Below, one piece after another: positions 1-64,000 of a stretch of 64,000 bases of DNA. The stretch comes from Perkinsus marinus ATCC 50983 (lineage: Eukaryota > Perkinsozoa > Perkinsida > Perkinsidae). The stretch lies in the NCBI RefSeq assembly GCF_000006405.1, contig NW_003216689.1, forward strand, positions 32,110 through 96,109, given 5' to 3'. The notes under the pieces are model-generated. The model made no database searches. It saw nothing but the letters and a program-made list of their open reading frames with translations, and had not been told where the DNA came from. The position numbers and the translations under genes are program-made. The number at the start of each line of letters is the position of its first letter. The first letter of the stretch is position 1.

Positions 1-99
1 TCAACGCATGATACAGGTGCTAATCTACCACTATCACTGCTAGACATATACCACTATCCAACTACGATAGCTGTTAATGATAATAACAACAACAACTCC

Positions 100-2599
100 C
101 TACTGTCTACTACTACTACCTTGACAACATTTAAAGCTATGTGGTTGATCATAATTGGAGCCATGCCATAGTTGTAATCTGTTGCCTTTACTACACTTAT
201 TCATTACCTGTTATAATAATAAAGTGTTAGCATATATTAAGTACTAATGTTAATGATGATGCGGTTACCAATCTCTGTTTATCTCTCAATTCGAGACATC
301 TTTCATTATCACCGCCACTACCACCATCATATCGTGCTCTAAGATGGAATACGTTCTTAGGTAACATACCTGCATCTTCATATAAGAATTTGAACCTATT
401 ATTCAAAAACAAGGAGGAGGATGATAACTTCTGATAACGATATTATTACTTCTTTAAAAAGTAGGAGAAATGCTTGCAATGATTCTTATGTTTGATTTCC
501 ATAACATTGGATACATCAGGCTTATCTCCTCCATGACCCCAATATAGAAACCTATAACATCATTCATAATAATACTATATCAATAACTACTACTACTACT
601 ACTACTCTGATTGTTCTTCAGCCTTAGCAATAAACTCATCAAACCAACTTAATGCAGCTCGATACCTATTATCTATTAGTATAAGGTTAATATTAATAAT
701 GATAATAATACTCACCTATTACGCATAAGACTCCCACTTGGTAATGTATATTTAGCTTTAGTCTTCTCATCACCTTGTAATCGCCACATATGAGCAACAT
801 AGCTATCGAGGGCACTAAAGAGCATGATGATAGTATTAGAAAAAAAGGAGGAGGAGGCTCCATTGTTGTTGGTATTATTGTCATTACTTCATGATTTCTC
901 CACCACATAGATGTATACGTAGACTTTGATCAATATTCTCACCACCCCAACCAACCATACCAGTATCATATCCTCCTGTATACTCCCACCTATCAACATA
1001 ATAATCAACAATATTGATACCCATTGATAATCATCATCATTATAATGATGATAATGATAATGAACAACATTATTACATATTCCTATGCATAGCAAGTAAT
1101 CCTCCTATCATTACAGGTACTCTAGTATCATCTGCATTATACCAAGGGAAATCAACATTCCAAGTTAATTTACAACATCTGGTAGTACCTATACGTCGGC
1201 AGTATCATGATAATAATGAATACAAGAACAGTAAATATTACTACTACCAGGAGGAGTTCTTGTTTCTATCCATGTATTAGGATCAAGACTAGTTACTGTT
1301 GGTACTACTACAGTCTTGGAGTTTTCAGATATATATTTACTTATTGGTTTGGTCCTGATTACATCATTATAGTAATCACTGATTAGTAGTAGTATCATTA
1401 TTACCAATAAATATCGGGTTTAACGTGACAATCAAGGAATGCTATAATATCACCTGTAGCTTTCCATCCACCAACATTCTTAGCATTTATCAGACCTATA
1501 CCAGCAGCAGCATTATCAATAACAGAAATAGCAGCCTGTAGGTTTGATATTACCAGTAAAATGTTCATGCCTGATAAACTTCAGTTTCCATAACTCTACT
1601 TCCTCATCTAACACGGATCAATATTCTGAATATTGACTATTATTATTATTATTGTTATTACCAGTAACTAATGTCCTCAACGGTGGGGAACTACCATCAT
1701 CTACTACTATTATCTCATGAAGATTCGGTGTCGATTCATATACAGACCTAGCAGTCTTGACCATAAACCTAACCAACAGTCACATCATAATCATCATCAC
1801 CACTACTAGCAGGAGCAGCAGTAGCACCAGTAGCAGTATTACTCTCCTTCATTAGCACAAGGTAATACAATACTGTACGATAGGTACGGTTGAATACTGT
1901 ATGATGAGGCATCGTGCCTACTGATGATGATGATGATGATAACATGCATGATAATATTACTTAGTCACAACAGGTGGTAGAGGTAGAAAAGCATCATCAT
2001 CCTCCCTGTTCTGCTGCTGCTGCTTAGGTAAATTAACATCCTTTTTAAAGGAGCCTTCTCTTTTCTTTACATCGATTGATAAGTTATTACTATCCCATAA
2101 GTTTGTTATGCTGTTCATAGACACCACATGATTATCTTCATAAAGTAATAGTTCAATACCCTGAATACATATAACACAATATGACCCAACCACCACCACC
2201 AGTAACAGGAGGAGGAGGAAAAGGAGGAGCATTACTATTGCTACTACTACTACCTTTACTATCACTAATTGAAGCATCCATACTAGTAGTATACGCCAAG
2301 TCCATGGTACTCTAATAAGGCTGCTGCTACTGCTGCTGCTGCTTACTATTAATCCTTCTTGTAGATATAGGAATACTACTATTACTGCTGAACAACATAA
2401 TCAACAATACTAACATAAATACTAGACTGTTATTACAGCTTATAAGAAATGATAATAAAGTAGTGGATAGTGGCCAGTGTAGTAATATACTAATGAGTGG
2501 TACCATAAATAGTGGAATACACCTCAATACCCATCCTAGTAAAGGTCGTCGTCGTAGTCGTAGTCGTCTTATAATACTACTATCATTATTAGTAGCCAT
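100..2599 (-). CDS. Polypeptide GalNAc-transferase-like glycosyltransferase (GT27 type), multi-exon
   Basis: Probable Golgi type II membrane enzyme that adds GalNAc to Ser/Thr of proteins. The ATG at 2599 opens a basic N-terminus followed by strongly hydrophobic stretches (signal anchor) and then low-complexity stem sequence. Catalytic exons read, in order: an IIVVDDGSSPPLRTL exon (1670-1760); GGWKATGDIIAFLDCHVKPD (about 1420-1480), with DCH at the place of the family DxH metal motif; GGLLAMHRN (about 1090-1120); and WEYTGGYDTGMVGWGGEN (about 920-985), the hallmark GalNAc-T region. The C-terminal exons (about 125-410) contain CLELRDKQRL and NRLQLWHGSNYD, resembling one ricin-B lectin repeat. 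Introns are 40-70 bases. The stop at 100-102 is uncertain; a further exon could lie left of the window. Exon 2, around 2000-2310, can be read in two frames. Family assignment is firm; substrate is not known. Confidence 0.8.
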
Positions 2600-3393
2600 G
2601 GGAAGGAGAGGATAAAACTATTCATGATGATGATTAGATATTAACAAGAATCTTACGCCGATATTATTATATAATAGATATGTTACATTGTATTACACAA
2701 GTGTCCCTCTAGATTTGTACACAATTGTCTATGGTAACATGTTGTTGCAGAGGAGGGATAGGTAATAGTGATCACGTGTTGTTCTTCTTCTTCTTGCTGT
2801 TCATTTTGCTGCTGTGGCCATCATCATCCAATCATAACATTTTACTACAACTTGCTTTAGATCAAGCTAAGATGAAGGAAGCCCAATCCAGATTTCAGCA
2901 GCCTTTTTATAGAGTAGATTGTATCAGAATTACCAATATGAAGTGAATGCCTTCGTGATAATATCTCCTGTAAGTTGTAGATAAAGACACCACCGCCCTA
3001 CTACCTCGATTTAAATGGCTCGGTAATAAGAGTTGTAGCTGTTGAGTTCAATAATAAACCCTAATGCTGTCCAAGTTGATATTAATGGAGAACGAATTGT
3101 ACTATTTCAAGGCCCCTAGACGGCATGATCCCCCTCAAGATACCAATATATACCATCACCAACAGAAGGAGGAGAACCTCCTCGAGATGTCGTAATCGTC
3201 GTGGTGTGTGCCAATCCCCCGTGCACACTTTAATAATTGTAAATACTCGAATACTAATAATACAAGAGTCGTAAGACAACAGTTATCAAGATTAGCATAA
3301 ATATAATGATGAGTAGCAGCACAAAGGCTTAACGCATTATCTTTACATCCAGACTTCTCCTTCTCCTCCTTCTTCACGTGGTCCTCATAAACT
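2600..3393. other. Unassigned interval between GT27-like and MPC fusion genes
   Basis: No recognisable gene. On the minus strand a few open stretches flanked by GT/AG sites (roughly 2870-3340) could be exons of a small unidentified gene, for example one reading SVGDGIYWYLEGDHAV, but no frame runs far and no family is apparent. The plus-strand frame at 2725-2946 is mostly Phe/Leu runs and looks fortuitous. Confidence 0.4.
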
Positions 3394-4462
3394 TTACTTA
3401 TCATCCTTCTCTTCTCCAGGTGATGTGGGGAATGGATCGTATACATACTGAGTAACGTATTCAGATGGTGCTGGTGATGGTGATCGGGAGTTATTACCTT
3501 TCGTACTAACATATATACTGCAGATGAGGCTAAGGCTAGATTAACCATTGCCAGATTAATATTTATTGGAGTAATGACAAAAGACCAACGACACCATATT
3601 GCACCTATTATTATTAATCTTATTAACATGTATTATTAATATTATTATCACCTGTAGCTAGTAATGATAATTGTTGTGGTATACTTACTGAATGTACTGG
3701 CCTCTTATAATCTAATAGATTAGCAGCACTAAGACCCCATTTACATGTTGGTGCCCAGAAGAATATGGTAAATGGTCCTGCTGGATGTTTAAGAAATGCT
3801 CGACATTTCAATGGCATAGGTAAAGCTGTTATACGTGCTTGTAGACGGGGAACTATACCAATACCACCTAATACAGTAACCATCATCATCTACTACTATA
3901 AACTATTTCCATAATACTATTACCAGCAACAGCAGCAGCAGCACACATTATACCATTCTTCTTGTTATCATCCTTATAAACTATCTCTTGTTGTTGTCCT
4001 TCTTGTTGTTGTTGTTGTTGTTGTCTATCATATTGTAGACGTCTATACAGCTGTATCGATTGTACTCCCTAATGAAGGTAGTAGTAGTGGTATTATAGAT
4101 GTATCATTATTATGTGTTATTACCTCATTAAATACATGACATGAGAATAATAGATAATTCCTAGGTCTTATCATCCATGCAAACCTCATAAACATAGCAG
4201 AATATACACATAATGTAGCAGTCATTGGTAAGGATATATATTCAGGACCCTTAGTAGTAAGATCAGTAATACCAGCTAATGCTATACTCCAATTAGCAAC
4301 TGGACCCCAAAAATGTGTAGTCTTCCAACCAATCTGATAAAACATACTAGATATTGTTGCTGTCTACAATAACAACATCTTCATAGTTACATTAGGATCT
4401 AAGAATGCATCTTTACCACTCTTTAACAATAGGCGAGCTTTAGGTATTATAATTGATGACAT
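3394..4462 (-). CDS. MPC1-MPC2 fusion, mitochondrial pyruvate carrier, tandem copy B
   Basis: Single-chain version of the heteromeric inner-membrane pyruvate carrier. ATG at 4462; the first exon ends in DAFLDPN, and an MPC1 domain follows (about 4055-4335) with [29 protein letters not shown] and [13 protein letters not shown] linker rich in Gln and Ala (about 3935-4075) leads in frame into an MPC2 domain (about 3510-3860) with [30 protein letters not shown] and [15 protein letters not shown] short last exon begins VYDPFPT and stops at 3394-3396. Introns fall after the MPC1 Asn-Glu (phase 0), at the linker end (phase 1), after LLATG (phase 1) and before VYDPFPT, the same places and phases as in copy A. 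In known eukaryotes MPC1 and MPC2 are separate genes of about 110-130 residues. Lies 335 bases downstream of copy A on the same strand. Confidence 0.88.
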
Positions 4463-4797
4463 TATAATAATAATAATGCTCAAGAAACATACCATATAAT
4501 GACAACACAACATAATAGTGTGAAGTAGTAGGATATGAACAGTTACAACAACACTGTTGTAACAATGATTACACCCAACTAGTTACTACTACTACTACCA
4601 AGTAATTCCAATGCAATAGGTGTGAATGGTAGTAGTAGTAGCAATACTAGGGATACCAGGAACAACGAGAGTCAATCATCAACAGCTACTACACAATTGT
4701 TGTTGAGTGGTAATAATACTATTACCAGAACGATCATGATGACGATGTGAATGATAATACTCAGGAATAACACGACATCATTACTACTATAAGGAGT
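4463..4797. other. Spacer between the two MPC fusion genes
   Basis: AT-rich, with short ACT/AAC runs. No open frame or structured element was seen. It presumably holds the 3' end of copy A and the promoter of copy B. Confidence 0.5.
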
Positions 4798-6084
4798 CTA
4801 CAAGGACGTAGTAGTAACAGTCGTCTTCTTGACATCATCATCATTAGTAGTAGGGAAGGGATCGTATACCAACTAAATAGTATTATTGTTGTAGTAGGAC
4901 GACGATATTACGAGTATTATTATTACCTTTCTTATCAAATGATAGAATGCTGTAGAGGCTAGACACACGTTAACAGTTGCTAAATTGTAGTTAATTGGTG
5001 TGATAACAAATGACCAACGAGCCCAGATAACACCTAAGATAATGATTATCATTCCACTAAGGATTGTTAGTATTATTACCAGTGGCGAATAGAGCAAGCT
5101 GTTGAGGGATACTAACCTTTTCAACAGGTCTCTTATAATCAACTAAGTTGGCAGCAGATATACCCCATTTGATAGCAGGAGCCCAGAAGAATATGGTAAA
5201 GGGTCCAGCAGGATGCATAAAGAATTTCCTTAATAATTCAGGCATAGGTAAAGCACATATCTTAGATCTCAATTTTAGGACGGGATGGAACGAACCTAAT
5301 TAATAATAAACTCCTATACTCATTATCTATTACCCTCAATAGCAGCTTTAGTAGCAGCTTGAGCTGTCTTAGCAGCAGGAGTACTAGCAGCAGCAGACTT
5401 GACAACAGTCTCAGCAGCAGCAGCAGTGGTAGATGAAGCTGCTGTTGTAGTGGTGGCCGCCTTAGAGGCGATGTCGCTAGCAGCCTTAGCAGCAGCAACA
5501 CCAGCAGCAGATACAGCAAACATGGACTTGCTGCTCGATGATGATGTCATAGATGGTGTTGTTATACTACTATTAGGAGATGCCTCCTTGGCAATAATAC
5601 TAGTAGTAGTCGATTTCATAGCAGTAATCTGTTGTCTACGCTGATCTGCTACAAGCTTGTGTTGACTCTGGTACTTGAGAGCACGACCAAGTTGGATAAG
5701 TTGGACACCCTGAATAGTTATGATAAAGTATAATAATAATAATATAGTATTATTACCTCATTAAAGATATGACAGGATAACAATAGATAATTCCTAGGTT
5801 GTACCATATATGCAAAACGCATGAATAATAGAGAATAAACACATAAAGTACCAGTCATAGGTATAGATATCATATCAGGCCCTTGAGTAGTCATATCCAA
5901 TACACCAGCAGCAACAATACCCCAATTAGCCATAGGACCCCAGAAATGGGTAGTTTTCCAACCCATCTAACAACATACAATAACAACAACAATGAACAGC
6001 TATTACTACTAGTACTACCTTAGGATCCAGGATGGCTGCCTTACCCTTTAGTAGTAATTGACGGACAGTAGTAGAAGCTATCAT
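4798..6084 (-). CDS. MPC1-MPC2 fusion, mitochondrial pyruvate carrier, tandem copy A
   Basis: Same architecture as copy B. ATG at 6084; the first exon ends in AAILDPK, then MPC1 (about 5755-5965) with [31 protein letters not shown] and [15 protein letters not shown]. The next exon continues [14 protein letters not shown], the usual MPC1 tail, and runs without a stop into an Ala/Ser/Thr-rich linker of roughly 80 residues (about 5338-5640). A 38-base phase-1 intron leads to MPC2: [43 protein letters not shown] and [15 protein letters not shown], then a final exon starting LVYDPFPT and stopping at 4798-4800. The MPC1 tail, normally the protein's C-terminus, has been joined to the MPC2 N-terminus. 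The linker differs completely from copy B's, so the duplicates are not recent, or the linkers evolve fast. Confidence 0.9.
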
Positions 6085-6317
6085 CAATAATAATACTCTT
6101 TCTAGATCAAGGAAGCTTCAACACACTAGCAGTCATTACTAAAAGATACTCCCAACACGCGCAAATACCCTAAGAAAGAAACCGTTTATGAGAGTGGGTG
6201 AAGCAGTCCGTCATGGGCGAAAAATTCCGATTTAGTGTAATTTTAGCACAACGTTTTACACGATGTAGGCATGGGACAAAATTAGCTCGTAGTGGTGTTC
6301 TCCGACTAATAATAATA

Positions 6318-9300
6318 ATGTCGACGGCTGAAGATCAGACCGATAATATTGTTCATGATGATGATGATGTTAAGGATAATGGAGGAGTAGGCTTATCATC
6401 ATTTAACGATGAAGGTAATATAGTATGTGTTACTAGCTTTCAAGTATCATTATTAGTAGATAATAAAAGAGATAATAATACAACTACACACAAGGAAGAT
6501 CATGTAATATATAATATACTTATTCTTGTTAATATTATTAGCTTTAGCAACAGCATGATGATGAGGATGGTATGGAGAATGCGGTAAAGTCAGCAGCATC
6601 CCCACCTAGTATGGATAATCCTGATTTACAAGCTATAGTTAATAAGGTGATATACTCATCTCGATCTTGACATAATAGTGATATCCTTATTGGTAGGTAT
6701 GGCCAGCATTGATGAAAGAGGTAGAAAAGAGGAGTACTAGTATGGAACAGGTATGAACAAGTGAAGGTTGATCATCATCATCATAATGGTGTAGGATCTT
6801 ATTAAACGACATAATATTAGGATGATGAATGAGATGCAAGAGGTTGTTAGACAGATTAAGATAGCTAAAGTCCGTAATGATGAGGTACTATTAGTAGTAG
6901 TCTTATCATACTCTAGTAGTAATGATACCACTTCTTAGGTCCTTAGAGCCTATCATGCTAAACATGGTGAGCTTACACGTGCTGTTACTGATGTTGTTGA
7001 GAAACAGCAGAGTATGAACAATGATATAGAGGATGTAAAGAGGAAGATGGCACAATTGAAACAAGAGTTGACATTGAGATGTGGGCAGAATACTGAGCAA
7101 TTAGCTCAACTTAAACATACTGTATTTACAGCTTGGCAAAAGGAGAAATCTGATGTCCAACAAAGGTAATTATTATAATAGTATTAATCATCGTTTATTG
7201 TTGCTTATCACTGGTGTTCATACTTTTCTCTTCCTCCTCAGAGTTACTCAACTATATCGTAGTGATCTAGCTCTTGTTCTACAACAATGTGAGATGAAGT
7301 TAAAGGAGAATCACTCCCAGGTATCATCATTACTTAGATATATTCATCCATCTTAATCCATTACTAGGTTATTGGTTTGAAGAAGCAACTTCGTAAGTTA
7401 ACGGCTAAGGTAGAAGGCAACAATGATGATGATGAAGAGGAGGAAGATGTGGTAAGCATATGATGTTGCCATATTGTTGTTATTATTATTACTACCAGGC
7501 AACAGAAGATGATGAGATGATGGCATCATCATCGTTTGATCTTACTAAGATTCTACATGATTCTAAAGTAGATGATGACCATACTCAACCTACTGAGAGC
7601 AAGCAACAACAACAACAAGCATCTACAGTACTACCAGTAATAGTGATGTATATGTATATAGATTCATGTTAGGTTACTCCATCATCTGGCGTTACAACCA
7701 CAACACCAAACCAACAACAACAACCTACTACTAATACTGCCACTACCAGTACTCAGCAGTTATTACAACAACAGATCACAGCTGCTCAACATCAGGTTAT
7801 ATACATAACAACAACAACAACATCATCATCATCATCATTTCAATACCGTTATTGTTGTTATTCAGGCAACAGCGTTCGCTGGCCAGAGTCAGCAACGGCC
7901 TGGTACTCAGTCATCATCATCTTCTCCAGCACCATCATCAGTTAGTGGTATGTCTAATATATCCAAGTCTATTGCTGAGGTCTTAAGTAGAAGTAATAGT
8001 AGTACTCATATGGTTGTAATAATGGTAGTATTATTGTTATTATTATTTAGGTAGTAATCCAGCTGCTACCCAATCGGGTATAGCTCAATTGATGGCTAAT
8101 CTACCAAGACAACAACAGATACAATTACAGTTACTGGTACAACAGCAACAACAGGCTCGTCAACAACAGCAGGCTGCTCAGTTAGCTGCTACTACTACTA
8201 ATACTGCAGCAGCAGCAGCAGCAGCACATCAACAACAACAACAGGTATATATCATCATTAACACTAATGATAGTAGTATAAGTAAGCATTCAGGCAGCAA
8301 GAACGGCGGCTCAAGCTGCTTCTGCTTCTGCTGCTGCTGCACATCAAGAAGGGAAGACCCAACAAGCTACTGGTCAGGAATGGGGTGGTATGATACAAGG
8401 TAATCGTAACATATAGTATAATAATGATGATGACTAAGTATTCAGCTTTGGCAAACAAGTTGGGAACTCAAGTACCTATCCAACAACAACAACAAGGTAA
8501 GCGTATAAAACCAAGTTTTAATCATTATTATTATTATTCTACAGGATCTACACCGACTCCAACACCATCTCCCTCGACTACTACTCAAGTAACTAATGCT
8601 CTACCATCATCATCATCAGCTACTACTACTAATACGCCCTGCCCATTCTTCACTACCTTTGGTTGGTGTAAGTTTGGGGATAAGTGCAGGTAATAGTAGT
8701 CTTAATTATCATCATTATCACATTGTTGATGATGATGTTGATCATGATGATTACTCTTAGATATGTACATACCTCTACTGGAAGGGAACCACTTCGTCAT
8801 CTACCTCCAGCTATGATAGCACAATTACAACAACAACTATCAGCTCAGGTTGGTGATGATTATGATCGTGATGCTTATGATAATGATGATGATGGTCGTA
8901 GGTCCAATCTGGTCAGATAACAGGTTCTGTTGGTCTTACTCAAGCTATTGCAGCATCAGCTAGACAGGGAGCTCAGCATGCCGCTGCTCAAGCTGCTGCA
9001 CAGGCTGCACAACAACAACAACGTCACACTCCCACTGCCACTCCCCCACCACCATCTTCAATTGATCAGCATGGGGCTAGACCTCAGGTTATAATGAGTC
9101 TCATACTTATTCAGTCTATCACTACTACTACTATTAGGTATCTACTACAAGTACTCCCTTGTCATCAGCAGCCTCAGCAACAACAACAAGAAGTGGCGGC
9201 CCCACTAATCAACAGAGTCTGATGGCTGCTCAGATAGCTTGTCAACAAGAGGCGATGGCTATGGGTCGAGCTAAGGCCAAGACATTGCCATGCAAGTTCC

Positions 9301-10558
9301 ATCAGATTGGCAGGTTCGTTCTTCAACAACTATTACTATCCTTATAGTGTGTAATGGTAGGTGTGCTTATGGTGATCGATGTGCCTATAATCATGATATT
9401 ATATCTAATACACCCACTACTATCCAACTACCTACTACTACTACTCAATCATCATCATCATCTCAACAACAACAACATGTGCATGTATCGGAACGTTATT
9501 TGGACCAAGTAGTAGTAGTAGCATGTTGTTGCTGATGATGTTGTTGTTACTCTCGCTCATATTGGGATATTATAGGTCCTTGGTAATCTAGAACAGCAAC
9601 AGAGTCGTCATCGTCAGGGTGTTGGTAAGTATTATCTTTCCTTATTATTATACTTGATTATTATTATCATAGATGCTCCTCCTAATCGTAGTGGTGGTGG
9701 TAGTGGTTTCGGTAGTGGATTCAGTGGATTACATCTCCCTACTGGTACACAAGCTGATGTTACAGCTCAAGCAGCAGCTAAGGCATGGGGGACTACAGGT
9801 ACAGTCAACAACAATCATAAGAAGAAGTAGTAGCATTACGTAGGATATATATCTATTTAGGTCTAGGATCTAATGCAGGAGCGTGGACCACTGGAACTGC
9901 TGCTGCTAGTGGTGCTGCTGCTGCTGGAGTACCCTCAACAACTACTCTTGTTCCTGACTCTACCTCATGCTCTGTGGCATCTGCTGCTGCTGCTCCAAAT
10001 ACTAGATCCAAACAGTTAGATCAACAACATTATCGAGAAGCATCGATGAGTAGCAACAGTAGTAATGCCCCTCCTCCTCCTCCTCCTGGAATCGGTAATA
10101 GAACTACTGCTGTTGTTGATGGAGATGCGCATGATCATCATCATCATGATGATGTTGCTCATGAGGAAGATGTGGGTATCAGGGATGGTGAAGATGATAC
10201 CGAGGTAATCCTTGAAGGTATATTATTAGTATTATTATTATTGTCAGTATGATCAATGGAATGCTATGACCTTCGACTTGGGGGATGGCGATAATCTTAC
10301 TACTACCCGAAAGAATCGTCTACCACAATCATCACCTTCTTCGGACTTCTCAGGACCTCCGCCAGGTAAGTCCACTCGATAATACTGACGATAATGATAA
10401 TACTGTTGTTCATGCTACTAGGTCTTGGTATTAAGCAGAAGGGAAATGAGCATCTTACTCCACCACCAGGTTTAGTGGCTACTAATACTACTACCAGCTC
10501 TACTACTAACACTAACACTGACAGTAACAACAACAAGAAGAAGACGATGAAGAGATGA
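6318..10558 (+). CDS. Long CCCH zinc-finger protein with coiled coil and Gln/Ala/Ser runs, multi-exon
   Basis: Probable RNA-binding protein. The first in-frame ATG that looks natural is at 6318 (MSTAEDQTDN); an earlier in-frame ATG exists at 6213. After an acidic start come helical, charged exons (6820-7450; e.g. LRAYHAKHGELTRAV, KRKMAQLKQELTLRC) likely to form a coiled coil. Long Gln, Ala, Thr and Ser tracts follow (7500-8650). Two CCCH fingers are clear: CPFFTTFGWCKFGDKCRYVH (8640-8770, interrupted by an intron; C-x8-C-x5-C-x3-H) and CKFHQIGRCAYGDRCAYNH (9290-9400, also split by an intron; C-x7-C-x5-C-x3-H). The C-terminus has FSGPPPGL and LTPPPGL motifs and ends in a Lys-rich tail with TGA at 10556-10558. 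About a dozen introns of 40-60 bases, many ending TTATTAG or similar. The exact orthologue is not recognised. Confidence 0.8.
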
Positions 10559-11038
10559 TTTTAAGCACTGCTGCTGCTGCTGCTGCCTCTTGAATTGATA
10601 GTGAGTGGTAAGAAGTGGTAGTTTTATTAAAGTTGGCGGCCAACTTATCATCATCTTGGCTGCTGCTGCTGCTTGGCGGCCTCACAGCAGCATGGGTATA
10701 TCTTATACTACCTTCATCGTATGGTATCATATTTACTACTACGTTCTTTCATCGTCTACTTCAATTTAGCAGCTATGTATTGGTGAACATTCTTAGCTGG
10801 TTATGTTGTTGTTATTGTTGATATAAGCCTATGATAGTTGGATAGAGCATTTCCGTATGTTCTACTACTCGTACTATCATACCTACTGCTACTACTAGTC
10901 ATCAGTCGTAGTTATTATCATTACAACTACTACCAATCATTCAACATATTCATACTTGAGTTGATCAATAATACCAGGGGTATCATCATTGGCTAACCCC
11001 AAGGAATACTTTCTTATACTCCATCACTGGTATTATCC
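10559..11038. other. Interval between CCCH gene and bL9m
   Basis: No confident gene. The minus strand has an open stretch around 10512-10730 with Ser/Ala runs and a short upstream piece reading KNVHQYIAAKLK near 10770-10800. These might be exons of a small tail-to-tail gene but are too weak to call. Confidence 0.35.
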
Positions 11039-12309
11039 ATGGTAGCAGCAGCAGCAGCAGCTAATATAATACGAGGAGGAGGAGGAGGAGGGATGTTACG
11101 TCGCAGTCTACCTCTGTAATAACTCTTTATCAATACTCCATCATTATCCTTTACAGCTTATTCTTACATGATTTCCGCATAAAGACTTCAGCCACTGGAT
11201 ATCCAGCCTATACTGGAGCTCAACATCAGTTCGTGAGTAAAGAGATACCGGTAATATTATTAAAAGATGTACCTCGTCTGGGTGTAAAAGGTGAGATAGT
11301 TATGGTACGTCGAGGACGAGCTCGTCATTTTCTGGTCAGTAATCTTTATCAACAAAACGAATGATTCATTTAAAGTCGGAAGGTACCGCAGAAAGAAGCT
11401 GTGTATGCTAGTCTGTGGGAGAATGTTGATATGTATGCTGACCCAAGCCTTATAGATAAAACAGCTGCTACTATCATTGGAGTTGGTGCTAAAGGAGAAG
11501 TACTACTATTACTCCTCTAATAGGATGTCATTGTCATTGTCGTTCTTTCATGTTACGTCTAGTCACGTCCATTTGATTGGATACAACACATAAGTCTTCA
11601 ATTCATATGTGAGACCCGTGGTGGTGATGGATCAGGAGTTACTTCTGAGGAACCCTTGGCGGAACCTCTCACTCATTTGGATATTCTCGAAGCTTTAAGC
11701 AAACAGTAGCATCGAGTTCAATACATCCCTACTCCTATACATACTCCTTACAGACATGAATTGGATCTATTACCTAGTCAATTGGATATCCTACCCCATG
11801 CCGCCGCCGCCAGTGGTATACACTATTCCGGTTTACATGAGGTCATCAAACTCTGTTAATAATATTTCTAAGTTTCATGTTAGGTTAGAATAACATTGCC
11901 CTTTAAGACATGGACCGGGACCTATAACATAAAGGTTCTAATTATCATTGGTATGTTGTTTTGGATGATGAGCGATGTACCTTGTAGGTGCATGTAAGAT
12001 CACGTGCTGCTTTGGAGGCTGCAAGGAAGCGAGCCAGCGATGCTCGAAAAGCTAAACTGGCTCAATTGGCCAAGTTTGATTTCAAAGAAGAGAAGTCCAT
12101 AGCGACAGATCTATCGGGAGCATGGGCTGAGGATGAAGATAAGGATGAAGATGATAAGGCCTATCTCATGTATCATCTCATTATTATCATCCTTATTATA
12201 GTAGTACACATCATCTGGTAGGAATCCTCGTCGAGCTGAATATAAAGCATGGTTGAAACGTAAAGCAGAGGAGAGTACTAAAGGAAGTGATGTCCTACGA
12301 GATGAATGA
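11039..12309 (+). CDS. Mitochondrial large-subunit ribosomal protein bL9m
   Basis: Nuclear gene for a bacterial-type L9 protein of the mitochondrial ribosome. ATG at 11039 begins an Ala/Arg/Gly-rich presequence. The L9 N-terminal domain follows: IPVILLKDVPRLGVKGE, VRRGRARHFLVPQKEAV (11240-11420), matching the family pattern of an ILL-DV-LG-KG strand and an ARNFL-like RNA-binding loop. Later exons (to 12309) encode a C-terminal region with ITLPFKTWTGTYNIK and a Lys/Asp-rich extension, ending at TGA 12307-12309. At least five introns of about 40-65 bases. A stop at 11707-11709 is bypassed if the intron beginning GTAGCATCG is used, which restores the frame and adds the expected C-terminal domain. 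Longer than bacterial L9 (about 150 aa), as is common for mitochondrial versions. Confidence 0.85.
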
Positions 12310-12844
12310 ACATGTGTTTCTGTGTGGTAATAATCTTGGGTTAATAGTGTTGTTCATGTTAACTTTAGTCCACATTACCGTTGCTAATGCAAGGACTGTT
12401 ATTTTGCAACTCGATGCTCAGTTATGCTGTCCAAGTATTGTCATAATTACTACTATATTATTCCATCATAAATAATGAAGATTGATGATAGACCTTACAT
12501 CATATAAGGCGGCTGATCTGAGATAGTAGGGACTAATAAAGGTCCGCCTGAGTTAGTCCTCTTCATACTCCTATATAGTTCCCTTTATCTACTATTAAAA
12601 GGGTTGCCTGATCAACTTCCCAAAGCCCTTTGTTACTCGGTAACACCTTTCATCAGTCCACTAATGAACCATGTACTTATACCCACATTACGAAGATAAT
12701 CCCGTACAGCATCTACTAGTATGATGGTGGCAATAGGCTCAAACACAACATCTACTAAACTCGGTCCAAGATGCTACATATATTCGTGGCGCGTGACGGA
12801 ATCTATGATAAGTTGATGATGATCAGCACTTAAGGTTTGCAAGA
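12310..12844. other. Interval between bL9m and the RRM-WW gene
   Basis: Mostly featureless on the plus strand. The right half carries an open minus-strand frame that is described separately. Confidence 0.4.
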
Positions 12845-12851
12845 ATGTCAT
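12640..12851 (-). other. Possible small minus-strand ORF with an in-frame TAG
   Basis: Starting at an ATG at 12851 the minus strand reads about 70 codons with plausible protein character, including LSADHHQLIIDSVTRHEYM then HLGPSLVDVVFEPIATI and FISGLMKGVTE before TAA. One TAG (from CAG Gln by a single change) sits in the middle. A 24-base GT-AG stretch could also remove it. It overlaps the start of the RRM-WW gene by a few bases. May be a decayed gene, an unusually spliced one, or chance. Confidence 0.3.
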
Positions 12852-14030
12852 CTAACCTCCCACCGTCTGAAGAGGCAGTTGTTGAACTTGATGTCTCAGA
12901 GGTAATCCATCATTCATTATCATTACTATCATCATCATTATTAGGTGCAATCACCAGCAGTTGCAGCCGCCCCTACAGGAACTACTACTGAGGCAGCAAT
13001 TGTAGTAGATAGTAATAGGAGGGATTGAAGGGCGGCAGGCTTAGTATTGGAGACAGGCTCATCATCGAGTATAGATAATGATGGATCACAAGAAGGGGAT
13101 AATACAGAAGAGGGACAAGTTCAGGAACTCCTACTAAGGTTCAACGTACTGAAATAAATGTTGATGGTAGTAATAGGTTTATCGTTATCAGTCGAATCCA
13201 AGAAGCATAGGGATCTTAACAGCTTGAGGCTTATTGATTTTAGGAGTTCCCGAGAATAAAGTTTTCATTGGCTGCATACCGCAGACTGTATCGGATGAGA
13301 GATTGAAGAGAGAACTCAGGGGCATCGGTAATGATGCCACCAGCTCTACACTCCAACTCAATGCTTATAAATTAGGATCCTCTACAGAGGAAAGGAGTCA
13401 ACCAAGGAAGATCCTTGGGTTGTGTTATGTTCGGGATGGTCAACAATCAGATCGTGGTGTCGCCTTTGTGACCTTCTCTAGTAAGGAAGAGGCTGAGGAA
13501 TGTGTTAATGAGATGAACGGCAAGTTCGTTTTCAAGAGTAGATAGTGGTCATCATAACTATGTCATGATGGGTTAACATTCAGATGCCAATAGACCTGTT
13601 CATGCAAAGTTGACCTGTGAAAAACTGCATGAGAATCTCTCTGGTACAGTATTCGACAGGTCCCCCAGTATATATGGCAAAAAGGTAGTATGCTCATATA
13701 CTACTTGCTACTTATCATCATTCCTAATAAGTTACCCCATACTCATTGGACTGAGTATACTGCTGATGATACTGGATTGGTATATTACAATAATGATACT
13801 ACTGGCGAAAGTGTATGGGAGAAGCCAGAGGTAGTACTAGTATTAGTAGTAGTTACCTTTATCTATTGTTAATAGTATTTCTTAGTGTCTTGCTGAAGCT
13901 GAAGAAGATCTTCCACCCGAGCCATCACCTACTGACACAACACCTGAGGTATTCCTATTTACACTTCCTTTTCATGTCCACTTTGTTGTTATTCTAGGAT
14001 GGTGGTGACGAAGAGATTCAGTGTGATTGA
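12845..14030 (+). CDS. RRM + WW domain protein, multi-exon
   Basis: Likely RNA-processing or RNA-binding factor. ATG at 12845 (MSSNLPPSEEAV); a low-complexity N-terminus is spread over short exons whose joins are uncertain. The RRM lies at about 13240-13680: NKVFIGCIPQTVSDERLKR as the first strand/RNP2 region, GVAFVTFSSKEEAEECV as the RNP1 region, and HAKLTCEKLHENL completing the fold across an intron. A WW domain follows (13735-13830): HWTEYTADDTGLVYYNN with the second Trp in ESVWEKPE. The acidic C-terminus ends in IQCD with TGA at 14028-14030. The RRM-then-WW order recalls plant FCA and CELF-like architectures, but the rest is too divergent to name it. Confidence 0.8.
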
Positions 14031-14784
14031 AGAAGTATTGGTGATTAAGATACGTTTCACTACGTCTAATGTTTCGTTATTACAGTGATTAATCACAGAT
14101 ATAGCCGATATATGTGATGGTTACGAAGTAATCAAGTTTAGTTACAAGACCAGAGTCATCGGTGCGGAAACAACCACATAAAAAATCGATAGTGCGGTAA
14201 CTTGTGTCGTCGGCGAGCGAAGTAGACCGTTACAGTACTGCACATATACGATTGCGAGAAACATCTAGGAGGCTTTTCGTAGCCTGTACTCCAGGCCTGT
14301 TGTGAGTTGCTCGTGGTATATGTATACCTTCCCTCCGCAGTTGCGACGCGGGCTCGTTTATCTTCTCCCCGCCCCCCTCTCCCGGGTTGAATCACTCGGC
14401 TGAGACAGCTCGTTGGCCGACCTCCAAAGATCGACCTCGAGCGAGCCTCAACCCTGTGATTTGGCGGCCCGACGTGCGGGTTTCTGGTTCGAGTTTAGTC
14501 TCTCGACCGAATCCCGCATTCAGGGTCCGCTGTCCTGTTTACGATACCACCCGGTGTGAGTGGGTTGTTGCCCGTTGGTAACATTTGCGGTGGGTTTCAA
14601 TGCGACAGCAAGCGAACAGTTCTGCCCGCAAGCGTCGACAGACGCCATGGGCACCAGACGAGTCGGGCTAACTAACTACGATGCATGATGTATGCGAATA
14701 GGCAACACTCTACCAACTCACTCCCATTTTCTTTTGGGCTTTGGCGGAATCAAAGATTATTTGAATAATGAGAAATTCAACGAT
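14031..14784. other. GC-rich non-coding interval
   Basis: From about 14150 to 14650 base composition switches sharply to GC-rich with many CG dinucleotides, unlike the AT-rich, trinucleotide-rich flanks. Open frames occur on both strands (14156-14395 minus, 14387-14581 plus), but neither resembles a known family, and long frames are expected in GC-rich DNA. Could be a fragment of an inserted element. Confidence 0.4.
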
Positions 14785-15149
14785 TCAGTGCGATGAGAGA
14801 TGAATGGTAAGAGTTCTCTACATGAGGTTTCAGTAGCAGAACTGGTATTACTGGTATCATCATTTCAATTCATTGTGTATCAGTGCGATGAGAGATGAAT
14901 GGTAAGAGTTCTCTACATGAGGTTTCAGTAGCAGAACTGGTATTACTGGTATCATCATTTCAATTCATTGGGTATCAGTGCGATGAGAGATGAATGGTAA
15001 GAGTTCTCTACATGAGGTTTCAGTAGCAGAACTGGTATTACTGGTATCATCATTTCAATTCATTGTGTATCAGTGCGATGAGAGATGAATGGTAAGAGTT
15101 CTCTACATGAGGTTTCAGTAGCAGAACTGGTATTACTGGTATCATCATT
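14785..15149. repeat. 95-bp tandem repeat, nearly four copies
   Basis: The unit begins CAGTGCGATGAGAGATGAAT and recurs with exact 95-base spacing (CGATGAGAGA at 14791, 14886, 14981 and 15076). Copies are virtually identical; I noticed one T/G difference near the unit ends (GTGTATCAG versus GGTATCAG). The last copy stops at ATCATCATT. Near-identity implies recent expansion or homogenisation. No long open frame runs through it. Confidence 0.95.
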
Positions 15150-15499
15150 GAATAACAGCTAGGTTGTCAGGCACTCAATTTACGCAGCCACTCATGTAAG
15201 GGTGAGCACGCAATCTCGTACCATCTAGTTTAGCGATCCGAAAGAAGACAGATACCAATTGTAGTGGTATCGCCTGTGACACATCGCTCATCGTAGACAT
15301 CAACTTATGATAACACGATACTGACTCGTTAGAAAATAATCAGGAATGTTGAATTCCAAGGATAAAAACAAATGGCGCCACAATCTTGAATAGCATCGAT
15401 CGATCATTACTGACTGGTCACTCCGTGTCAACCGATAGTAATACGCTGAATCTCTAGTTCATACAAGGAGTATGATGAACAAAATACCAACCCGAAGGC
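15150..15499. other. Interval between minisatellite and oxidoreductase remnant
   Basis: No gene, repeat or structured RNA seen. Confidence 0.4.
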
Positions 15500-16451
15500 C
15501 TCTTAGTAGACTCTATACGACCCTTTTGAATAGCTGAAGCCTTGCCCCATAGGACCAGTGCCAGGAGTGGATTTCGTACCCAAAACGAAGCAAACATTTG
15601 GACCGAGTGGAGTAGCAAACATACCAGCACCACATGTCCACCAAGTGTGACGAAAAGTTGCAATCACCAACGGCAAACATGTGCCCTCCACCGAATGGCG
15701 ATTCAGAACCATCTTCATTCAACTGAATGATTCGTAGGTTATTGTTAACACGAATCCATCCACCTCCTCCAGGACCACGTTTCTTAACATCCTTCTCTTT
15801 CTTATCACTCTCTAGCCAGCACCAACAACGACAACTGATGCCTTCTTCTTATTCAGAGTCTTCAACTTCTCATGCTCTTCAAAAATATATCTACGCCGTC
15901 CCTCGATGAACCTCTCATCGATGAGGCCAAGACCCCTCAGGTCAAGCATCCTCGTCAACGGTCGGGAACCAGAGACTCTCACCCCACTTGTGGAAGACAC
16001 CAAAGTTACAACCAGCTGCAATAATGCAGTAATCAAAGGGGACCTCTTCAGTGGTCTCAGAGAACATAGGCTTTACATGAGCCACCAAACGGCTACCATC
16101 CAACTGTTTCACTTCACCCCATAGGAACTTGATACCCATCTTGCGCTCTAACACATGTTGATATGTAAATGATAGAGCATCGTAATGACCAGGATGGACA
16201 AAGGCTCACAGAACACCTGGAGTGTACTCGGAGTACTCCTAGGCATCAATCGAAGTAACCTCCAAGTTACTCGAAAGGTCATGCGCAGCGAAGAGACCGG
16301 AGAACCCACCCCCAATGACCAAGGCTCGACGCCTATTCCCGGATGCCATGATGAAGGGATAAGATAGGGACAACAGTGTTGATGAGTACGAGTATACCGT
16401 ACGAAAGCGTTCGATCGATTCCATAGCGGTCGGCGGAGCGAAACGATTCAT
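15500..16451 (-). pseudogene. AIF/NDH2-like FAD-dependent oxidoreductase remnant
   Basis: Fragments of a pyridine nucleotide-disulphide oxidoreductase of the AIF/NDH-2/FSP1 group, which transfers electrons from NAD(P)H to quinone or another acceptor. The N-terminus (16451 down) has RRRALVIGGGFSGLFAAHDL, a Rossmann GxGxxG. After it come TAG and TGA stops inside an otherwise recognisable EYTPGVL...AFVHPGHYDALSFTYQ stretch, then GEVKQLDGSRLVAHV and DYCIIAAGCNFG. The frame then shifts to a region ending SVVVVGAG, the second dinucleotide motif. The roughly 100+ residues normally following are missing, and the sequence jumps to RVNNNLRIIQL and HMFAVGDCN, the late FAD-binding motif. Stops, a frameshift and an internal deletion without GT-AG borders indicate a dead gene. 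A retrotransposon lies 13 bases upstream of its ATG. Confidence 0.75.
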
Positions 16452-16460
16452 GTTCAGAGG

Positions 16461-16464
16461 GTAG
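16461..16464. repeat. Target-site duplication GTAG, left copy
   Basis: GTAG directly precedes the left LTR and matches 23843-23846 directly after the right LTR. Confidence 0.8.
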
Positions 16465-16718
16465 TGTTGTGCCTGTTACTGGGCAACACAACTAGTAGCC
16501 AGACTTCAGTGGATAGCGTAGTCGAACTTCACAACAAGGGCAGACCTTCGTAGAAGGGCAGCCGAGTGAGAAGGATCAAAAGGGAGTTGTAACTCTACTT
16601 ATCCTAAGTTCATGAGCACACAGTGCGCATACGTGCATAGCGCGATCGATGGCGAGCGAATATAAGTGATCAGACGATAACGATTACAAGGGCGAGCGCG
16701 TAGGGCGCGATCCCTACA
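16465..16718 (-). repeat. 3' LTR (254 bp)
   Basis: Begins TGTTGTGCC and ends CCCTACA on the plus strand, i.e. TG...CA ends. No difference was found from the other LTR at 23589-23842. Confidence 0.95.
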
Positions 16719-16740
16719 CTCCCCCCCTCTTAGTCTGGAT
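16719..16740 (-). promoter_or_regulatory. Polypurine tract
   Basis: On the minus strand AAGAGGGGGGGAG abuts the 3' LTR, the expected plus-strand primer for second-strand synthesis in LTR elements. Confidence 0.85.
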
Positions 16741-16890
16741 CACGCTAAGAGGATAAGAGATAATTATAGCAGTCAATAGTCAGAGCAGATAAAAGGGCAG
16801 CAATAAAAAGGGACTCAACCAATCCAGCAAGTCTGTCATCTCCATCCGCGAACCAAGCCAACCAACTAACCAACCGGCCGACCGACCATT

Positions 16891-18388
16891 TCACCGTAAG
16901 GGCTTATACTCTCGAGCTAGTTCGAGTGGGTTACGATTACCTTCGTAGAGGCGTAGGTTCCTATCATGGGCAACACAAAAGGAGCTGCCAAGGGCATTGT
17001 CGTAGCATGCTTGAGTAGGGTACTGGTCAAACCATTCGTCGTCATGAATCTCGAAGGGCTTAATCAGGGAGCGATCGAAACTCCATCCCAAGGGCATAGG
17101 GAATGTGCCGTCACATCGAGTAACAGTGCCACGACTCAGCATCATCGTGTACCTCAAGAGAACAGCTTCAGCCGCAGTAATAGATGAAGGCCTTCTAAGG
17201 ACACCAACACCTTGATCAGGGGACTCGACAACATGGCTAGTAAAAGCGGCGAGGGTCAGTATTTGGGTCCAAGTCGAAGTCGTCAATCCAACCGAGGTCT
17301 TTGAGAGCACCGGTAGCATCACGCACCTTGTGGGGGTAAGAGACATGCATGTCGACATCGGCGTGGGGAATAATGCTGACCAATGGACAAGGGCGAGGCT
17401 CGAACACGCGGTAAGGGTCGTGGTGACGGTGGAACTCAAAAGAGTCGGCATTTCCGTCTAATGTGAGAAAAAGGGCTTCGACAGAGAATCCAAGTAGTCA
17501 AAGGCTGGACGAGGGCCATGTAAGTGTTCTTGTAAGGACTCGTCGTCTTTTGGTTGACCGGGACCATAGGAGTTGTCGGTGTCAATTGAAGCATCATCAG
17601 CGTCGTTATCGTAGTAGTTGTTAGTAGCCTCAANNNNNNNNNNNNNNNNNNNNNNNNNNNNNNNNNNNNNNNNNNNNNNNNNNNNNNNNNNNNNNNNNNN
17701 NNNNNNNNNNNNNNNNNNNNNNNNNNNNNNNNNAGTAATGATAGGCGGAGGATACGACGGACGAGGGGGACGGGAGCCGTGGTGGGGATATCATTGGCAC
17801 CTCGGGATCGACCCGCAGGGCCTCTTCTCGCTGTAACAGAGCAATAAGTCAAAACGTCCGAGACAATATCGATTTCAGAGACAAGGGCCAAAAGGGACAA
17901 TGTTACGGCCCTAACGTGACGTAAAAGGTAGACAATACACGTGTGCAAATGTATAGCGCGGCGCACAAAAAGGCAAAAATCTAATGACGTCTTCCTAATG
18001 GTACATATGTCTGAGGATCAAACCTCACTCTTGGGTTTCTCGTACGGTGTCCACGTCCTATAGGTCGACCAGCCGCTTCAGAAGGGGCGGCCGTCTCCAT
18101 AACATCTGCCGTTGCAGGAGCCTCAGCCGTTTCTTCACAGGGTGGTGACGTAGGGGGCGATGGGACAGCTGACGAGGAATCTGTAGAAGGCACCGATTGA
18201 AACTCGCTGTTGTCGGTGTTGTCGTCGGGTTGTAGGCATGAAGAACTAGAAGGGGTCTGGGCTGGCGAGGTCTCAACGCGTCCGTCGAGATCGCCTGCAC
18301 TTCCCTCTTCTGGTAGATGAGGTTCACCACTGCGTCCAGTAGAGACATCATCCGGGGTCGCCGTACTTATCGTTTTCGAGTCGAGCAT
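16891..18388 (-). CDS. Post-pol coding region of the retrotransposon (ORF3-like, interrupted)
   Basis: Downstream of pol are three open stretches in different frames. 18388-17981 is Ser/Pro/Glu-rich and ends GHRTRNPRVRFDPQTYVPLG, resembling tails found after integrase. A second stretch, around 17240-17610, reads HADVDMHVSYPHKVRDATGA and GWIDDFDLDPNTDP. A third, 17235-16891, ends ELAREYKPLR with a TGA. The last two look like one protein broken by a frameshift near 17235. An N gap lies between the first two. There is no signal peptide or membrane span to suggest an envelope. Function unknown; could be a captured gene, an accessory ORF, or a decayed pol extension. Confidence 0.45.
17634..17733. 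other. Assembly gap of exactly 100 N
   Basis: A run of 100 N bases, a conventional placeholder size, inside the retrotransposon. True missing length is unknown, so frames across it cannot be joined. Confidence 1.
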
Positions 18389-18421
18389 GTCGAAAACTGT
18401 CGAAAATTTCGACAGGGGTTC

Positions 18422-21400
18422 TTATCTTGAGTTTCGTGGTTGTGGTTGTGGGAAGTCGACTTCAATCCATAATAAAGCATCAGGGTCGGGGGGTATCTCA
18501 GGGCCGGCCAGGGGGTCCACAGGGTAACCATCTCCTGGACTCACATTGTCTGTAATGACATCGGGTCGTACAGGGGGTTCAGGACCGGGGGCGTTGTTGA
18601 GATCGGGGTCGGGCAAGGGTGATCCAGCACGAAGTAGTGGATCTTGTCGCATAATACCAAGGGCGTCAGGAACGGCGTCGGGCTGAAGGGGGTCGATAGC
18701 GACATAATCAGCTGACAGAACACGAACTTGAAGCGTCTCTTGGTGCTTGAGCTTGAGAACCTTATTCTCTTGGCCAGGCATCTGACCAACCACAAACCAA
18801 CCGGGGCTCCACTTAGGTTCAAGCTTATTTCCGGTTTGAGGGCCAAGACGTCGTACTAGTACACGTTGTCCAACATAGAATTGACGAGCAGTGGCCTTCT
18901 TGTCGTAGTAAGCTTGGGCTGCAGCAGAGGCGGAGGCGTGGGCGAGGTCAACAAGATCCTCGAGGTGGATTGAGAGGGCCTTGACGTACTCGTTATACCC
19001 AAATGGGTCGAAGGAGAACTGATCAAGGGCCTGCAACGATGGCAAAAAGACAGACTTCGGTTCACGACCGAACATTAATGTGAACGGGGCGAACCTAGTC
19101 GCTGAGTGAACAGAACTGTTGTAGTGCCACAATAAAGAAGGAAGGTACATAGGCCATTGGTGAGAGTCGGTCACATGAGTCCGGAGGAGGCCAATCAATG
19201 ATCGGTTAAAGCGCTCAACCAAGCCGTCACCCGAAGGGTGATACGGTGTGGTATGGCTTTTCTCAACTCCTAAACGCTCAAGGACAATCTTAAGGGCATT
19301 CGACTCAAACGCAGGGCCTTGGTCACTATGCACACGACCAGGGGGCCCAAAGATGCTAAAAAGATCTGAAAGGGCTCTTACCACTTCGGTGGTATCCTCG
19401 GACTTCACCGGTATGGCCGTAGCCCACCGTGTGAAATAATCTTGGACAACCAATAGTGAACGAATATTATCATCATTGGGGGGCACCTTCAAGTGGTCGA
19501 TAGCAATTAAGTCCCAGGGTTTGCCGATAGGCATAACTCCTAAGGGGGCTCGAGGTACCGTTGCCTTGACCTGAGTACATCTAGGGCATGTCTTCTCGTG
19601 GTTGAGGAGATCGGTGCCCATCCCGGGCCAATAGGCATGCAACTTGAGCTTGTCGAGAGTCTTGCGTACGGCGAAGTGACCGTCTTCCTTGTGGTAGGCA
19701 TCCACAACATCAGATCTCAGGGCAGGTGGTATCACTGGTAGGAACCGGGGTTCTCGTTCGTTATCGAACTTGCGACGGCGTATAAGTAGGCCATCTAGCA
19801 CATCCAGTTGATTCCACAGCTGCTTATAAGGGCGGAAGGCGAGGTCGGTCAATTCGGTCCTACGTAAGGGCAACGGATCCGACAGACGTTCCTTTACCTT
19901 CCTTGTCATGTCGTCACTATCCTGCTCTCGCCTTATATCGTCGATCGACCACCGTGCCGACAATGCCGTTATACAAGCAGCTAATTGTCGACGAGCGGCT
20001 ACAACCGATACAAGGGTACGGGTAGTGTCAACGTCCTTGGTTGGCTTTGTCGCGGGGGTTTCTGACTCCATCGGCTCCATCGGTAGGGTATCGTCGTCGA
20101 GCTGGCGTATCCTGGAAAGAGCATCAGCACACACATTTTTCTTACCTGGTACATATTTCACTATGAACGAATACGCCTGCATGGCCAAAAGCCATCGCTC
20201 CAGCTTCTTTGAGCCGGCTTTAGCTAGCCAGGTCAAGGGCTCGTGGTCTGTGTATACCGTAACCGTCAAGGGGTAGCCGATATGGTAGTGTTGGAAGTAA
20301 ATCAGGGCTTGTAGAATACCGTATGCTTCCTTCTCGTATGTATGCCAATTGAGCTGGGAGCCCGTCAACGTCCTACTGAAAAATCCCAAGGGCCTTCCTT
20401 CTTGCATAAGGACAGCTCCAATGGCATAGTCGCTTGCATCAGTATAGAGCTCGAAGGGGGTACCGAAATCAGGGTAAGCTAGGAAGGGCAGGGCTGCGAG
20501 ACGAAGTTTGAGGGCCCGGAAGGACTCCTCTTGCTCTTGTCCCCAGTAGGTATCCAAAGCCAAAGTTTCACTTCCGACCTCCGACACCAGCCGTTGAATT
20601 GGTCGTGCCACGTCCGAGAAGTTAGGGACGAAGTTACGGTAGTAGCCGGCGAGACCCAAAAAGGACCTTACTTCTGCAACATTACCGGGGCGAGGCCATC
20701 TTAAGATTGCCTCTACCTTAGTCGGATCCGGTCTCATACCGTTCCCGTCAAAAATGTGTCCTAAATAGGGCACAGAAGGGCAACCGAACTCGCACTTCTC
20801 GGCGGACAACGTCAAGCCCCACGCACGCAGGCGTGCGAAGACTTGTCTCAAATGGTCTTCGTGAGTCTCAGCATCGGGCGAGAACACGAGGATGTCGTCT
20901 AGATAGACCCGAACAAAGGGTAGTCCATTAAGTACTTGGTCCATCAGACGTTGAAAGGTGGCTCCAGCGGAGCAGAGTCCGAAGGGCATGCGGACCCACT
21001 CATAGAGCGGAAAACCAGGGCCAGGGCAAAAAGCTGTCTTATGAATATCCTGAGGACGAAGAAGGCACTGCCAATAACCAGACTGTAAATCAAGTGTACT
21101 GAACACCTTCGAACCCGCTAAGTGCTCTTGTACATCATCAGGACGAGGCAGTGTGTACGAATCAACCTCCGTAAGGGCATTCAACGCACGAAAGTCGATA
21201 CACATTCTCACTGAGCCATTCTTTTTAGGGACATAAACGCACGGCGAACGATACGGAGATGTACTAGGGCGAATCATTCCTTCTTCCAACAGTTTATCCA
21301 CAAGACTCTTGACTTCATCCCGCCATTTGTGGGGAATCGGTCGTGGTTTCTGGGAAAAGGGCTTATCTGACTTTAATGGTATAGCATGCTCAACGGAATC

Positions 21401-22573
21401 GCATTTCCCAGGACGGGAAGAAAATAAATCAGAATACTCATTACATAATTTAGCAAACCTTTTTTTATTGGGATATACAGAAAGGTCAATAGATGGAAGT
21501 ATAACACGAGGGACCTCATCAGTGAGGTCGGGGACCGCGAATCTAAGGGCACCAGAGATATCATCGTCGACCATATCGTCTGTAGTGACTCCACTCGGGG
21601 GCCATAACGTTCCAATATCGCCAGGCCGTGGAACCGGGGGTAGCCAAGAGTCGGGAATCGGCATTCTTGTCGGTAGCCCATCAGCAGCCAGTTCGTCGTT
21701 GGTCAAGGGCTCTTTGACGGATAACATGGCGATCAACCGAGGCCACGGCAAGGCGGAGGCGACAACTCTCTGAACCTTCTTGTGAACCTTCCTTTGGAGA
21801 TCCCTTCGGCGTCTACGCTTGGCGTTTCGCTTCTTCCGACCGTTATGGCGAGAAGCCTGGGTATCGTCGAAGTTAACCTCAGGGCAGTTGGGACCTCGGA
21901 GAGGGGGTTCTGGCGGCATAACCAAATTCTTGCTGGGGGTTTTCTTTTTTTGTAAGTTAGACAATGATTCAATCATACGGGTAGGTACCTTCAAGGGTTC
22001 AGGTTTCCTTCGGGTCGCCGACACGGAGTACCCACGACCAGCATCCGTTACAGACGGAATAGGTCGGTCCTTCAAGACACCTTGTAGTAATGGAGGGCCA
22101 AGCTCTTGATAGACCACTGACATCCTATAGTGTGCCAAGAAGTCGCTACCCAGAAGGATAGGGTGAACACACGCCTTTACCACCAAAAATACCATAGGTA
22201 CCACGATATCAGGAGGGAGGTCGGGACCCGGCGGCGGGGGGTCTGCCTCCGGTAAACAAGGATTATCTAAGTTAGTCGAATCGTACAAGGACAGAGTAAG
22301 GGCGACAGCTCCTAGCAAATCGAAGCTATGACCCTGTGCAGAAATAAGTTCAAGTCCACGAACAGGTTGTATCTTGGCACCAGCCGGGACACAACGTTCG
22401 TCTAATAAAGTATAACAGCTACCAGTATCAACTAGAGCATGACAAGGACCTCGAGCGGCCTTGTCAGATGAAATATCGGCGTAAAGAAAATTGCCATAAG
22501 ACCCGCCGAAAGTCTCAAGGGCAAATGGTACTGGCGATCGAGGGCCGCTTATCGACCGCCTTGGGGGTTTCCC
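18422..22573 (-). CDS. pol: Pol polyprotein: protease, RT, RNase H, integrase
   Basis: Continuous open frame of about 1,380 codons, entered by -1 frameshift from gag. No in-frame ATG is needed; TTG at 22318 is not a real start. Order: aspartic protease with ALVDTGSCYTLLDE (about 22405-22445) and later LLGSDFLAHYRM; reverse transcriptase with MCIDFRALNALTEVD and the catalytic VYLDDILVFS (about 20880); RNase H with ELYTDASDYAIGAV (about 20430); integrase with an HHCC zinc site ending CPRCTQVK, and DDE-type segments AIDHLKVPP, VHSDQGPAFES and YHPSGDGLVERFNRSL (19200-19530). The C-terminal tail is Pro/Asp-rich, and no chromodomain is apparent. The frame is intact through its stop at 18422-18424, consistent with a recently active element. 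Confidence 0.95.
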   Translation of the reverse strand, partial: GKPPRRSISGPRSPVPFALETFGGSYGNFLYADISSDKAARGPCHALVDTGSCYTLLDERCVPAGAKIQPVRGLELISAQGHSFDLLGAVALTLSLYDSTNLDNPCLPEADPPPPGPDLPPDIVVPMVFLVVKACVHPILLGSDFLAHYRMSVVYQELGPPLLQGVLKDRPIPSVTDAGRGYSVSATRRKPEPLKVPTRMIESLSNLQKKKTPSKNLVMPPEPPLRGPNCPEVNFDDTQASRHNGRKKRNAKRRRRRDLQRKVHKKVQRVVASALPWPRLIAMLSVKEPLTNDELAADGLPTRMPIPDSWLPPVPRPGDIGTLWPPSGVTTDDMVDDDISGALRFAVPDLTDEVPRVILPSIDLSVYPNKKRFAKLCNEYSDLFSSRPGKCDSVEHAIPLKSDKPFSQKPRPIPHKWRDEVKSLVDKLLEEGMIRPSTSPYRSPCVYVPKKNGSVRMCIDFRALNALTEVDSYTLPRPDDVQEHLAGSKVFSTLDLQSGYWQCLLRPQDIHKTAFCPGPGFPLYEWVRMPFGLCSAGATFQRLMDQVLNGLPFVRVYLDDILVFSPDAETHEDHLRQVFARLRAWGLTLSAEKCEFGCPSVPYLGHIFDGNGMRPDPTKVEAILRWPRPGNVAEVRSFLGLAGYYRNFVPNFSDVARPIQRLVSEVGSETLALDTYWGQEQEESFRALKLRLAALPFLAYPDFGTPFELYTDASDYAIGAVLMQEGRPLGFFSRTLTGSQLNWHTYEKEAYGILQALIYFQHYHIGYPLTVTVYTDHEPLTWLAKAGSKKLERWLLAMQAYSFIVKYVPGKKNVCADALSRIRQLDDDTLPMEPMESETPATKPTKDVDTTRTLVSVVAARRQLAACITALSARWSIDDIRREQDSDDMTRKVKERLSDPLPLRRTELTDLAFRPYKQLWNQLDVLDGLLIRRRKFDNEREPRFLPVIPPALRSDVVDAYHKEDGHFAVRKTLDKLKLHAYWPGMGTDLLNHEKTCPRCTQVKATVPRAPLGVMPIGKPWDLIAIDHLKVPPNDDNIRSLLVVQDYFTRWATAIPVKSEDTTEVVRALSDLFSIFGPPGRVHSDQGPAFESNALKIVLERLGVEKSHTTPYHPSGDGLVERFNRSLIGLLRTHVTDSHQWPMYLPSLLWHYNSSVHSATRFAPFTLMFGREPKSVFLPSLQALDQFSFDPFGYNEYVKALSIHLEDLVDLAHASASAAAQAYYDKKATARQFYVGQRVLVRRLGPQTGNKLEPKWSPGWFVVGQMPGQENKVLKLKHQETLQVRVLSADYVAIDPLQPDAVPDALGIMRQDPLLRAGSPLPDPDLNNAPGPEPPVRPDVITDNVSPGDGYPVDPLAGPEIPPDPDALLWIEVDFPQPQPRNSR
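22533..22573 (-). promoter_or_regulatory. Programmed -1 ribosomal frameshift signal between gag and pol
   Basis: In the gag frame the codons CTG-GGA-AAC contain the slippery heptamer GGGAAAC (22573-22567). Six bases later a 9-bp hairpin starts: GGCGGTCGA (22560-22552) pairs with TCGATCGCC (22541-22533), with one G-U pair and a 10-base loop that contains the gag stop. Slipping back one base enters the pol frame, which is open. Slip site, 6-base spacer and stem match the classic arrangement. GGCCC in the loop can also pair with GGGTC at 22504-22500, so a pseudoknot is possible. Confidence 0.85.
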
Positions 22574-23550
22574 AGCGGTAAGGGGGAACCTCCAGGGGGC
22601 TTAGAGGCCGTATTACGGATCACCTTATTCGGGTTCTGGTAACAATCTCTAGCCAAGTGACCAGTCTTGCCGCACCAGTAGCAACCTTCCGAGAACTTCT
22701 TGTTGGGGCAGGAGTAGGTCGGATGATCCTGGGCCTTGCAGATACCACAGTTCCTAGGCCGAGTAAGGGCCACGGTAGAGGTGACATTAGTATCTGGCTG
22801 TTGCTTAGGATCGCCACTCTTGCGTCTCATACCACCCAAAATCCTGTCGAGCTTCTGTTCGATACGCTTGGCATCAGCTTTCGTGAGCGCATCCGTAGAG
22901 TCATCGGCCGGTTGGCTACCGAAAACACCAGCGGCTGTGGCAACCTTAGCCGGTGTCTCGACCATGGTGTTGGAGTTAGCGTCGTCAAGGGCAAGAACGC
23001 TGTCACACATTATACAGGCCTCCTTGAGGTTCTTAGGCTCTTTCAAGAGGAGCTGGAACCGGACCATGGGGGGTAGATCTGCTTTCAGTCGATCAATGAT
23101 CATCTCCTCCATGTTCTTAGTCCTGTCCGCTTCAGAGAGCTCAGGGAACTTCTCCTTGGTATAGTACCGGTTGAGGTGTCGTTGTAGAGCTGCAGCATAG
23201 AGGGCAGGGTGCTGACCTTTGGACCAGCGTAGCTCTTGGAACTGTTTCAGTGCTTGGTGGGGACGGACATGATCAAATATCTTCAGGAGGGACTTCTTGT
23301 CTTCCTCGAAGTTCACCTTCTTAGCATAAGCGTCCCAACCAGATAGAAAGGGTTCCTTCAAGTACAGACCAAGGCGTTCTGCCTGCTGTTGAGTGGACCA
23401 TCCGGCGGCAAGGGCACATTGTTCATAACGTCTTAGCCAATCCTTAAAGCTGCCGGAGATACCGTCGAAAGCAGGGGGCATCGAGAGACTAATCCTCAAG
23501 GGGGCGGCTTCATCAGCCTGGGGGCAGTTATCACCAGTGTTATTCGTCAT
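22549..23550 (-). CDS. gag: Gag polyprotein with zinc knuckles
   Basis: 333 codons from ATG at 23550 to TAA at 22549. The N-terminal and central part resembles the retrotransposon gag capsid family (LSMPPAFDGISGSFKDWL, RYEQCALAAGW, ELRWSKGQHPALYAAALQRH). The C-terminal nucleocapsid region has a CCHC knuckle CYWCGKTGHLARDC (C-x2-C-x4-H-x4-C) preceded by a related CGICKAQDHPTYSC. It would assemble the virus-like particle and bind element RNA. The stop lies inside the frameshift hairpin, so a fraction of ribosomes should continue into pol. Confidence 0.95.
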   Translation of the reverse strand: MTNNTGDNCPQADEAAPLRISLSMPPAFDGISGSFKDWLRRYEQCALAAGWSTQQQAERLGLYLKEPFLSGWDAYAKKVNFEEDKKSLLKIFDHVRPHQALKQFQELRWSKGQHPALYAAALQRHLNRYYTKEKFPELSEADRTKNMEEMIIDRLKADLPPMVRFQLLLKEPKNLKEACIMCDSVLALDDANSNTMVETPAKVATAAGVFGSQPADDSTDALTKADAKRIEQKLDRILGGMRRKSGDPKQQPDTNVTSTVALTRPRNCGICKAQDHPTYSCPNKKFSEGCYWCGKTGHLARDCYQNPNKVIRNTASKPPGGSPLPLGNPQGGR

Positions 23551-23566
23551 TGGGCTCGTCGTCGAT

Positions 23567-23585
23567 CAACAAGGAGCTGCTACCA
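23567..23585 (-). promoter_or_regulatory. Primer-binding-site candidate
   Basis: Three bases after the 5' LTR the minus strand reads TGGTAGCAGCTCCTTG. TGG is the complement of tRNA 3' CCA and the position is right; the matching tRNA was not identified. Confidence 0.6.
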
Positions 23586-23588
23586 GAA

Positions 23589-23842
23589 TGTTGTGCCTGT
23601 TACTGGGCAACACAACTAGTAGCCAGACTTCAGTGGATAGCGTAGTCGAACTTCACAACAAGGGCAGACCTTCGTAGAAGGGCAGCCGAGTGAGAAGGAT
23701 CAAAAGGGAGTTGTAACTCTACTTATCCTAAGTTCATGAGCACACAGTGCGCATACGTGCATAGCGCGATCGATGGCGAGCGAATATAAGTGATCAGACG
23801 ATAACGATTACAAGGGCGAGCGCGTAGGGCGCGATCCCTACA
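23589..23842 (-). repeat. 5' LTR (254 bp)
   Basis: Identical to 16465-16718 by eye. In the minus-strand orientation it would carry the promoter of the element. Confidence 0.95.
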
Positions 23843-23846
23843 GTAG
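23843..23846. repeat. Target-site duplication GTAG, right copy
   Basis: Matches 16461-16464; short for Ty3-type insertions, which are usually 4-6 bp. Confidence 0.8.
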
Positions 23847-24448
23847 TTATAGATGAGCAAGATACATCATTACATACGCCAGGTGTCGGGGATAGTACTG
23901 CTGTTTCTGCTAACCTTGGATGTGCAATAGGCCCTCACTAGAGATTCTGTTTGAGATGATGGTACTGTTGCAAGAGGTAGTGCTAACTGGTGGATATACG
24001 ATCCATTCATATCCCGTATCGTAATAGTTTAAACTACTACTGGTAGTAGTTGGTATCCATTGGCGGTCATTGCCTTCATCAGACGTGGCCCAATCATCCA
24101 ATGGTTGGGGGTTCGATCCTCTCGAGAGCCATTATACGGCATCATCATCGGGATTAGATATTGTAATAGTCTTTGCATGGCGTCGTGAATCTCTGGTTGG
24201 AGACTCCAACAACCCTGTAGGAGCTCTACGAAGTCTGGTCTACCATCACCACCAACGAGTACAGCATAATACCAACCGCTATCAAGGAGAACTGTCATCA
24301 ACCCATATCCAATCGAGTATAACAACGCGAATGGCAACAGATTATAGCGATGTTCTTAACTCCCTCTCAACGTCTTCTTATTGGATCACCACTAAGCCTC
24401 CTCCCAGTCACTTATCGTATCATGGATAGATCAGCGCTGTTCCATCTA
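23847..24448 (-). CDS. Possible unidentified minus-strand gene (exon about 24030-24340)
   Basis: The longest open stretch reads SGWYYAVLVGGDGRPDFVEL and QPEIHDAMQRLLQYLIPMM, with balanced amino acid use, and ends at candidate donor sites around 24040. A second stretch at 23910-24100 could be a later exon. No family recognised and no good start chosen. It lies upstream of the retrotransposon's 5' LTR and might once have been contiguous with the sequence left of the element. Confidence 0.3.
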
Positions 24449-24642
24449 CAACTTTTCAATCTCAAATCTAACGGCCGAAATTGGAATTGTGTTAGACGAA
24501 TTTGAACTTAGTTTGCCGAATTCATAAATTTCATTTCGAATTTGAACTTACATTCCGCGAAGAATTCCTATCATTCAACGAAAATCGATTTTCATTTATT
24601 TGATTCGTTCTTTCACTTGCTGAATTTGAGATTGAAAAGGTG
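24449..24642. mobile_element. Palindromic MITE-like element with TA duplication (194 bp)
   Basis: Left end CAACTTTTCAATCTCAAAT and right end ATTTGAGATTGAAAAGGTG are inverted repeats of 19 bp with one mismatch, flanked on both sides by TA (24447-24448 and 24643-24644). The inside is AT-rich with further imperfect palindromes (GAATTTGAACTTA occurs twice). TA target and size fit a Tc1/mariner-type non-autonomous element. No coding capacity. Confidence 0.75.
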
Positions 24643-24644
24643 TA

Positions 24645-26066
24645 GTATACCCTCTGTAATAACAATACATGTCTTCCTAGCCGTATAAGCACCACACTCG
24701 ATGATAACGACCTCTCATGACTGTTAATATCCTCTACATCCTATTTTAATTAATCTCATACTTATCTGGTGGATAAAGAGAGAGCCGAGGGTAAGCACTG
24801 GCGCATATGAAAGGTGACCATCCTTGGTTATACACTGTTCCGCTCTTTTGTTAATATAGTCTATGCACACCGTATTATCGCGCCTTTTGGGGTCTTATGC
24901 GCCTTATCTCTATACACCACAAGACGGTGGAGTATTGGCACTTCTGATCGAAGAATGTCCTATTCGCTATACTACGGATTCTCATTGGCATAACCCTCGT
25001 ATCATCCCATACCTGGAGCCCCTTCAAGTGCTCACTTCGCAGAGTCCGAGAAAAAGAAAGGGAATCTTCGCAGGAGGTACCAGTTCGAGTGACAATATCG
25101 TCCGAGCTTGGAATACGAGCCCTCGGAATCCGAGTAGTTTCATTAATTCCGAGCACCACAGTGTTCAAGTGGTTGCTGCTTTTCCCTCCGAGATCAGACA
25201 ATCGTGTATCTCTGAGAGGAGGTGGTGTTTCCGAACCCCATACCCCAACACTACGCGACCAAAGAAAGAACTATCTTCTACCACCAAAGTACGCGAACCG
25301 TCCCACAACACCCTCACTACTCGCAAACATTTCAACTAATACAATACTTTCTATAATCCTGCTTATCAATTATTTCCATTTTGAGCGAAGATGACCTGCG
25401 TTAAAGAGTTGTAGAAATCGATTTTCAAGTGATATTTCCCACATTTAAGTCAGCTATACTACGTTGATATACGTGAAGCGGAACGGTTTCTGAGTTTCCA
25501 TCTGGAAGCTGCTCCTAAGAAAAGAAATCAAAAGCCTCCGAGTCCTAGTAGTGACTCGGCATACTTAGGATTAACGCCTTCGCTTATTGGAGGATTTGTG
25601 ACTCGGTATCACTCATCATATCACTATCATTTGTGACTCAACACTCTGAGAGTAGCATCCCACTCGGCCCTTGGATAAGGCCGTGTTTTGATACATCACT
25701 CCGAGTTTAGTCCCCCCCCCCGGGTTTTCCATTAGCGTCAGATATCGCAAGACTACTCGTAAGTGTAACTCCGCCGTACGATCCATATAACTAGGAACAC
25801 TCGGTATGGAAAACCTAGCATTTGACCTCTGGTCACAGCGCGACTGATATCATTGAGAGGTCCAGCCATAGTCTACTACCTTAATGGTAAAGGTTAGATA
25901 TGCCTGACAATAGGGACGAGGTGATGGAATTACATTCTCTGAGAATATCAGTATTGATAACGATTGAACCCCATCACGAAGGCCCTTTTATTGACTTCAT
26001 CAGCACGACTATGTAACAAGTCCACTTTGAAATGTGTAGTTATGAAGCACAATGGTAAAGTTGGAC
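24645..26066. other. Long interval without a convincing gene
   Basis: Open frames overlap on both strands at 24863-25394 but resemble nothing known. The minus-strand one (24875-25201; includes LRSEHLKGLQVWDDTRVMP) is the more protein-like. 25500-25760 has several ACTCGG/CTCCGAG motifs and a C9 run at 25713-25721. Possibly decayed element sequence. Confidence 0.35.
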
Positions 26067-26456
26067 TTAGTTAACTCCTTCTTTCCACGTAGGGGAAACC
26101 TCATTGAGCATTGACACGTACTCCTAAAATAAGACTTGACAATGAATACCAACCAACAATGGACTAACCTTCATAGCCTCATCCTTTGACATGTCACCAA
26201 GCTTCTTCCAAGCATCCCACTTGGCTCGAGCTTCTACTTGCACAGCCCATGGTTGGGATCCACCGTGTTCAGCACACGTGCCGATAGTTGCCTGCATTAT
26301 GAGAAATCTATTATAAACATATCCAAGTAAGATTACCTGCTTGAATCTGGAATAAAAATCCAATTGTTTTGATGTGCTGATTGGGCTTTTGCCTTTCGGT
26401 AGGCCTCTAACATATGCTACAGCAGCATTGAAGTCCTTTTCGATAGTATCAGCCAT
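26067..26456 (-). CDS. Acyl-CoA-binding protein, three exons
   Basis: Small cytosolic carrier of long-chain acyl-CoA esters. Exon 1 (26456-26338): MADTIEKDFNAAVAYVRGLP and SKQLDFYSRFKQ. Exon 2 (about 26290-26170): ATIGTCAEHGGSQPWAVQVE and ARAKWDAWKKLGDMSKDEAM, the ACBP signature (YKQAT-G, KWDAW-L-GMSKEEAM). Exon 3: EYVSMLNEVSPTWKEGVN with stop at 26067-26069. Introns are about 45 bases. Total about 93 residues, typical for the single-domain family. Confidence 0.93.
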
Positions 26457-26535
26457 GTTCGTGAAAACTATGCTCGAGAAGACGACACCATGACAGTTTC
26501 TGGGCGTGCGCGGTATTTTGATCGATTAAGAGCGC

Positions 26536-27317
26536 ATGTTTCCAGGAAACACTCGTTTGCAGTTGTTGCTCATCATCACTATGGGCGGCTTATTACCACC
26601 AGTAGCCCTTATGGGGGCCAATGCATTCCTCTTACTCTGGGGGATCTCTCTCTTAATAACAACCCTTTGGTGCTACTATCAGCCATTCTACCAGGCATAC
26701 TTCGTTCACGCCCACGTCTGTCTGGCACTAGTGGCAACATCTCTGTTGTTGCTAGGCTCAGGCCTTGGGATTGGTATCGGTCTGATGCAAGGTAAGGATT
26801 CTCTTCCCCTCCGAGTGGTATATGCTGCTATCGGTGGGGTAGCAGCCATCATCTTCGCTCTCATGGGAGGCTACCTCTCTTGGCATTCTATTACAATGTA
26901 CAAGTTAGAGCTCGATAGATCCGAGCTAACCCTAATACCATCAAGAGATGAGAATGTTCAAGCTATCAGGGATAGGATGTACGCTGCTTTTGACGATACA
27001 TACATCGCTGCTGACTGCCAATATGGTGGCTACATCATATCTACTGGCACATTTACTAGACCCAAATGTGGTGATTGGAGGGTAGAATGCATATCGGAAA
27101 ATCCGTGTATAGTAGATATCTTTAGATACACAATTGGCTGAATGAACTTACAGAGGAATCACCTGATGAAGGCGATCTTATGAAGGAATGGAAGTTATGT
27201 ATGCATGATGAGCGTCTAGGGGAACAATTGGTGAGGTCTATCAGCAGTATCGGGGCCAATATCTTGCTCAGATGGGACTATGGTGCCGAGTTAATGCAGA
27301 TGCTTCTAGAGAGCTAG
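26536..27317 (+). CDS. Membrane protein with several transmembrane segments, unidentified
   Basis: ATG at 26536 (MFPGNTRLQLL). The first two thirds has about three to four hydrophobic helices (LLLWGISLLITTLWCYYQPF, LALVATSLLLLGSGLGIGIG, VVYAAIGGVAAIIFALMGGY), then a charged region LELDRSELTLIPSRDENVQ and CGDWRVECISENPC. The open frame stops at 27139-27141, but an intron (gtagatatc...cagag) would join an acidic exon (ESPDEGDLMKEWKL) ending TAG at 27315-27317. The loop with paired Cys after the helices is faintly tetraspanin-like, but the order is wrong. Divergent from ACBP, with 79 bases between their starts, so they may share a promoter. Confidence 0.6.
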
Positions 27318-27375
27318 GGAGGATGGTACAGTGGTTCTGTGCTGCTTTCTGGGTAGGTGAAGGAGTCATAATCAT

Positions 27376-27645
27376 ATGTCAACATCGTTAGTGGCTCAGA
27401 TTTCCTTCGTGTTACTAGCCGCATTTGCAGCTCTAACGATGTTACCAGGACCTGATGGGTTTTCAACGAGTGATGATGAGGATCTTGATTGGAGGTATAA
27501 GAATGAGGAAGAGAATCGCACTGATGGGAGTGATGGACGGTGAGGAATTTATTGATCGACTCTTGTATGCAGTGAAGTAGGTTTGAGAGCCTTCGACATG
27601 ATACTTGGAATGACGACGGTGTTGAAGGCGGATCCATGAGACGGC
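27376..27645 (+). CDS. Small predicted secreted protein
   Basis: ATG at 27376 opens 55 codons to TGA at 27541-27543, beginning with a clean signal peptide: MSTSLVAQISFVLLAAFAAL then TMLPGPDG, followed by an acidic segment (SDDEDLDWRYKNEEENRTD) with a possible N-glycosylation site, NRT. A GT-AG intron starting at the stop (33 or 41 bases) would extend the protein 15-22 residues. No relative recognised. Could be a secreted effector-type or extracellular protein; the call rests on the signal peptide alone. Confidence 0.45.
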
Positions 27646-29119
27646 GATGAGTGTATTCGCATGTGTCGAGGATTGTTGTCTTAGTTGTTATTGTGATGTT
27701 GTCCCAGTTGAACCGGATGTCTTGTGTTTCATGATTACTTGATAGTGGCTGGATCTTACACAGTTGAACCTATTGGGAGGTATAAACTGATTGATCGATA
27801 ACATCATCACTGATAAGCGAAACTGGTATTCGAAAGACATCTCCTTGAAATGTTATGTAAGGGGTTGTCAATAACAAAAAACATAGGCTCTACAACGATT
27901 GGTGTAACCCCGCTGGAATCGGTTCGTCGATTATTTCGGCTGACGGATATTTATCAAATCACAGCAGTAATGGTCACAAGCCGCGTACCCCCTACTAAAT
28001 TCAGCTTCTCAACATCGAAGTGGTTTAACTCGGATTGATGAAAGTAATCCTTTACACGGGTACGTCACTGGAAGTTGCTAACTCGCGGCAACAAGTGAGC
28101 TTCCAAGATTGAGGCGACCACCGCCTCCTCTGATGCATTTATGATACTTGATAACCCTCATGTAAATGGAACCACCTATCTAAAGATGAAGTTGTCTGTT
28201 TGATGAGCTCTACGATGACCTGTATGATTCGGCAAATACGCCTTGTGAAGTACTCAACCGATTCTAAAAACGTTGGGCGAAACTGCGAGGAATGTTCTTA
28301 TAAGATAAAGTCAACCAGAATACAATAATATGAGCTTAGCCGAGGTTTAGCATGATATGCGATAGAATTAGTGCATGTAGATTCCACACTGTAGAAGGTG
28401 AGATGATATTCAAAGTGGTGGGGTCTCATTGTGATTTCCTTGTCAACCACAAGTGTTCTGCCACCCAGAGATTGTAATGAACTCCTTATTATCGATTACG
28501 GTCATATAACAGAGCTCATCTCTTGTATGTGGCCTGGCACCACGTCTGATGTCTCTGTCGTCCCCCAGCATCGATTATGAGCGTACTGTGGTGACAAGCA
28601 GGTTGGCGCCCTTGCACAGTAGACGGCCTGCTTAAACGGCCATTTATCATCAGAGGCCGATCTAACCCGTCAACTACTTGCTACACCATTCACTAGCGGA
28701 AATTCGCCTTGTAACTTCTCATTGCTCAGTAGCACGAGGAATCCCGAACTTAAATGACCACCCTCCATTCGCTAGGACTAACTATTAGATCCTGAGCTCA
28801 AAGGTCATCTCGTGGATACAAGGAGCTGATGTTTGCTCTCAACACCCAATGATGGCAATGGGGTAACTCAATACGATGGGGGAGAAGTCGTGCATCTCGG
28901 GTAGTAAAAAGGGGGACAGTGACGATAGTAATAAACAATAATGATGTACAGAATGATAATGATTATGTTATCGAATGCTGCTATTGTGAGTACTACCATT
29001 ACTACTACTACTACGAACTATTCTTATACGTCTTCTTCGTTGATTCTCGCTATCCACTACGCGACGAGACCTACTCGCCTTATATACATGATAATGATGA
29101 TAGTAGGAGCGTGGCCTTC
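27646..29119. other. Interval without recognised features
   Basis: About 1.5 kb with no frame above 75 codons on either strand that looks like protein, no tRNA and no clear repeat. The right end (28920-29110) becomes rich in TAATGATG-type simple sequence. Confidence 0.4.
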
Positions 29120-32100
29120 TTACCGTTTCTTTGAAGGAGCGCTGCCCTCATCATCATCATCATGCATATGATAGTCATCATTCTCATCCTCTAGACCATC
29201 ATCATCGCCTATTTCCTCACAAGATCGTCCATTCGCACGACAACCGAACTTGAGGAAAGAGTTAGAAGTGAACCTCTCATATACCGAATGATCCACAATA
29301 CGCCACCTGACATGGATGATCAAATCTTATCATCACCACATACACAGCAGCACTTAGACGCACTTACTTAGAACAGTTGTCACATTGTACCCAGCCAATA
29401 GAAGCATCGTCACGGTCAATGACTTCATTATCTGCTCCTAGAGCACCATCAGGTGGATCCCCACACGTGACCCCTTCTAGATCACTACACTCAAATTGTA
29501 CATCACCTTGATACCTGTAATAGATGCCTGTATACAACAACAAGAGGATGACCTACTACTACGCTTATTATTACCGTTCATAGATGGATAATACGACTCG
29601 TCGCCATTTGTTACACCTTGAGCACTGTATCCAGTTATCCTTACCCGAACTATTCATTGCTGATACTGATGACCGTGTACTCCTTAAAGTACGCCGCTTT
29701 CGCGATGGTGTGTTGGTGAGGTCAGCCTGTGGACCTGGGTCCACAGCAACAGTAGTCGATGAGGGTGGTGGTGGTTGATTAGACCTAAGCGACATTATAA
29801 TCCTGAGCCTATGGGTTAATGATACTACCTATGAGTAAGCTCCCTATCAGTAAGAGAACATAGTTTCAGGAGACCATTAACTATGCATTGCACACAGTGA
29901 CGTATATCTAGTGATGAGTAGCGATGACAATGAACTAGCAGTCTTAGGTCTTCTTGTAGAGGCTCCATACCACGATAATAAGAGGACTAAGCATCGTAAC
30001 AACTCAGCAATGGACACTCACAACACGGTCTTACTACCTGCTTGAGCCTTTCCTCAATGAGACCTGTCCACATCGGGTACGCATTGTCTATGAGGAAGTC
30101 TCTCGAGTAATCAGCGGACTCGAATGGTGACTCGTGTACTAGTATACATACACGTTGGAGTGATTCAGGCTCAAGCGGAGCAGGCGGCGGTGATATCTGA
30201 TATAACATCAAGTATGATGATGATGGTTATGCTGTGCTTGATACTTGTGGATTGCCTCCTATGGTTGTATGATTGTATGATGATTGCAGTAATAGCCAAT
30301 GTCCTCTAGGTAGGGGGGCTTCCCTCATCCTCTCAAGCCATGCTATGATAAGGTTAGCTCTAGACTCACTTGGACCAGGAGGATATGTGCATGGAGCTGC
30401 GGCAAGGAAATGATCATATTCATCTGAGGCACTGTATAGTATAGGGGCATAGGAGGGCATCATACCTGATATATCAGCAACCTCCTCTTCCTCTGGAGTA
30501 AGACACCATGGCCAACGCCATGCAGATGATGATACCTCTCTAGTATCATAACTATCACAACAACCATCATCATTATCATTAAGCATATTAAATGGTGATG
30601 TGTCTTGTTGAGGAGGTACCAACTCCCAAGCACAGACATCAAATGCCTGCTGCCCCCGAGCCGTCATATCCTCACCAACTCGTGATGATGATGATGAGGA
30701 GCTATTATCTGCCTCTCCTGTAGGGCTAACATCCCTCACCTGAATAGATATACGTATCACATGATTGGTTGGAGCTATTCTCACTTTAATATTCTTCCAG
30801 CCTATGAGTCGTGGTACTGTTACTGTCCAAGAAGAGGTTGTGATGACTGTATCCCCCTCCACTGATCTAGCTTCATCTTCTTGTTGACCAACAGCAGCCA
30901 ATAAAGAGATCTCATCTTGCCCATCATCATCATCAGTATAGTTTATGATGTCAACAGTACTAAAGTCGGCATCATACTTGATCCGAGCTCGAGAGCCGTT
31001 ATGTGGAGGTCGTGCCCGCCAATAGTCCAAGGCAGCCTTAATACGAGGTATTGGTACTAGTAGATCGGCATCACCATCAGAGGGACGATAATGTAGTATG
31101 AAACGTTTGCCTGCTGCTGGATGAGGAGCCATTACCTACATGAGCCTATCGTTGGCCTCTGTGTAGACTACGCCTACTTCCATTGTTAAACGTACGATGA
31201 CCAAGTTATTGAATGGTGTGGTATCGGCTGGGTTTATCAACTTGCATTCAGCAGCAGCTATACGGCTCTGATCCTGCTCTCCAGGGAAGAGGTATGATGG
31301 GGGAGGTCTCGCCAATATCCTACAGTCGACCTGAGGGTATGGTCATGTTACAGAAGAAGCGTCCGAAGGCTACTACTCACTGGAGCATGCCGATCTGATA
31401 CGCCAGCACACCAGAAGAATGGATCTACATCATCATAGGTAAGTAGTAGTTGTGGTTTTTGTGGGGGAAAGTATCGCACTATATCACCAACTTGAGGGAC
31501 ATATGTATCAATATTAGGATTATGTTTGGTAACCAATAACCACTCTCTAAGGCATTTAAGACCTCTCCAAGTGGGATCAATGTAGTTCTTTAATACAGTA
31601 TTGGTTATTCTAACACTTCTTGGATGATCTAGTGGTAGACAGGCATTACACCGATAGATGCCATCGATCAACTTATCCATCTTATACCGCTCTTTGAACG
31701 ATTCATCCAATCTCAAACAACTCAAGTGAGCAGCCGAGGTACCACGACAGCTCACGCGTGACTGACATATCACTGAGGCCCCACTGTTGCCACAAACATG
31801 ACATGTTGTCCGAGCCGCACGCCTCAATATCCTCTTAAGGTCATCCACAACCAACACTTGTCGCGGCCTTCCTCCTGTTGGCTGGGGTGTATCTCTAAGC
31901 TCAATACGTATACCATCAGAAGCCATTAAACATCCACTATGAATATAGAGTAGAGGGGATCCGGTGGTATTATTAGATTGGCGTAGGAGTGGTAGATGGG
32001 GGAAGGATGGAAGGTTATCCTCACTAAAGAGAAGGAGGACGACTAATTCACAATGAGAGGCTACTGTAGGCTTGAATTCCTACTTGAATTCGGCGAAGGG

Positions 32101-35100
32101 TCCTAAGAGCTCTCCACCCACCTTAGATGGACCAGATGAGTGGCAGAGTTCACAGCATGCACTAGATGGTATCTCAGCATTGAAGGCTACAACATGTATT
32201 GATGGTAGACCATGGTTCAATCTACGACGAGTCGTTGTCTCTTGTGTAGACTCTGAATGATAGTAGTAGTATGAGGAGGAGGGCGAATGTATCATTATCA
32301 ACATACCATCATGCACCTCCTCAGTGCCACGAGGCCTCCGATGTCCACGGCCACCACGACCACCACGACCACGACGACGACGTCTCCGTCGTAGTTGATG
32401 ATTCTGACCAGAGCTCGTCCCATGGCGTCTAGTGGCAAGGAACTCTCGATCGTCGTCACTATCCTCGTCTTCCTCATCATCATCATCATCGATGTAGTCT
32501 GATGGCTGGTATAGTTCATACACATTCTGTGGCCTGAGTAATATTACTAACATTAACCTCCATGAACCCCAATGTAACCTATGGACTGTCCTGCCAGATC
32601 TAGTCGTCATCCTTCTTGATCCATCCTCACTAGCCTCCGAATGACTAACATACACCACTACCCCGTAGGAGACATCATCCCATCCTACCCTGTTGAATGT
32701 CTAACTAGTGTAGCATAACTGGCATTGTCACTATCTCTAGCCACCTCCTCTACTGCATCCTCCCCACTCACTGGTTGTGACATCATCGTTACATATCTGC
32801 ATATCGGATGAGCATACCATCCCCGAACCTAAGTACTACCCCTCTCCCCTTGTCGGTAGTCCCCTTAAATACACCGACTTAGCCGATCGTTGCCGATGAG
32901 GCAGCCTCCTAGAAGCAGCAGCATGTCCTTTGTAATAAAGCATGCTCATTGGATATGGTCTCATACGAGCATCACATAACCGTTCACCAGGGGCTGTACA
33001 ATGAACCTGTTATAAGCTTACCATTATGGAGGTAGTATGATTATATCTTACGCCCATGAGGTAATCCCCCTCAAAGAACTGTTCCTCTAATGGAGCTGCT
33101 AATGAACTACCCGATAATGGAGGCTCTCCAGTTGAAAAGTAGTGTACCTGAATTGAACCACCACCACCATATGCCATGAACAAGACTACCTATGCTTACA
33201 CATCCAAGGTTATCTGTCACCACAAAGTCCCCTCTACCATCAAATTGGCCATCACAGAATTGCCTTGTCGAATGGGGATCATCAGGGTGGCAACTAGAGA
33301 GATCGAACCTGGAGGGAGCGTCGGTATACCATGGTAACTCGAGTAGATCACTTATTCACAACTTGAGCTCGGCTCTTATGAGGATCAATACTCCACAAGG
33401 TCACACCACCATCATAGGAGCATAGACAGAATAACCAGGGGTATAGAAACTTAGCCTGCAAGGCACAACATAACAGGACATATACAAGATGCTAGGTACC
33501 GGTAAAGCCACATAGACTTCCCCATTAACCAAAGAAGGATGCATAACAGCATCAAATAGGCGTGCAGAGGGGGCCTCGAACACCTATGGGGATGATAGGA
33601 TATTGCTGCTGCTAATGACGAGGGACCTACTAGTGCACCATAGCGGTATTGTCGACCTTCTGTTGGTACAGTAGGTGTCTCGTCTTTCGATGCCTCTACT
33701 GGGTTCTCTGCTACCCCACAGATAATATACCTGATCAGCGTCCATCACTCTTACTTCCGACTATCGGATTAATGATCTAATACTACTACTTGTCATCAGC
33801 CGTCCAAGAAAAGGTTCGTATAGCGTGATACCCCCAATACCCTTGAACCGATGGGCATGCCTATCCATACGTGAATGAGCTATGATAAAGACTATCAACT
33901 TACCTTAGATAGGTTACACAGTGTTGTTTCACCGTCCACACACATTCGGATGATTGAATCACCAGTTGGGATGATAGGCCGTACCAATTCAATATACTCA
34001 GGAAGGGGGTTTAAAGGGCTCGACAAACGCTGAACATTCAAAGCATACCACTTTACAAGAAAAGGAGGACCTCTTCAACCCTACCAAAGCTTCTATCCAC
34101 TTCTGCCTGGGCCTACTATACATAGTTGATGAGGATAGACGCCATAATACGAGGCCACCATGATCATCAGATGAAGCACAATCACCATTTAGGTTATCAA
34201 AACACACATGGGACACTATTTGGGTATGGACACCACTGAGCTCGAACCTGTGATCCGAATAGTACTTGGAGCTATAAGGTAGGGATGCTACTCTAAATGA
34301 TGGTATTTCACGAATTCCGGATTCCTAACGTCCATCTTAACCGGTCTATCGCCATGTGGTTGTACCGAGAAGACCCGAACACACTTATCACTACATCCAA
34401 CGGCAAACCAGAAGTTCAAATATCGATTAGTGTACCCCTCCACAGAGGAAGGATCTACCAACAATAGATACACAACCATCACAGTGAGGAGCGATCTTAC
34501 TTGAGATGTCCTCTACCATCCTAGTGCTTATCTTAGGTCCCGAGAAAATATCAAATCCCCGTATGAGCTTACTCTCAACATCAAGATAATACCTGCTACG
34601 ACCAATAAGGGTTATCTTGGTCTAGACTAGAGTTAATACTTGCAATATGCACTAAGCACCTCTCCCCCGTTGTCTCTGGTGACCGTAGTTAGATCCCATA
34701 TAAAAATACCACCATCACATGTAACTGTTATGAAGACCTAATAGTAAGCAGCATCTATGTAGCAGACCAAGAGTCTATAGCTCCTACTTGCTCATGATCC
34801 TTAGATGGAGAGAAAGCCATAAAGTGGACCTCAGCAGTGAATTGGAGAGTTGTTAAAGGACGACTTTGTTGGTCTTCATCACTTACCTTCCATAACCGTA
34901 CCTGAATGACTCTATCCCCTCTGGGGTATCGACGTGCACCTACTGTTTTATCAGTAGCAGACGAGGCAATTATCGTATCACAGTAGTTAACAGCAGTTTC
35001 CATAACCTAAGACTAGGTATGCTGCTATTGATAGACCTTCCCTGACTGCTATACCTCTCCAGTATGGCCAGCCAAAGTCGACTTCAACCTTCCCGTCTTA

Positions 35101-35954
35101 GTCTCCCATACCCTTAATCGATAGTCATCCCCACCAGTGACGATAACACGGGAGTTACATGCAAAACGGACACAATACCTAAGAGGTAGTAGCCTACTCG
35201 TCCTGTACTACATCACACTGGAGTCTACACTGGAACTGCTTGATATTGAGTAGATTCATCTACATCGTCAACTACTCCTAGTGCTGGTGTACGATGACCG
35301 AATACAGACCATACACGCTGGAGCTTGCGACAATGGAGTAGAGATAAGGCCAGAGGGGAAGGACGGTGATGATGATCAACCTAGGAAGGGTATAATCAGC
35401 ATATGAAGCAGCATCATGTAGTATATCGAATAGGAAAGGGTTGATAGGTGGTATTCGTCGTCGTCCTACATTAGGATATGCTGCTCGTCTCGAGAACGAT
35501 CGATAGACAGATGTCGTCCATCTATGATCCTGCTCGATCCTGCTATCATCCGAACCCCTCTCGGGATGCAATATAGACCTACAGCTCCTCAAGAACCCTA
35601 TTTGACCGAGGCAACTACTACCTCCCATTGCATACATCTAATAGTCGATCTCCTGGAACTCCATGAAGGTCCAGATTCCTAATGGCTGAATAAGGTCTTG
35701 GCCTGAGAGTAGAGAGTGCTGCCCTCTATCCTATCAGTGTCTACCCGTATAAACCAGATGCTTCAGCTTCTGATCTCAGTACATCCCCAGCTGACCTGAG
35801 TACCTATTGGATTAGTACACTAGATGGGGACCTAGTGCCATACTACTACTACCCCTCGATCCTGGAGTGTCTCAAGCATCCTCGTGACCAAGAGCAACAT
35901 ATCCCTAGAGTTGGCATCCCATCCAAGAGTATCCCTTACCTCCAGTTTACTCAT
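29120..35954 (-). CDS. BRWD/PHIP-like chromatin reader: WD40, ePHD, crypto-Tudor/bromodomain, two CW fingers
   Basis: Large multi-exon gene; nuclear histone reader by family. ATG at 35954 (MSKLEVRDTLGW). WD40 exons: VRFACNSRVIVTGGDDYRLR and VWETKTGRLKSTLAGHTGE (35080-35190), then AVNYCDTIIASSATDKT (34900-35000) align with WD repeats 1-2 of PHIP/BRWD. More blades lie at 34300-34480 (FAVGCSDKCVRVFSV) and 34000-34210. An acidic/Arg-rich linker (32300-32600) precedes an ePHD: CCELCHSSGP, then CHVCGNSGASVICQ and YRCNACLP (31640-32130). YVPQVGDIVRYF (31500) matches the PHIP crypto-Tudor start. A divergent bromodomain follows (29890-30380; DNAYPMWTGLIEERLKQVV). Two CW fingers end the protein: NWIQCSRCNKWRR with FECSDLEGVTCG, and GWVQCDNCSKWR with FGCRANGRSC. 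The CW part could be a separate gene starting at 29795. Confidence 0.78.
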
Positions 35955-36245
35955 AATGACAAGTCATCTGCCTTACGGCCAAGATTGATAGACTAATGAT
36001 AACCAATCGAAGGATGACCTCTCTAGGTATACAGGTTCTTCGATAGTCCCCCCCCCTCATTAACATCATGTCGAACTTTATACACAAGGGCGAAGAGTGC
36101 AGAAATAGTGATGATGATGAGGAGGAGTTGGTGATAAAAACGGGCTGACACTCAGCTTTCACAAGCTCATACCACTACACCACTGTTACCTATAAGGCAC
36201 AAGAAGAACAACTACGGTCACCAGCCACAGAACCATCACAGATAA

Positions 36246-36690
36246 TTAAGAAGCATCGGTGTTACCAATCATCTGTAATCCCTTAGGGGTTTGCTTTGCG
36301 CACTGTTTAGTGACCTCATCATCCAGCATCTCGGTATGTAGCCAATTGAACCTAAATGGACCCTACACATGATGATGATGACAGCAGGTAATTACCGGTC
36401 ATTGATGACCTCCCTAGCATTGAGCTTCCTCAATTCCTTAGTCCAATACATGGCCGATCCAATACGGTATACGAAGGGGAGGGATAGGACAGCTAGGAAT
36501 GTGGTCCCCATCACAGCAGGAGAGCTCCAGAAGGTTGACTAGAAACCGAATATACCAACGTCATGGGGGGGGGCATTGAGAGTACCTCCCTGAATGCTGC
36601 CTTGAACCCTCCACTAGCTTTGAGGCCTTGTAGTACACCACCACTAGGCTGAGCAGCAGCACCCAGACGATTGAAGGCAACTCGGAACAT
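36246..36690 (-). CDS. Small single-pass membrane protein, probably mitochondrial
   Basis: Three exons. MFRVAFNRLGAAAQPSGG (ATG at 36690) looks like a mitochondrial presequence. Exon 2 carries one transmembrane helix (VMGTTFLAVLSLPFVYRIG) then MYWTKELRKLNAREVINDR. Exon 3 reads GPFRFNWLHTEMLDDEVTKQ and stops at 36246-36248. About 105 residues. This shape is typical of accessory subunits of respiratory complexes in myzozoans, but no specific subunit is recognised. It lies 292 bases upstream of the BRWD-like gene on the same strand. Confidence 0.65.
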
Positions 36691-37292
36691 GTACCAACCT
36701 CAACTGCAGGATACCAATACTAGCCGCTCTACAAGAGGGGACAGGGTAGGCCCTAGTGGTACTATATACGGGCTGGTTACTGTGATCCACAACCCTACTA
36801 GTTATCAATATTGGTTATCTATACCTATCGTAAGGCATTCTAAAGGATCATATCAAATAGTTGTCATCACCTTCCGAGTATGAGAGCACCCTAAGGGATA
36901 CACTAGATACCGATTAGATGAGCCTACTCAATACTACAGCTCTCAGGTAGGCGGCCAGCAGCACTAACCTATCACTACCTTGACACTAACCTATCGACTA
37001 CGCTGATATACGATACACTAGAGCTATACCATAGAGTTAGGTCCACTCGCGAAGTTAAGTTCCTCGAGTGAACTTAACGTTCCTTCGTTCCATATATAGG
37101 CCACTGAATATTCTCTACTGTTTCGTCTTGCCCTTAACTCGGCAATGGCCTGTTTCATGAGGATACTTCATTGAAGGCCCCTTGATTTGAGTATCACGTA
37201 AGAGGTATTCAACTCATCTCACAATGTGAAGTAGCAGTCCACAAAATGACCGAAAAGTCGCGCGCCACAAAACTCGTGGTAGAAGAGACAGT
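36691..37292. other. Interval with a perfect hairpin
   Basis: No gene. A perfect 9-bp inverted repeat GTTAAGTTC/GAACTTAAC with a 7-base loop CTCGAGT lies at 37054-37078. The plus frame at 36671-36883 looks fortuitous. Confidence 0.4.
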
Positions 37293-37459
37293 GGGCCTGT
37301 TTCACAGGAGCAAATTGCGCCTTAAACTTAAGTAACGCCTTAAGTATACCTCAAGTAATTAGGACATCCTATTTCACTACTTAAGTAAGCACGTTAAGGC
37401 GCCTTAAGTTTAGGAATACTTAAGGCGCCTTAAAATAAGTATCCTTGTGAAACAGGCCC
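37293..37459. mobile_element. Palindromic MITE-like element with AGT duplication (167 bp)
   Basis: Left end GGGCCTGTTTCACAGGA and right end TCCTTGTGAAACAGGCCC are inverted repeats of about 18 bp with one difference. They are flanked by AGT (37290-37292 and 37460-37462). The inside is almost a continuous palindrome built from CTTAAGGCGCCTTAA-like units. A 3-bp duplication and GGGCC-type ends suggest a PIF/Harbinger-like non-autonomous element. Confidence 0.78.
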
Positions 37460-37643
37460 AGTGGGAGGAGGGTCAGTAAACTTATTTTAAAACTCAAGAT
37501 CGACCCCAGGACTGATTTCGTCGAGCTTTACTGGACCTCCGTAAGACAGGCGAGGGCCGCACATGGAGGATCGAATGCACTTAACTTTTCAATAGTATTC
37601 AGGGAACTCATCTCATACTCAATACTAATTCTCGAGTGATCCT

Positions 37644-39372
37644 ATGAGTGAAGATTGGATCCCTGATTCTGAGCTACAGAGTTTGGTAACTGAATATCTG
37701 GTGGTATCAGTTTTTACTATTTTCTTATTACTTTGGACGTCCAGTCCGTCTCAACGTACTATGCAACCCAGACCGATCAATAACGGGCTGCTCACTCATA
37801 GCAAGATGCTCAATACACGGTAATCATCAGGTGCTACTTAACTTGACGATAATTCCATCAGATTTCAAGAGTCTAGTCTTATTATCTATAACAGTGGTTT
37901 TACATGTACTGTAGCACGAGGAAGGGATTGTTTGACCGGCAATGTAGTATTGGAGTCTTATGAAATTGGGACGTTATCTGTTAGGAAGTTGCAATTAAAT
38001 TGGTACAGAAGAAGAAGCTTGTTAGTGATGCTGAAATAGAGAGGGCACGGTACGATGGTACAATAGGTGTATAGCCTTCGACCATCATCAGGTGTGAGCT
38101 GAAGCATCATTCGAAGCTGCGTAATGTAAACATAGTACCTCTTATAGCTTGTGAGGAAACACAAGATGGATTTCTAACAGTCACTCCTTATGGTACGATA
38201 ACTCCTAGTAGCCACTAGAGAGATATGATGCTCAGCGTCGGATGGAGACCTTCATGAATTGACGCATTGTACCACTTTGACTGAAGAAGCGGCAAGGAAT
38301 TGCATTAGTCAAGTATGCACTAGACCCTCTAGCATCATCATCTGGTAGTATTATTATCAGATCGCCGCCGCGATAACTTATATGCATGATGAGGAAAGGC
38401 TTGTCCATGGTGATATTAAACCTGTAAGAGGTTATTGTCTGTGGGTATCAGGGGGAGTCTATCTTCAGCATAATATGTTATTACGAAAGATCAATGGGAA
38501 ATACATGATACAGCTATGTGATTTTGGCTTTACCGAGGACCTTAGACCGGCCACCAATGATGTCCTCTTTACTCAACTCAGAGGCAAGTGGATCCATATA
38601 TGAATACTGGAGAGGTACTTGGTTAGGTACATCAGGATACTTTGCCCCCGAGCAACTGTTGGGTCGAAGTTATGATGGGAAAGTTGACGTATTTGCCATG
38701 GGTGTGATTGCGTTCACCCTTATTGGGGTAAGGTGGCCATTAGGCTACTGTTACATGATAAACCTCCTCTCAGGGTTACGAGCCATTCTACCCTCCCGAT
38801 AATATGGTGGAAGCAGTAGAGTTCGAACCTCGATATTGGCGGGATATAAGCGACGAAGCCAAAGACTTTCTTACACGGTAAACCAAACGAGATGCTGTGA
38901 TCGAATTGCAATCAGTAACATCTATTACAGATGCCTGAGTATCGACCCTCAGCAACGAATGACTGCCAAGGAGGCTCTTAATCATCCATGGATCACGATG
39001 AACATTCCATCGGCACCGGTAAAGGGAGCTGCGGAGTTGTTATTCAAGCTTCCATACCTGCTGCAGGCACGAGGTGATTCTCTCGATGAGACAATGACTC
39101 CCCCGCCAGATAGCAGCATTGAATTCTGGAATGTCAAGGATATAATCAAGAAAGACTCCGAAGCGAGCATTGCTGAAACTATGGCAGGAGGCAGAGTATT
39201 GAAGAACGAAGGGTCAGCACAAACATGGACTGCTAATAGTCATGTCAGCCTTTCAGTTTCGTTCCGACCATCAATCACCGGACTGTTCTGCTCACCTGTG
39301 GTGACGGCGCTGCTGGACCACGAAATGGATCCTAGCCGCTATTTTAAGACAGCCTCTATCCTCTTTGCATAG
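37644..39372 (+). CDS. Ser/Thr protein kinase with HGD catalytic loop
   Basis: ATG at 37644 (MSEDWIPDSELQ). Exons follow the kinase subdomains: a Gly-loop-like segment, GFTCTVARGRDCLTGN; VAIKLVQKKKL with the ATP-anchoring Lys (38000); ELKHHSKLRNVNIVPLI; the hinge region, LTVTPYASDGDLHEL; the catalytic loop LVHGDIKPHNMLL, where the usual HRD is HGD; LCDFGF as DFG (38520); GTSGYFAPEQLLG as the APE segment (38625); GKVDVFAMGVIAFTL; and FLTR/CLSIDPQQRMTAKEAL with HPWI at the C-lobe end. A C-terminal tail of about 120 residues reaches TAG at 39370-39372. Probably a CAMK/PLK-like kinase. With Lys, DFG and catalytic Asp present, it should be active despite lacking the HRD Arg. Confidence 0.85.
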
Positions 39373-39915
39373 TTTTTGTATCAACTTCGGGCATGATCGT
39401 CGCTGCAAGTCCTATGCTGATAGTTTTATCCTCCTCACCCTACTAAACCGTCAATATTCTACCTACTGCTGTCGACTGACCGTCAGGTTCAGCAGGAGCT
39501 GTAATTCTGTGTATTCTAGCGATGACAAAATCGGACGATATTAAGACCCGGAGCCATGAATCCAACCTCAACGATTCCTGATACTTTTTATAAAGGGTAT
39601 GGAAGAATGAATGATCATATGACCTGATTGTTGCGTTTGATAAGAGGAGGTTATAATATAACGTGTCTCGTTATATCAACGTGTTCCGACTCTTCCGGGA
39701 CCGTTCCAGCAAGGTCAATGTGTATGGAAAATTCTTGTGTCAAATTGGATGAAAACTGAACTGAGTTTCTTTTGATCCGGAGGGGGTACTGATTGATGTG
39801 GATGGTTGTACTCAAGTGGGATGAGAAGGACGCCTGATACGCAATGATTGGCTCGACTGATACCACACCTTGTTATGTGAAATGAGACTACACTATAAAC
39901 TACCTTAGATATTTT
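39373..39915. other. Interval between kinase and tRNA-Cys
   Basis: Nothing convincing. A minus open frame at 39651-39866 has no recognisable motifs. Confidence 0.4.
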
Positions 39916-39987
39916 AGGGCGCGCCCGGATTTGAACCGAGGACCTGCTGATCTGCAGTCAGCCGCTCTACCACTGAGCTACACACCC
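39916..39987 (-). tRNA. tRNA-Cys (GCA)
   Basis: 72 bases on the minus strand. Acceptor stem GGGTGTG pairs with CGCGCCC (two G-U). D-arm AGCTCAGTGGTAGAGC, anticodon stem GCTGA/TCAGC with loop CTGCAGA giving GCA, T-arm CTCGG-TTCAAAT-CCGGG, discriminator T. No intron and no encoded CCA. All canonical features fit. Confidence 0.97.
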
Positions 39988-40555
39988 GTGAAAATAATGG
40001 TTCCTCTTGTCAAGTCCTTTTCATGAAGTTATCTCACATGACTAATCTGCTATCCCAGTTAATCTCTGCCAACCGTTGAAGATCGATAATGTAGTCAGGA
40101 GCAAGTGTGTAAACTTTTTGTCGAGCACTTTGTAGTGCTCACATCTATTGTCACTCGCCAGCGGTGATCTCCGACGTCAAAGACACATCAGTTGGCCAGG
40201 AAATTTTAGCTCGCACCGTATTCGTCAATCGGCACAGTAAGGATTAGCTCGGTGGAATATTGGATAACTACAGGTCTATCCAATGTGACCCCTATGCTTG
40301 TCGTGATCACGCCTGAGCAGAACATCTCCAATGACAACATGTGCGTTTGACGTTTGCCTCCGCTATGCGGTGTGGCATGCCCTGGGTTTCTCCCAACTGA
40401 TATACCCTTTATTATTTGCCAGCAGTAGGAGTGGAACATTTCTGCCGGTTCGTACAACAGAATATCAACTCACTACGTATGCCTTCTTGATGGACACGCT
40501 CCTGTTTTGTACGATACTTGGATTCTGATTAGTTTGCACCAGGAACTTCCTAACT
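39988..40555. other. Interval between tRNA-Cys and GDI
   Basis: Probably the GDI promoter. A minus open stretch (40206-40340, reading MLSLEMFCSGVITTSIGV to a stop) might be a short exon, but there is nothing to support it. Confidence 0.35.
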
Positions 40556-42701
40556 ATGGATGAACAATACGACGTCATCGTCTGTGGCACCGGTCTAAAG
40601 GAGTGTATCCTTTCTGGACTGTTCTCGGTAGCATTACTACGACCTAATATAGAGATGATAGTCTTCCTTCCCTTCAGTGCCATGGGAAGAAGGTCCTCCA
40701 TTTGGATCGTAATGGATACTATGGTGGTGATTGCGCCTCACTCAATCTCACCACTCTATGGGACAAGTTCAGGCCAGGTAATGGTAGTAGTTTGAGTCAA
40801 TCTACTTTGGAGGATAGAGGCAACGATTGGTGTAGGTGAGAAGCCACCAGCCGACTATGGCTCTAATAGGGATTGGAATGTCGATCTTATACCTAAATTT
40901 GTTATGGCTTCGGGTCAACTGGTTAAGATACTCCTCAAAACTAAGGTTACCAGGTATGGCTCGGACTTAGAGATCCTATTTGGACTTCATACCAATTAGA
41001 TATCTCGAATGGAAGTCTGTCGAGGGGACTTACGTCTACCAGTATCAACCTGCTGGTCTCTTTTCCAACGAGAAGTTCATCCACAAGGTAATCCTATGCT
41101 CGGTCATCACTCCTTACCTGTCCGGTCCTAGGTACCGGCGACAGAGATGGAAATTGTTAGGTCACCATTGATGGGTATTATGGAGAAGAAAAGATGTACT
41201 AGTTTTTTCATATTTATAGCGAGGTGGGATATGGATTGTTGATTAAAGCGTTACTGATGCTTACGGTCCATTTAGGTGGGTTGATGAGGATATATCCACT
41301 CATGATGGTATAGATGCTAACAGGCATACAATGATGCAAGTGAGACATACCCTTGACCGCACTTTGATCATCATATGGATCTCATGTAGTGTATCGTTCG
41401 CCTTTGACAGGTTTATGAGAAGTACGGTCTACAACCCGATACCATAGACTTCTTCGGTCATGCTGTGGCCCTCTATCCAGATGATAGTTATCTTTTTAAA
41501 CCATGTGGTCCTACCATTCAGAAGATGAAACTGTAGTATAACAGTATAGATATCTGTACAGGGCACGTTTCGATGGTAGATACCTCGACTCGATTACAAG
41601 ATATGGTCAGAGCCCCTTCATTTACCCGATATACGGCCTTGGTATCGATGTGAGTCAGTATCATTGTTGGTAGTATCCATGTTTAGGTGGTATACCTGAA
41701 GGCTTTAGTCGTCTAAGTGCAATACATGGCGGTACATATATGCTCAATAAGCCTGTCGGTAGGGTTTGGGACCAATCACTGCTTTGCAGCTATTATCGTC
41801 TTAGATGGGTTTGAGTTCGATGCAGATGGGAAGATATGTGGAGTTAAATCAGAAGGGGAGGTAGTAATGTATTCACTTCACTGGATCATTGGATATCTAC
41901 ATCATCATACTCATTGTATCAGGTTGCCCACGCTCCGTTGGTGATATGTGATCCCTCTTATGTTAAGGATATCCTCCCACAGAAGGTTAGGTGTACCGGT
42001 CGTACCATCAGGTGTATATGTGTAAGGTTTGCCGGGTAAGGGTTGGGTGAGAGGATGCTTATGGTACTTCAGATCCTCGGCCAAACAATACCTAGTACCA
42101 ATGATGCCACCTCTTGCCAGATTATTATCCCACAGAAGCAGTTGAATCGACGGTAGGTATCACTCCAGTCGCTAAGTGTCTCTATAGGGTTGGTTAGGTC
42201 TGATGTATACGTCATGATGGTCTCTTGGGCTCACAACATTGCATTCAAAGGGAAGTAATATACGCTACTTACTAACGTCAACCCTTGCTGGTCTGGGACC
42301 ATTCCTGAGATTAGACTTTATTGAAGGTACGTGGCCTTGGTGTCCACAACCGTTGAAACTAACGATCCTGAGAGGGAAATCATGCCGGCCCTGCAACTGC
42401 TTGGGAAGATCGAAAACAAATTTGTTACCATTTCTGAAAAGTGGGAGAGGAGTGGTATGCGATAGCGCTCGCGACTGGCTCATCTTTAGTTATGAGCCTA
42501 CTGACGATGGCAAGGTCGATCAGCTATTCGTATCGAAGTCATATGATGCTACCAGCCATTTTGAATCGGCCACTCAGGATGTAGTAGAATGTATGAATAT
42601 TGGTATCCAGTGTCAAGCAGGTCCTTGAGATGTGGAGCAGGATCATGGGTGAGCCGTTGGATCTCACATTGCAGCCTGAGGATACTGCTGATGAGGAGTA
42701 A
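40556..42701 (+). CDS. Rab GDP dissociation inhibitor
   Basis: Extracts prenylated GDP-bound Rab GTPases from membranes and recycles them. ATG at 40556 begins [20 protein letters not shown], the conserved GDI/REP start, and [16 protein letters not shown] (SCR1B) follows after an intron (about 40690-40745). Later exons give [35 protein letters not shown] (SCR2 region), [20 protein letters not shown] (around 41680-41740), [20 protein letters not shown] and [14 protein letters not shown]. The last exon ends [15 protein letters not shown] and DTADEE with TAA at 42699-42701. About a dozen introns of roughly 40-60 bases. The absence of the REP-specific insert and the compact length favour GDI over REP. 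Confidence 0.93.
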
Positions 42702-42779
42702 CCTTATGATCCACTGCTATTGTCAAGAGAGTGTTTCCATATAAGCCAGGGGGTTATGTTACTCTGAGTTGATAATTAT

Positions 42780-42950
42780 ATGATAGTGATTAGCCGTGTG
42801 TCAATGACAGAGAGCACTGGCCGGGTGTGCAGCAGCTGTGGTCAACGGTTAAGTCGCGAACATTACTCTAACAAGCAATGGCAGTCTAAGGCTAAGTCCA
42901 GGAAATGCCTAGGATGTAACCCTCGTGTTGATCGACTCCAACGATCCTAG
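42780..42950 (+). CDS. Tiny Stc1-like zinc-binding protein
   Basis: A 48-codon frame from ATG 42804 (56 from the in-frame ATG at 42780) to TAG 42948-42950. It reads CSSCGQRLSREHYSNKQW then a basic stretch and RKCLGCNP: two CxxC pairs separated by about 24 residues with the phenylalanine/tyrosine-Ser-xx-Gln-Trp core seen in Stc1-type treble-clef fingers. It sits only 79 bases after the GDI stop and may be a small independent gene. Function not predicted beyond zinc binding. Confidence 0.5.
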   Translation: MIVISRVSMTESTGRVCSSCGQRLSREHYSNKQWQSKAKSRKCLGCNPRVDRLQRS

Positions 42951-43014
42951 TAGATATCTGTACTGACTAATCTTCAGTCATGAGGTGTATAGTATCCTGG
43001 TAGTATGAATAGAG

Positions 43015-44472
43015 TTGTCAGGTACAGCAACACCTAACGGAGAGAAGATCATACTCCTCCGGCGAAGTCAGGTTGAGGTGTTGGACACCGAGGCTTATGG
43101 GCGGGTATTGCGGACGACTACTCATGTTTCAATGGGGGATTTGATATGGAGTGAAAAACCAATAGTCCACTCAGCTGAGAAGAGAGACCTTACACGGCGT
43201 GAAGAAGTGTTCGCTTCAATACTTGGATCGAGGTTCGGCCTCAGTGTCCTCGAGGATTTCCTATTTCTCAAGGCTTATGTTGCTCTGTCTCTGGTCGAAC
43301 GTAAGAGAGTATTAGATTGTTATCACCCGAGCAAAGCTGAAGTATCAGAGTCACCACTTTTGTCGGCATTGATACGGATATGTGATCCAATCATGGAGGA
43401 GCTACATCGTGGCAAGGATGGAGCCCTTCGGAGTTGGATTGGATTACCATTGGATGATGGTGCTGAGGAGCTGAAGAAGGTCGTGTTGGTTAAGGCTACG
43501 AATGCTCATGCTTTTTATATCGAATCTGACGTTACTGCATGTGCTCTCTATGAACTTGGCAGTAAGATGCGACATTCATGTGCTCCTAACGTGGTTTACT
43601 CCAGTCAACGGGGTGCTTCCCATGATGGCAGTTTTGTGGCCCTCACGGACTTACCGGCCAATACGGAGCTACGGTTTTCTTATATCGATACTGTTGCTCC
43701 GGCTTGTATGAGGCGACAACTACTACTCAACAACTACGTCTTCTATTGTGACTGTCCTCTGTGTACTGGCGTTGACTACTATCGTGGATTACCCTGTCCG
43801 AGTTGCTCCCCTAGGAAGGGTGATTGGGTTGAAGATGCTGAGGTTAGACTCATAGATCCCGCCGATTTGGATCTCTCCAGAGTCCTATATAAGGGAGCTA
43901 TCTATCGAGTCGAACGGGATGAATATCAGTGGTTGTGCAGTTCTTGTGGAGCTCAGATTACTCAGGAACAATGTGGTGTACCAGAGGATCTCGAGGATTC
44001 TCTAATGGATATTGCTCGTAATGCTGATGAGCTCGATGAGTTCGAACTGTCGCAGCATTTACGGTCAATGCCTCGTATCCTGGGGGTCCATCATGCTGCT
44101 GTGTGGATGATCCGAAAGGCTCATATATCCAAACTCGTTGATATGGATGCCTCTTCGGAAATGATCAAGAATGAGACTGCTGATGTATTAGCAGTTGTCG
44201 ATCATGCTGCCGAGCTGTTCAAGAAGGAGATCGGCCCGGGCTACTACGTCGAGTCCGGAGCGGGGTTCATGGAATCTCTTCTGACGAAAGTAGCAGCATC
44301 ACTGGCTCGGGGACGACAATGGCGTTTGGCAGAAGAGTACTTTGAGAAATCGAAAAGGTCGATGCTGACTCTGATGGAGGCTACCGATGCACCAATCGTT
44401 GCTGTTGATGAAGCTTTAGTGGCCTGTCGACTTCGGGATACCTCGAAGTTGCCTAAAGTATTTCGTGGATGA
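43015..44472 (+). CDS. SET-domain (SMYD-like) protein, single long exon
   Basis: Uninterrupted frame of about 485 codons, unusual here because it has no intron. N-terminal SET strands: YGRVLRTTTHVSMGDLIWSE. The core SET motif RHSCAPNVVYSSQRG (43575-43610) corresponds to the NHSCxPN AdoMet-binding motif, and ELRFSYID to the catalytic Tyr motif. A post-SET cysteine cluster follows, FYCDCPLCTG and CPSCSPRKGD, with another CSSC pair. The C-terminal third is helical, as in SMYD proteins. No ATG opens the frame: TTG at 43015 follows a stop, so either a short upstream exon supplies the start or translation begins at the internal Met of VSMGDL. Likely a protein-lysine methyltransferase. Confidence 0.8.
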   Translation: MSGTATPNGEKIILLRRSQVEVLDTEAYGRVLRTTTHVSMGDLIWSEKPIVHSAEKRDLTRREEVFASILGSRFGLSVLEDFLFLKAYVALSLVERKRVLDCYHPSKAEVSESPLLSALIRICDPIMEELHRGKDGALRSWIGLPLDDGAEELKKVVLVKATNAHAFYIESDVTACALYELGSKMRHSCAPNVVYSSQRGASHDGSFVALTDLPANTELRFSYIDTVAPACMRRQLLLNNYVFYCDCPLCTGVDYYRGLPCPSCSPRKGDWVEDAEVRLIDPADLDLSRVLYKGAIYRVERDEYQWLCSSCGAQITQEQCGVPEDLEDSLMDIARNADELDEFELSQHLRSMPRILGVHHAAVWMIRKAHISKLVDMDASSEMIKNETADVLAVVDHAAELFKKEIGPGYYVESGAGFMESLLTKVAASLARGRQWRLAEEYFEKSKRSMLTLMEATDAPIVAVDEALVACRLRDTSKLPKVFRG

Positions 44473-44832
44473 ACAATGAGTTTTGAGTTACGAGTACCGC
44501 TCTTTCGTCACCACTATCTGGGAGAGGCTAATCAACGCAGAATGTTGTTATCAAGATGAAGATATTATAGTGGATCCGATGGGGAATGTTATTTGTGAGC
44601 GGCAGTGTAGATCGAGATTATCCGTCTCAAACTCCATCCCTAATTTGGATTAGCATCTCAAGTACAGGTTGTATTGTATTCGATTGTGCCGTCCGATTCC
44701 ATTCCCTTCGCTGATGTCGCTTGAGTGGGTACGACAGCAGTTAATTAATACAAGGCGTAATCTATCCAACCATCCCTCACTCAAACACAACGAGGGCACT
44801 GTGATGAGGTAAATCGAGATCACTAGTCACAC
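44473..44832. other. Interval after SET gene
   Basis: No gene or repeat seen. Confidence 0.4.
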
Positions 44833-45354
44833 ATGGGTATAATAGACATGCCTCATTGGCTGAGCCAATTTGGCTCTATGACGGAACGGACGCCGTGGTT
44901 AGGCTATTCCTCGGACGAGACTGGCGCTGCTCCAGTCGGGCTTCTTCCAACACTTTCGTCTTCAACTGAAATCCATGAATATGTTTACGATTTCCTTGGA
45001 TGCATTTTCAGACAATCAGCATATTCGAATATTCAACGCAGGCTGACATGTCCTGTAGATGGGACTCACAATTCGAGTTGCCTCCCTCCCAAGAGCATGG
45101 TCCGACTCTATCCATCTGATATGCCAGTTTTCATCGTCCACATCTATCGTATCCTGAGGCTCCTGAGGTCGAGCAGGTATCCAGGTGAGTGCCGGCTCAC
45201 ATTCAATCCTACGATAAGGTTTCCCCGCCGTGGTGATGAACGCGTTGACAGGACTGGTGAGGAAGTCCTGGGATTGGCCTCTGCCATGGATGAACCCAAC
45301 AGGATGAGACCAGGCACCGATATGTTGTCCATGGTAGGAGGTGATGCTCTATGA
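44833..45354 (+). CDS. Hypothetical protein
   Basis: Open frame of 173 codons from ATG 44833 (MGIIDMPHWLSQFG), including EIHEYVYDFLGCIFRQSAYS and PVFIVHIYRILRLLRSSR. A good donor (CAG/GTGAGTG) at about 45184 means the last third may be intron read-through. A minus-strand frame overlaps its 3' half. No family recognised. Confidence 0.4.
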   Translation: MGIIDMPHWLSQFGSMTERTPWLGYSSDETGAAPVGLLPTLSSSTEIHEYVYDFLGCIFRQSAYSNIQRRLTCPVDGTHNSSCLPPKSMVRLYPSDMPVFIVHIYRILRLLRSSRYPGECRLTFNPTIRFPRRGDERVDRTGEEVLGLASAMDEPNRMRPGTDMLSMVGGDAL

Positions 45355-45600
45355 CGGCTGCTACATCTTGCATACATTGATCCACTTACGGTGCGCAAAT
45401 GACCACATGATGTGTCCGGGACCACACAACGTCAGCGATGATACCCGGTACGACCACCTGATAGGAGAATTACGCGCCTCACTCTAGTCAGATCTAATTG
45501 ACCTGTAGATAACCTTTGTCGATGGGCCTTCCATGATGACCTATATCCCATAGGTGTAGTTGACCATTGGAACTCCCACATACCACCAACCTATCACACT

Positions 45601-47180
45601 CTACTCACAGTGATGGTGGTCATCATCCCACCTTCCATCAGGGCTCATATCTGGTCGAGGTATACTGTCGACGATTGAGGCTCCTCGTAGTGTCATAATG
45701 AGTGTGAGGGTCATCATGTCTCTAGCGTCAGCAGCAGTCTCCCGAGGTACAGTTACAATACGAATCTAGAAAGCCATGGCCTAAGGAAGTATGAAAGCAA
45801 TGCCTCACTGTGGAGTCGGCCATAGTTATGAGGAGGATATCGTGTTCAGTCTTATGTTTAAATTTCCTCGATAATGTAGCATTAATTCGACTGAGCCCAG
45901 TTGAGGCTGCCTCAGACGTTACGACTCGAATATGCCACACCGGTACCTGCAATACTGTCATGAGCAGAGCCTCGAGTTTAGCCCTCCTCCTCTTCCTCCT
46001 CCTCCACCCCGAGTATGTCTGGATGCCCATAGGATCCAATCGCCTCCGGTGTGCCTCTAGTAGTGTCGTATGCGGTGATACCCCCATCCACATTGCCAGC
46101 ATACAGTAGCTGAGGGGGATACTCTACATGGTGGTGTTTGTCCACTCACCGAGCTGACGGAGCTACGATCGAGACATGTTGGCCGAGCGAGTGGCTTTCC
46201 TGGTGAGTCTAGTCTAATACAGGTCTGAGCGGCTGTCCACAAGCGTATGCCGAACTCGCCACAGGAAACGATGCGCCATGCTCCAGAGTCCACACTCCAG
46301 TACGAGAGAGCAAGTACCTCCATGACGTACATGCTTATGACACCACAGCTCTCAGCACTACCGGCCCAGAATGAGCAAGCTCAGCTGATGGGTGTATGCA
46401 AGGATGGTCTCCTCCTTCTCTAGGTATGTATAAGCTCTCTACGACCCATACCACAACACGGCCATCACTTCCAGCCGTAATGAGAGTATCAGATTGCGGC
46501 CAGAGCATAGCTAAGACCTTGGAGGGGGAGGGACAGGACGGGCTAGTGGGCCTGGTCTATACCTGGCCTGGGAGGCATCGGTCGGCGGCCTCAATGAGAG
46601 GCCCATCTTCACACGGTCTCTCGAGTGAATATATAGCAAGTCCAGTCACATCGTGTATGCCTTGTCGGGCGACTGCCACATATCTACCGCAGACGTCTTT
46701 AAAATCGATATTATTGTGATAGTAGCCATACTTGTTATCGGGAGACAGACTAATGCGGAGTGCCCCTCGATCGTCATTATCGAGTTCGATGGTACCAATA
46801 TGTGTATCATAAGGCAGAGCAGCACCATGGTTGGAGCTCCTCGCAAAGTGCTCTGAGTGACGTCAAACCCTGCCTGCTAGATTATCAGTGCTTGCATAGC
46901 CACGACCTATCAAGTTCGTTGACTGGGTTGGCGGCCCGCCGTCCGTCCGCTTGGGTGAGGTATTCTCTAATGGGAGTTCTGAGCTTCTTTTCATCCCTGT
47001 TCCGCCATCGCCCGATTGTTCCTGTGTGACTCGGAAGCTCACTGTAAGCATCAACCCAGGTATTGGATGCTTTACTGGCGAGGCGACATCGTAACTGGCC
47101 GCGACGCACCTGGCGATGGTGGGACAATTTCCTCACGCTCGATCGGGGCATTCATGTGCCTCCTTGGGGGCTTCCTTGTA
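45601..47180 (-). CDS. WD40-repeat protein, multi-exon
   Basis: A beta-propeller scaffold of unidentified specificity. Plausible first Met at 47152 (MNAPIEREEIVPPSPG), but the frame is open further upstream. A basic exon follows (IGRWRNRDEKKLRTPIREYL), then propeller blades: THIGTIELDNDDRGALRISL and RYVAVARQGIHDVTGLAIYS (46600-46800); KVLAMLWPQSDTLITAGSDG with RVVVWVV (46450-46510); LALSYWSVDSGAWRIVSCGE with FGIRLW (46240-46320); YAGNVDGGITAYDTTRG (46040-46100); and HIRVVTSEAASTGLSRINA with HDILLITMADSTVRHCF (45790-45930). A last exon (IRIVTVPRETAADARDM, SPDGRWDDDHH) reaches TAG at 45601-45603. May be the downstream part of a longer gene starting near 48.5 kb. Confidence 0.65.
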
Positions 47181-47989
47181 GCCACGAAATCTCGTATGAT
47201 ACATCATCAGCCTGAACGTTCGTGTCCAACTACGACCTCGAGTACTGGGAAGCTCACCTCACAGGCGTCTGCGGTAAAGCACCTTGTAAGAGCGGAGCGA
47301 AGCTCGTCCACGCAACCGACGTCATGCTATCATGGTTGCCATCATCAACCAGCAATTCAAAGAGGAAAAACGAGCCAGGTGCTGGGCAACGATTTGTAAT
47401 AATACTCGAACCAAGGGATAGGCGGACCCTGATTGACGTCCGGCTCGGGGATTTGTAGACTCTGGTTGATTTGTAAGCTTTCGTACGCCACCTCAGGATG
47501 ACGGATGCAGCACTTGGAGAAATGGACAGGGTCGGTGTGGAGTATTGGTACTGTGAGGCTCGACTCGCCAACAGCCTGAATGCAGCCACTGTTTATAAGG
47601 AGACCGACGGCTTGAGAACCTGTCGTTGACGGTTGCGGCTCTCTACACTTCTCATGTAGCGGAGACCTCTGAGGGAGTACTATCGATGACATCGGACGAC
47701 AGCATTGACTACTCCCCCGGAATGAGATCTGCTGGATCATTAAAAAGATGTTTTCCGAAGCGCCAGCCTACAGGCTCCTTCCACGTTACCGAATTCCGAA
47801 CCTTTCGCCTTCCGTCTAGTCCAAGGTGCCCGAGAAGTGTACTTATTACACTGATCTAGTGATCCCTCAGACGAACGAACGATGGCACTGATTGGTATTC
47901 CCGCAATACCATGAGTGTTTTCCGTGGTAAGAATTCCGCTCAGAGTACGAGAAGTCCCGAGTTCAATTCTCGGCACGGCCCCGAATATA

Positions 47990-48530
47990 ATCTACCTTTC
48001 GAGGTCCAGCGTATGGATCCTGACTGTGAATCGCCTTGTGGAGGTTGTTGGTCTCGCCGCCTCTCTGAGTACAAGAGGGGGGACCCGTAAGGCTACCAGC
48101 GCTTGAGGATGCCAATCAAGGCTCAGGATGGATACCTCTAACCATCTACCTGGTAGCACAGAAGTACAGCAGGGACATACAATCATTCACCTGGAGGGCT
48201 CAGACTCCGCAACCCTTCCGCCGACTGCATAGCTCTCTGTTGTAAATCAGCGAGTCCATCCAATGTGCTACAACGGCCAAGGAATTTCAAGACCCTCAAA
48301 ACCGCCATCCTGAGTCTATCTGTGAGGGGGTAAGCCCCATGATCCGCTGGCGGCAGCAATGCGCCCTCCTCGTTCGGAACGCAGAATGCAATACCGGGCA
48401 TTGTTCCCCTAAGGCTGTCAGCTTGGACCTTCAACAGTGCTAGATAATGGATTACGAAGGACCATCACACACCTCAGCGGCAGCAGCAGCAGCACGATCG
48501 GATCCAGGAAAAGACGATGGCCGCTTCCAT
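47990..48530 (-). CDS. Probable exons of a WD40-like gene (upstream part)
   Basis: Two adjoining coding stretches: 48434-48186 (MPGIAFCVPNEEGALLPPAD, LRMAVLRVLKFLGRCSTLDG) and, after an intron ending ACCAG, WLEVSILSLDWHPQALVAL then FTVRIHTLDLE (47997-48145). The LDWHP-LVAL spacing resembles the first blade of ALADIN-type WD proteins. Further open pieces at 47250-47850 (e.g. KVRNSVTWKEPVGWRFGK and GNHDSMTSVAWTSFAPLL) suggest the gene continues into the WD40 gene at 47.2-45.6 kb, but I could not join all frames. A degenerate tRNA-like sequence lies in the putative intron near 47930-47985. Confidence 0.4.
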
Positions 48531-48624
48531 CGCGGTAACAACATTCCGATCACCTATTCACAAGCGAATTCAGTGACTTGAATTCGGAGTTCACTAACAC
48601 CACTACTACGTTTATCAGAAACAT

Positions 48625-50013
48625 TCATTGGAACTGCATGTGACTGTTGCACTTCGCTGCTGCCTCGGGCTCAACCATGACCACAAGGCCTCTCAAGTGC
48701 TTGCTATTAGCGTGATAGGGAGAGTACATGTGGTCGACACTAGCTCCCAACTGCTCAGCGATTCTTACTCTTCTGCCGGATCGCACTGCAGCACCTCCCA
48801 CTACTTCCTCTAACACTCCCTCTTTCGACAACTCATGAGAGCAGCTGAATACCCACAGACAGCCTCCTTTCGATTTATTAATTCTACCAAGACTGAGTTC
48901 AGTAAGCTTGCGGAGTGCCCGCAGACCGTGGTCATCACCGCGACCACCTTTTACGATATTCGGAGGATCCAGGATGATCAGATCGAATTCTTCGGTACCT
49001 CCATTACGACAGAAATCCCCTACGTCTGATGTGAGCCAATCGATCTTAGAAGCAATATTATTCCCATTAAGGTCAGCATTGACCTTCGCATTGGTTATAC
49101 TCTTTTCCTGGATGTCCACACCAACTACTCTCCTTGCTCCACCAGCTGCAGCATGAATGGCAAAAGCACCCGTATAGCAACATAGATCAGCAACACTGTC
49201 CACTTTATTCATCCTAACATACTCCATTAACTTCCTCCGATTGTCGGATTGATCTAAGAACCATCCAGTCTTCTTCCCACCACCAACCTCCACGGAAAAC
49301 TTCAACGAATTCTCCTCGATTGTGAGAATCACCGAATCATCAGATTTCGCCTCGCCATCGCCATCGCCGCCACCGCCATCAGCAGCAAGTAGATCGCGAC
49401 GGAATCTCCACAGGACTCGCTCGACTTGCGGTACTTCTCCAAGGACTATTCCCTCTAACCTCTCTTTCAATCCTTCCAAACACACCCACTGAGCACTCAC
49501 GTAGACCACCGCTATATGCTCATAGACATCCAAGGCAACACCAGTCAACCCGTCACCTTCATAGTTCAATAACCGATAACAGCGCCGGATGGATGTATCC
49601 AACATGTGCATGCGTGCAGCCATTGCCTGTACTAGCCTTCCAGCGAACCATTGTGAGATAGCCTCCAGAGGATCTCCAAAGGGATCAGCACCAAGAGAGC
49701 CGTCCAGTGTTGTATCATGCATTACCCTCAGAGCAAAAGACCTAGCAGTAGGACCTGTTGTGAGCATACCCCAACCAACAACTTCCGCCTTGCCAGCCAC
49801 ACTGATGCCGCACATGACTGGTGCATTCTCATCCAGTGTAGAGAGTTGATCCCAGTTAAGGATGAGATTACGATGGACATAGTGCTTCTGATGAGCAGCT
49901 GTCCCCTGCGCTATCCTAACGACAGGGATCCCTTGCCTCTCTAATGCTGCCACTGTCAGTCGACGAGCAGTGAGGAGCGTGCAATAATAACGAGGTTTGA
50001 AAAGACATCTCAT
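48625..50013 (-). CDS. RlmI/PUA-type class I SAM-dependent methyltransferase
   Basis: An rRNA (cytosine-5)-methyltransferase-like enzyme, intronless, 462 codons from ATG 50013 (two codons into the open frame). The N-terminal half has the family's PUA-like and EEHD-like region: PVVRIAQGTAAHQKHYV, NYEGDGLTGVALDVYEHIAV. The catalytic half contains KTGWFLDQSDNRRKLMEYV (the typical G-F/Y-LDQR-NR motif), VADLCCYTGAFAIHAA (AdoMet motif I, with Cys-Tyr-x-Gly), RRVVGVDIQEKSITNAKVN, DLIILDPPN (motif IV) and LWVFSCSHELSKE. The N-terminal MRCLFKPRYYCTLLTARRL is basic and could target mitochondrion or plastid, where a bacterial-type rRNA substrate would be found. Bacterial homologues are about 400 aa. Lack of introns and bacterial type are compatible with organellar origin. 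Confidence 0.85.
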   Translation of the reverse strand: MRCLFKPRYYCTLLTARRLTVAALERQGIPVVRIAQGTAAHQKHYVHRNLILNWDQLSTLDENAPVMCGISVAGKAEVVGWGMLTTGPTARSFALRVMHDTTLDGSLGADPFGDPLEAISQWFAGRLVQAMAARMHMLDTSIRRCYRLLNYEGDGLTGVALDVYEHIAVVYVSAQWVCLEGLKERLEGIVLGEVPQVERVLWRFRRDLLAADGGGGDGDGEAKSDDSVILTIEENSLKFSVEVGGGKKTGWFLDQSDNRRKLMEYVRMNKVDSVADLCCYTGAFAIHAAAGGARRVVGVDIQEKSITNAKVNADLNGNNIASKIDWLTSDVGDFCRNGGTEEFDLIILDPPNIVKGGRGDDHGLRALRKLTELSLGRINKSKGGCLWVFSCSHELSKEGVLEEVVGGAAVRSGRRVRIAEQLGASVDHMYSPYHANSKHLRGLVVMVEPEAAAKCNSHMQFQ

Positions 50014-50787
50014 ACTCAACTAATGAGGCCATATAGTCGAGAACACCAACACGATAGCAGAGACGAAAGATGAATGTTACACTGGGCAATAAAACCAAAA
50101 GTGACATATCATCAGTAACCTTCGAGAGCTCAATCCTGAGGAGCTACTGTAGTTTTATCCGATGAGATATTCTCCATATTGGACGTCTAATACTCCGCTA
50201 TACTTCAAGAACAAGGCCAGGAAAATAGCGAGTAACTGTTGAGGGAATGGAATCAAATACAATGGAGCGACAAGTTAACGAGCTCACGACTTCGCTATCT
50301 TACCAAGATCAGGCTCCAACTGATACCTCTTAAGGAGCCTACAGACCCTCCAGCCGCATCCTCTTCCAAGTTTATAATCTGATTCGCACCAGCATTACCT
50401 AAAATGCCGCCGCTCTGGTTCGAACTTGCGACCTCGGACTACTACCCATATAATCCCTTATCGACTGCAACCGCCCCATTGTATCTCGGGTCCGTAGCCA
50501 CCCTACCCGCAGACTGAGTGGGGCCTTAAGACACGAGCACAACCAGAAGGATAACTTCTCCAGCTGCAGAGAGTCCATAGCATTTCTGAAACCAACGATA
50601 CCGCCTGTCCTCCACCCTACAGCCAAAAGAATGCCTTACAATTGCCCTCTGGTCGGCCTTGACCTGTTGTCATGCAAATGATTGAATTTATTGACTCCCA
50701 TTTGACCAAGTCTTGGTAGACGATCATCATACAGCATAGTAAGGCACGACTCAGCTACAACACTGAGAGTCCAATAGGGTGCCAAAG
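50014..50787. other. Interval between methyltransferase and RING-LON genes
   Basis: No gene assigned. Contains a tRNA B-box-like GGTTCGAACTTGCGACC (50410-50430, minus orientation) without a foldable tRNA. Confidence 0.4.
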
Positions 50788-50875
50788 TCACCAATGCCTA
50801 CCAACTCCGATGATATCTTCTCGTTGGTCGTCATCAACATTGTCCCTTATCGCATTCGTACTATACTTCCTTACT

Positions 50876-51881
50876 TCAAAGCCCGATGTATTCGTATCTA
50901 CCCCCAAAGTCGGCCACAACACCATAGCTAATATTACATGTTCCTCCATTGAGTCCTTCAACTCGTCCTCGACCAATAAACCAGATACGATTTCCCCTTA
51001 CCTGGGATATCTCCCCCAAGACTGCAGGGCCGACGCTAGCTCCATCCTCTGCAATCATATCCTACTGTCCCTACCATCTCGCCTCCCATTACCTTCCATC
51101 TGGACTACGACGCTCCTAGCAGCTCCTCCTCTCCATATAGCTCTAGCTGCATTGACTTCCTCATCAAGCACTTGGAAGGCCTGTCGATTACCATAGGGGA
51201 AGGGGACATTCTCATGCGGCAACCTAAGAAGGTAGCCTCCATACAGGCCATACTAAGAATATGCAATTCTAGTACCGTAAAAAGGGGAAGAAGACCCCCA
51301 AAGCGGTGCCATCACTGGTATCGCTCTGAGCCTTTTCTTCCTCCTCGAGCTCTTTCACTTCTTTCGAACGTAGAGCATATTCCTCTGGATATCTATTATC
51401 GACCAATCTACATAAACCTTTTCTGAGTCCCTCCTGGCCTGTAATACCCACCTTTGTTGTATCAAATTGGCAACCATTACGTTCGTGCTTCCTATGAAAG
51501 GGCATGGCGCTCGACATGACTAACAAGTATAAGTAGGTAGAGGTTAGTTTGGTAGATACTACGCAGTATTACCGGACAGAGTTGCCGATGATCCATCGTT
51601 TTAGTGATACAATTTTTACAAAATGTATGCCCACAGGCCGTGGTAACCGGCCTACACGACAAACAAGTCCCAAAGGGATAATCCGTAATTGAAGACTCTA
51701 GAGCTATCCAAGACTATGGTTTCATACGCTTTTTATGAAGCACTGGAACAGTTGGATGGTATTACTCGACAAGAAGCCTCAAGCAGATTGGACACTCGAA
51801 TGTGCTTATAGTCTTATCATTCTCTTCCTCCCCATATTGATTATCCCCAACCGACTTGGACCCATCAGACTGGTCTGTCAT
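50876..51881 (-). CDS. RING-finger plus LON-domain-like protein
   Basis: Candidate E3 ubiquitin ligase. ATG at 51881 (MTDQSDGSKSVGDNQ). RING exon pieces: FECPICLRLLVE, then after an intron PVTTACGHTFCKNCITKTMD and QLCP, and after a further intron SCRAPCPFIGSTN, giving C-x2-C...C-x-H-x2-C-x2-C...C-x2-C. The frame continues VMVANLIQQ; a 44-base intron leads to RYPEEYALRSKEVKELEEEE, the linker typical of RING proteins of the LONRF/TRIM-like type. Then YGLYGGYLLRLPHENVPFPY and EEDGASVGPAVLGEISQVRG with RIWFIGRGRVEG resemble the LON substrate domain. Ends near 50876 (RYEYIGL) or, with an alternative splice, at 50788. Mitochondrial LON protease domains are absent. Confidence 0.68.
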
Positions 51882-51978
51882 TGGGACTGAGATACTATCC
51901 TTTGAATAATGACTAGTAACACAAGACAAAAGGAAACATCACTGAAGCGGACCAGTCAATAGCAAGCTGCCTACAGAT

Positions 51979-52442
51979 TTATCGCTTCTTACCGTACAAG
52001 GCGGCCTCGGCCTGAAGAGACATCATCCACACTGTAACTACAGTTGAAATATATTATTACCTTCTTCTTAGAGCTATCGCCGAGTTCGAAATGCTTGCAA
52101 CGCTTGATGGGCATCATACGCTTGCACTTGCACTTGGTGCACTCCAACTTAAGGACGATCTTCTTAGTAGTCTTAGCCTTCTTACGGAAGACAGGCTTGG
52201 TCTGACCTCCGAAACCGGCCTGCTTACTATCGTAACGCCTCTTACCCTGGGCGACCAAGGAAGCCTTACCGGTCTTGTACTGGGTAACCTAAACATATTA
52301 CTATCAACATCAACAAGAACAATACGATCGACGATAGGGATCATAGTATACCCCGACACATGTATGCAGATATTACCTTTTGACCGGTATGCTTCTTGCA
52401 ACGCTTGCAATAGGTCTTGCGAGTCTTAGGAACGGTAACCAT
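51979..52442 (-). CDS. Cytosolic ribosomal protein eL42 (L44/L36A)
   Basis: Large-subunit protein near the E site. Three exons: [20 protein letters not shown] (ATG at 52442), the central exon [20 protein letters not shown] and [20 protein letters not shown], and a last exon [10 protein letters not shown] with TAA at 51979-51981. About 105 residues, the usual length. Four Cys (CKRC and CTKC) form the zinc site. Pro in TKPVF is the ancestral residue linked to cycloheximide sensitivity (Gln confers resistance in some yeasts). Introns of about 88 and 49 bases. Confidence 0.97.
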
Positions 52443-53531
52443 GACGGACCCTTCAGCGACTGTTGGCAACGGTTGGTCACTCCAACACTGTAGCTATAAT
52501 CGATCATTCGGGCGAGCGAGATTTGCACAAACGAGCTTTTCGGTGTGACGGCAGCAGGATCGGTTAAGATTCGAGGTTTTGTCCAGACGAAGTTGAATAC
52601 TGTCAAGTAACATGTTCAGGCTCCATCAGCCAATAATGGGACTCTGATCTCTCGAGCCTAGACAGGAATACATCAATCGCCTTCATCATTACTTATCAGT
52701 GCAGTGCGGCGGGGTAGCACCCCCGGAGTATAGATCGCAGTAGCTGAAGATCGGCCTTTTCCCTTGCCAAGTGACAACAGCACGTCGGTGGTGTGGTATA
52801 AAATGAAAATTCGCTCCTATCCTCATCATTGTCTAATTCTAGACCCCCGCACTGTTTCAGAGGATCGTTCATCAATCTTTTATCCATACGATGACGACCA
52901 CTTCTGGCTGATGGCTATTCTCATTGGCGTTGGCGTCGTTCTAGACGTGTGCTGTGGCATTATAATCCGATCACATGAAAACACAACAGAGGTTATTTCA
53001 CACTTAATCCAAAACTGTCAATCATGTAGATGAGGAAAGCAAGAATGGCAATGAAGAAATAAATTTCCAACTCCCTCCGCCGCAGGCCGAATGGTCTCCT
53101 CTGTCTTCAACTATCCATGCCACTCTATAGTCTGGCGATCGCTGCTGCCATCTCACCCTGTCAGAAGACTCTGTTGAGTTCCAATGGACCAAGATCAGAT
53201 ATAGCATACTAACTTCAACAACTGGCCTGTGGGGATCAGAAAAATACGTAGTTGAGAAGCAATGCAGTTTATGGGACAGTCCGGACCACTTTACGATGCG
53301 TGCCCATGACATTCCTACACGTCATCTATTTACGCTTATTAATAGCTTCTCGGAATGGTAAGATACGCCAGCAGCAACGCGGATTTCATTACTCCCAAGG
53401 TAGCGGCAAGCCAAGGCCGCCAGGACCGCAGATAGAACCGCAAGAGAGGGAAGCGGTAATTCCTCGTCAACTATCGAACTAAAGGCAAGAATATTAACGT
53501 GGTGGTGTTTGAAGACATCGTGAGCATGCAT
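52443..53531 (-). CDS. Possible unidentified minus-strand gene
   Basis: Several open stretches lie in the same direction: 53322-53531 (MHAHDVFKHHHVNILAFSS), 53022-53310 (VRWQQRSPDYRVAWIVED) and 52696-52880, the last ending LLRSILRGCYPAALH before a stop. They are separated by plausible GT/AG pairs, but no unique joining is evident and no motif is recognised. The plus-strand frame at 52764-53033 contains one hydrophobic helix and cannot be excluded. Confidence 0.3.
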
Positions 53532-53532
53532 A

Positions 53533-53742
53533 TCACTTTTTCATATCATTTCTGAGTCTATCAATATGCTGTAGGCAGCTCCGATAAGCCTCACTGTAAG
53601 CCTGCATCGGCTCAATACTTATCTTATTATCATCACATGAGATATGCTTCTTCGAAGCTTGTGACTGATGAGCACCATACTTCTCTCGTAGACGTCTCGT
53701 ATGACGTTGACACCATTCCTGGGCATACTTATCGAGAGGCAT
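53533..53742 (-). CDS. Small hypothetical protein (69 aa)
   Basis: Complete frame from ATG 53742 (MPLDKYAQEWCQRHTRRLRE) to TGA 53533-53535, charged and helical, with Cys in EWCQ, HISCDD and YRSCLQHIDRL. Not a clean twin CX9C protein. Amino acid composition is natural, but no homologue is recognised. Confidence 0.4.
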   Translation of the reverse strand: MPLDKYAQEWCQRHTRRLREKYGAHQSQASKKHISCDDNKISIEPMQAYSEAYRSCLQHIDRLRNDMKK

Positions 53743-54302
53743 TCGTCAAAGTACTGATACTGGAGATAGCCAAATAATGACGTCCCAGCCATTGGATTCA
53801 CGTACCTCCCAGACTACCCAACACCCTTCGTGGATAGTCGATTGGCACGAGAAAAGTAACACAGACACATAAACATATCATTCATCGATTTCTTTACGGT
53901 CCATATCGCGGTACCGCCAGAATCGGCCGCTGACGTTCACTTCGCTACGCCCACGACTGACTGCCAGTATGATACACGCCCCGTTCTGAATGCGAGAATT
54001 GGCTCACCATCATTCGGTCTCACGTGTGAACCTTAGGAGTTTCCACTTGGCCTCAGGTGAAGGAAACTTTCTCAGGGAATTGTTCGACATCGGCTTTGGG
54101 TCGTCCAGCCTCCCTAACCACGTAATGGTTCTTTCTTCTCAACACACGGCAGTAAACTCGACAGGCCCTTCACGTGAACATAACGCGGTACATGCAAAAA
54201 CCGCACCATTGAAAACGAACTCAAATCGTGACCTCTTCAGAAACGCTAATATGATCTCCTACGCGAGCTAACCGATTGACGGTATCGACTACCAAAAATA
54301 GA
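53743..54302. other. Interval without recognised features
   Basis: No motif in any frame; 53990-54271 plus is open but looks fortuitous. Confidence 0.4.
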
Positions 54303-55263
54303 CTAATCCAGAGGACATCCCCACATGTGTTTGAAGCGTGGTACGAGTACTGCAAGGAAGGCTCCCGAACCGCCAAGATAACAAGACTTCACCAAGAAGC
54401 CTGAATAGAGGCCTGCAATACCCCTCTTGGCTGCTATATCAGCCGCGGTTTTAAACATGTCGGTGACACCAGAGATAAAGTATCCAGGAGTGAGCGGGGG
54501 ACGGACTATCTCGGGATTGAAAGTCTCGGCTACTGCTTGTTTCTGGATGACTGTACGAACCACATCACACCAACAGTTCAAGGCCGTACCAAATACACCA
54601 GCACAGAACCCGCTCGCCGTGTCCGACATTTTACCGCGACCAAGGACCTTATCAGTTTGTTCGCGGAATATATCCAATGAGAAAAAGTAGCCTCCCGTCC
54701 AAAGCATCTGACGAAGTTGCATACCCGTATAGCCGATATACAAGCCAACTGCTCCTCGCGTACGAACCAGATGCCTGAGGCCGATATTATCAACAGCATA
54801 ATGCTAGAGTCGACGCCTACCTCATAGTATCAGCAGTGCCTTTGAACTTCCCTTCAGCATCCAACTGCTGAGCCAACTTGGCATTCTCGAATGGTGATAT
54901 GGCAATGACTTCGGGTATGGTAGCAAGCGAACCCGCTACACCCTTCGAGAACGGGGTACCGTCCTTCTGTTTGGCGTTGAAGACCCTCTGATGAAAAATT
55001 GGCTGCAGCCAGAACTTGATAACTCTGGAGAAGGTTGCACGCATCATCTCTGCACCCAACCCTTTTGAGACGAAGCCGGATGCGCCATGAGTCTGATAGA
55101 AGTTCTTAACCAAGGTCGACACGGACGAGCGTTGCCCCGAAGCTTGGGCCATCACCAAGGCCCGGACGATATCCACCGGGTACATCGCGAAGGCAGTCAC
55201 GACCGCAGCCCCTGTAACTGGGGGTAAAGTGTCGAACGCCGACGGGATGGCTTTGGTCGGCAT
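54303..55263 (-). CDS. Mitochondrial carrier (SLC25) family protein
   Basis: Inner-membrane solute carrier. ATG at 55263 (MPTKAIPSAFDTLPPVTG). First repeat: GAAVVTAFAMYPVDIVRALV with the Px[DE] signature as PVD. Second repeat: GVAGSLATIPEVIAISPFEN with a degenerate P-F-E. After one 45-base intron (54831-54785 region): HLVRTRGAVGLYIGYTGMQL, QMLWTGGYFFSLDIFR, and the third repeat GFCAGVFGTALNCWCDVVRT, where the Pro of PxD is replaced. About 305 residues, the standard tripartite length, ending FKHMWGCPLD. Missing Px[DE] residues in the third repeat make the substrate class hard to predict. Confidence 0.85.
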
Positions 55264-55376
55264 GACAGGGAGTTCAGCTGAGAGACGACTGACTGTCAAG
55301 TAGGGATGGCTGACTAGGAGTATTACGCAACTCAAACAGTATTATCGATTGTTAAACAATTTGATACCAAATGTAT

Positions 55377-56734
55377 CTAAACTTCAGTAGCTTGGAGGAG
55401 CTCAGAAACACTCGGAGGAGGTGGAATGAACAAATCCAATGCACTGGGGTAAAGAGCATCCAACTTCTCCGCACGCTCCTTCCCAATACGTTCGACATAT
55501 CTAAAACGACCACGATGGATCGCCTGTTGGTAGTCCCCATCATCATGAGTCTTACCCATTCCACGCCCTCTCTCCTTCTCCTTCCCTCTTCTCCCACATC
55601 TTCAGTAAATCACAATACGATACCACAGCGCCGAACTCAGACAAGTCGCGCATCCTTATCAATTCATTCCCGACATGGCCCGTCGTCAATACCCTAAGAA
55701 AAGATCGTTGCAGCTCGCGCTCGCCCATCTGATCGATTCGAAGTCGCCTACTCATCGACAGCCGCTTTGAACATCGCTTCCGCCATAACAGCATTGCCTT
55801 CGACCTCGAAATTGACACCTTTCGCCACCAATGCTCGAGCAACATATCTGCACATAGCAGAAAGTCATCCACGGATATGCATTGGAGAGGACCACAATCT
55901 TGCGAATCTACGTCTTCTTCGAAATGCCTACGTCTTCTTGATCTCCTCGTTCGGGATTGCCTCGCACAATTTAAGTGCAGCATCATCCTTCTCCACGAGC
56001 TTCGTATGCGCATCTTTACATTGCTGTACCAGTGGTGCATCGAAACAACTGAACATGCAATAGTCTTGATCTTCCTAATACACCTACTCCGGGCATGAAC
56101 AAGTTAGATATACTCAACCAACCCCTCTGCGTGCTGCATCTGATTACCGCTCGGTTACAAAGCGACGTTAATTACCGAAGACGAGTGAGAAAGAGGCATT
56201 CCAGGAGTAGACCACCTCTTACTGATCTTTCACCACCGCGCTGGCCGCAGGGATACCGTCCTTTAGCCCAATCTCTGTCTTGGAAGCAACAATGCCACGC
56301 AATGCTAACTGGGAGAAGGTCTCTCCGAGGGTATCGACACTATTGGCATTGGTGAAGGACTCTACAGCACTCGTAAGGTAACCATCATGCCTGGACGAGG
56401 AATGGCATCATCCAAAGAAGAGGTCTTACCATTGAGCTATTCCAGCCAACATGTCACACAGAGCTGTTTCTGTTACCATACGTGCTGGGCTAAACACATC
56501 ATGACCTAAAGATAACGACAACAGTTGCATTGCGAAATATACCATAGCTTGTTTGCTCCCGAGCTCACATCGTTGGATCAAAACTCCCGCTTGCTGCCAC
56601 TTCTTAGCCTCTACCAACTTCAATGCTTCGTTGAACTCGGGCAACTGTCTTGCACTGGTCGAGAGAGAGCGGATTCCGGTAGGTACAATCGAACCCGCGC
56701 CCAATCTTATGGGCATGCACAGTGACGACATCAT
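55377..56734 (-). CDS. Mitochondrial TPR/Sel1-like protein, unidentified
   Basis: ATG at 56734 (MMSSLCMPIRLGAGSIVPTG, then IRSLSTSARQLPEF), with an Arg/Ser-rich presequence typical of mitochondrial import. Helical repeats follow: FNEALKLVEAKKWQQAGVLI, QAMVYFAMQLLSLSLG, then exon 2 SAVESFTNANSVDTLGETF, exon 3 DAPLVQQCKDAHTKLVEKDD and exon 4 ALVAKGVNFEVEGNAVMAEA with MFKAAVDE. The alternating A/F/Y pattern resembles TPR or Sel1 repeats. The last exon reads RIGKERAEKLDALYPSALDL and ends LLQATEV with a stop at 55377-55379. Exon joins in the 55560-55750 stretch are uncertain. The end lies 114 bases from the start of the carrier gene, with both on the minus strand. Confidence 0.6.
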
Positions 56735-56889
56735 TATGAATGAAAATTTCACAACCACTGGGGAATTACGGCTCCAGCCACCTCCAATGCTAAACTCGAC
56801 GCCTGTTCCGTTAGAGAAACAATTTCGCTCAGTCCCACTTGGATTTCCTATCGCGTTTATCTTTATGCTCTTCACGTCCACCATCGTCC

Positions 56890-59800
56890 CTACCTGACAT
56901 CCATATGTTGTGGGCGGCCCGATACCGCAATAGAGATGTTACCTCTCTTTCCTAATGAAGGGAATTGAGCCAAGCCAACTGTACGGCTGGCCACATTGCG
57001 GTCACCAAAAGCTCGCTTAACACCAGGTGCGTAAATGTCATCGTCATCGCAGGCTACATCAAACAAGAGATTTCCGCACACCAGCCACAACGAGATGTAT
57101 TGCAAGCAAGACAACTATCAAACGCTTACCATTGAGGTCCACATCACCACCAATAACGACTGCCTTCTTAGCAGTATCTTCTTGCGAGTGCGAAGATATC
57201 TGCAGAGTCAACCTCACTACTCTCATGATTCCACGAGGCTATTCCTACGAATTTCTTTCCAACTCCCGAACTCATACTCGTTCCACGAGCTTCCGAATAC
57301 CCTAGGCCATGTCGCTGTTGCGGACCCCCAGCCACGGCAGCTCTACGCAAACCCTTGGCAGCACTGTGACCAAGCTCTCGAGCGGCTGAGAGACATCTTT
57401 GAGTAGAAGTAGAGCTCTCTGCGATACTGGCCTACCAGCAAAGGGTGGGAACTCCAAAGCAAAATCCATAAGAGCTGAAGAAACAGCCTAAAAAGACATA
57501 CTCATACTTCCTATTGCCTTCCAAGTACTCACCTGCTTGGACTTCTCCATGAACTCAACTAACTCGGCTGCCATCTTAGCCGAATTATCCTTCCTCACCA
57601 ACAGAGTTGTAGCATGGCCTGTATGACCAGCTCGTCCAGTTCTACCCAACCTGTGCGTGTGTGTGGTGAGGGTATCTACCCAAGATAAGCTCAAAATACA
57701 CTCCCCCTACTCCTTACTTGACATATCATAACAGATAACCTCCTTCACAGCTGGTATATCCAGACCCCTACTAGCCACATCCGTCGCTACTAACACCTTC
57801 GTCTTACGGGACCGGAAGTCTGCCATTATCTAAAGCATAGCAGCCGATGACCAGCACTCGAGCATTGATCTCATCAAGACCAGGACGGGAAGATCCCCAG
57901 CGCTTCAAATCCCGAGTTCCCTATGCGCATGGTAAACCGTATAATTTCCAGATAAGAAATCATCTCTTTTATTTTCTACTGCCCAAACCAAGTTCGCTAC
58001 TTTCATCCTGTCGTTCTGATCAGAGTCGCCGTGTAACGCTTCGCAAGGTAGCGACATGAACTCTCGTATGGCCACTGCCAGCTCGGACGCGCCAGACTTT
58101 TGATTCACGAATATCAACACTTGCCCATCCTGAATGGCAACCGAGTTGCACGCACGCACAAATAACCACACCTACCTCCTCCTGGGCATCATCCAGAATG
58201 TGCGGCAGATTCTCCGAGAGCCAGTTGAATTTGTCGTCCTTTTCCTCGACCACCACCACATCCTGCGTGACGGCTTGGGCTGCACCACCCGTGGTAGCAC
58301 TAGCTCCGACGAACAACCTCACAGGGTCTCTGAGAAGAGGGGTGTCACCTCAACCCACATGCACGTTGGTTGGATAACCTACTGCATGATGTATCTAGCG
58401 AGGCGTTCAATCTTGGGTGGCATGGTCGCCGAGAATAACATAGTCTGCCGATCAGGCCGAACCCTCTGCACTAGACTGCGGACCTCGAATGAATCGAAAC
58501 ATGCCATTCGCGAATCGCTTCGCTCCGCCCTACCTGGTTCTCGAATCCCATATTAAGCATCCTGTCCGCCTCATCTAGAACAACCCACGCTGTATCCCCA
58601 GTGAGCGACATGCCATGCTCTTTGACCATGTCAATGCATCTGATGAGGAGCAACTATCCAACATGATGTTGTGAAGGAATGCTTCCAATCACCTTCCCGG
58701 ATTCCCCACAACGATATCGCAAGTGCCCTTCCTGAGGTCTTTGAATTGTTCATACTTCGATAGACCTCCAGCAAGGGTAGTGCCTTATTGAACACACATG
58801 TAAGATACCATTGTGCGGAGCTGTCCCCTTTTGTGTCATCACTTGTGATTCCGATATACTTCCCCAACTTGTAGATGGTCTTCTCTATCTGCACTGCCAG
58901 CTCCCGAGTCGGACACAAAACCTGCCAGTGGTAACCGCTGAAAGGTCAACGCCCATCGTATTAGTCCTACCAATGCGAACGGGCACGCCGGATGGTCTTT
59001 GGTGGGGGCCGGTCTATCAGCCAGATCGGCATGTTCTTTGTGATAGATGATATGCATGATTAAAGGCATCAAGTAGGCGAGAGTCTTCCCGCTGCCTAAA
59101 TAGCATCACAAGAGTTACAGCAGAGAGGTTCGAACTCACGACCTCTCACTGAATAGCACATAACTTAACCACTACACTAACTCACCCGTGTCTGCAATAG
59201 CCAACACATCTCTACCTGACAATGCTGCCGGAATAGCCACACATTGGATGGGCGTAGGTTTCTAAAGGAGAAATTGTCACACTTTAAGTGTGGCATGAAT
59301 ATGATCGCCCATACTCACTTCGAACTTAGCGTGCTTAAGCGCTTCCTTCACAGCCAATGGTGGACAGCATTGCTCAAAGGTAGCCACCGCTCTAGGCACC
59401 TATAAGGCAGGTAAGGCAGCGCTCACTGCAGAGGTATTATTACAGCTCGACCCGTTGCTGATATGAACTTCTCCTTATTGAAGGCTCTCACTTCCGCCTC
59501 CGTCATTTTGGTCACCTCCGGATGCGGCTTGTAGGGCCATCTGACGATGATAGTCCAGAAAGCTATGACTAGCAGCACTACTGACCTGTATACGATGGGA
59601 TACTCATTGCCTTCATGCTCTACTGGTGGTAATGCGTCTACTGCCTTCTTCCGACGATCCAGGACCTCATCCTCTGGCAGCACTCCCGTGTCGGCATCAT
59701 CCTCATCCGAACCTCCCGTGTTGCCCAAACTCATGCCGGCTTCCTACCACAAGTGAGGCATCAGCCCTAGCCATATACACCGTCACTGCGCCATAAAATC

Positions 59801-60237
59801 CAACAGCATGAGCCAGGCCTGCCTCCGCAGTACCTTCTTCCGCCTCTCGAATGCCTCCACCGCAGTCTCCTCGTCATCATCACCCATGATCTCCTCGTCA
59901 TTTCCATACGATACACGCCGTTGCTGAATCCAAGCAATGACGAGCCATTGTAGTAGCCAAATAGCTACATTGTCGGTAGCCGCCTTGTCTCTCGCAATCT
60001 CAGTCTCGATGCCAGCCATGAAGGCATCCAAGGGGTCAACCTCCGTTGTTGTTGCTCCAGACTGTTGCTGTTCTGTTGTGGCTCCTAATACTAATAGGAA
60101 CGATAAGAATAATATCCCTCCCTTGGGGAATCACCATTGTCAGCTGGAGAGCTCTGTTGTCCTCCCTCATCATCAATCTCATCAAAGATATTCTTAGTCG
60201 GAGCCGGTCGGCCAACTGCCGTCTTCTTAAAGAACAT
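56890..60237 (-). CDS. DEAD-box RNA helicase, DDX42-like
   Basis: Nuclear ATP-dependent RNA helicase of the DDX42/DDX46 spliceosomal group. ATG at 60237 ([20 protein letters not shown]). Conserved N-terminal [20 protein letters not shown] and [16 protein letters not shown] are DDX42 hallmarks. Helicase motifs in order: [18 protein letters not shown] (Q motif/near), ADTGSGKT (I, 59090-59200, split by an intron), [12 protein letters not shown] (Ia), [15 protein letters not shown] and VVGNPGR (Ib), [15 protein letters not shown] (II, DEAD), [10 protein letters not shown] (III), [11 protein letters not shown] (IV), [16 protein letters not shown] (V), [13 protein letters not shown] (VI). The C-terminal exons read [21 protein letters not shown] and [14 protein letters not shown]. 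About 13-15 introns; the one inside motif I contains a tRNA-like sequence. Stop at 56890-56892. Confidence 0.92.
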
Positions 60238-60343
60238 CAGAAGAGACCAACTAGGAAGAGAGGGAACCACAATAAGGTACACACAATTGCTCAACTAGGA
60301 ACAGATATATGAGAAATATCCATACTGCGCGAAGATACGTCGT

Positions 60344-61485
60344 CTAGTTCAAGCTCATAATAGATACGTCGTCATCATCATCTTCGTCATCATCATCCTC
60401 GTCAGCTTCCGTATCCTGAGAAATGACATCCCACTGATAGTGATCCCTATACCTCTTATTACCACAATTGGTGGCTCCACTTTGCTTTTGCGAACATCAC
60501 TTGGAATACCACACCTCGGTGAATCCACCTCCATTGAAGAACTCCTCCCCTGGGGATGGCTAACGACCTGATCACCTATCACTCGGGCCCATGAGTGAGA
60601 GCAGCCTCCTCACCAGCTCCGACTCTCTAACCGCTACCTCCTCCATCTTCACCACGTTCCTGAAATATCCCAGCATCAACCTCTAACACTCACCTCAAAG
60701 TAGCATTACCTTTCGGGCACAACATAATTGCCAATAAGATCAACCCTAGCAAGGACAGCCTTACTGCCGCTATCTTGTCTGATCTCTGCTGTTAACGCCC
60801 GAACCGTTGGACCCTCATTGAGCACTCTCTGTAAAGTCTTACGATGATTATCACTCACGATGTGCTCAGCGAACATGCCTATCTTATCGCACATTGTTTG
60901 ACACAGTGGACACCAGATGGGTCTAATACTGCCAAACCCGACAGTAGCCGCCAGGATGTCGGCTTCGATCGCATTCCTCCATCCTCCTATCTCGGCATTC
61001 CGTACAGTGGAGAAGACCCTCCTCTCCCTACGCTCAAGCTCCGGCCTCACCCGCCTTGGAATTGTTCTCGTTGATCCCACCCCCAAGTAGCCACCAACTT
61101 TCGGATCCCTCCTCGCCTTCAGCGCTGTATCCACACAATTGGTGACAGTAAGACCAGAAGCAAGATACACCAAGATGGTAGTGAGAGCATCTCTCTCGAT
61201 AGGGCCTTCCCATTTGTCTGCTGTCACCTTCAGTGAAGCCACTTTTTGATAATTCCCTTCTTCCGGTACAGCCAAAATGCCCAATATTCCCCGACACTCT
61301 CCTGAGGCCTTCCACAACAGCATCGGCCCATCAACTGCAGATTGGAAAAAGCCTTCGTCAGTCAGTGCCGTCAGAAACATATGTACAGCAGATAGAGATA
61401 CCCGAGTTAAAGCAATGGAGGTCGGATGATACGAGGCGATAGAGGGAGAAGAAGTAGTAGTAGTGCTACTGCCACGTCGAAGCAT
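60344..61485 (-). CDS. U1/matrin-type C2H2 zinc-finger protein
   Basis: ATG at 61485 (MLRRGSSTTTTSSPS). A long first exon (to 60706) is followed by short acidic ones. The finger WCPLCQTMCDKIGMFAEHIV with SDNHRK (60825-60905) gives C-x2-C-x12-H-x5-H, the spacing of U1-like/matrin-type RNA-binding fingers. The upstream region (e.g. GPMLLWKASGECRGILGILA) is not recognised. C-terminal exons: VDSPRCGIPSDVRKSKVEPP then WDVISQDTEADEDDDDE, ending SIMSLN with TAG at 60344-60346. Splicing of the tail was chosen to keep frame. Ends only 106 bases before the DDX42 start, same strand. Confidence 0.65.
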
Positions 61486-61609
61486 TGTAAAGATAAACCA
61501 TACTACAGTAATGATCGACACTCAGGAAAGCCCCTCATCTTAATCCAACCAAACCCCGTAGTATGCCACCATTCAAGTAACGCTGTGTGCGACGACATCA
61601 TCAACAGAG

Positions 61610-62150
61610 GTTGAAGTCGGGCTCGTCTCTGAAGGCGTCGATTCCGCCTTGCCCTTCTCAACTGCCTCCTTCCACCTTGCGAATTGCTGTACCGATAAGA
61701 CTTTTGGGAAGGTTACCAGACATCCAGACACAGCACATGGTGCTGCATGATGACCTCTACGATGATGACCCGCCTGATCAAGGAGGAGTGTGGAGGTGAC
61801 ATGACTAGGAAGATCATTTCAAGTCGATACATAATAATACACCCATAACATGGGAGACGTGAGATGACCCGAATGTTATGAAGCCTGACTACTATCCCCT
61901 ACTATTCCCTACTACCATCATCTTTTGTTCAACTGTTCGCCAATGGCCATCATCATCCTCATCCTTCAACTCCTCCTTCTTCTCTCTCTTTATTCTCTCC
62001 TTCTTTATTAGGTCCACTGTCGGCCGATACTTCCTCGCCTTCCTGAAGAATACCAAATAGAAGACAACCCGGAAAATTCAGATGAGCTGACGAGGAAGCT
62101 CCTGCCACACTCGCAGAGATCCCTACCCTCATGCTTTATATAAGGACCCC
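61610..62150 (-). CDS. Possible small hypothetical gene
   Basis: Two coding-like stretches: 62060-61930 (RKYRPTVDLIKKERIKREKK, acidic end DDDGHW) and 61755-61615 (FPKVLSVQQFARWKEAVEKG, TSTSVDDVVAHSVT then stop). An ATG at about 62131 is available. They could be joined by a roughly 150-base intron. No family recognised. Confidence 0.35.
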
Positions 62151-62156
62151 CCCATA

Positions 62157-63818
62157 CTACTTAGCCAGTGCCTCCTCATCATCCAGGTCTACAATAGTAC
62201 CATCGTCTTCATCGTCTGTAATGTCGATGATGTCTTCTTCCTCCTCTAAACCTCTCTTCTTGGCCTTGCCTCGGCCCTCCTCCTCTTCCATCATCTCCCT
62301 GACAGTCTCCTCCTTCTTCTCCTGACAGTACAGCCACCTCTCCTACCCCACATGGACGCCCCCTCCGAACCTCAGCTTTATCGAGTAGACCCTCAGGGTA
62401 CTTGAATCCACACGTCTCCTTCTTGAAGTCATATGATGCATATGAATGCAGCACACTCGCCAGCTGAGCTGCCACCTGACCACCACACGATGTGGATCAT
62501 AATTTCGTGGCGCGCGACTGCAATATCAGGCCGAGGCAGCATAGACAGGCACCCCTTGGCGATATTACAATCTTATGTTCCACAGGTTTCCTATCTCCTT
62601 CTGCATCCCCATACTGAGTAAGTCTACATGCCTCCACCATGTTGAGTGGACACGTGTCAGTTAGACAGCATTTACACACAGTACCAGCACAACAGGGCAA
62701 TAGCAGAGGGGTATGCTCAGGGGCCTAGAGATGAAGTGACGAACAATAACACTTCGATAAAAAATCTGGCCAGTATTTCAATAAGAGAAAACCAACCCTG
62801 TAAAGAATTCAACGGCATTTCGAGCTCCTCCCCTTCCTCTTAGTCGACAGTCATGTCCATAACCCCACTGAACCCCATTACCAGCATTAGATTGTTGCAT
62901 ATCGGACATATACAGGTCTCTGGTACCTTCGCTATCCTCTTACTCGGGGCAGCACTGGAGTCTGATAACTATCTCTTGCTGTATGGAATCCCTCTATTCA
63001 CTACCTGCTGGTGACGAGTCTCTCTCTTCCTCTTCTGCAGTCTTCTTAAAGTACCGTGCATGCTCTACTACTATATTGCCCTTCACTCTAACACCACGAC
63101 TCTGCCTCTGAGCACAACCGAATGAGACAATACCATCACTCTCCAAGAAACATGTGCTTCCCTCGCTGTCTACAGTATGGCAACACGAACTCATTTTAAT
63201 GCACTCCCCAAATTCGAGTCCCCAGCTCACTCCAACACTTGGTTTCCGTGTCACCAGCAATGTTGCATTTCCAGGTATAAGCTCTCCATCGTAGTCATAC
63301 AGTTTACCAGGCTCTCCTACACATAACCAACATGAGCTCCCTCACGCCTCCTCCTCCTCATCATCCAGTACCCGAGGCTGCATTCTCTGTCGTCGACTGA
63401 TCCATCTCATAGAGCTGTAAGTCACGGGCATCACATTCCTTCTTCTCAGCAATGAGTAACTATCAGCAAAAGAGCATACACGAGTCCATTTCTAGTACGG
63501 TCTGCAGGAATGTCACCACCGCTACTACAATCATCACTGCTCAGGTCAACAAAACCCTAGCGTTCGATAATAATATTCGACACTAGCTCTAGCGAGGCAG
63601 ACAGAAAAACTAGCGGCCGCCACACACAGCTCAGAAGAGACCGACTACATTCCAGGATTCATGTCCAGAAGAGATTCTTTCGTTATTACCTTCAATTCTC
63701 CCACCGCAATATCGGCAGCATTGAAAGCTATCTTGTCCAGAGTATTCTGATGCTTGAACTTGAAATACACGACATTCTGTAGCCGACCCTGGGACGCCAA
63801 CTCCGCCTCGGAGGCCAT
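62157..63818 (-). CDS. RBBP6/Mpe1-like protein: DWNN ubiquitin-like domain plus RING
   Basis: Homologue of a core subunit of the pre-mRNA cleavage and polyadenylation machinery with E3 activity. ATG at 63818 (MASEAELASQGRLQN). DWNN domain: VVYFKFKHQNTLDKIAFNAA and IAVGELK, then after an intron LYDYDGELIPGNATLLVTRK (63235-63310), the standard DWNN end. A middle part with several Cys (63000-63200) takes the place of the CCHC knuckle. RING exons: ETCICPICNNLML (62890) and TPLLLPCCAGTVCKCCLTD (62650-62715), matching RBBP6 CLIC...PCCG-YC-EC. The tail is Glu/Asp-rich (DIIDITDDEDDGTIVDLDD) and stops at 62157-62159. Confidence 0.82.
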
Positions 63819-63923
63819 CACAGGCTAGAAGAACAACAATGGAAAAACTCCATACAACGAGTATTGACCTCACGCTGAACACAACTTTAGGAGGAGGGGG
63901 AAGAGAAACTGTTAACACGAAAC

Positions 63924-64000
63924 TCATTGGGAGATATCCTTCTTCAAGCCCTCAATCTTCACTGCGTCCTTCCCTGGGATCATCACCATGCCAATACTAC
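63924..64000 (-). CDS. C-terminal end of an LSm-like protein (partial)
   Basis: Minus-strand exon running off the right edge: SIGMVMIPGKDAVKIEGLKK then DISQ and TGA at 63924-63926. The GMVMIPGKDAVKIE pattern resembles the Sm2 strand of LSm proteins such as the NAA38/LSMD1 type. Only about 24 residues are visible. Confidence 0.5.
   Translation of the reverse strand, partial: SIGMVMIPGKDAVKIEGLKKDISQ

Follow-up and report, generated by a model that had tools for sequence, protein, structure and literature searches.

Two tandem genes on the minus strand of the window, the whole stretch of 64,000 nucleotides of Perkinsus marinus DNA analysed here, each carry a complete MPC1 half joined to a complete MPC2 half (Table 1; splice sites were inferred from the sequence). 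The spliced reading frames of the two, called gene A and gene B below, agree with a first-pass annotation of this DNA, which had proposed MPC1 and MPC2 domains in one frame in each of two neighboring genes. The Pfam family MPC (PF03650) matches each protein in two stretches, with scores of 222.4 and 223.7 bits (cut-off, 27) that lie far above chance, and is the sole Pfam domain matched in either protein at an E-value of 0.001. Comparison with PDB entries pairs the first half of gene A with human MPC1 chains and the second half with human MPC2 chains.

Table 1. Coordinates of the two fused genes and their parts within the window.
Feature	Position	Strand	Description or basis
Gene A, fused MPC1-MPC2	6084-4798	minus	six exons, 349 aa + stop; two PF03650 stretches; halves match human MPC1 and MPC2 chains
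Gene B, fused MPC1-MPC2	4462-3394	minus	six exons, 267 aa + stop; two PF03650 stretches; P. olseni match
Gene A exons, full set	6084-6019, 5966-5757, 5709-5334, 5295-5080, 5033-4927, 4872-4798	minus	spliced frame
Gene B exons, full set	4462-4391, 4333-4124, 4068-3924, 3867-3652, 3604-3498, 3447-3394	minus	spliced frame
Gene A exon 2, MPC1-half core	5757-5966	minus	PF03650 and human MPC1 matches
Gene A exon 3, end of MPC1 half and most of Ala-rich linker	5334-5709	minus	junction with next exon identical in P. marinus model P0026
Gene A linker intron, 38 nt, phase 1, in-frame stops inside	5296-5333	minus	site-matrix ranks
Gene A exon 4, linker end and start of MPC2 half	5080-5295	minus	spliced frame; profile and human MPC2 searches
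Gene A exon 5, later portion of MPC2 half	4927-5033	minus	spliced frame; profile and human MPC2 searches
Gene B exon 2, MPC1-half core	4124-4333	minus	spliced frame; profile and human MPC1 searches
Gene B exon 3, end of MPC1 half and linker with hydrophobic segment	3924-4068	minus	spliced frame; P. olseni P0001 linker helix prediction
Gene B linker intron, 56 nt, phase 1	3868-3923	minus	site-matrix ranks
Gene B exon 4, linker end and start of MPC2 half, 216 nt as in gene A	3652-3867	minus	spliced frame; profile and human MPC2 searches
Gene B exon 5, later portion of MPC2 half	3498-3604	minus	spliced frame; profile search

Five introns interrupt each gene at corresponding positions, with phases 0, 0, 1, 1 and 0 in both, and the lengths of exon 2 (210 nt), exon 4 (216 nt) and exon 5 (107 nt) are equal between them. 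The second intron, of phase 0, directly follows the MPC1 Asn-Glu in A and B, and the intron in the linker is of phase 1 in both; the positions and phases that the first-pass annotation had described as conserved are thus the same in the two genes. It had placed the linker introns at 5305-5345 and 3840-3890, and the boundaries are corrected here to 5333-5296 and 3923-3868. Both linker introns read alike, with an exonic G followed by GTAATAG...TTAG and an exonic GT. A splice-site matrix was built from the eight non-linker introns of the two genes, whose own high ranks carry little weight because the same introns trained it. Scored with this matrix, each linker intron has one strong and one weak site. 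In gene A the acceptor ranks 2 among 69 AG sites and the donor 7 among 81 GT sites, with a donor score of 2.2 against 13.9 to 18.6 for the other four donors of the gene, which belong to the training set; in gene B the donor ranks 4 among 68 GT sites and the acceptor 10 among 68 AG sites, outscored by several positions that are not sites. A main reading of the locus as four separate genes in the order MPC1, MPC2, MPC1, MPC2 was dropped, since exon 4 starts at a corresponding acceptor and is equally long in the two genes, and since the relatives are fused.

Genes A and B are paralogues that have clearly diverged, and each has likely counterparts by descent in other species of Perkinsus; as tandem duplicates they probably predate the split of the Perkinsus species sampled. 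The possibility that one is a pseudogene or a haplotype copy of the other was ruled out, both frames being intact and exon 2 showing a dN of 0.21 and a dS of 0.83 (dS was not computable for exons 4 and 5). The gene B protein shares 82% identity with a P. olseni protein across 88% of its length. Gene A matches a partial P. marinus protein (P0026) at 260 of 293 positions; the halves are identical over the aligned length and the differences are confined to the linker. In the exon 3 part of that linker (5334-5709) these differences comprise both substitutions and indels, the picture of a fast-changing Ala/Thr/Ser-rich spacer beside fixed domains.

The transport-path residues known from human MPC1 (H84) and MPC2 (K49 and N100), together with the cis-prolines, are retained in both genes; N100 is presumably involved in transport. 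Across 122 proteins, namely the 120 relatives listed plus A and B, the histidine is present in 120, the MPC1 proline in 121, the lysine in all 122, the MPC2 proline in 121 and the asparagine corresponding to MPC2 Asn100 in 121, the remainder being alignment gaps, and the asparagine of the MPC1 motif HFWGPVAN is Asn in 118 and Lys in one, with three gaps. In PMC12007569, H86 of MPC1L and K49 of MPC2 sit at the base of the transport cavity, and two cis-prolines are described as well. By domain score and retained residues, A and B are, as far as sequence can assign them, members of the PF03650 family.

Relatives of the gene B protein numbered 278 among candidates 0.55 to 1.75 times its length, and the best 120 of the 278 were examined. 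The annotation had suggested looking for the fusion in other species, and an MPC1-like half, a linker and an MPC2-like half follow one another in 118 of the 120 relatives listed (120 of 122 including A and B), with the reverse order found in none of the 122. The two exceptions are P. chesapeaki P0081, in which the MPC1 half is cut, and P0098, from which most of the MPC1 half is absent. The linker has a median length of 56 residues in the 118 fused relatives and falls between 40 and 75 in 111 of them. Their sources include Perkinsus olseni, P. marinus, Amoebophrya, Amorphochlora, Hondaea, Aplanochytrium, Mucochytrium, Ectocarpus, Aureoumbra and Diplonema, with Bigelowiella (tag Bigna1), Hemistasia (tag Hpha) and Partenskyella (a shortened name) read from source tags. 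In the NCBI taxonomy Perkinsus and Amoebophrya belong to Alveolata, Amorphochlora to Rhizaria, Hondaea to Stramenopiles and Diplonema to Discoba, and the fused relatives overall span alveolates, chlorarachniophytes, stramenopiles and diplonemids. Eighteen of the 120 were picked out by source names indicating transcriptomes, and all 18 carry both halves in a single open reading frame. Besides the two exceptions, two Perkinsus models lack a complete fused chain: P. olseni P0052, with its MPC2 half cut, and P. marinus P0242, an MPC2 alone whose first residue is the MPELL Met, 10 residues ahead of HPAGP, and whose sequence equals the final 115 residues of gene A (115/115; 4798-5245 in the window). 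All four split or cut models (P0242, P0081, P0098 and P0052) are read here as putative annotation faults.

Separate intact MPC1 or MPC2 genes elsewhere in the genome, for which the annotation had proposed a check, did not appear in six-frame searches, within the reach of these. The searches ran exon by exon and scored the best candidates. Over 54.46 Mb in 347 contigs the family profile gave six exon matches, all of them in A or B, and fragments of human MPC1 and MPC2, at E-values up to 10, matched only the same two genes (with 2 and 5 matches respectively); since only the best candidates of an exon-by-exon search were scored, an unfused MPC gene split into very small exons could escape this search.

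Predicted structures of Perkinsus orthologues bear on the linker. In P. olseni P0001, the orthologue of gene B, the linker is predicted as a helix at residues 111-134, with block pLDDT values of about 64, 84 and 97, the lowest at its start, and the gene B type therefore probably has a central seventh membrane helix between its halves, on the evidence of the model. In P0026, the orthologue of gene A, the block pLDDT of the linker is 35-73 and a crossing helix is uncertain. In gene A itself, the 19-residue linker stretch of highest hydrophobicity includes a Lys and an Asp. The expectation of the first-pass annotation that the linker respects the helix topology of the halves thus holds for the gene B type, where an extra helix is predicted in the orthologue, and stays uncertain for gene A. 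Its proposal of structure prediction for the fused chain had the same division of outcome, yielding a seventh helix and a SWEET-like fold for the gene B type and a low-confidence linker for the gene A type. The predicted orthologue models share the seven-helix 3+1+3 fold of SWEET transporters, cystinosin and the KDEL receptor, whereas the two proteins match PF03650 only, identity in the SWEET structural match is about 10%, and the SWEET Pfam domain has no match in A or B at an E-value of 0.001, so that the resemblance is one of fold alone.

As a separate observation on the linkers, the mean net charge over 113 proteins is about +1.65 for the 12 residues that follow the most hydrophobic stretch and -0.31 for the 10 that precede it. 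According to the positive-inside rule, the MPC2 half would then begin on the matrix side, with an amphipathic helix at that place as a confounder. Such a placement opposes the orientation argued in PMC12007569 and agrees with the older labelling of yeast Mpc3 cited there.

The history of the fusion was examined in trees of 80-87 columns. The set comprised 45 hand-picked fused proteins (43 of the 118, plus A and B) and stand-alone rows that are those closest to Perkinsus, namely 28 of 120 listed relatives of the MPC1 half plus human MPC1, and 19 of 37 relatives of the MPC2 half plus human MPC2. A more careful tree has 100 rows, consisting of 26 fused proteins (52 halves), 29 MPC1 and 19 MPC2, with the stand-alone row P0270 left out. 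There the N-halves group with stand-alone MPC1 and the C-halves with stand-alone MPC2 (100/100), and a constraint that puts all fused halves into one clade is rejected (p-AU 0.00176), which rejects a duplication private to the fused proteins. A fusion of an MPC1-type with an MPC2-type sequence is the origin that these trees favour, and because the halves group with the stand-alone types and the clade of fused halves is rejected, the partners that joined would already have been distinct MPC1 and MPC2 types.

How often the joining took place is read from each half separately. The N-halves lie on one side of a branch from stand-alone MPC1 in the tree of 45 fused proteins (SH-aLRT 99) and in a further tree (89/89), while the 100-row tree gives two changes, with stand-alone MPC1 as the one-sided group (92/98). 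The C-halves show three changes in the tree of 45 fused proteins and two in a C-half tree in which stand-alone P0270 falls among them; a constraint that makes them one clade is not rejected with P0270 included (p-AU 0.361), and they form one clade at 92/92 in the 100-row tree, from which P0270 was left out. A recent fusion private to Perkinsus is argued against by the rejection (p-AU 0.008) of a clade of seven alveolate fused N-halves and three stand-alone alveolate MPC1 sequences, a test in which the N-halves of Perkinsus and Amoebophrya are placed with the MPC1 of Vitrella and coccidians; one of the seven, the transcriptome row P0041, was added after an earlier tree result had been seen. To judge by these trees, the fusion is not private to Perkinsus, and a joining that took place once and long ago, the likeliest course, fits the fused halves. 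Gain and loss are indistinguishable here, and gene transfer or fission may have taken part. Somewhat short of an even chance, in our estimate, is the view that single-chain MPCs form one deep branch of the carrier family, which had a unique origin close to the first divergences among eukaryotes and has survived in a scatter of lineages (Perkinsus, Amoebophrya, chlorarachniophytes, some stramenopiles and diplonemids) whose relatives keep two genes. If so, it would be a mitochondrial repeat of the step from SemiSWEET to SWEET, in which two three-helix units are combined with one added helix. In the boldest form, which is compatible with the trees, the fused chain may even be ancestral and the two-gene carrier derived from it by fission.

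Taken together, genes A and B very probably each encode a single-chain mitochondrial pyruvate carrier composed of an MPC1 half, a linker and an MPC2 half. At the level of the DNA and its predicted products, both have intact spliced frames, matching introns, complete halves and the transport residues, and a separate MPC gene was not found within the reach of the searches. Each half would supply three membrane helices, the N-half bringing the histidine and the C-half the lysine, along with the asparagine to which we likewise ascribe a role in transport. The chain would fold on itself into a pseudo-symmetric pair like that of separate MPC1 and MPC2 and would carry pyruvate and a proton by alternating access, as family knowledge suggests; the mitochondrial location and the mRNA structure of A and B are put forward on the same footing. 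Since the two halves need the same membrane orientation, the linker must cross the membrane once. In gene B a hydrophobic linker helix of small residues probably does so, which would give the 3+1+3 plan of SWEET transporters with parallel halves; in gene A, with its longer, Ala-rich linker, a crossing helix is uncertain.

The two genes may differ in this respect, and it is unlikely, if still worth weighing, that only B is a working single-chain carrier while the linker of A does not cross, A then acting in a larger assembly, being cut after synthesis or doing some other job. The low confidence of the linker in the model of the A type, the Lys and Asp within its most hydrophobic stretch and its fast change beside fixed halves all speak for such a difference. 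Another reading divides each locus into two genes, a spliced-leader precursor being cut into an MPC1 mRNA that ends in the linker and an MPC2 mRNA that begins near the linker acceptor, with translation of MPC2 beginning at the MPELL Met in gene A and, in gene B, at a Met within or downstream of the linker intron. Spliced-leader trans-splicing is reported in Perkinsus (PMC9399869), model P0242 begins at just the MPELL Met, the acceptor of the gene A linker intron is strong, retention of the linker intron leads to a stop in both MPC1 frames, and the linker intron of gene B holds an ATG run open in frame into the MPC2 half (ORF 3889-3623). We nevertheless regard this reading as very unlikely: the stretch from the acceptor to the first MPC2 Met is equal in length in A and B, is protein-like and resembles the linker ends of relatives, an out-of-frame ATG comes first after the acceptor in gene A, and all 18 relatives named as transcriptomes, as well as other Perkinsus models, are fused single open reading frames.

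A different doubt concerns how the fused chain came about. The seven-helix protein could have arisen by duplication inside one MPC gene, the halves diverging later, rather than by MPC1 and MPC2 joining; the same domain is carried by both halves, and the authors of PMC7176098 prefer a four-helix precursor. Against this stand the full support for grouping each half with its stand-alone counterpart and the rejection of a clade of all fused halves, and we hold such a duplication to be highly improbable. In an older variant the duplication may have preceded the split of MPC1 and MPC2, with the separate genes arising later by fission.

Work on the MPC has dealt with two separate proteins that form a pair hard to purify, and the stoichiometry and orientation of this pair in the membrane have been disputed. 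A natural one-chain carrier would set a 1:1 pairing of MPC1 and MPC2, and it offers structural work a covalent version of the pair. If the linker does cross the membrane once, the halves are parallel, and the question of orientation becomes testable on one protein. That it turns up in alveolates, rhizarians, stramenopiles and diplonemids points to a form common among protists and not to an oddity. The human pairs MPC1L/MPC2 and MPC1/MPC2 and MPC1 and MPC2 of Toxoplasma resemble the Perkinsus halves in sequence and fold, with the transport residues kept, but they are pairs of separate proteins (PMC12007569, PMC10100952), whereas a single chain is predicted in Perkinsus.

The first-pass annotation took the fusion to be undescribed, and on this point it has to give way, because two earlier papers already describe the architecture. 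A fused MPC gene, with MPC1 and MPC2 in one gene as in A and B, was annotated in diatoms in 2016 (Cyclotella cryptica g13004.t1; PMC5124317), and MPC proteins of seven transmembrane segments with a 3+1+3 topology were described in 2020, with C5K6B0 (TC 2.A.105.1.8) as the example, duplication as the preferred origin and fusion as a possible one (PMC7176098); the excerpted text of PMC7699257 relays the topology from the latter without mention of fusion. The diatom case is an annotation, to which the Perkinsus genes add introns, a tandem pair, relatives, trees and a structure model. The seven-segment protein shares with the spliced gene models of A and B an MPC1-like half followed by an MPC2-like half in one polypeptide, and a central helix, and differs in its proposed origin, duplication having been preferred there where the present trees favour fusion. 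We take C5K accessions to be those of Perkinsus marinus, and C5K6B0 may be gene A or gene B itself. A natural MPC fusion goes unmentioned in the excerpts of PMC12007569 and PMC10909473, and no report on the spread or phylogeny of the fused MPC, or on the Perkinsus tandem pair, was found in the openly licensed literature. What the present analysis adds is the spread of the fused MPC across distant protist groups, together with the trees, the introns, the tandem pair and the structure model.

Elsewhere in the window, a Gln-rich region at about 7673-9222 holds a plus-strand open frame (8394-8693) that matches a CCCH zinc finger (PF00642) at 23.3 bits against a cut-off of 20.5.
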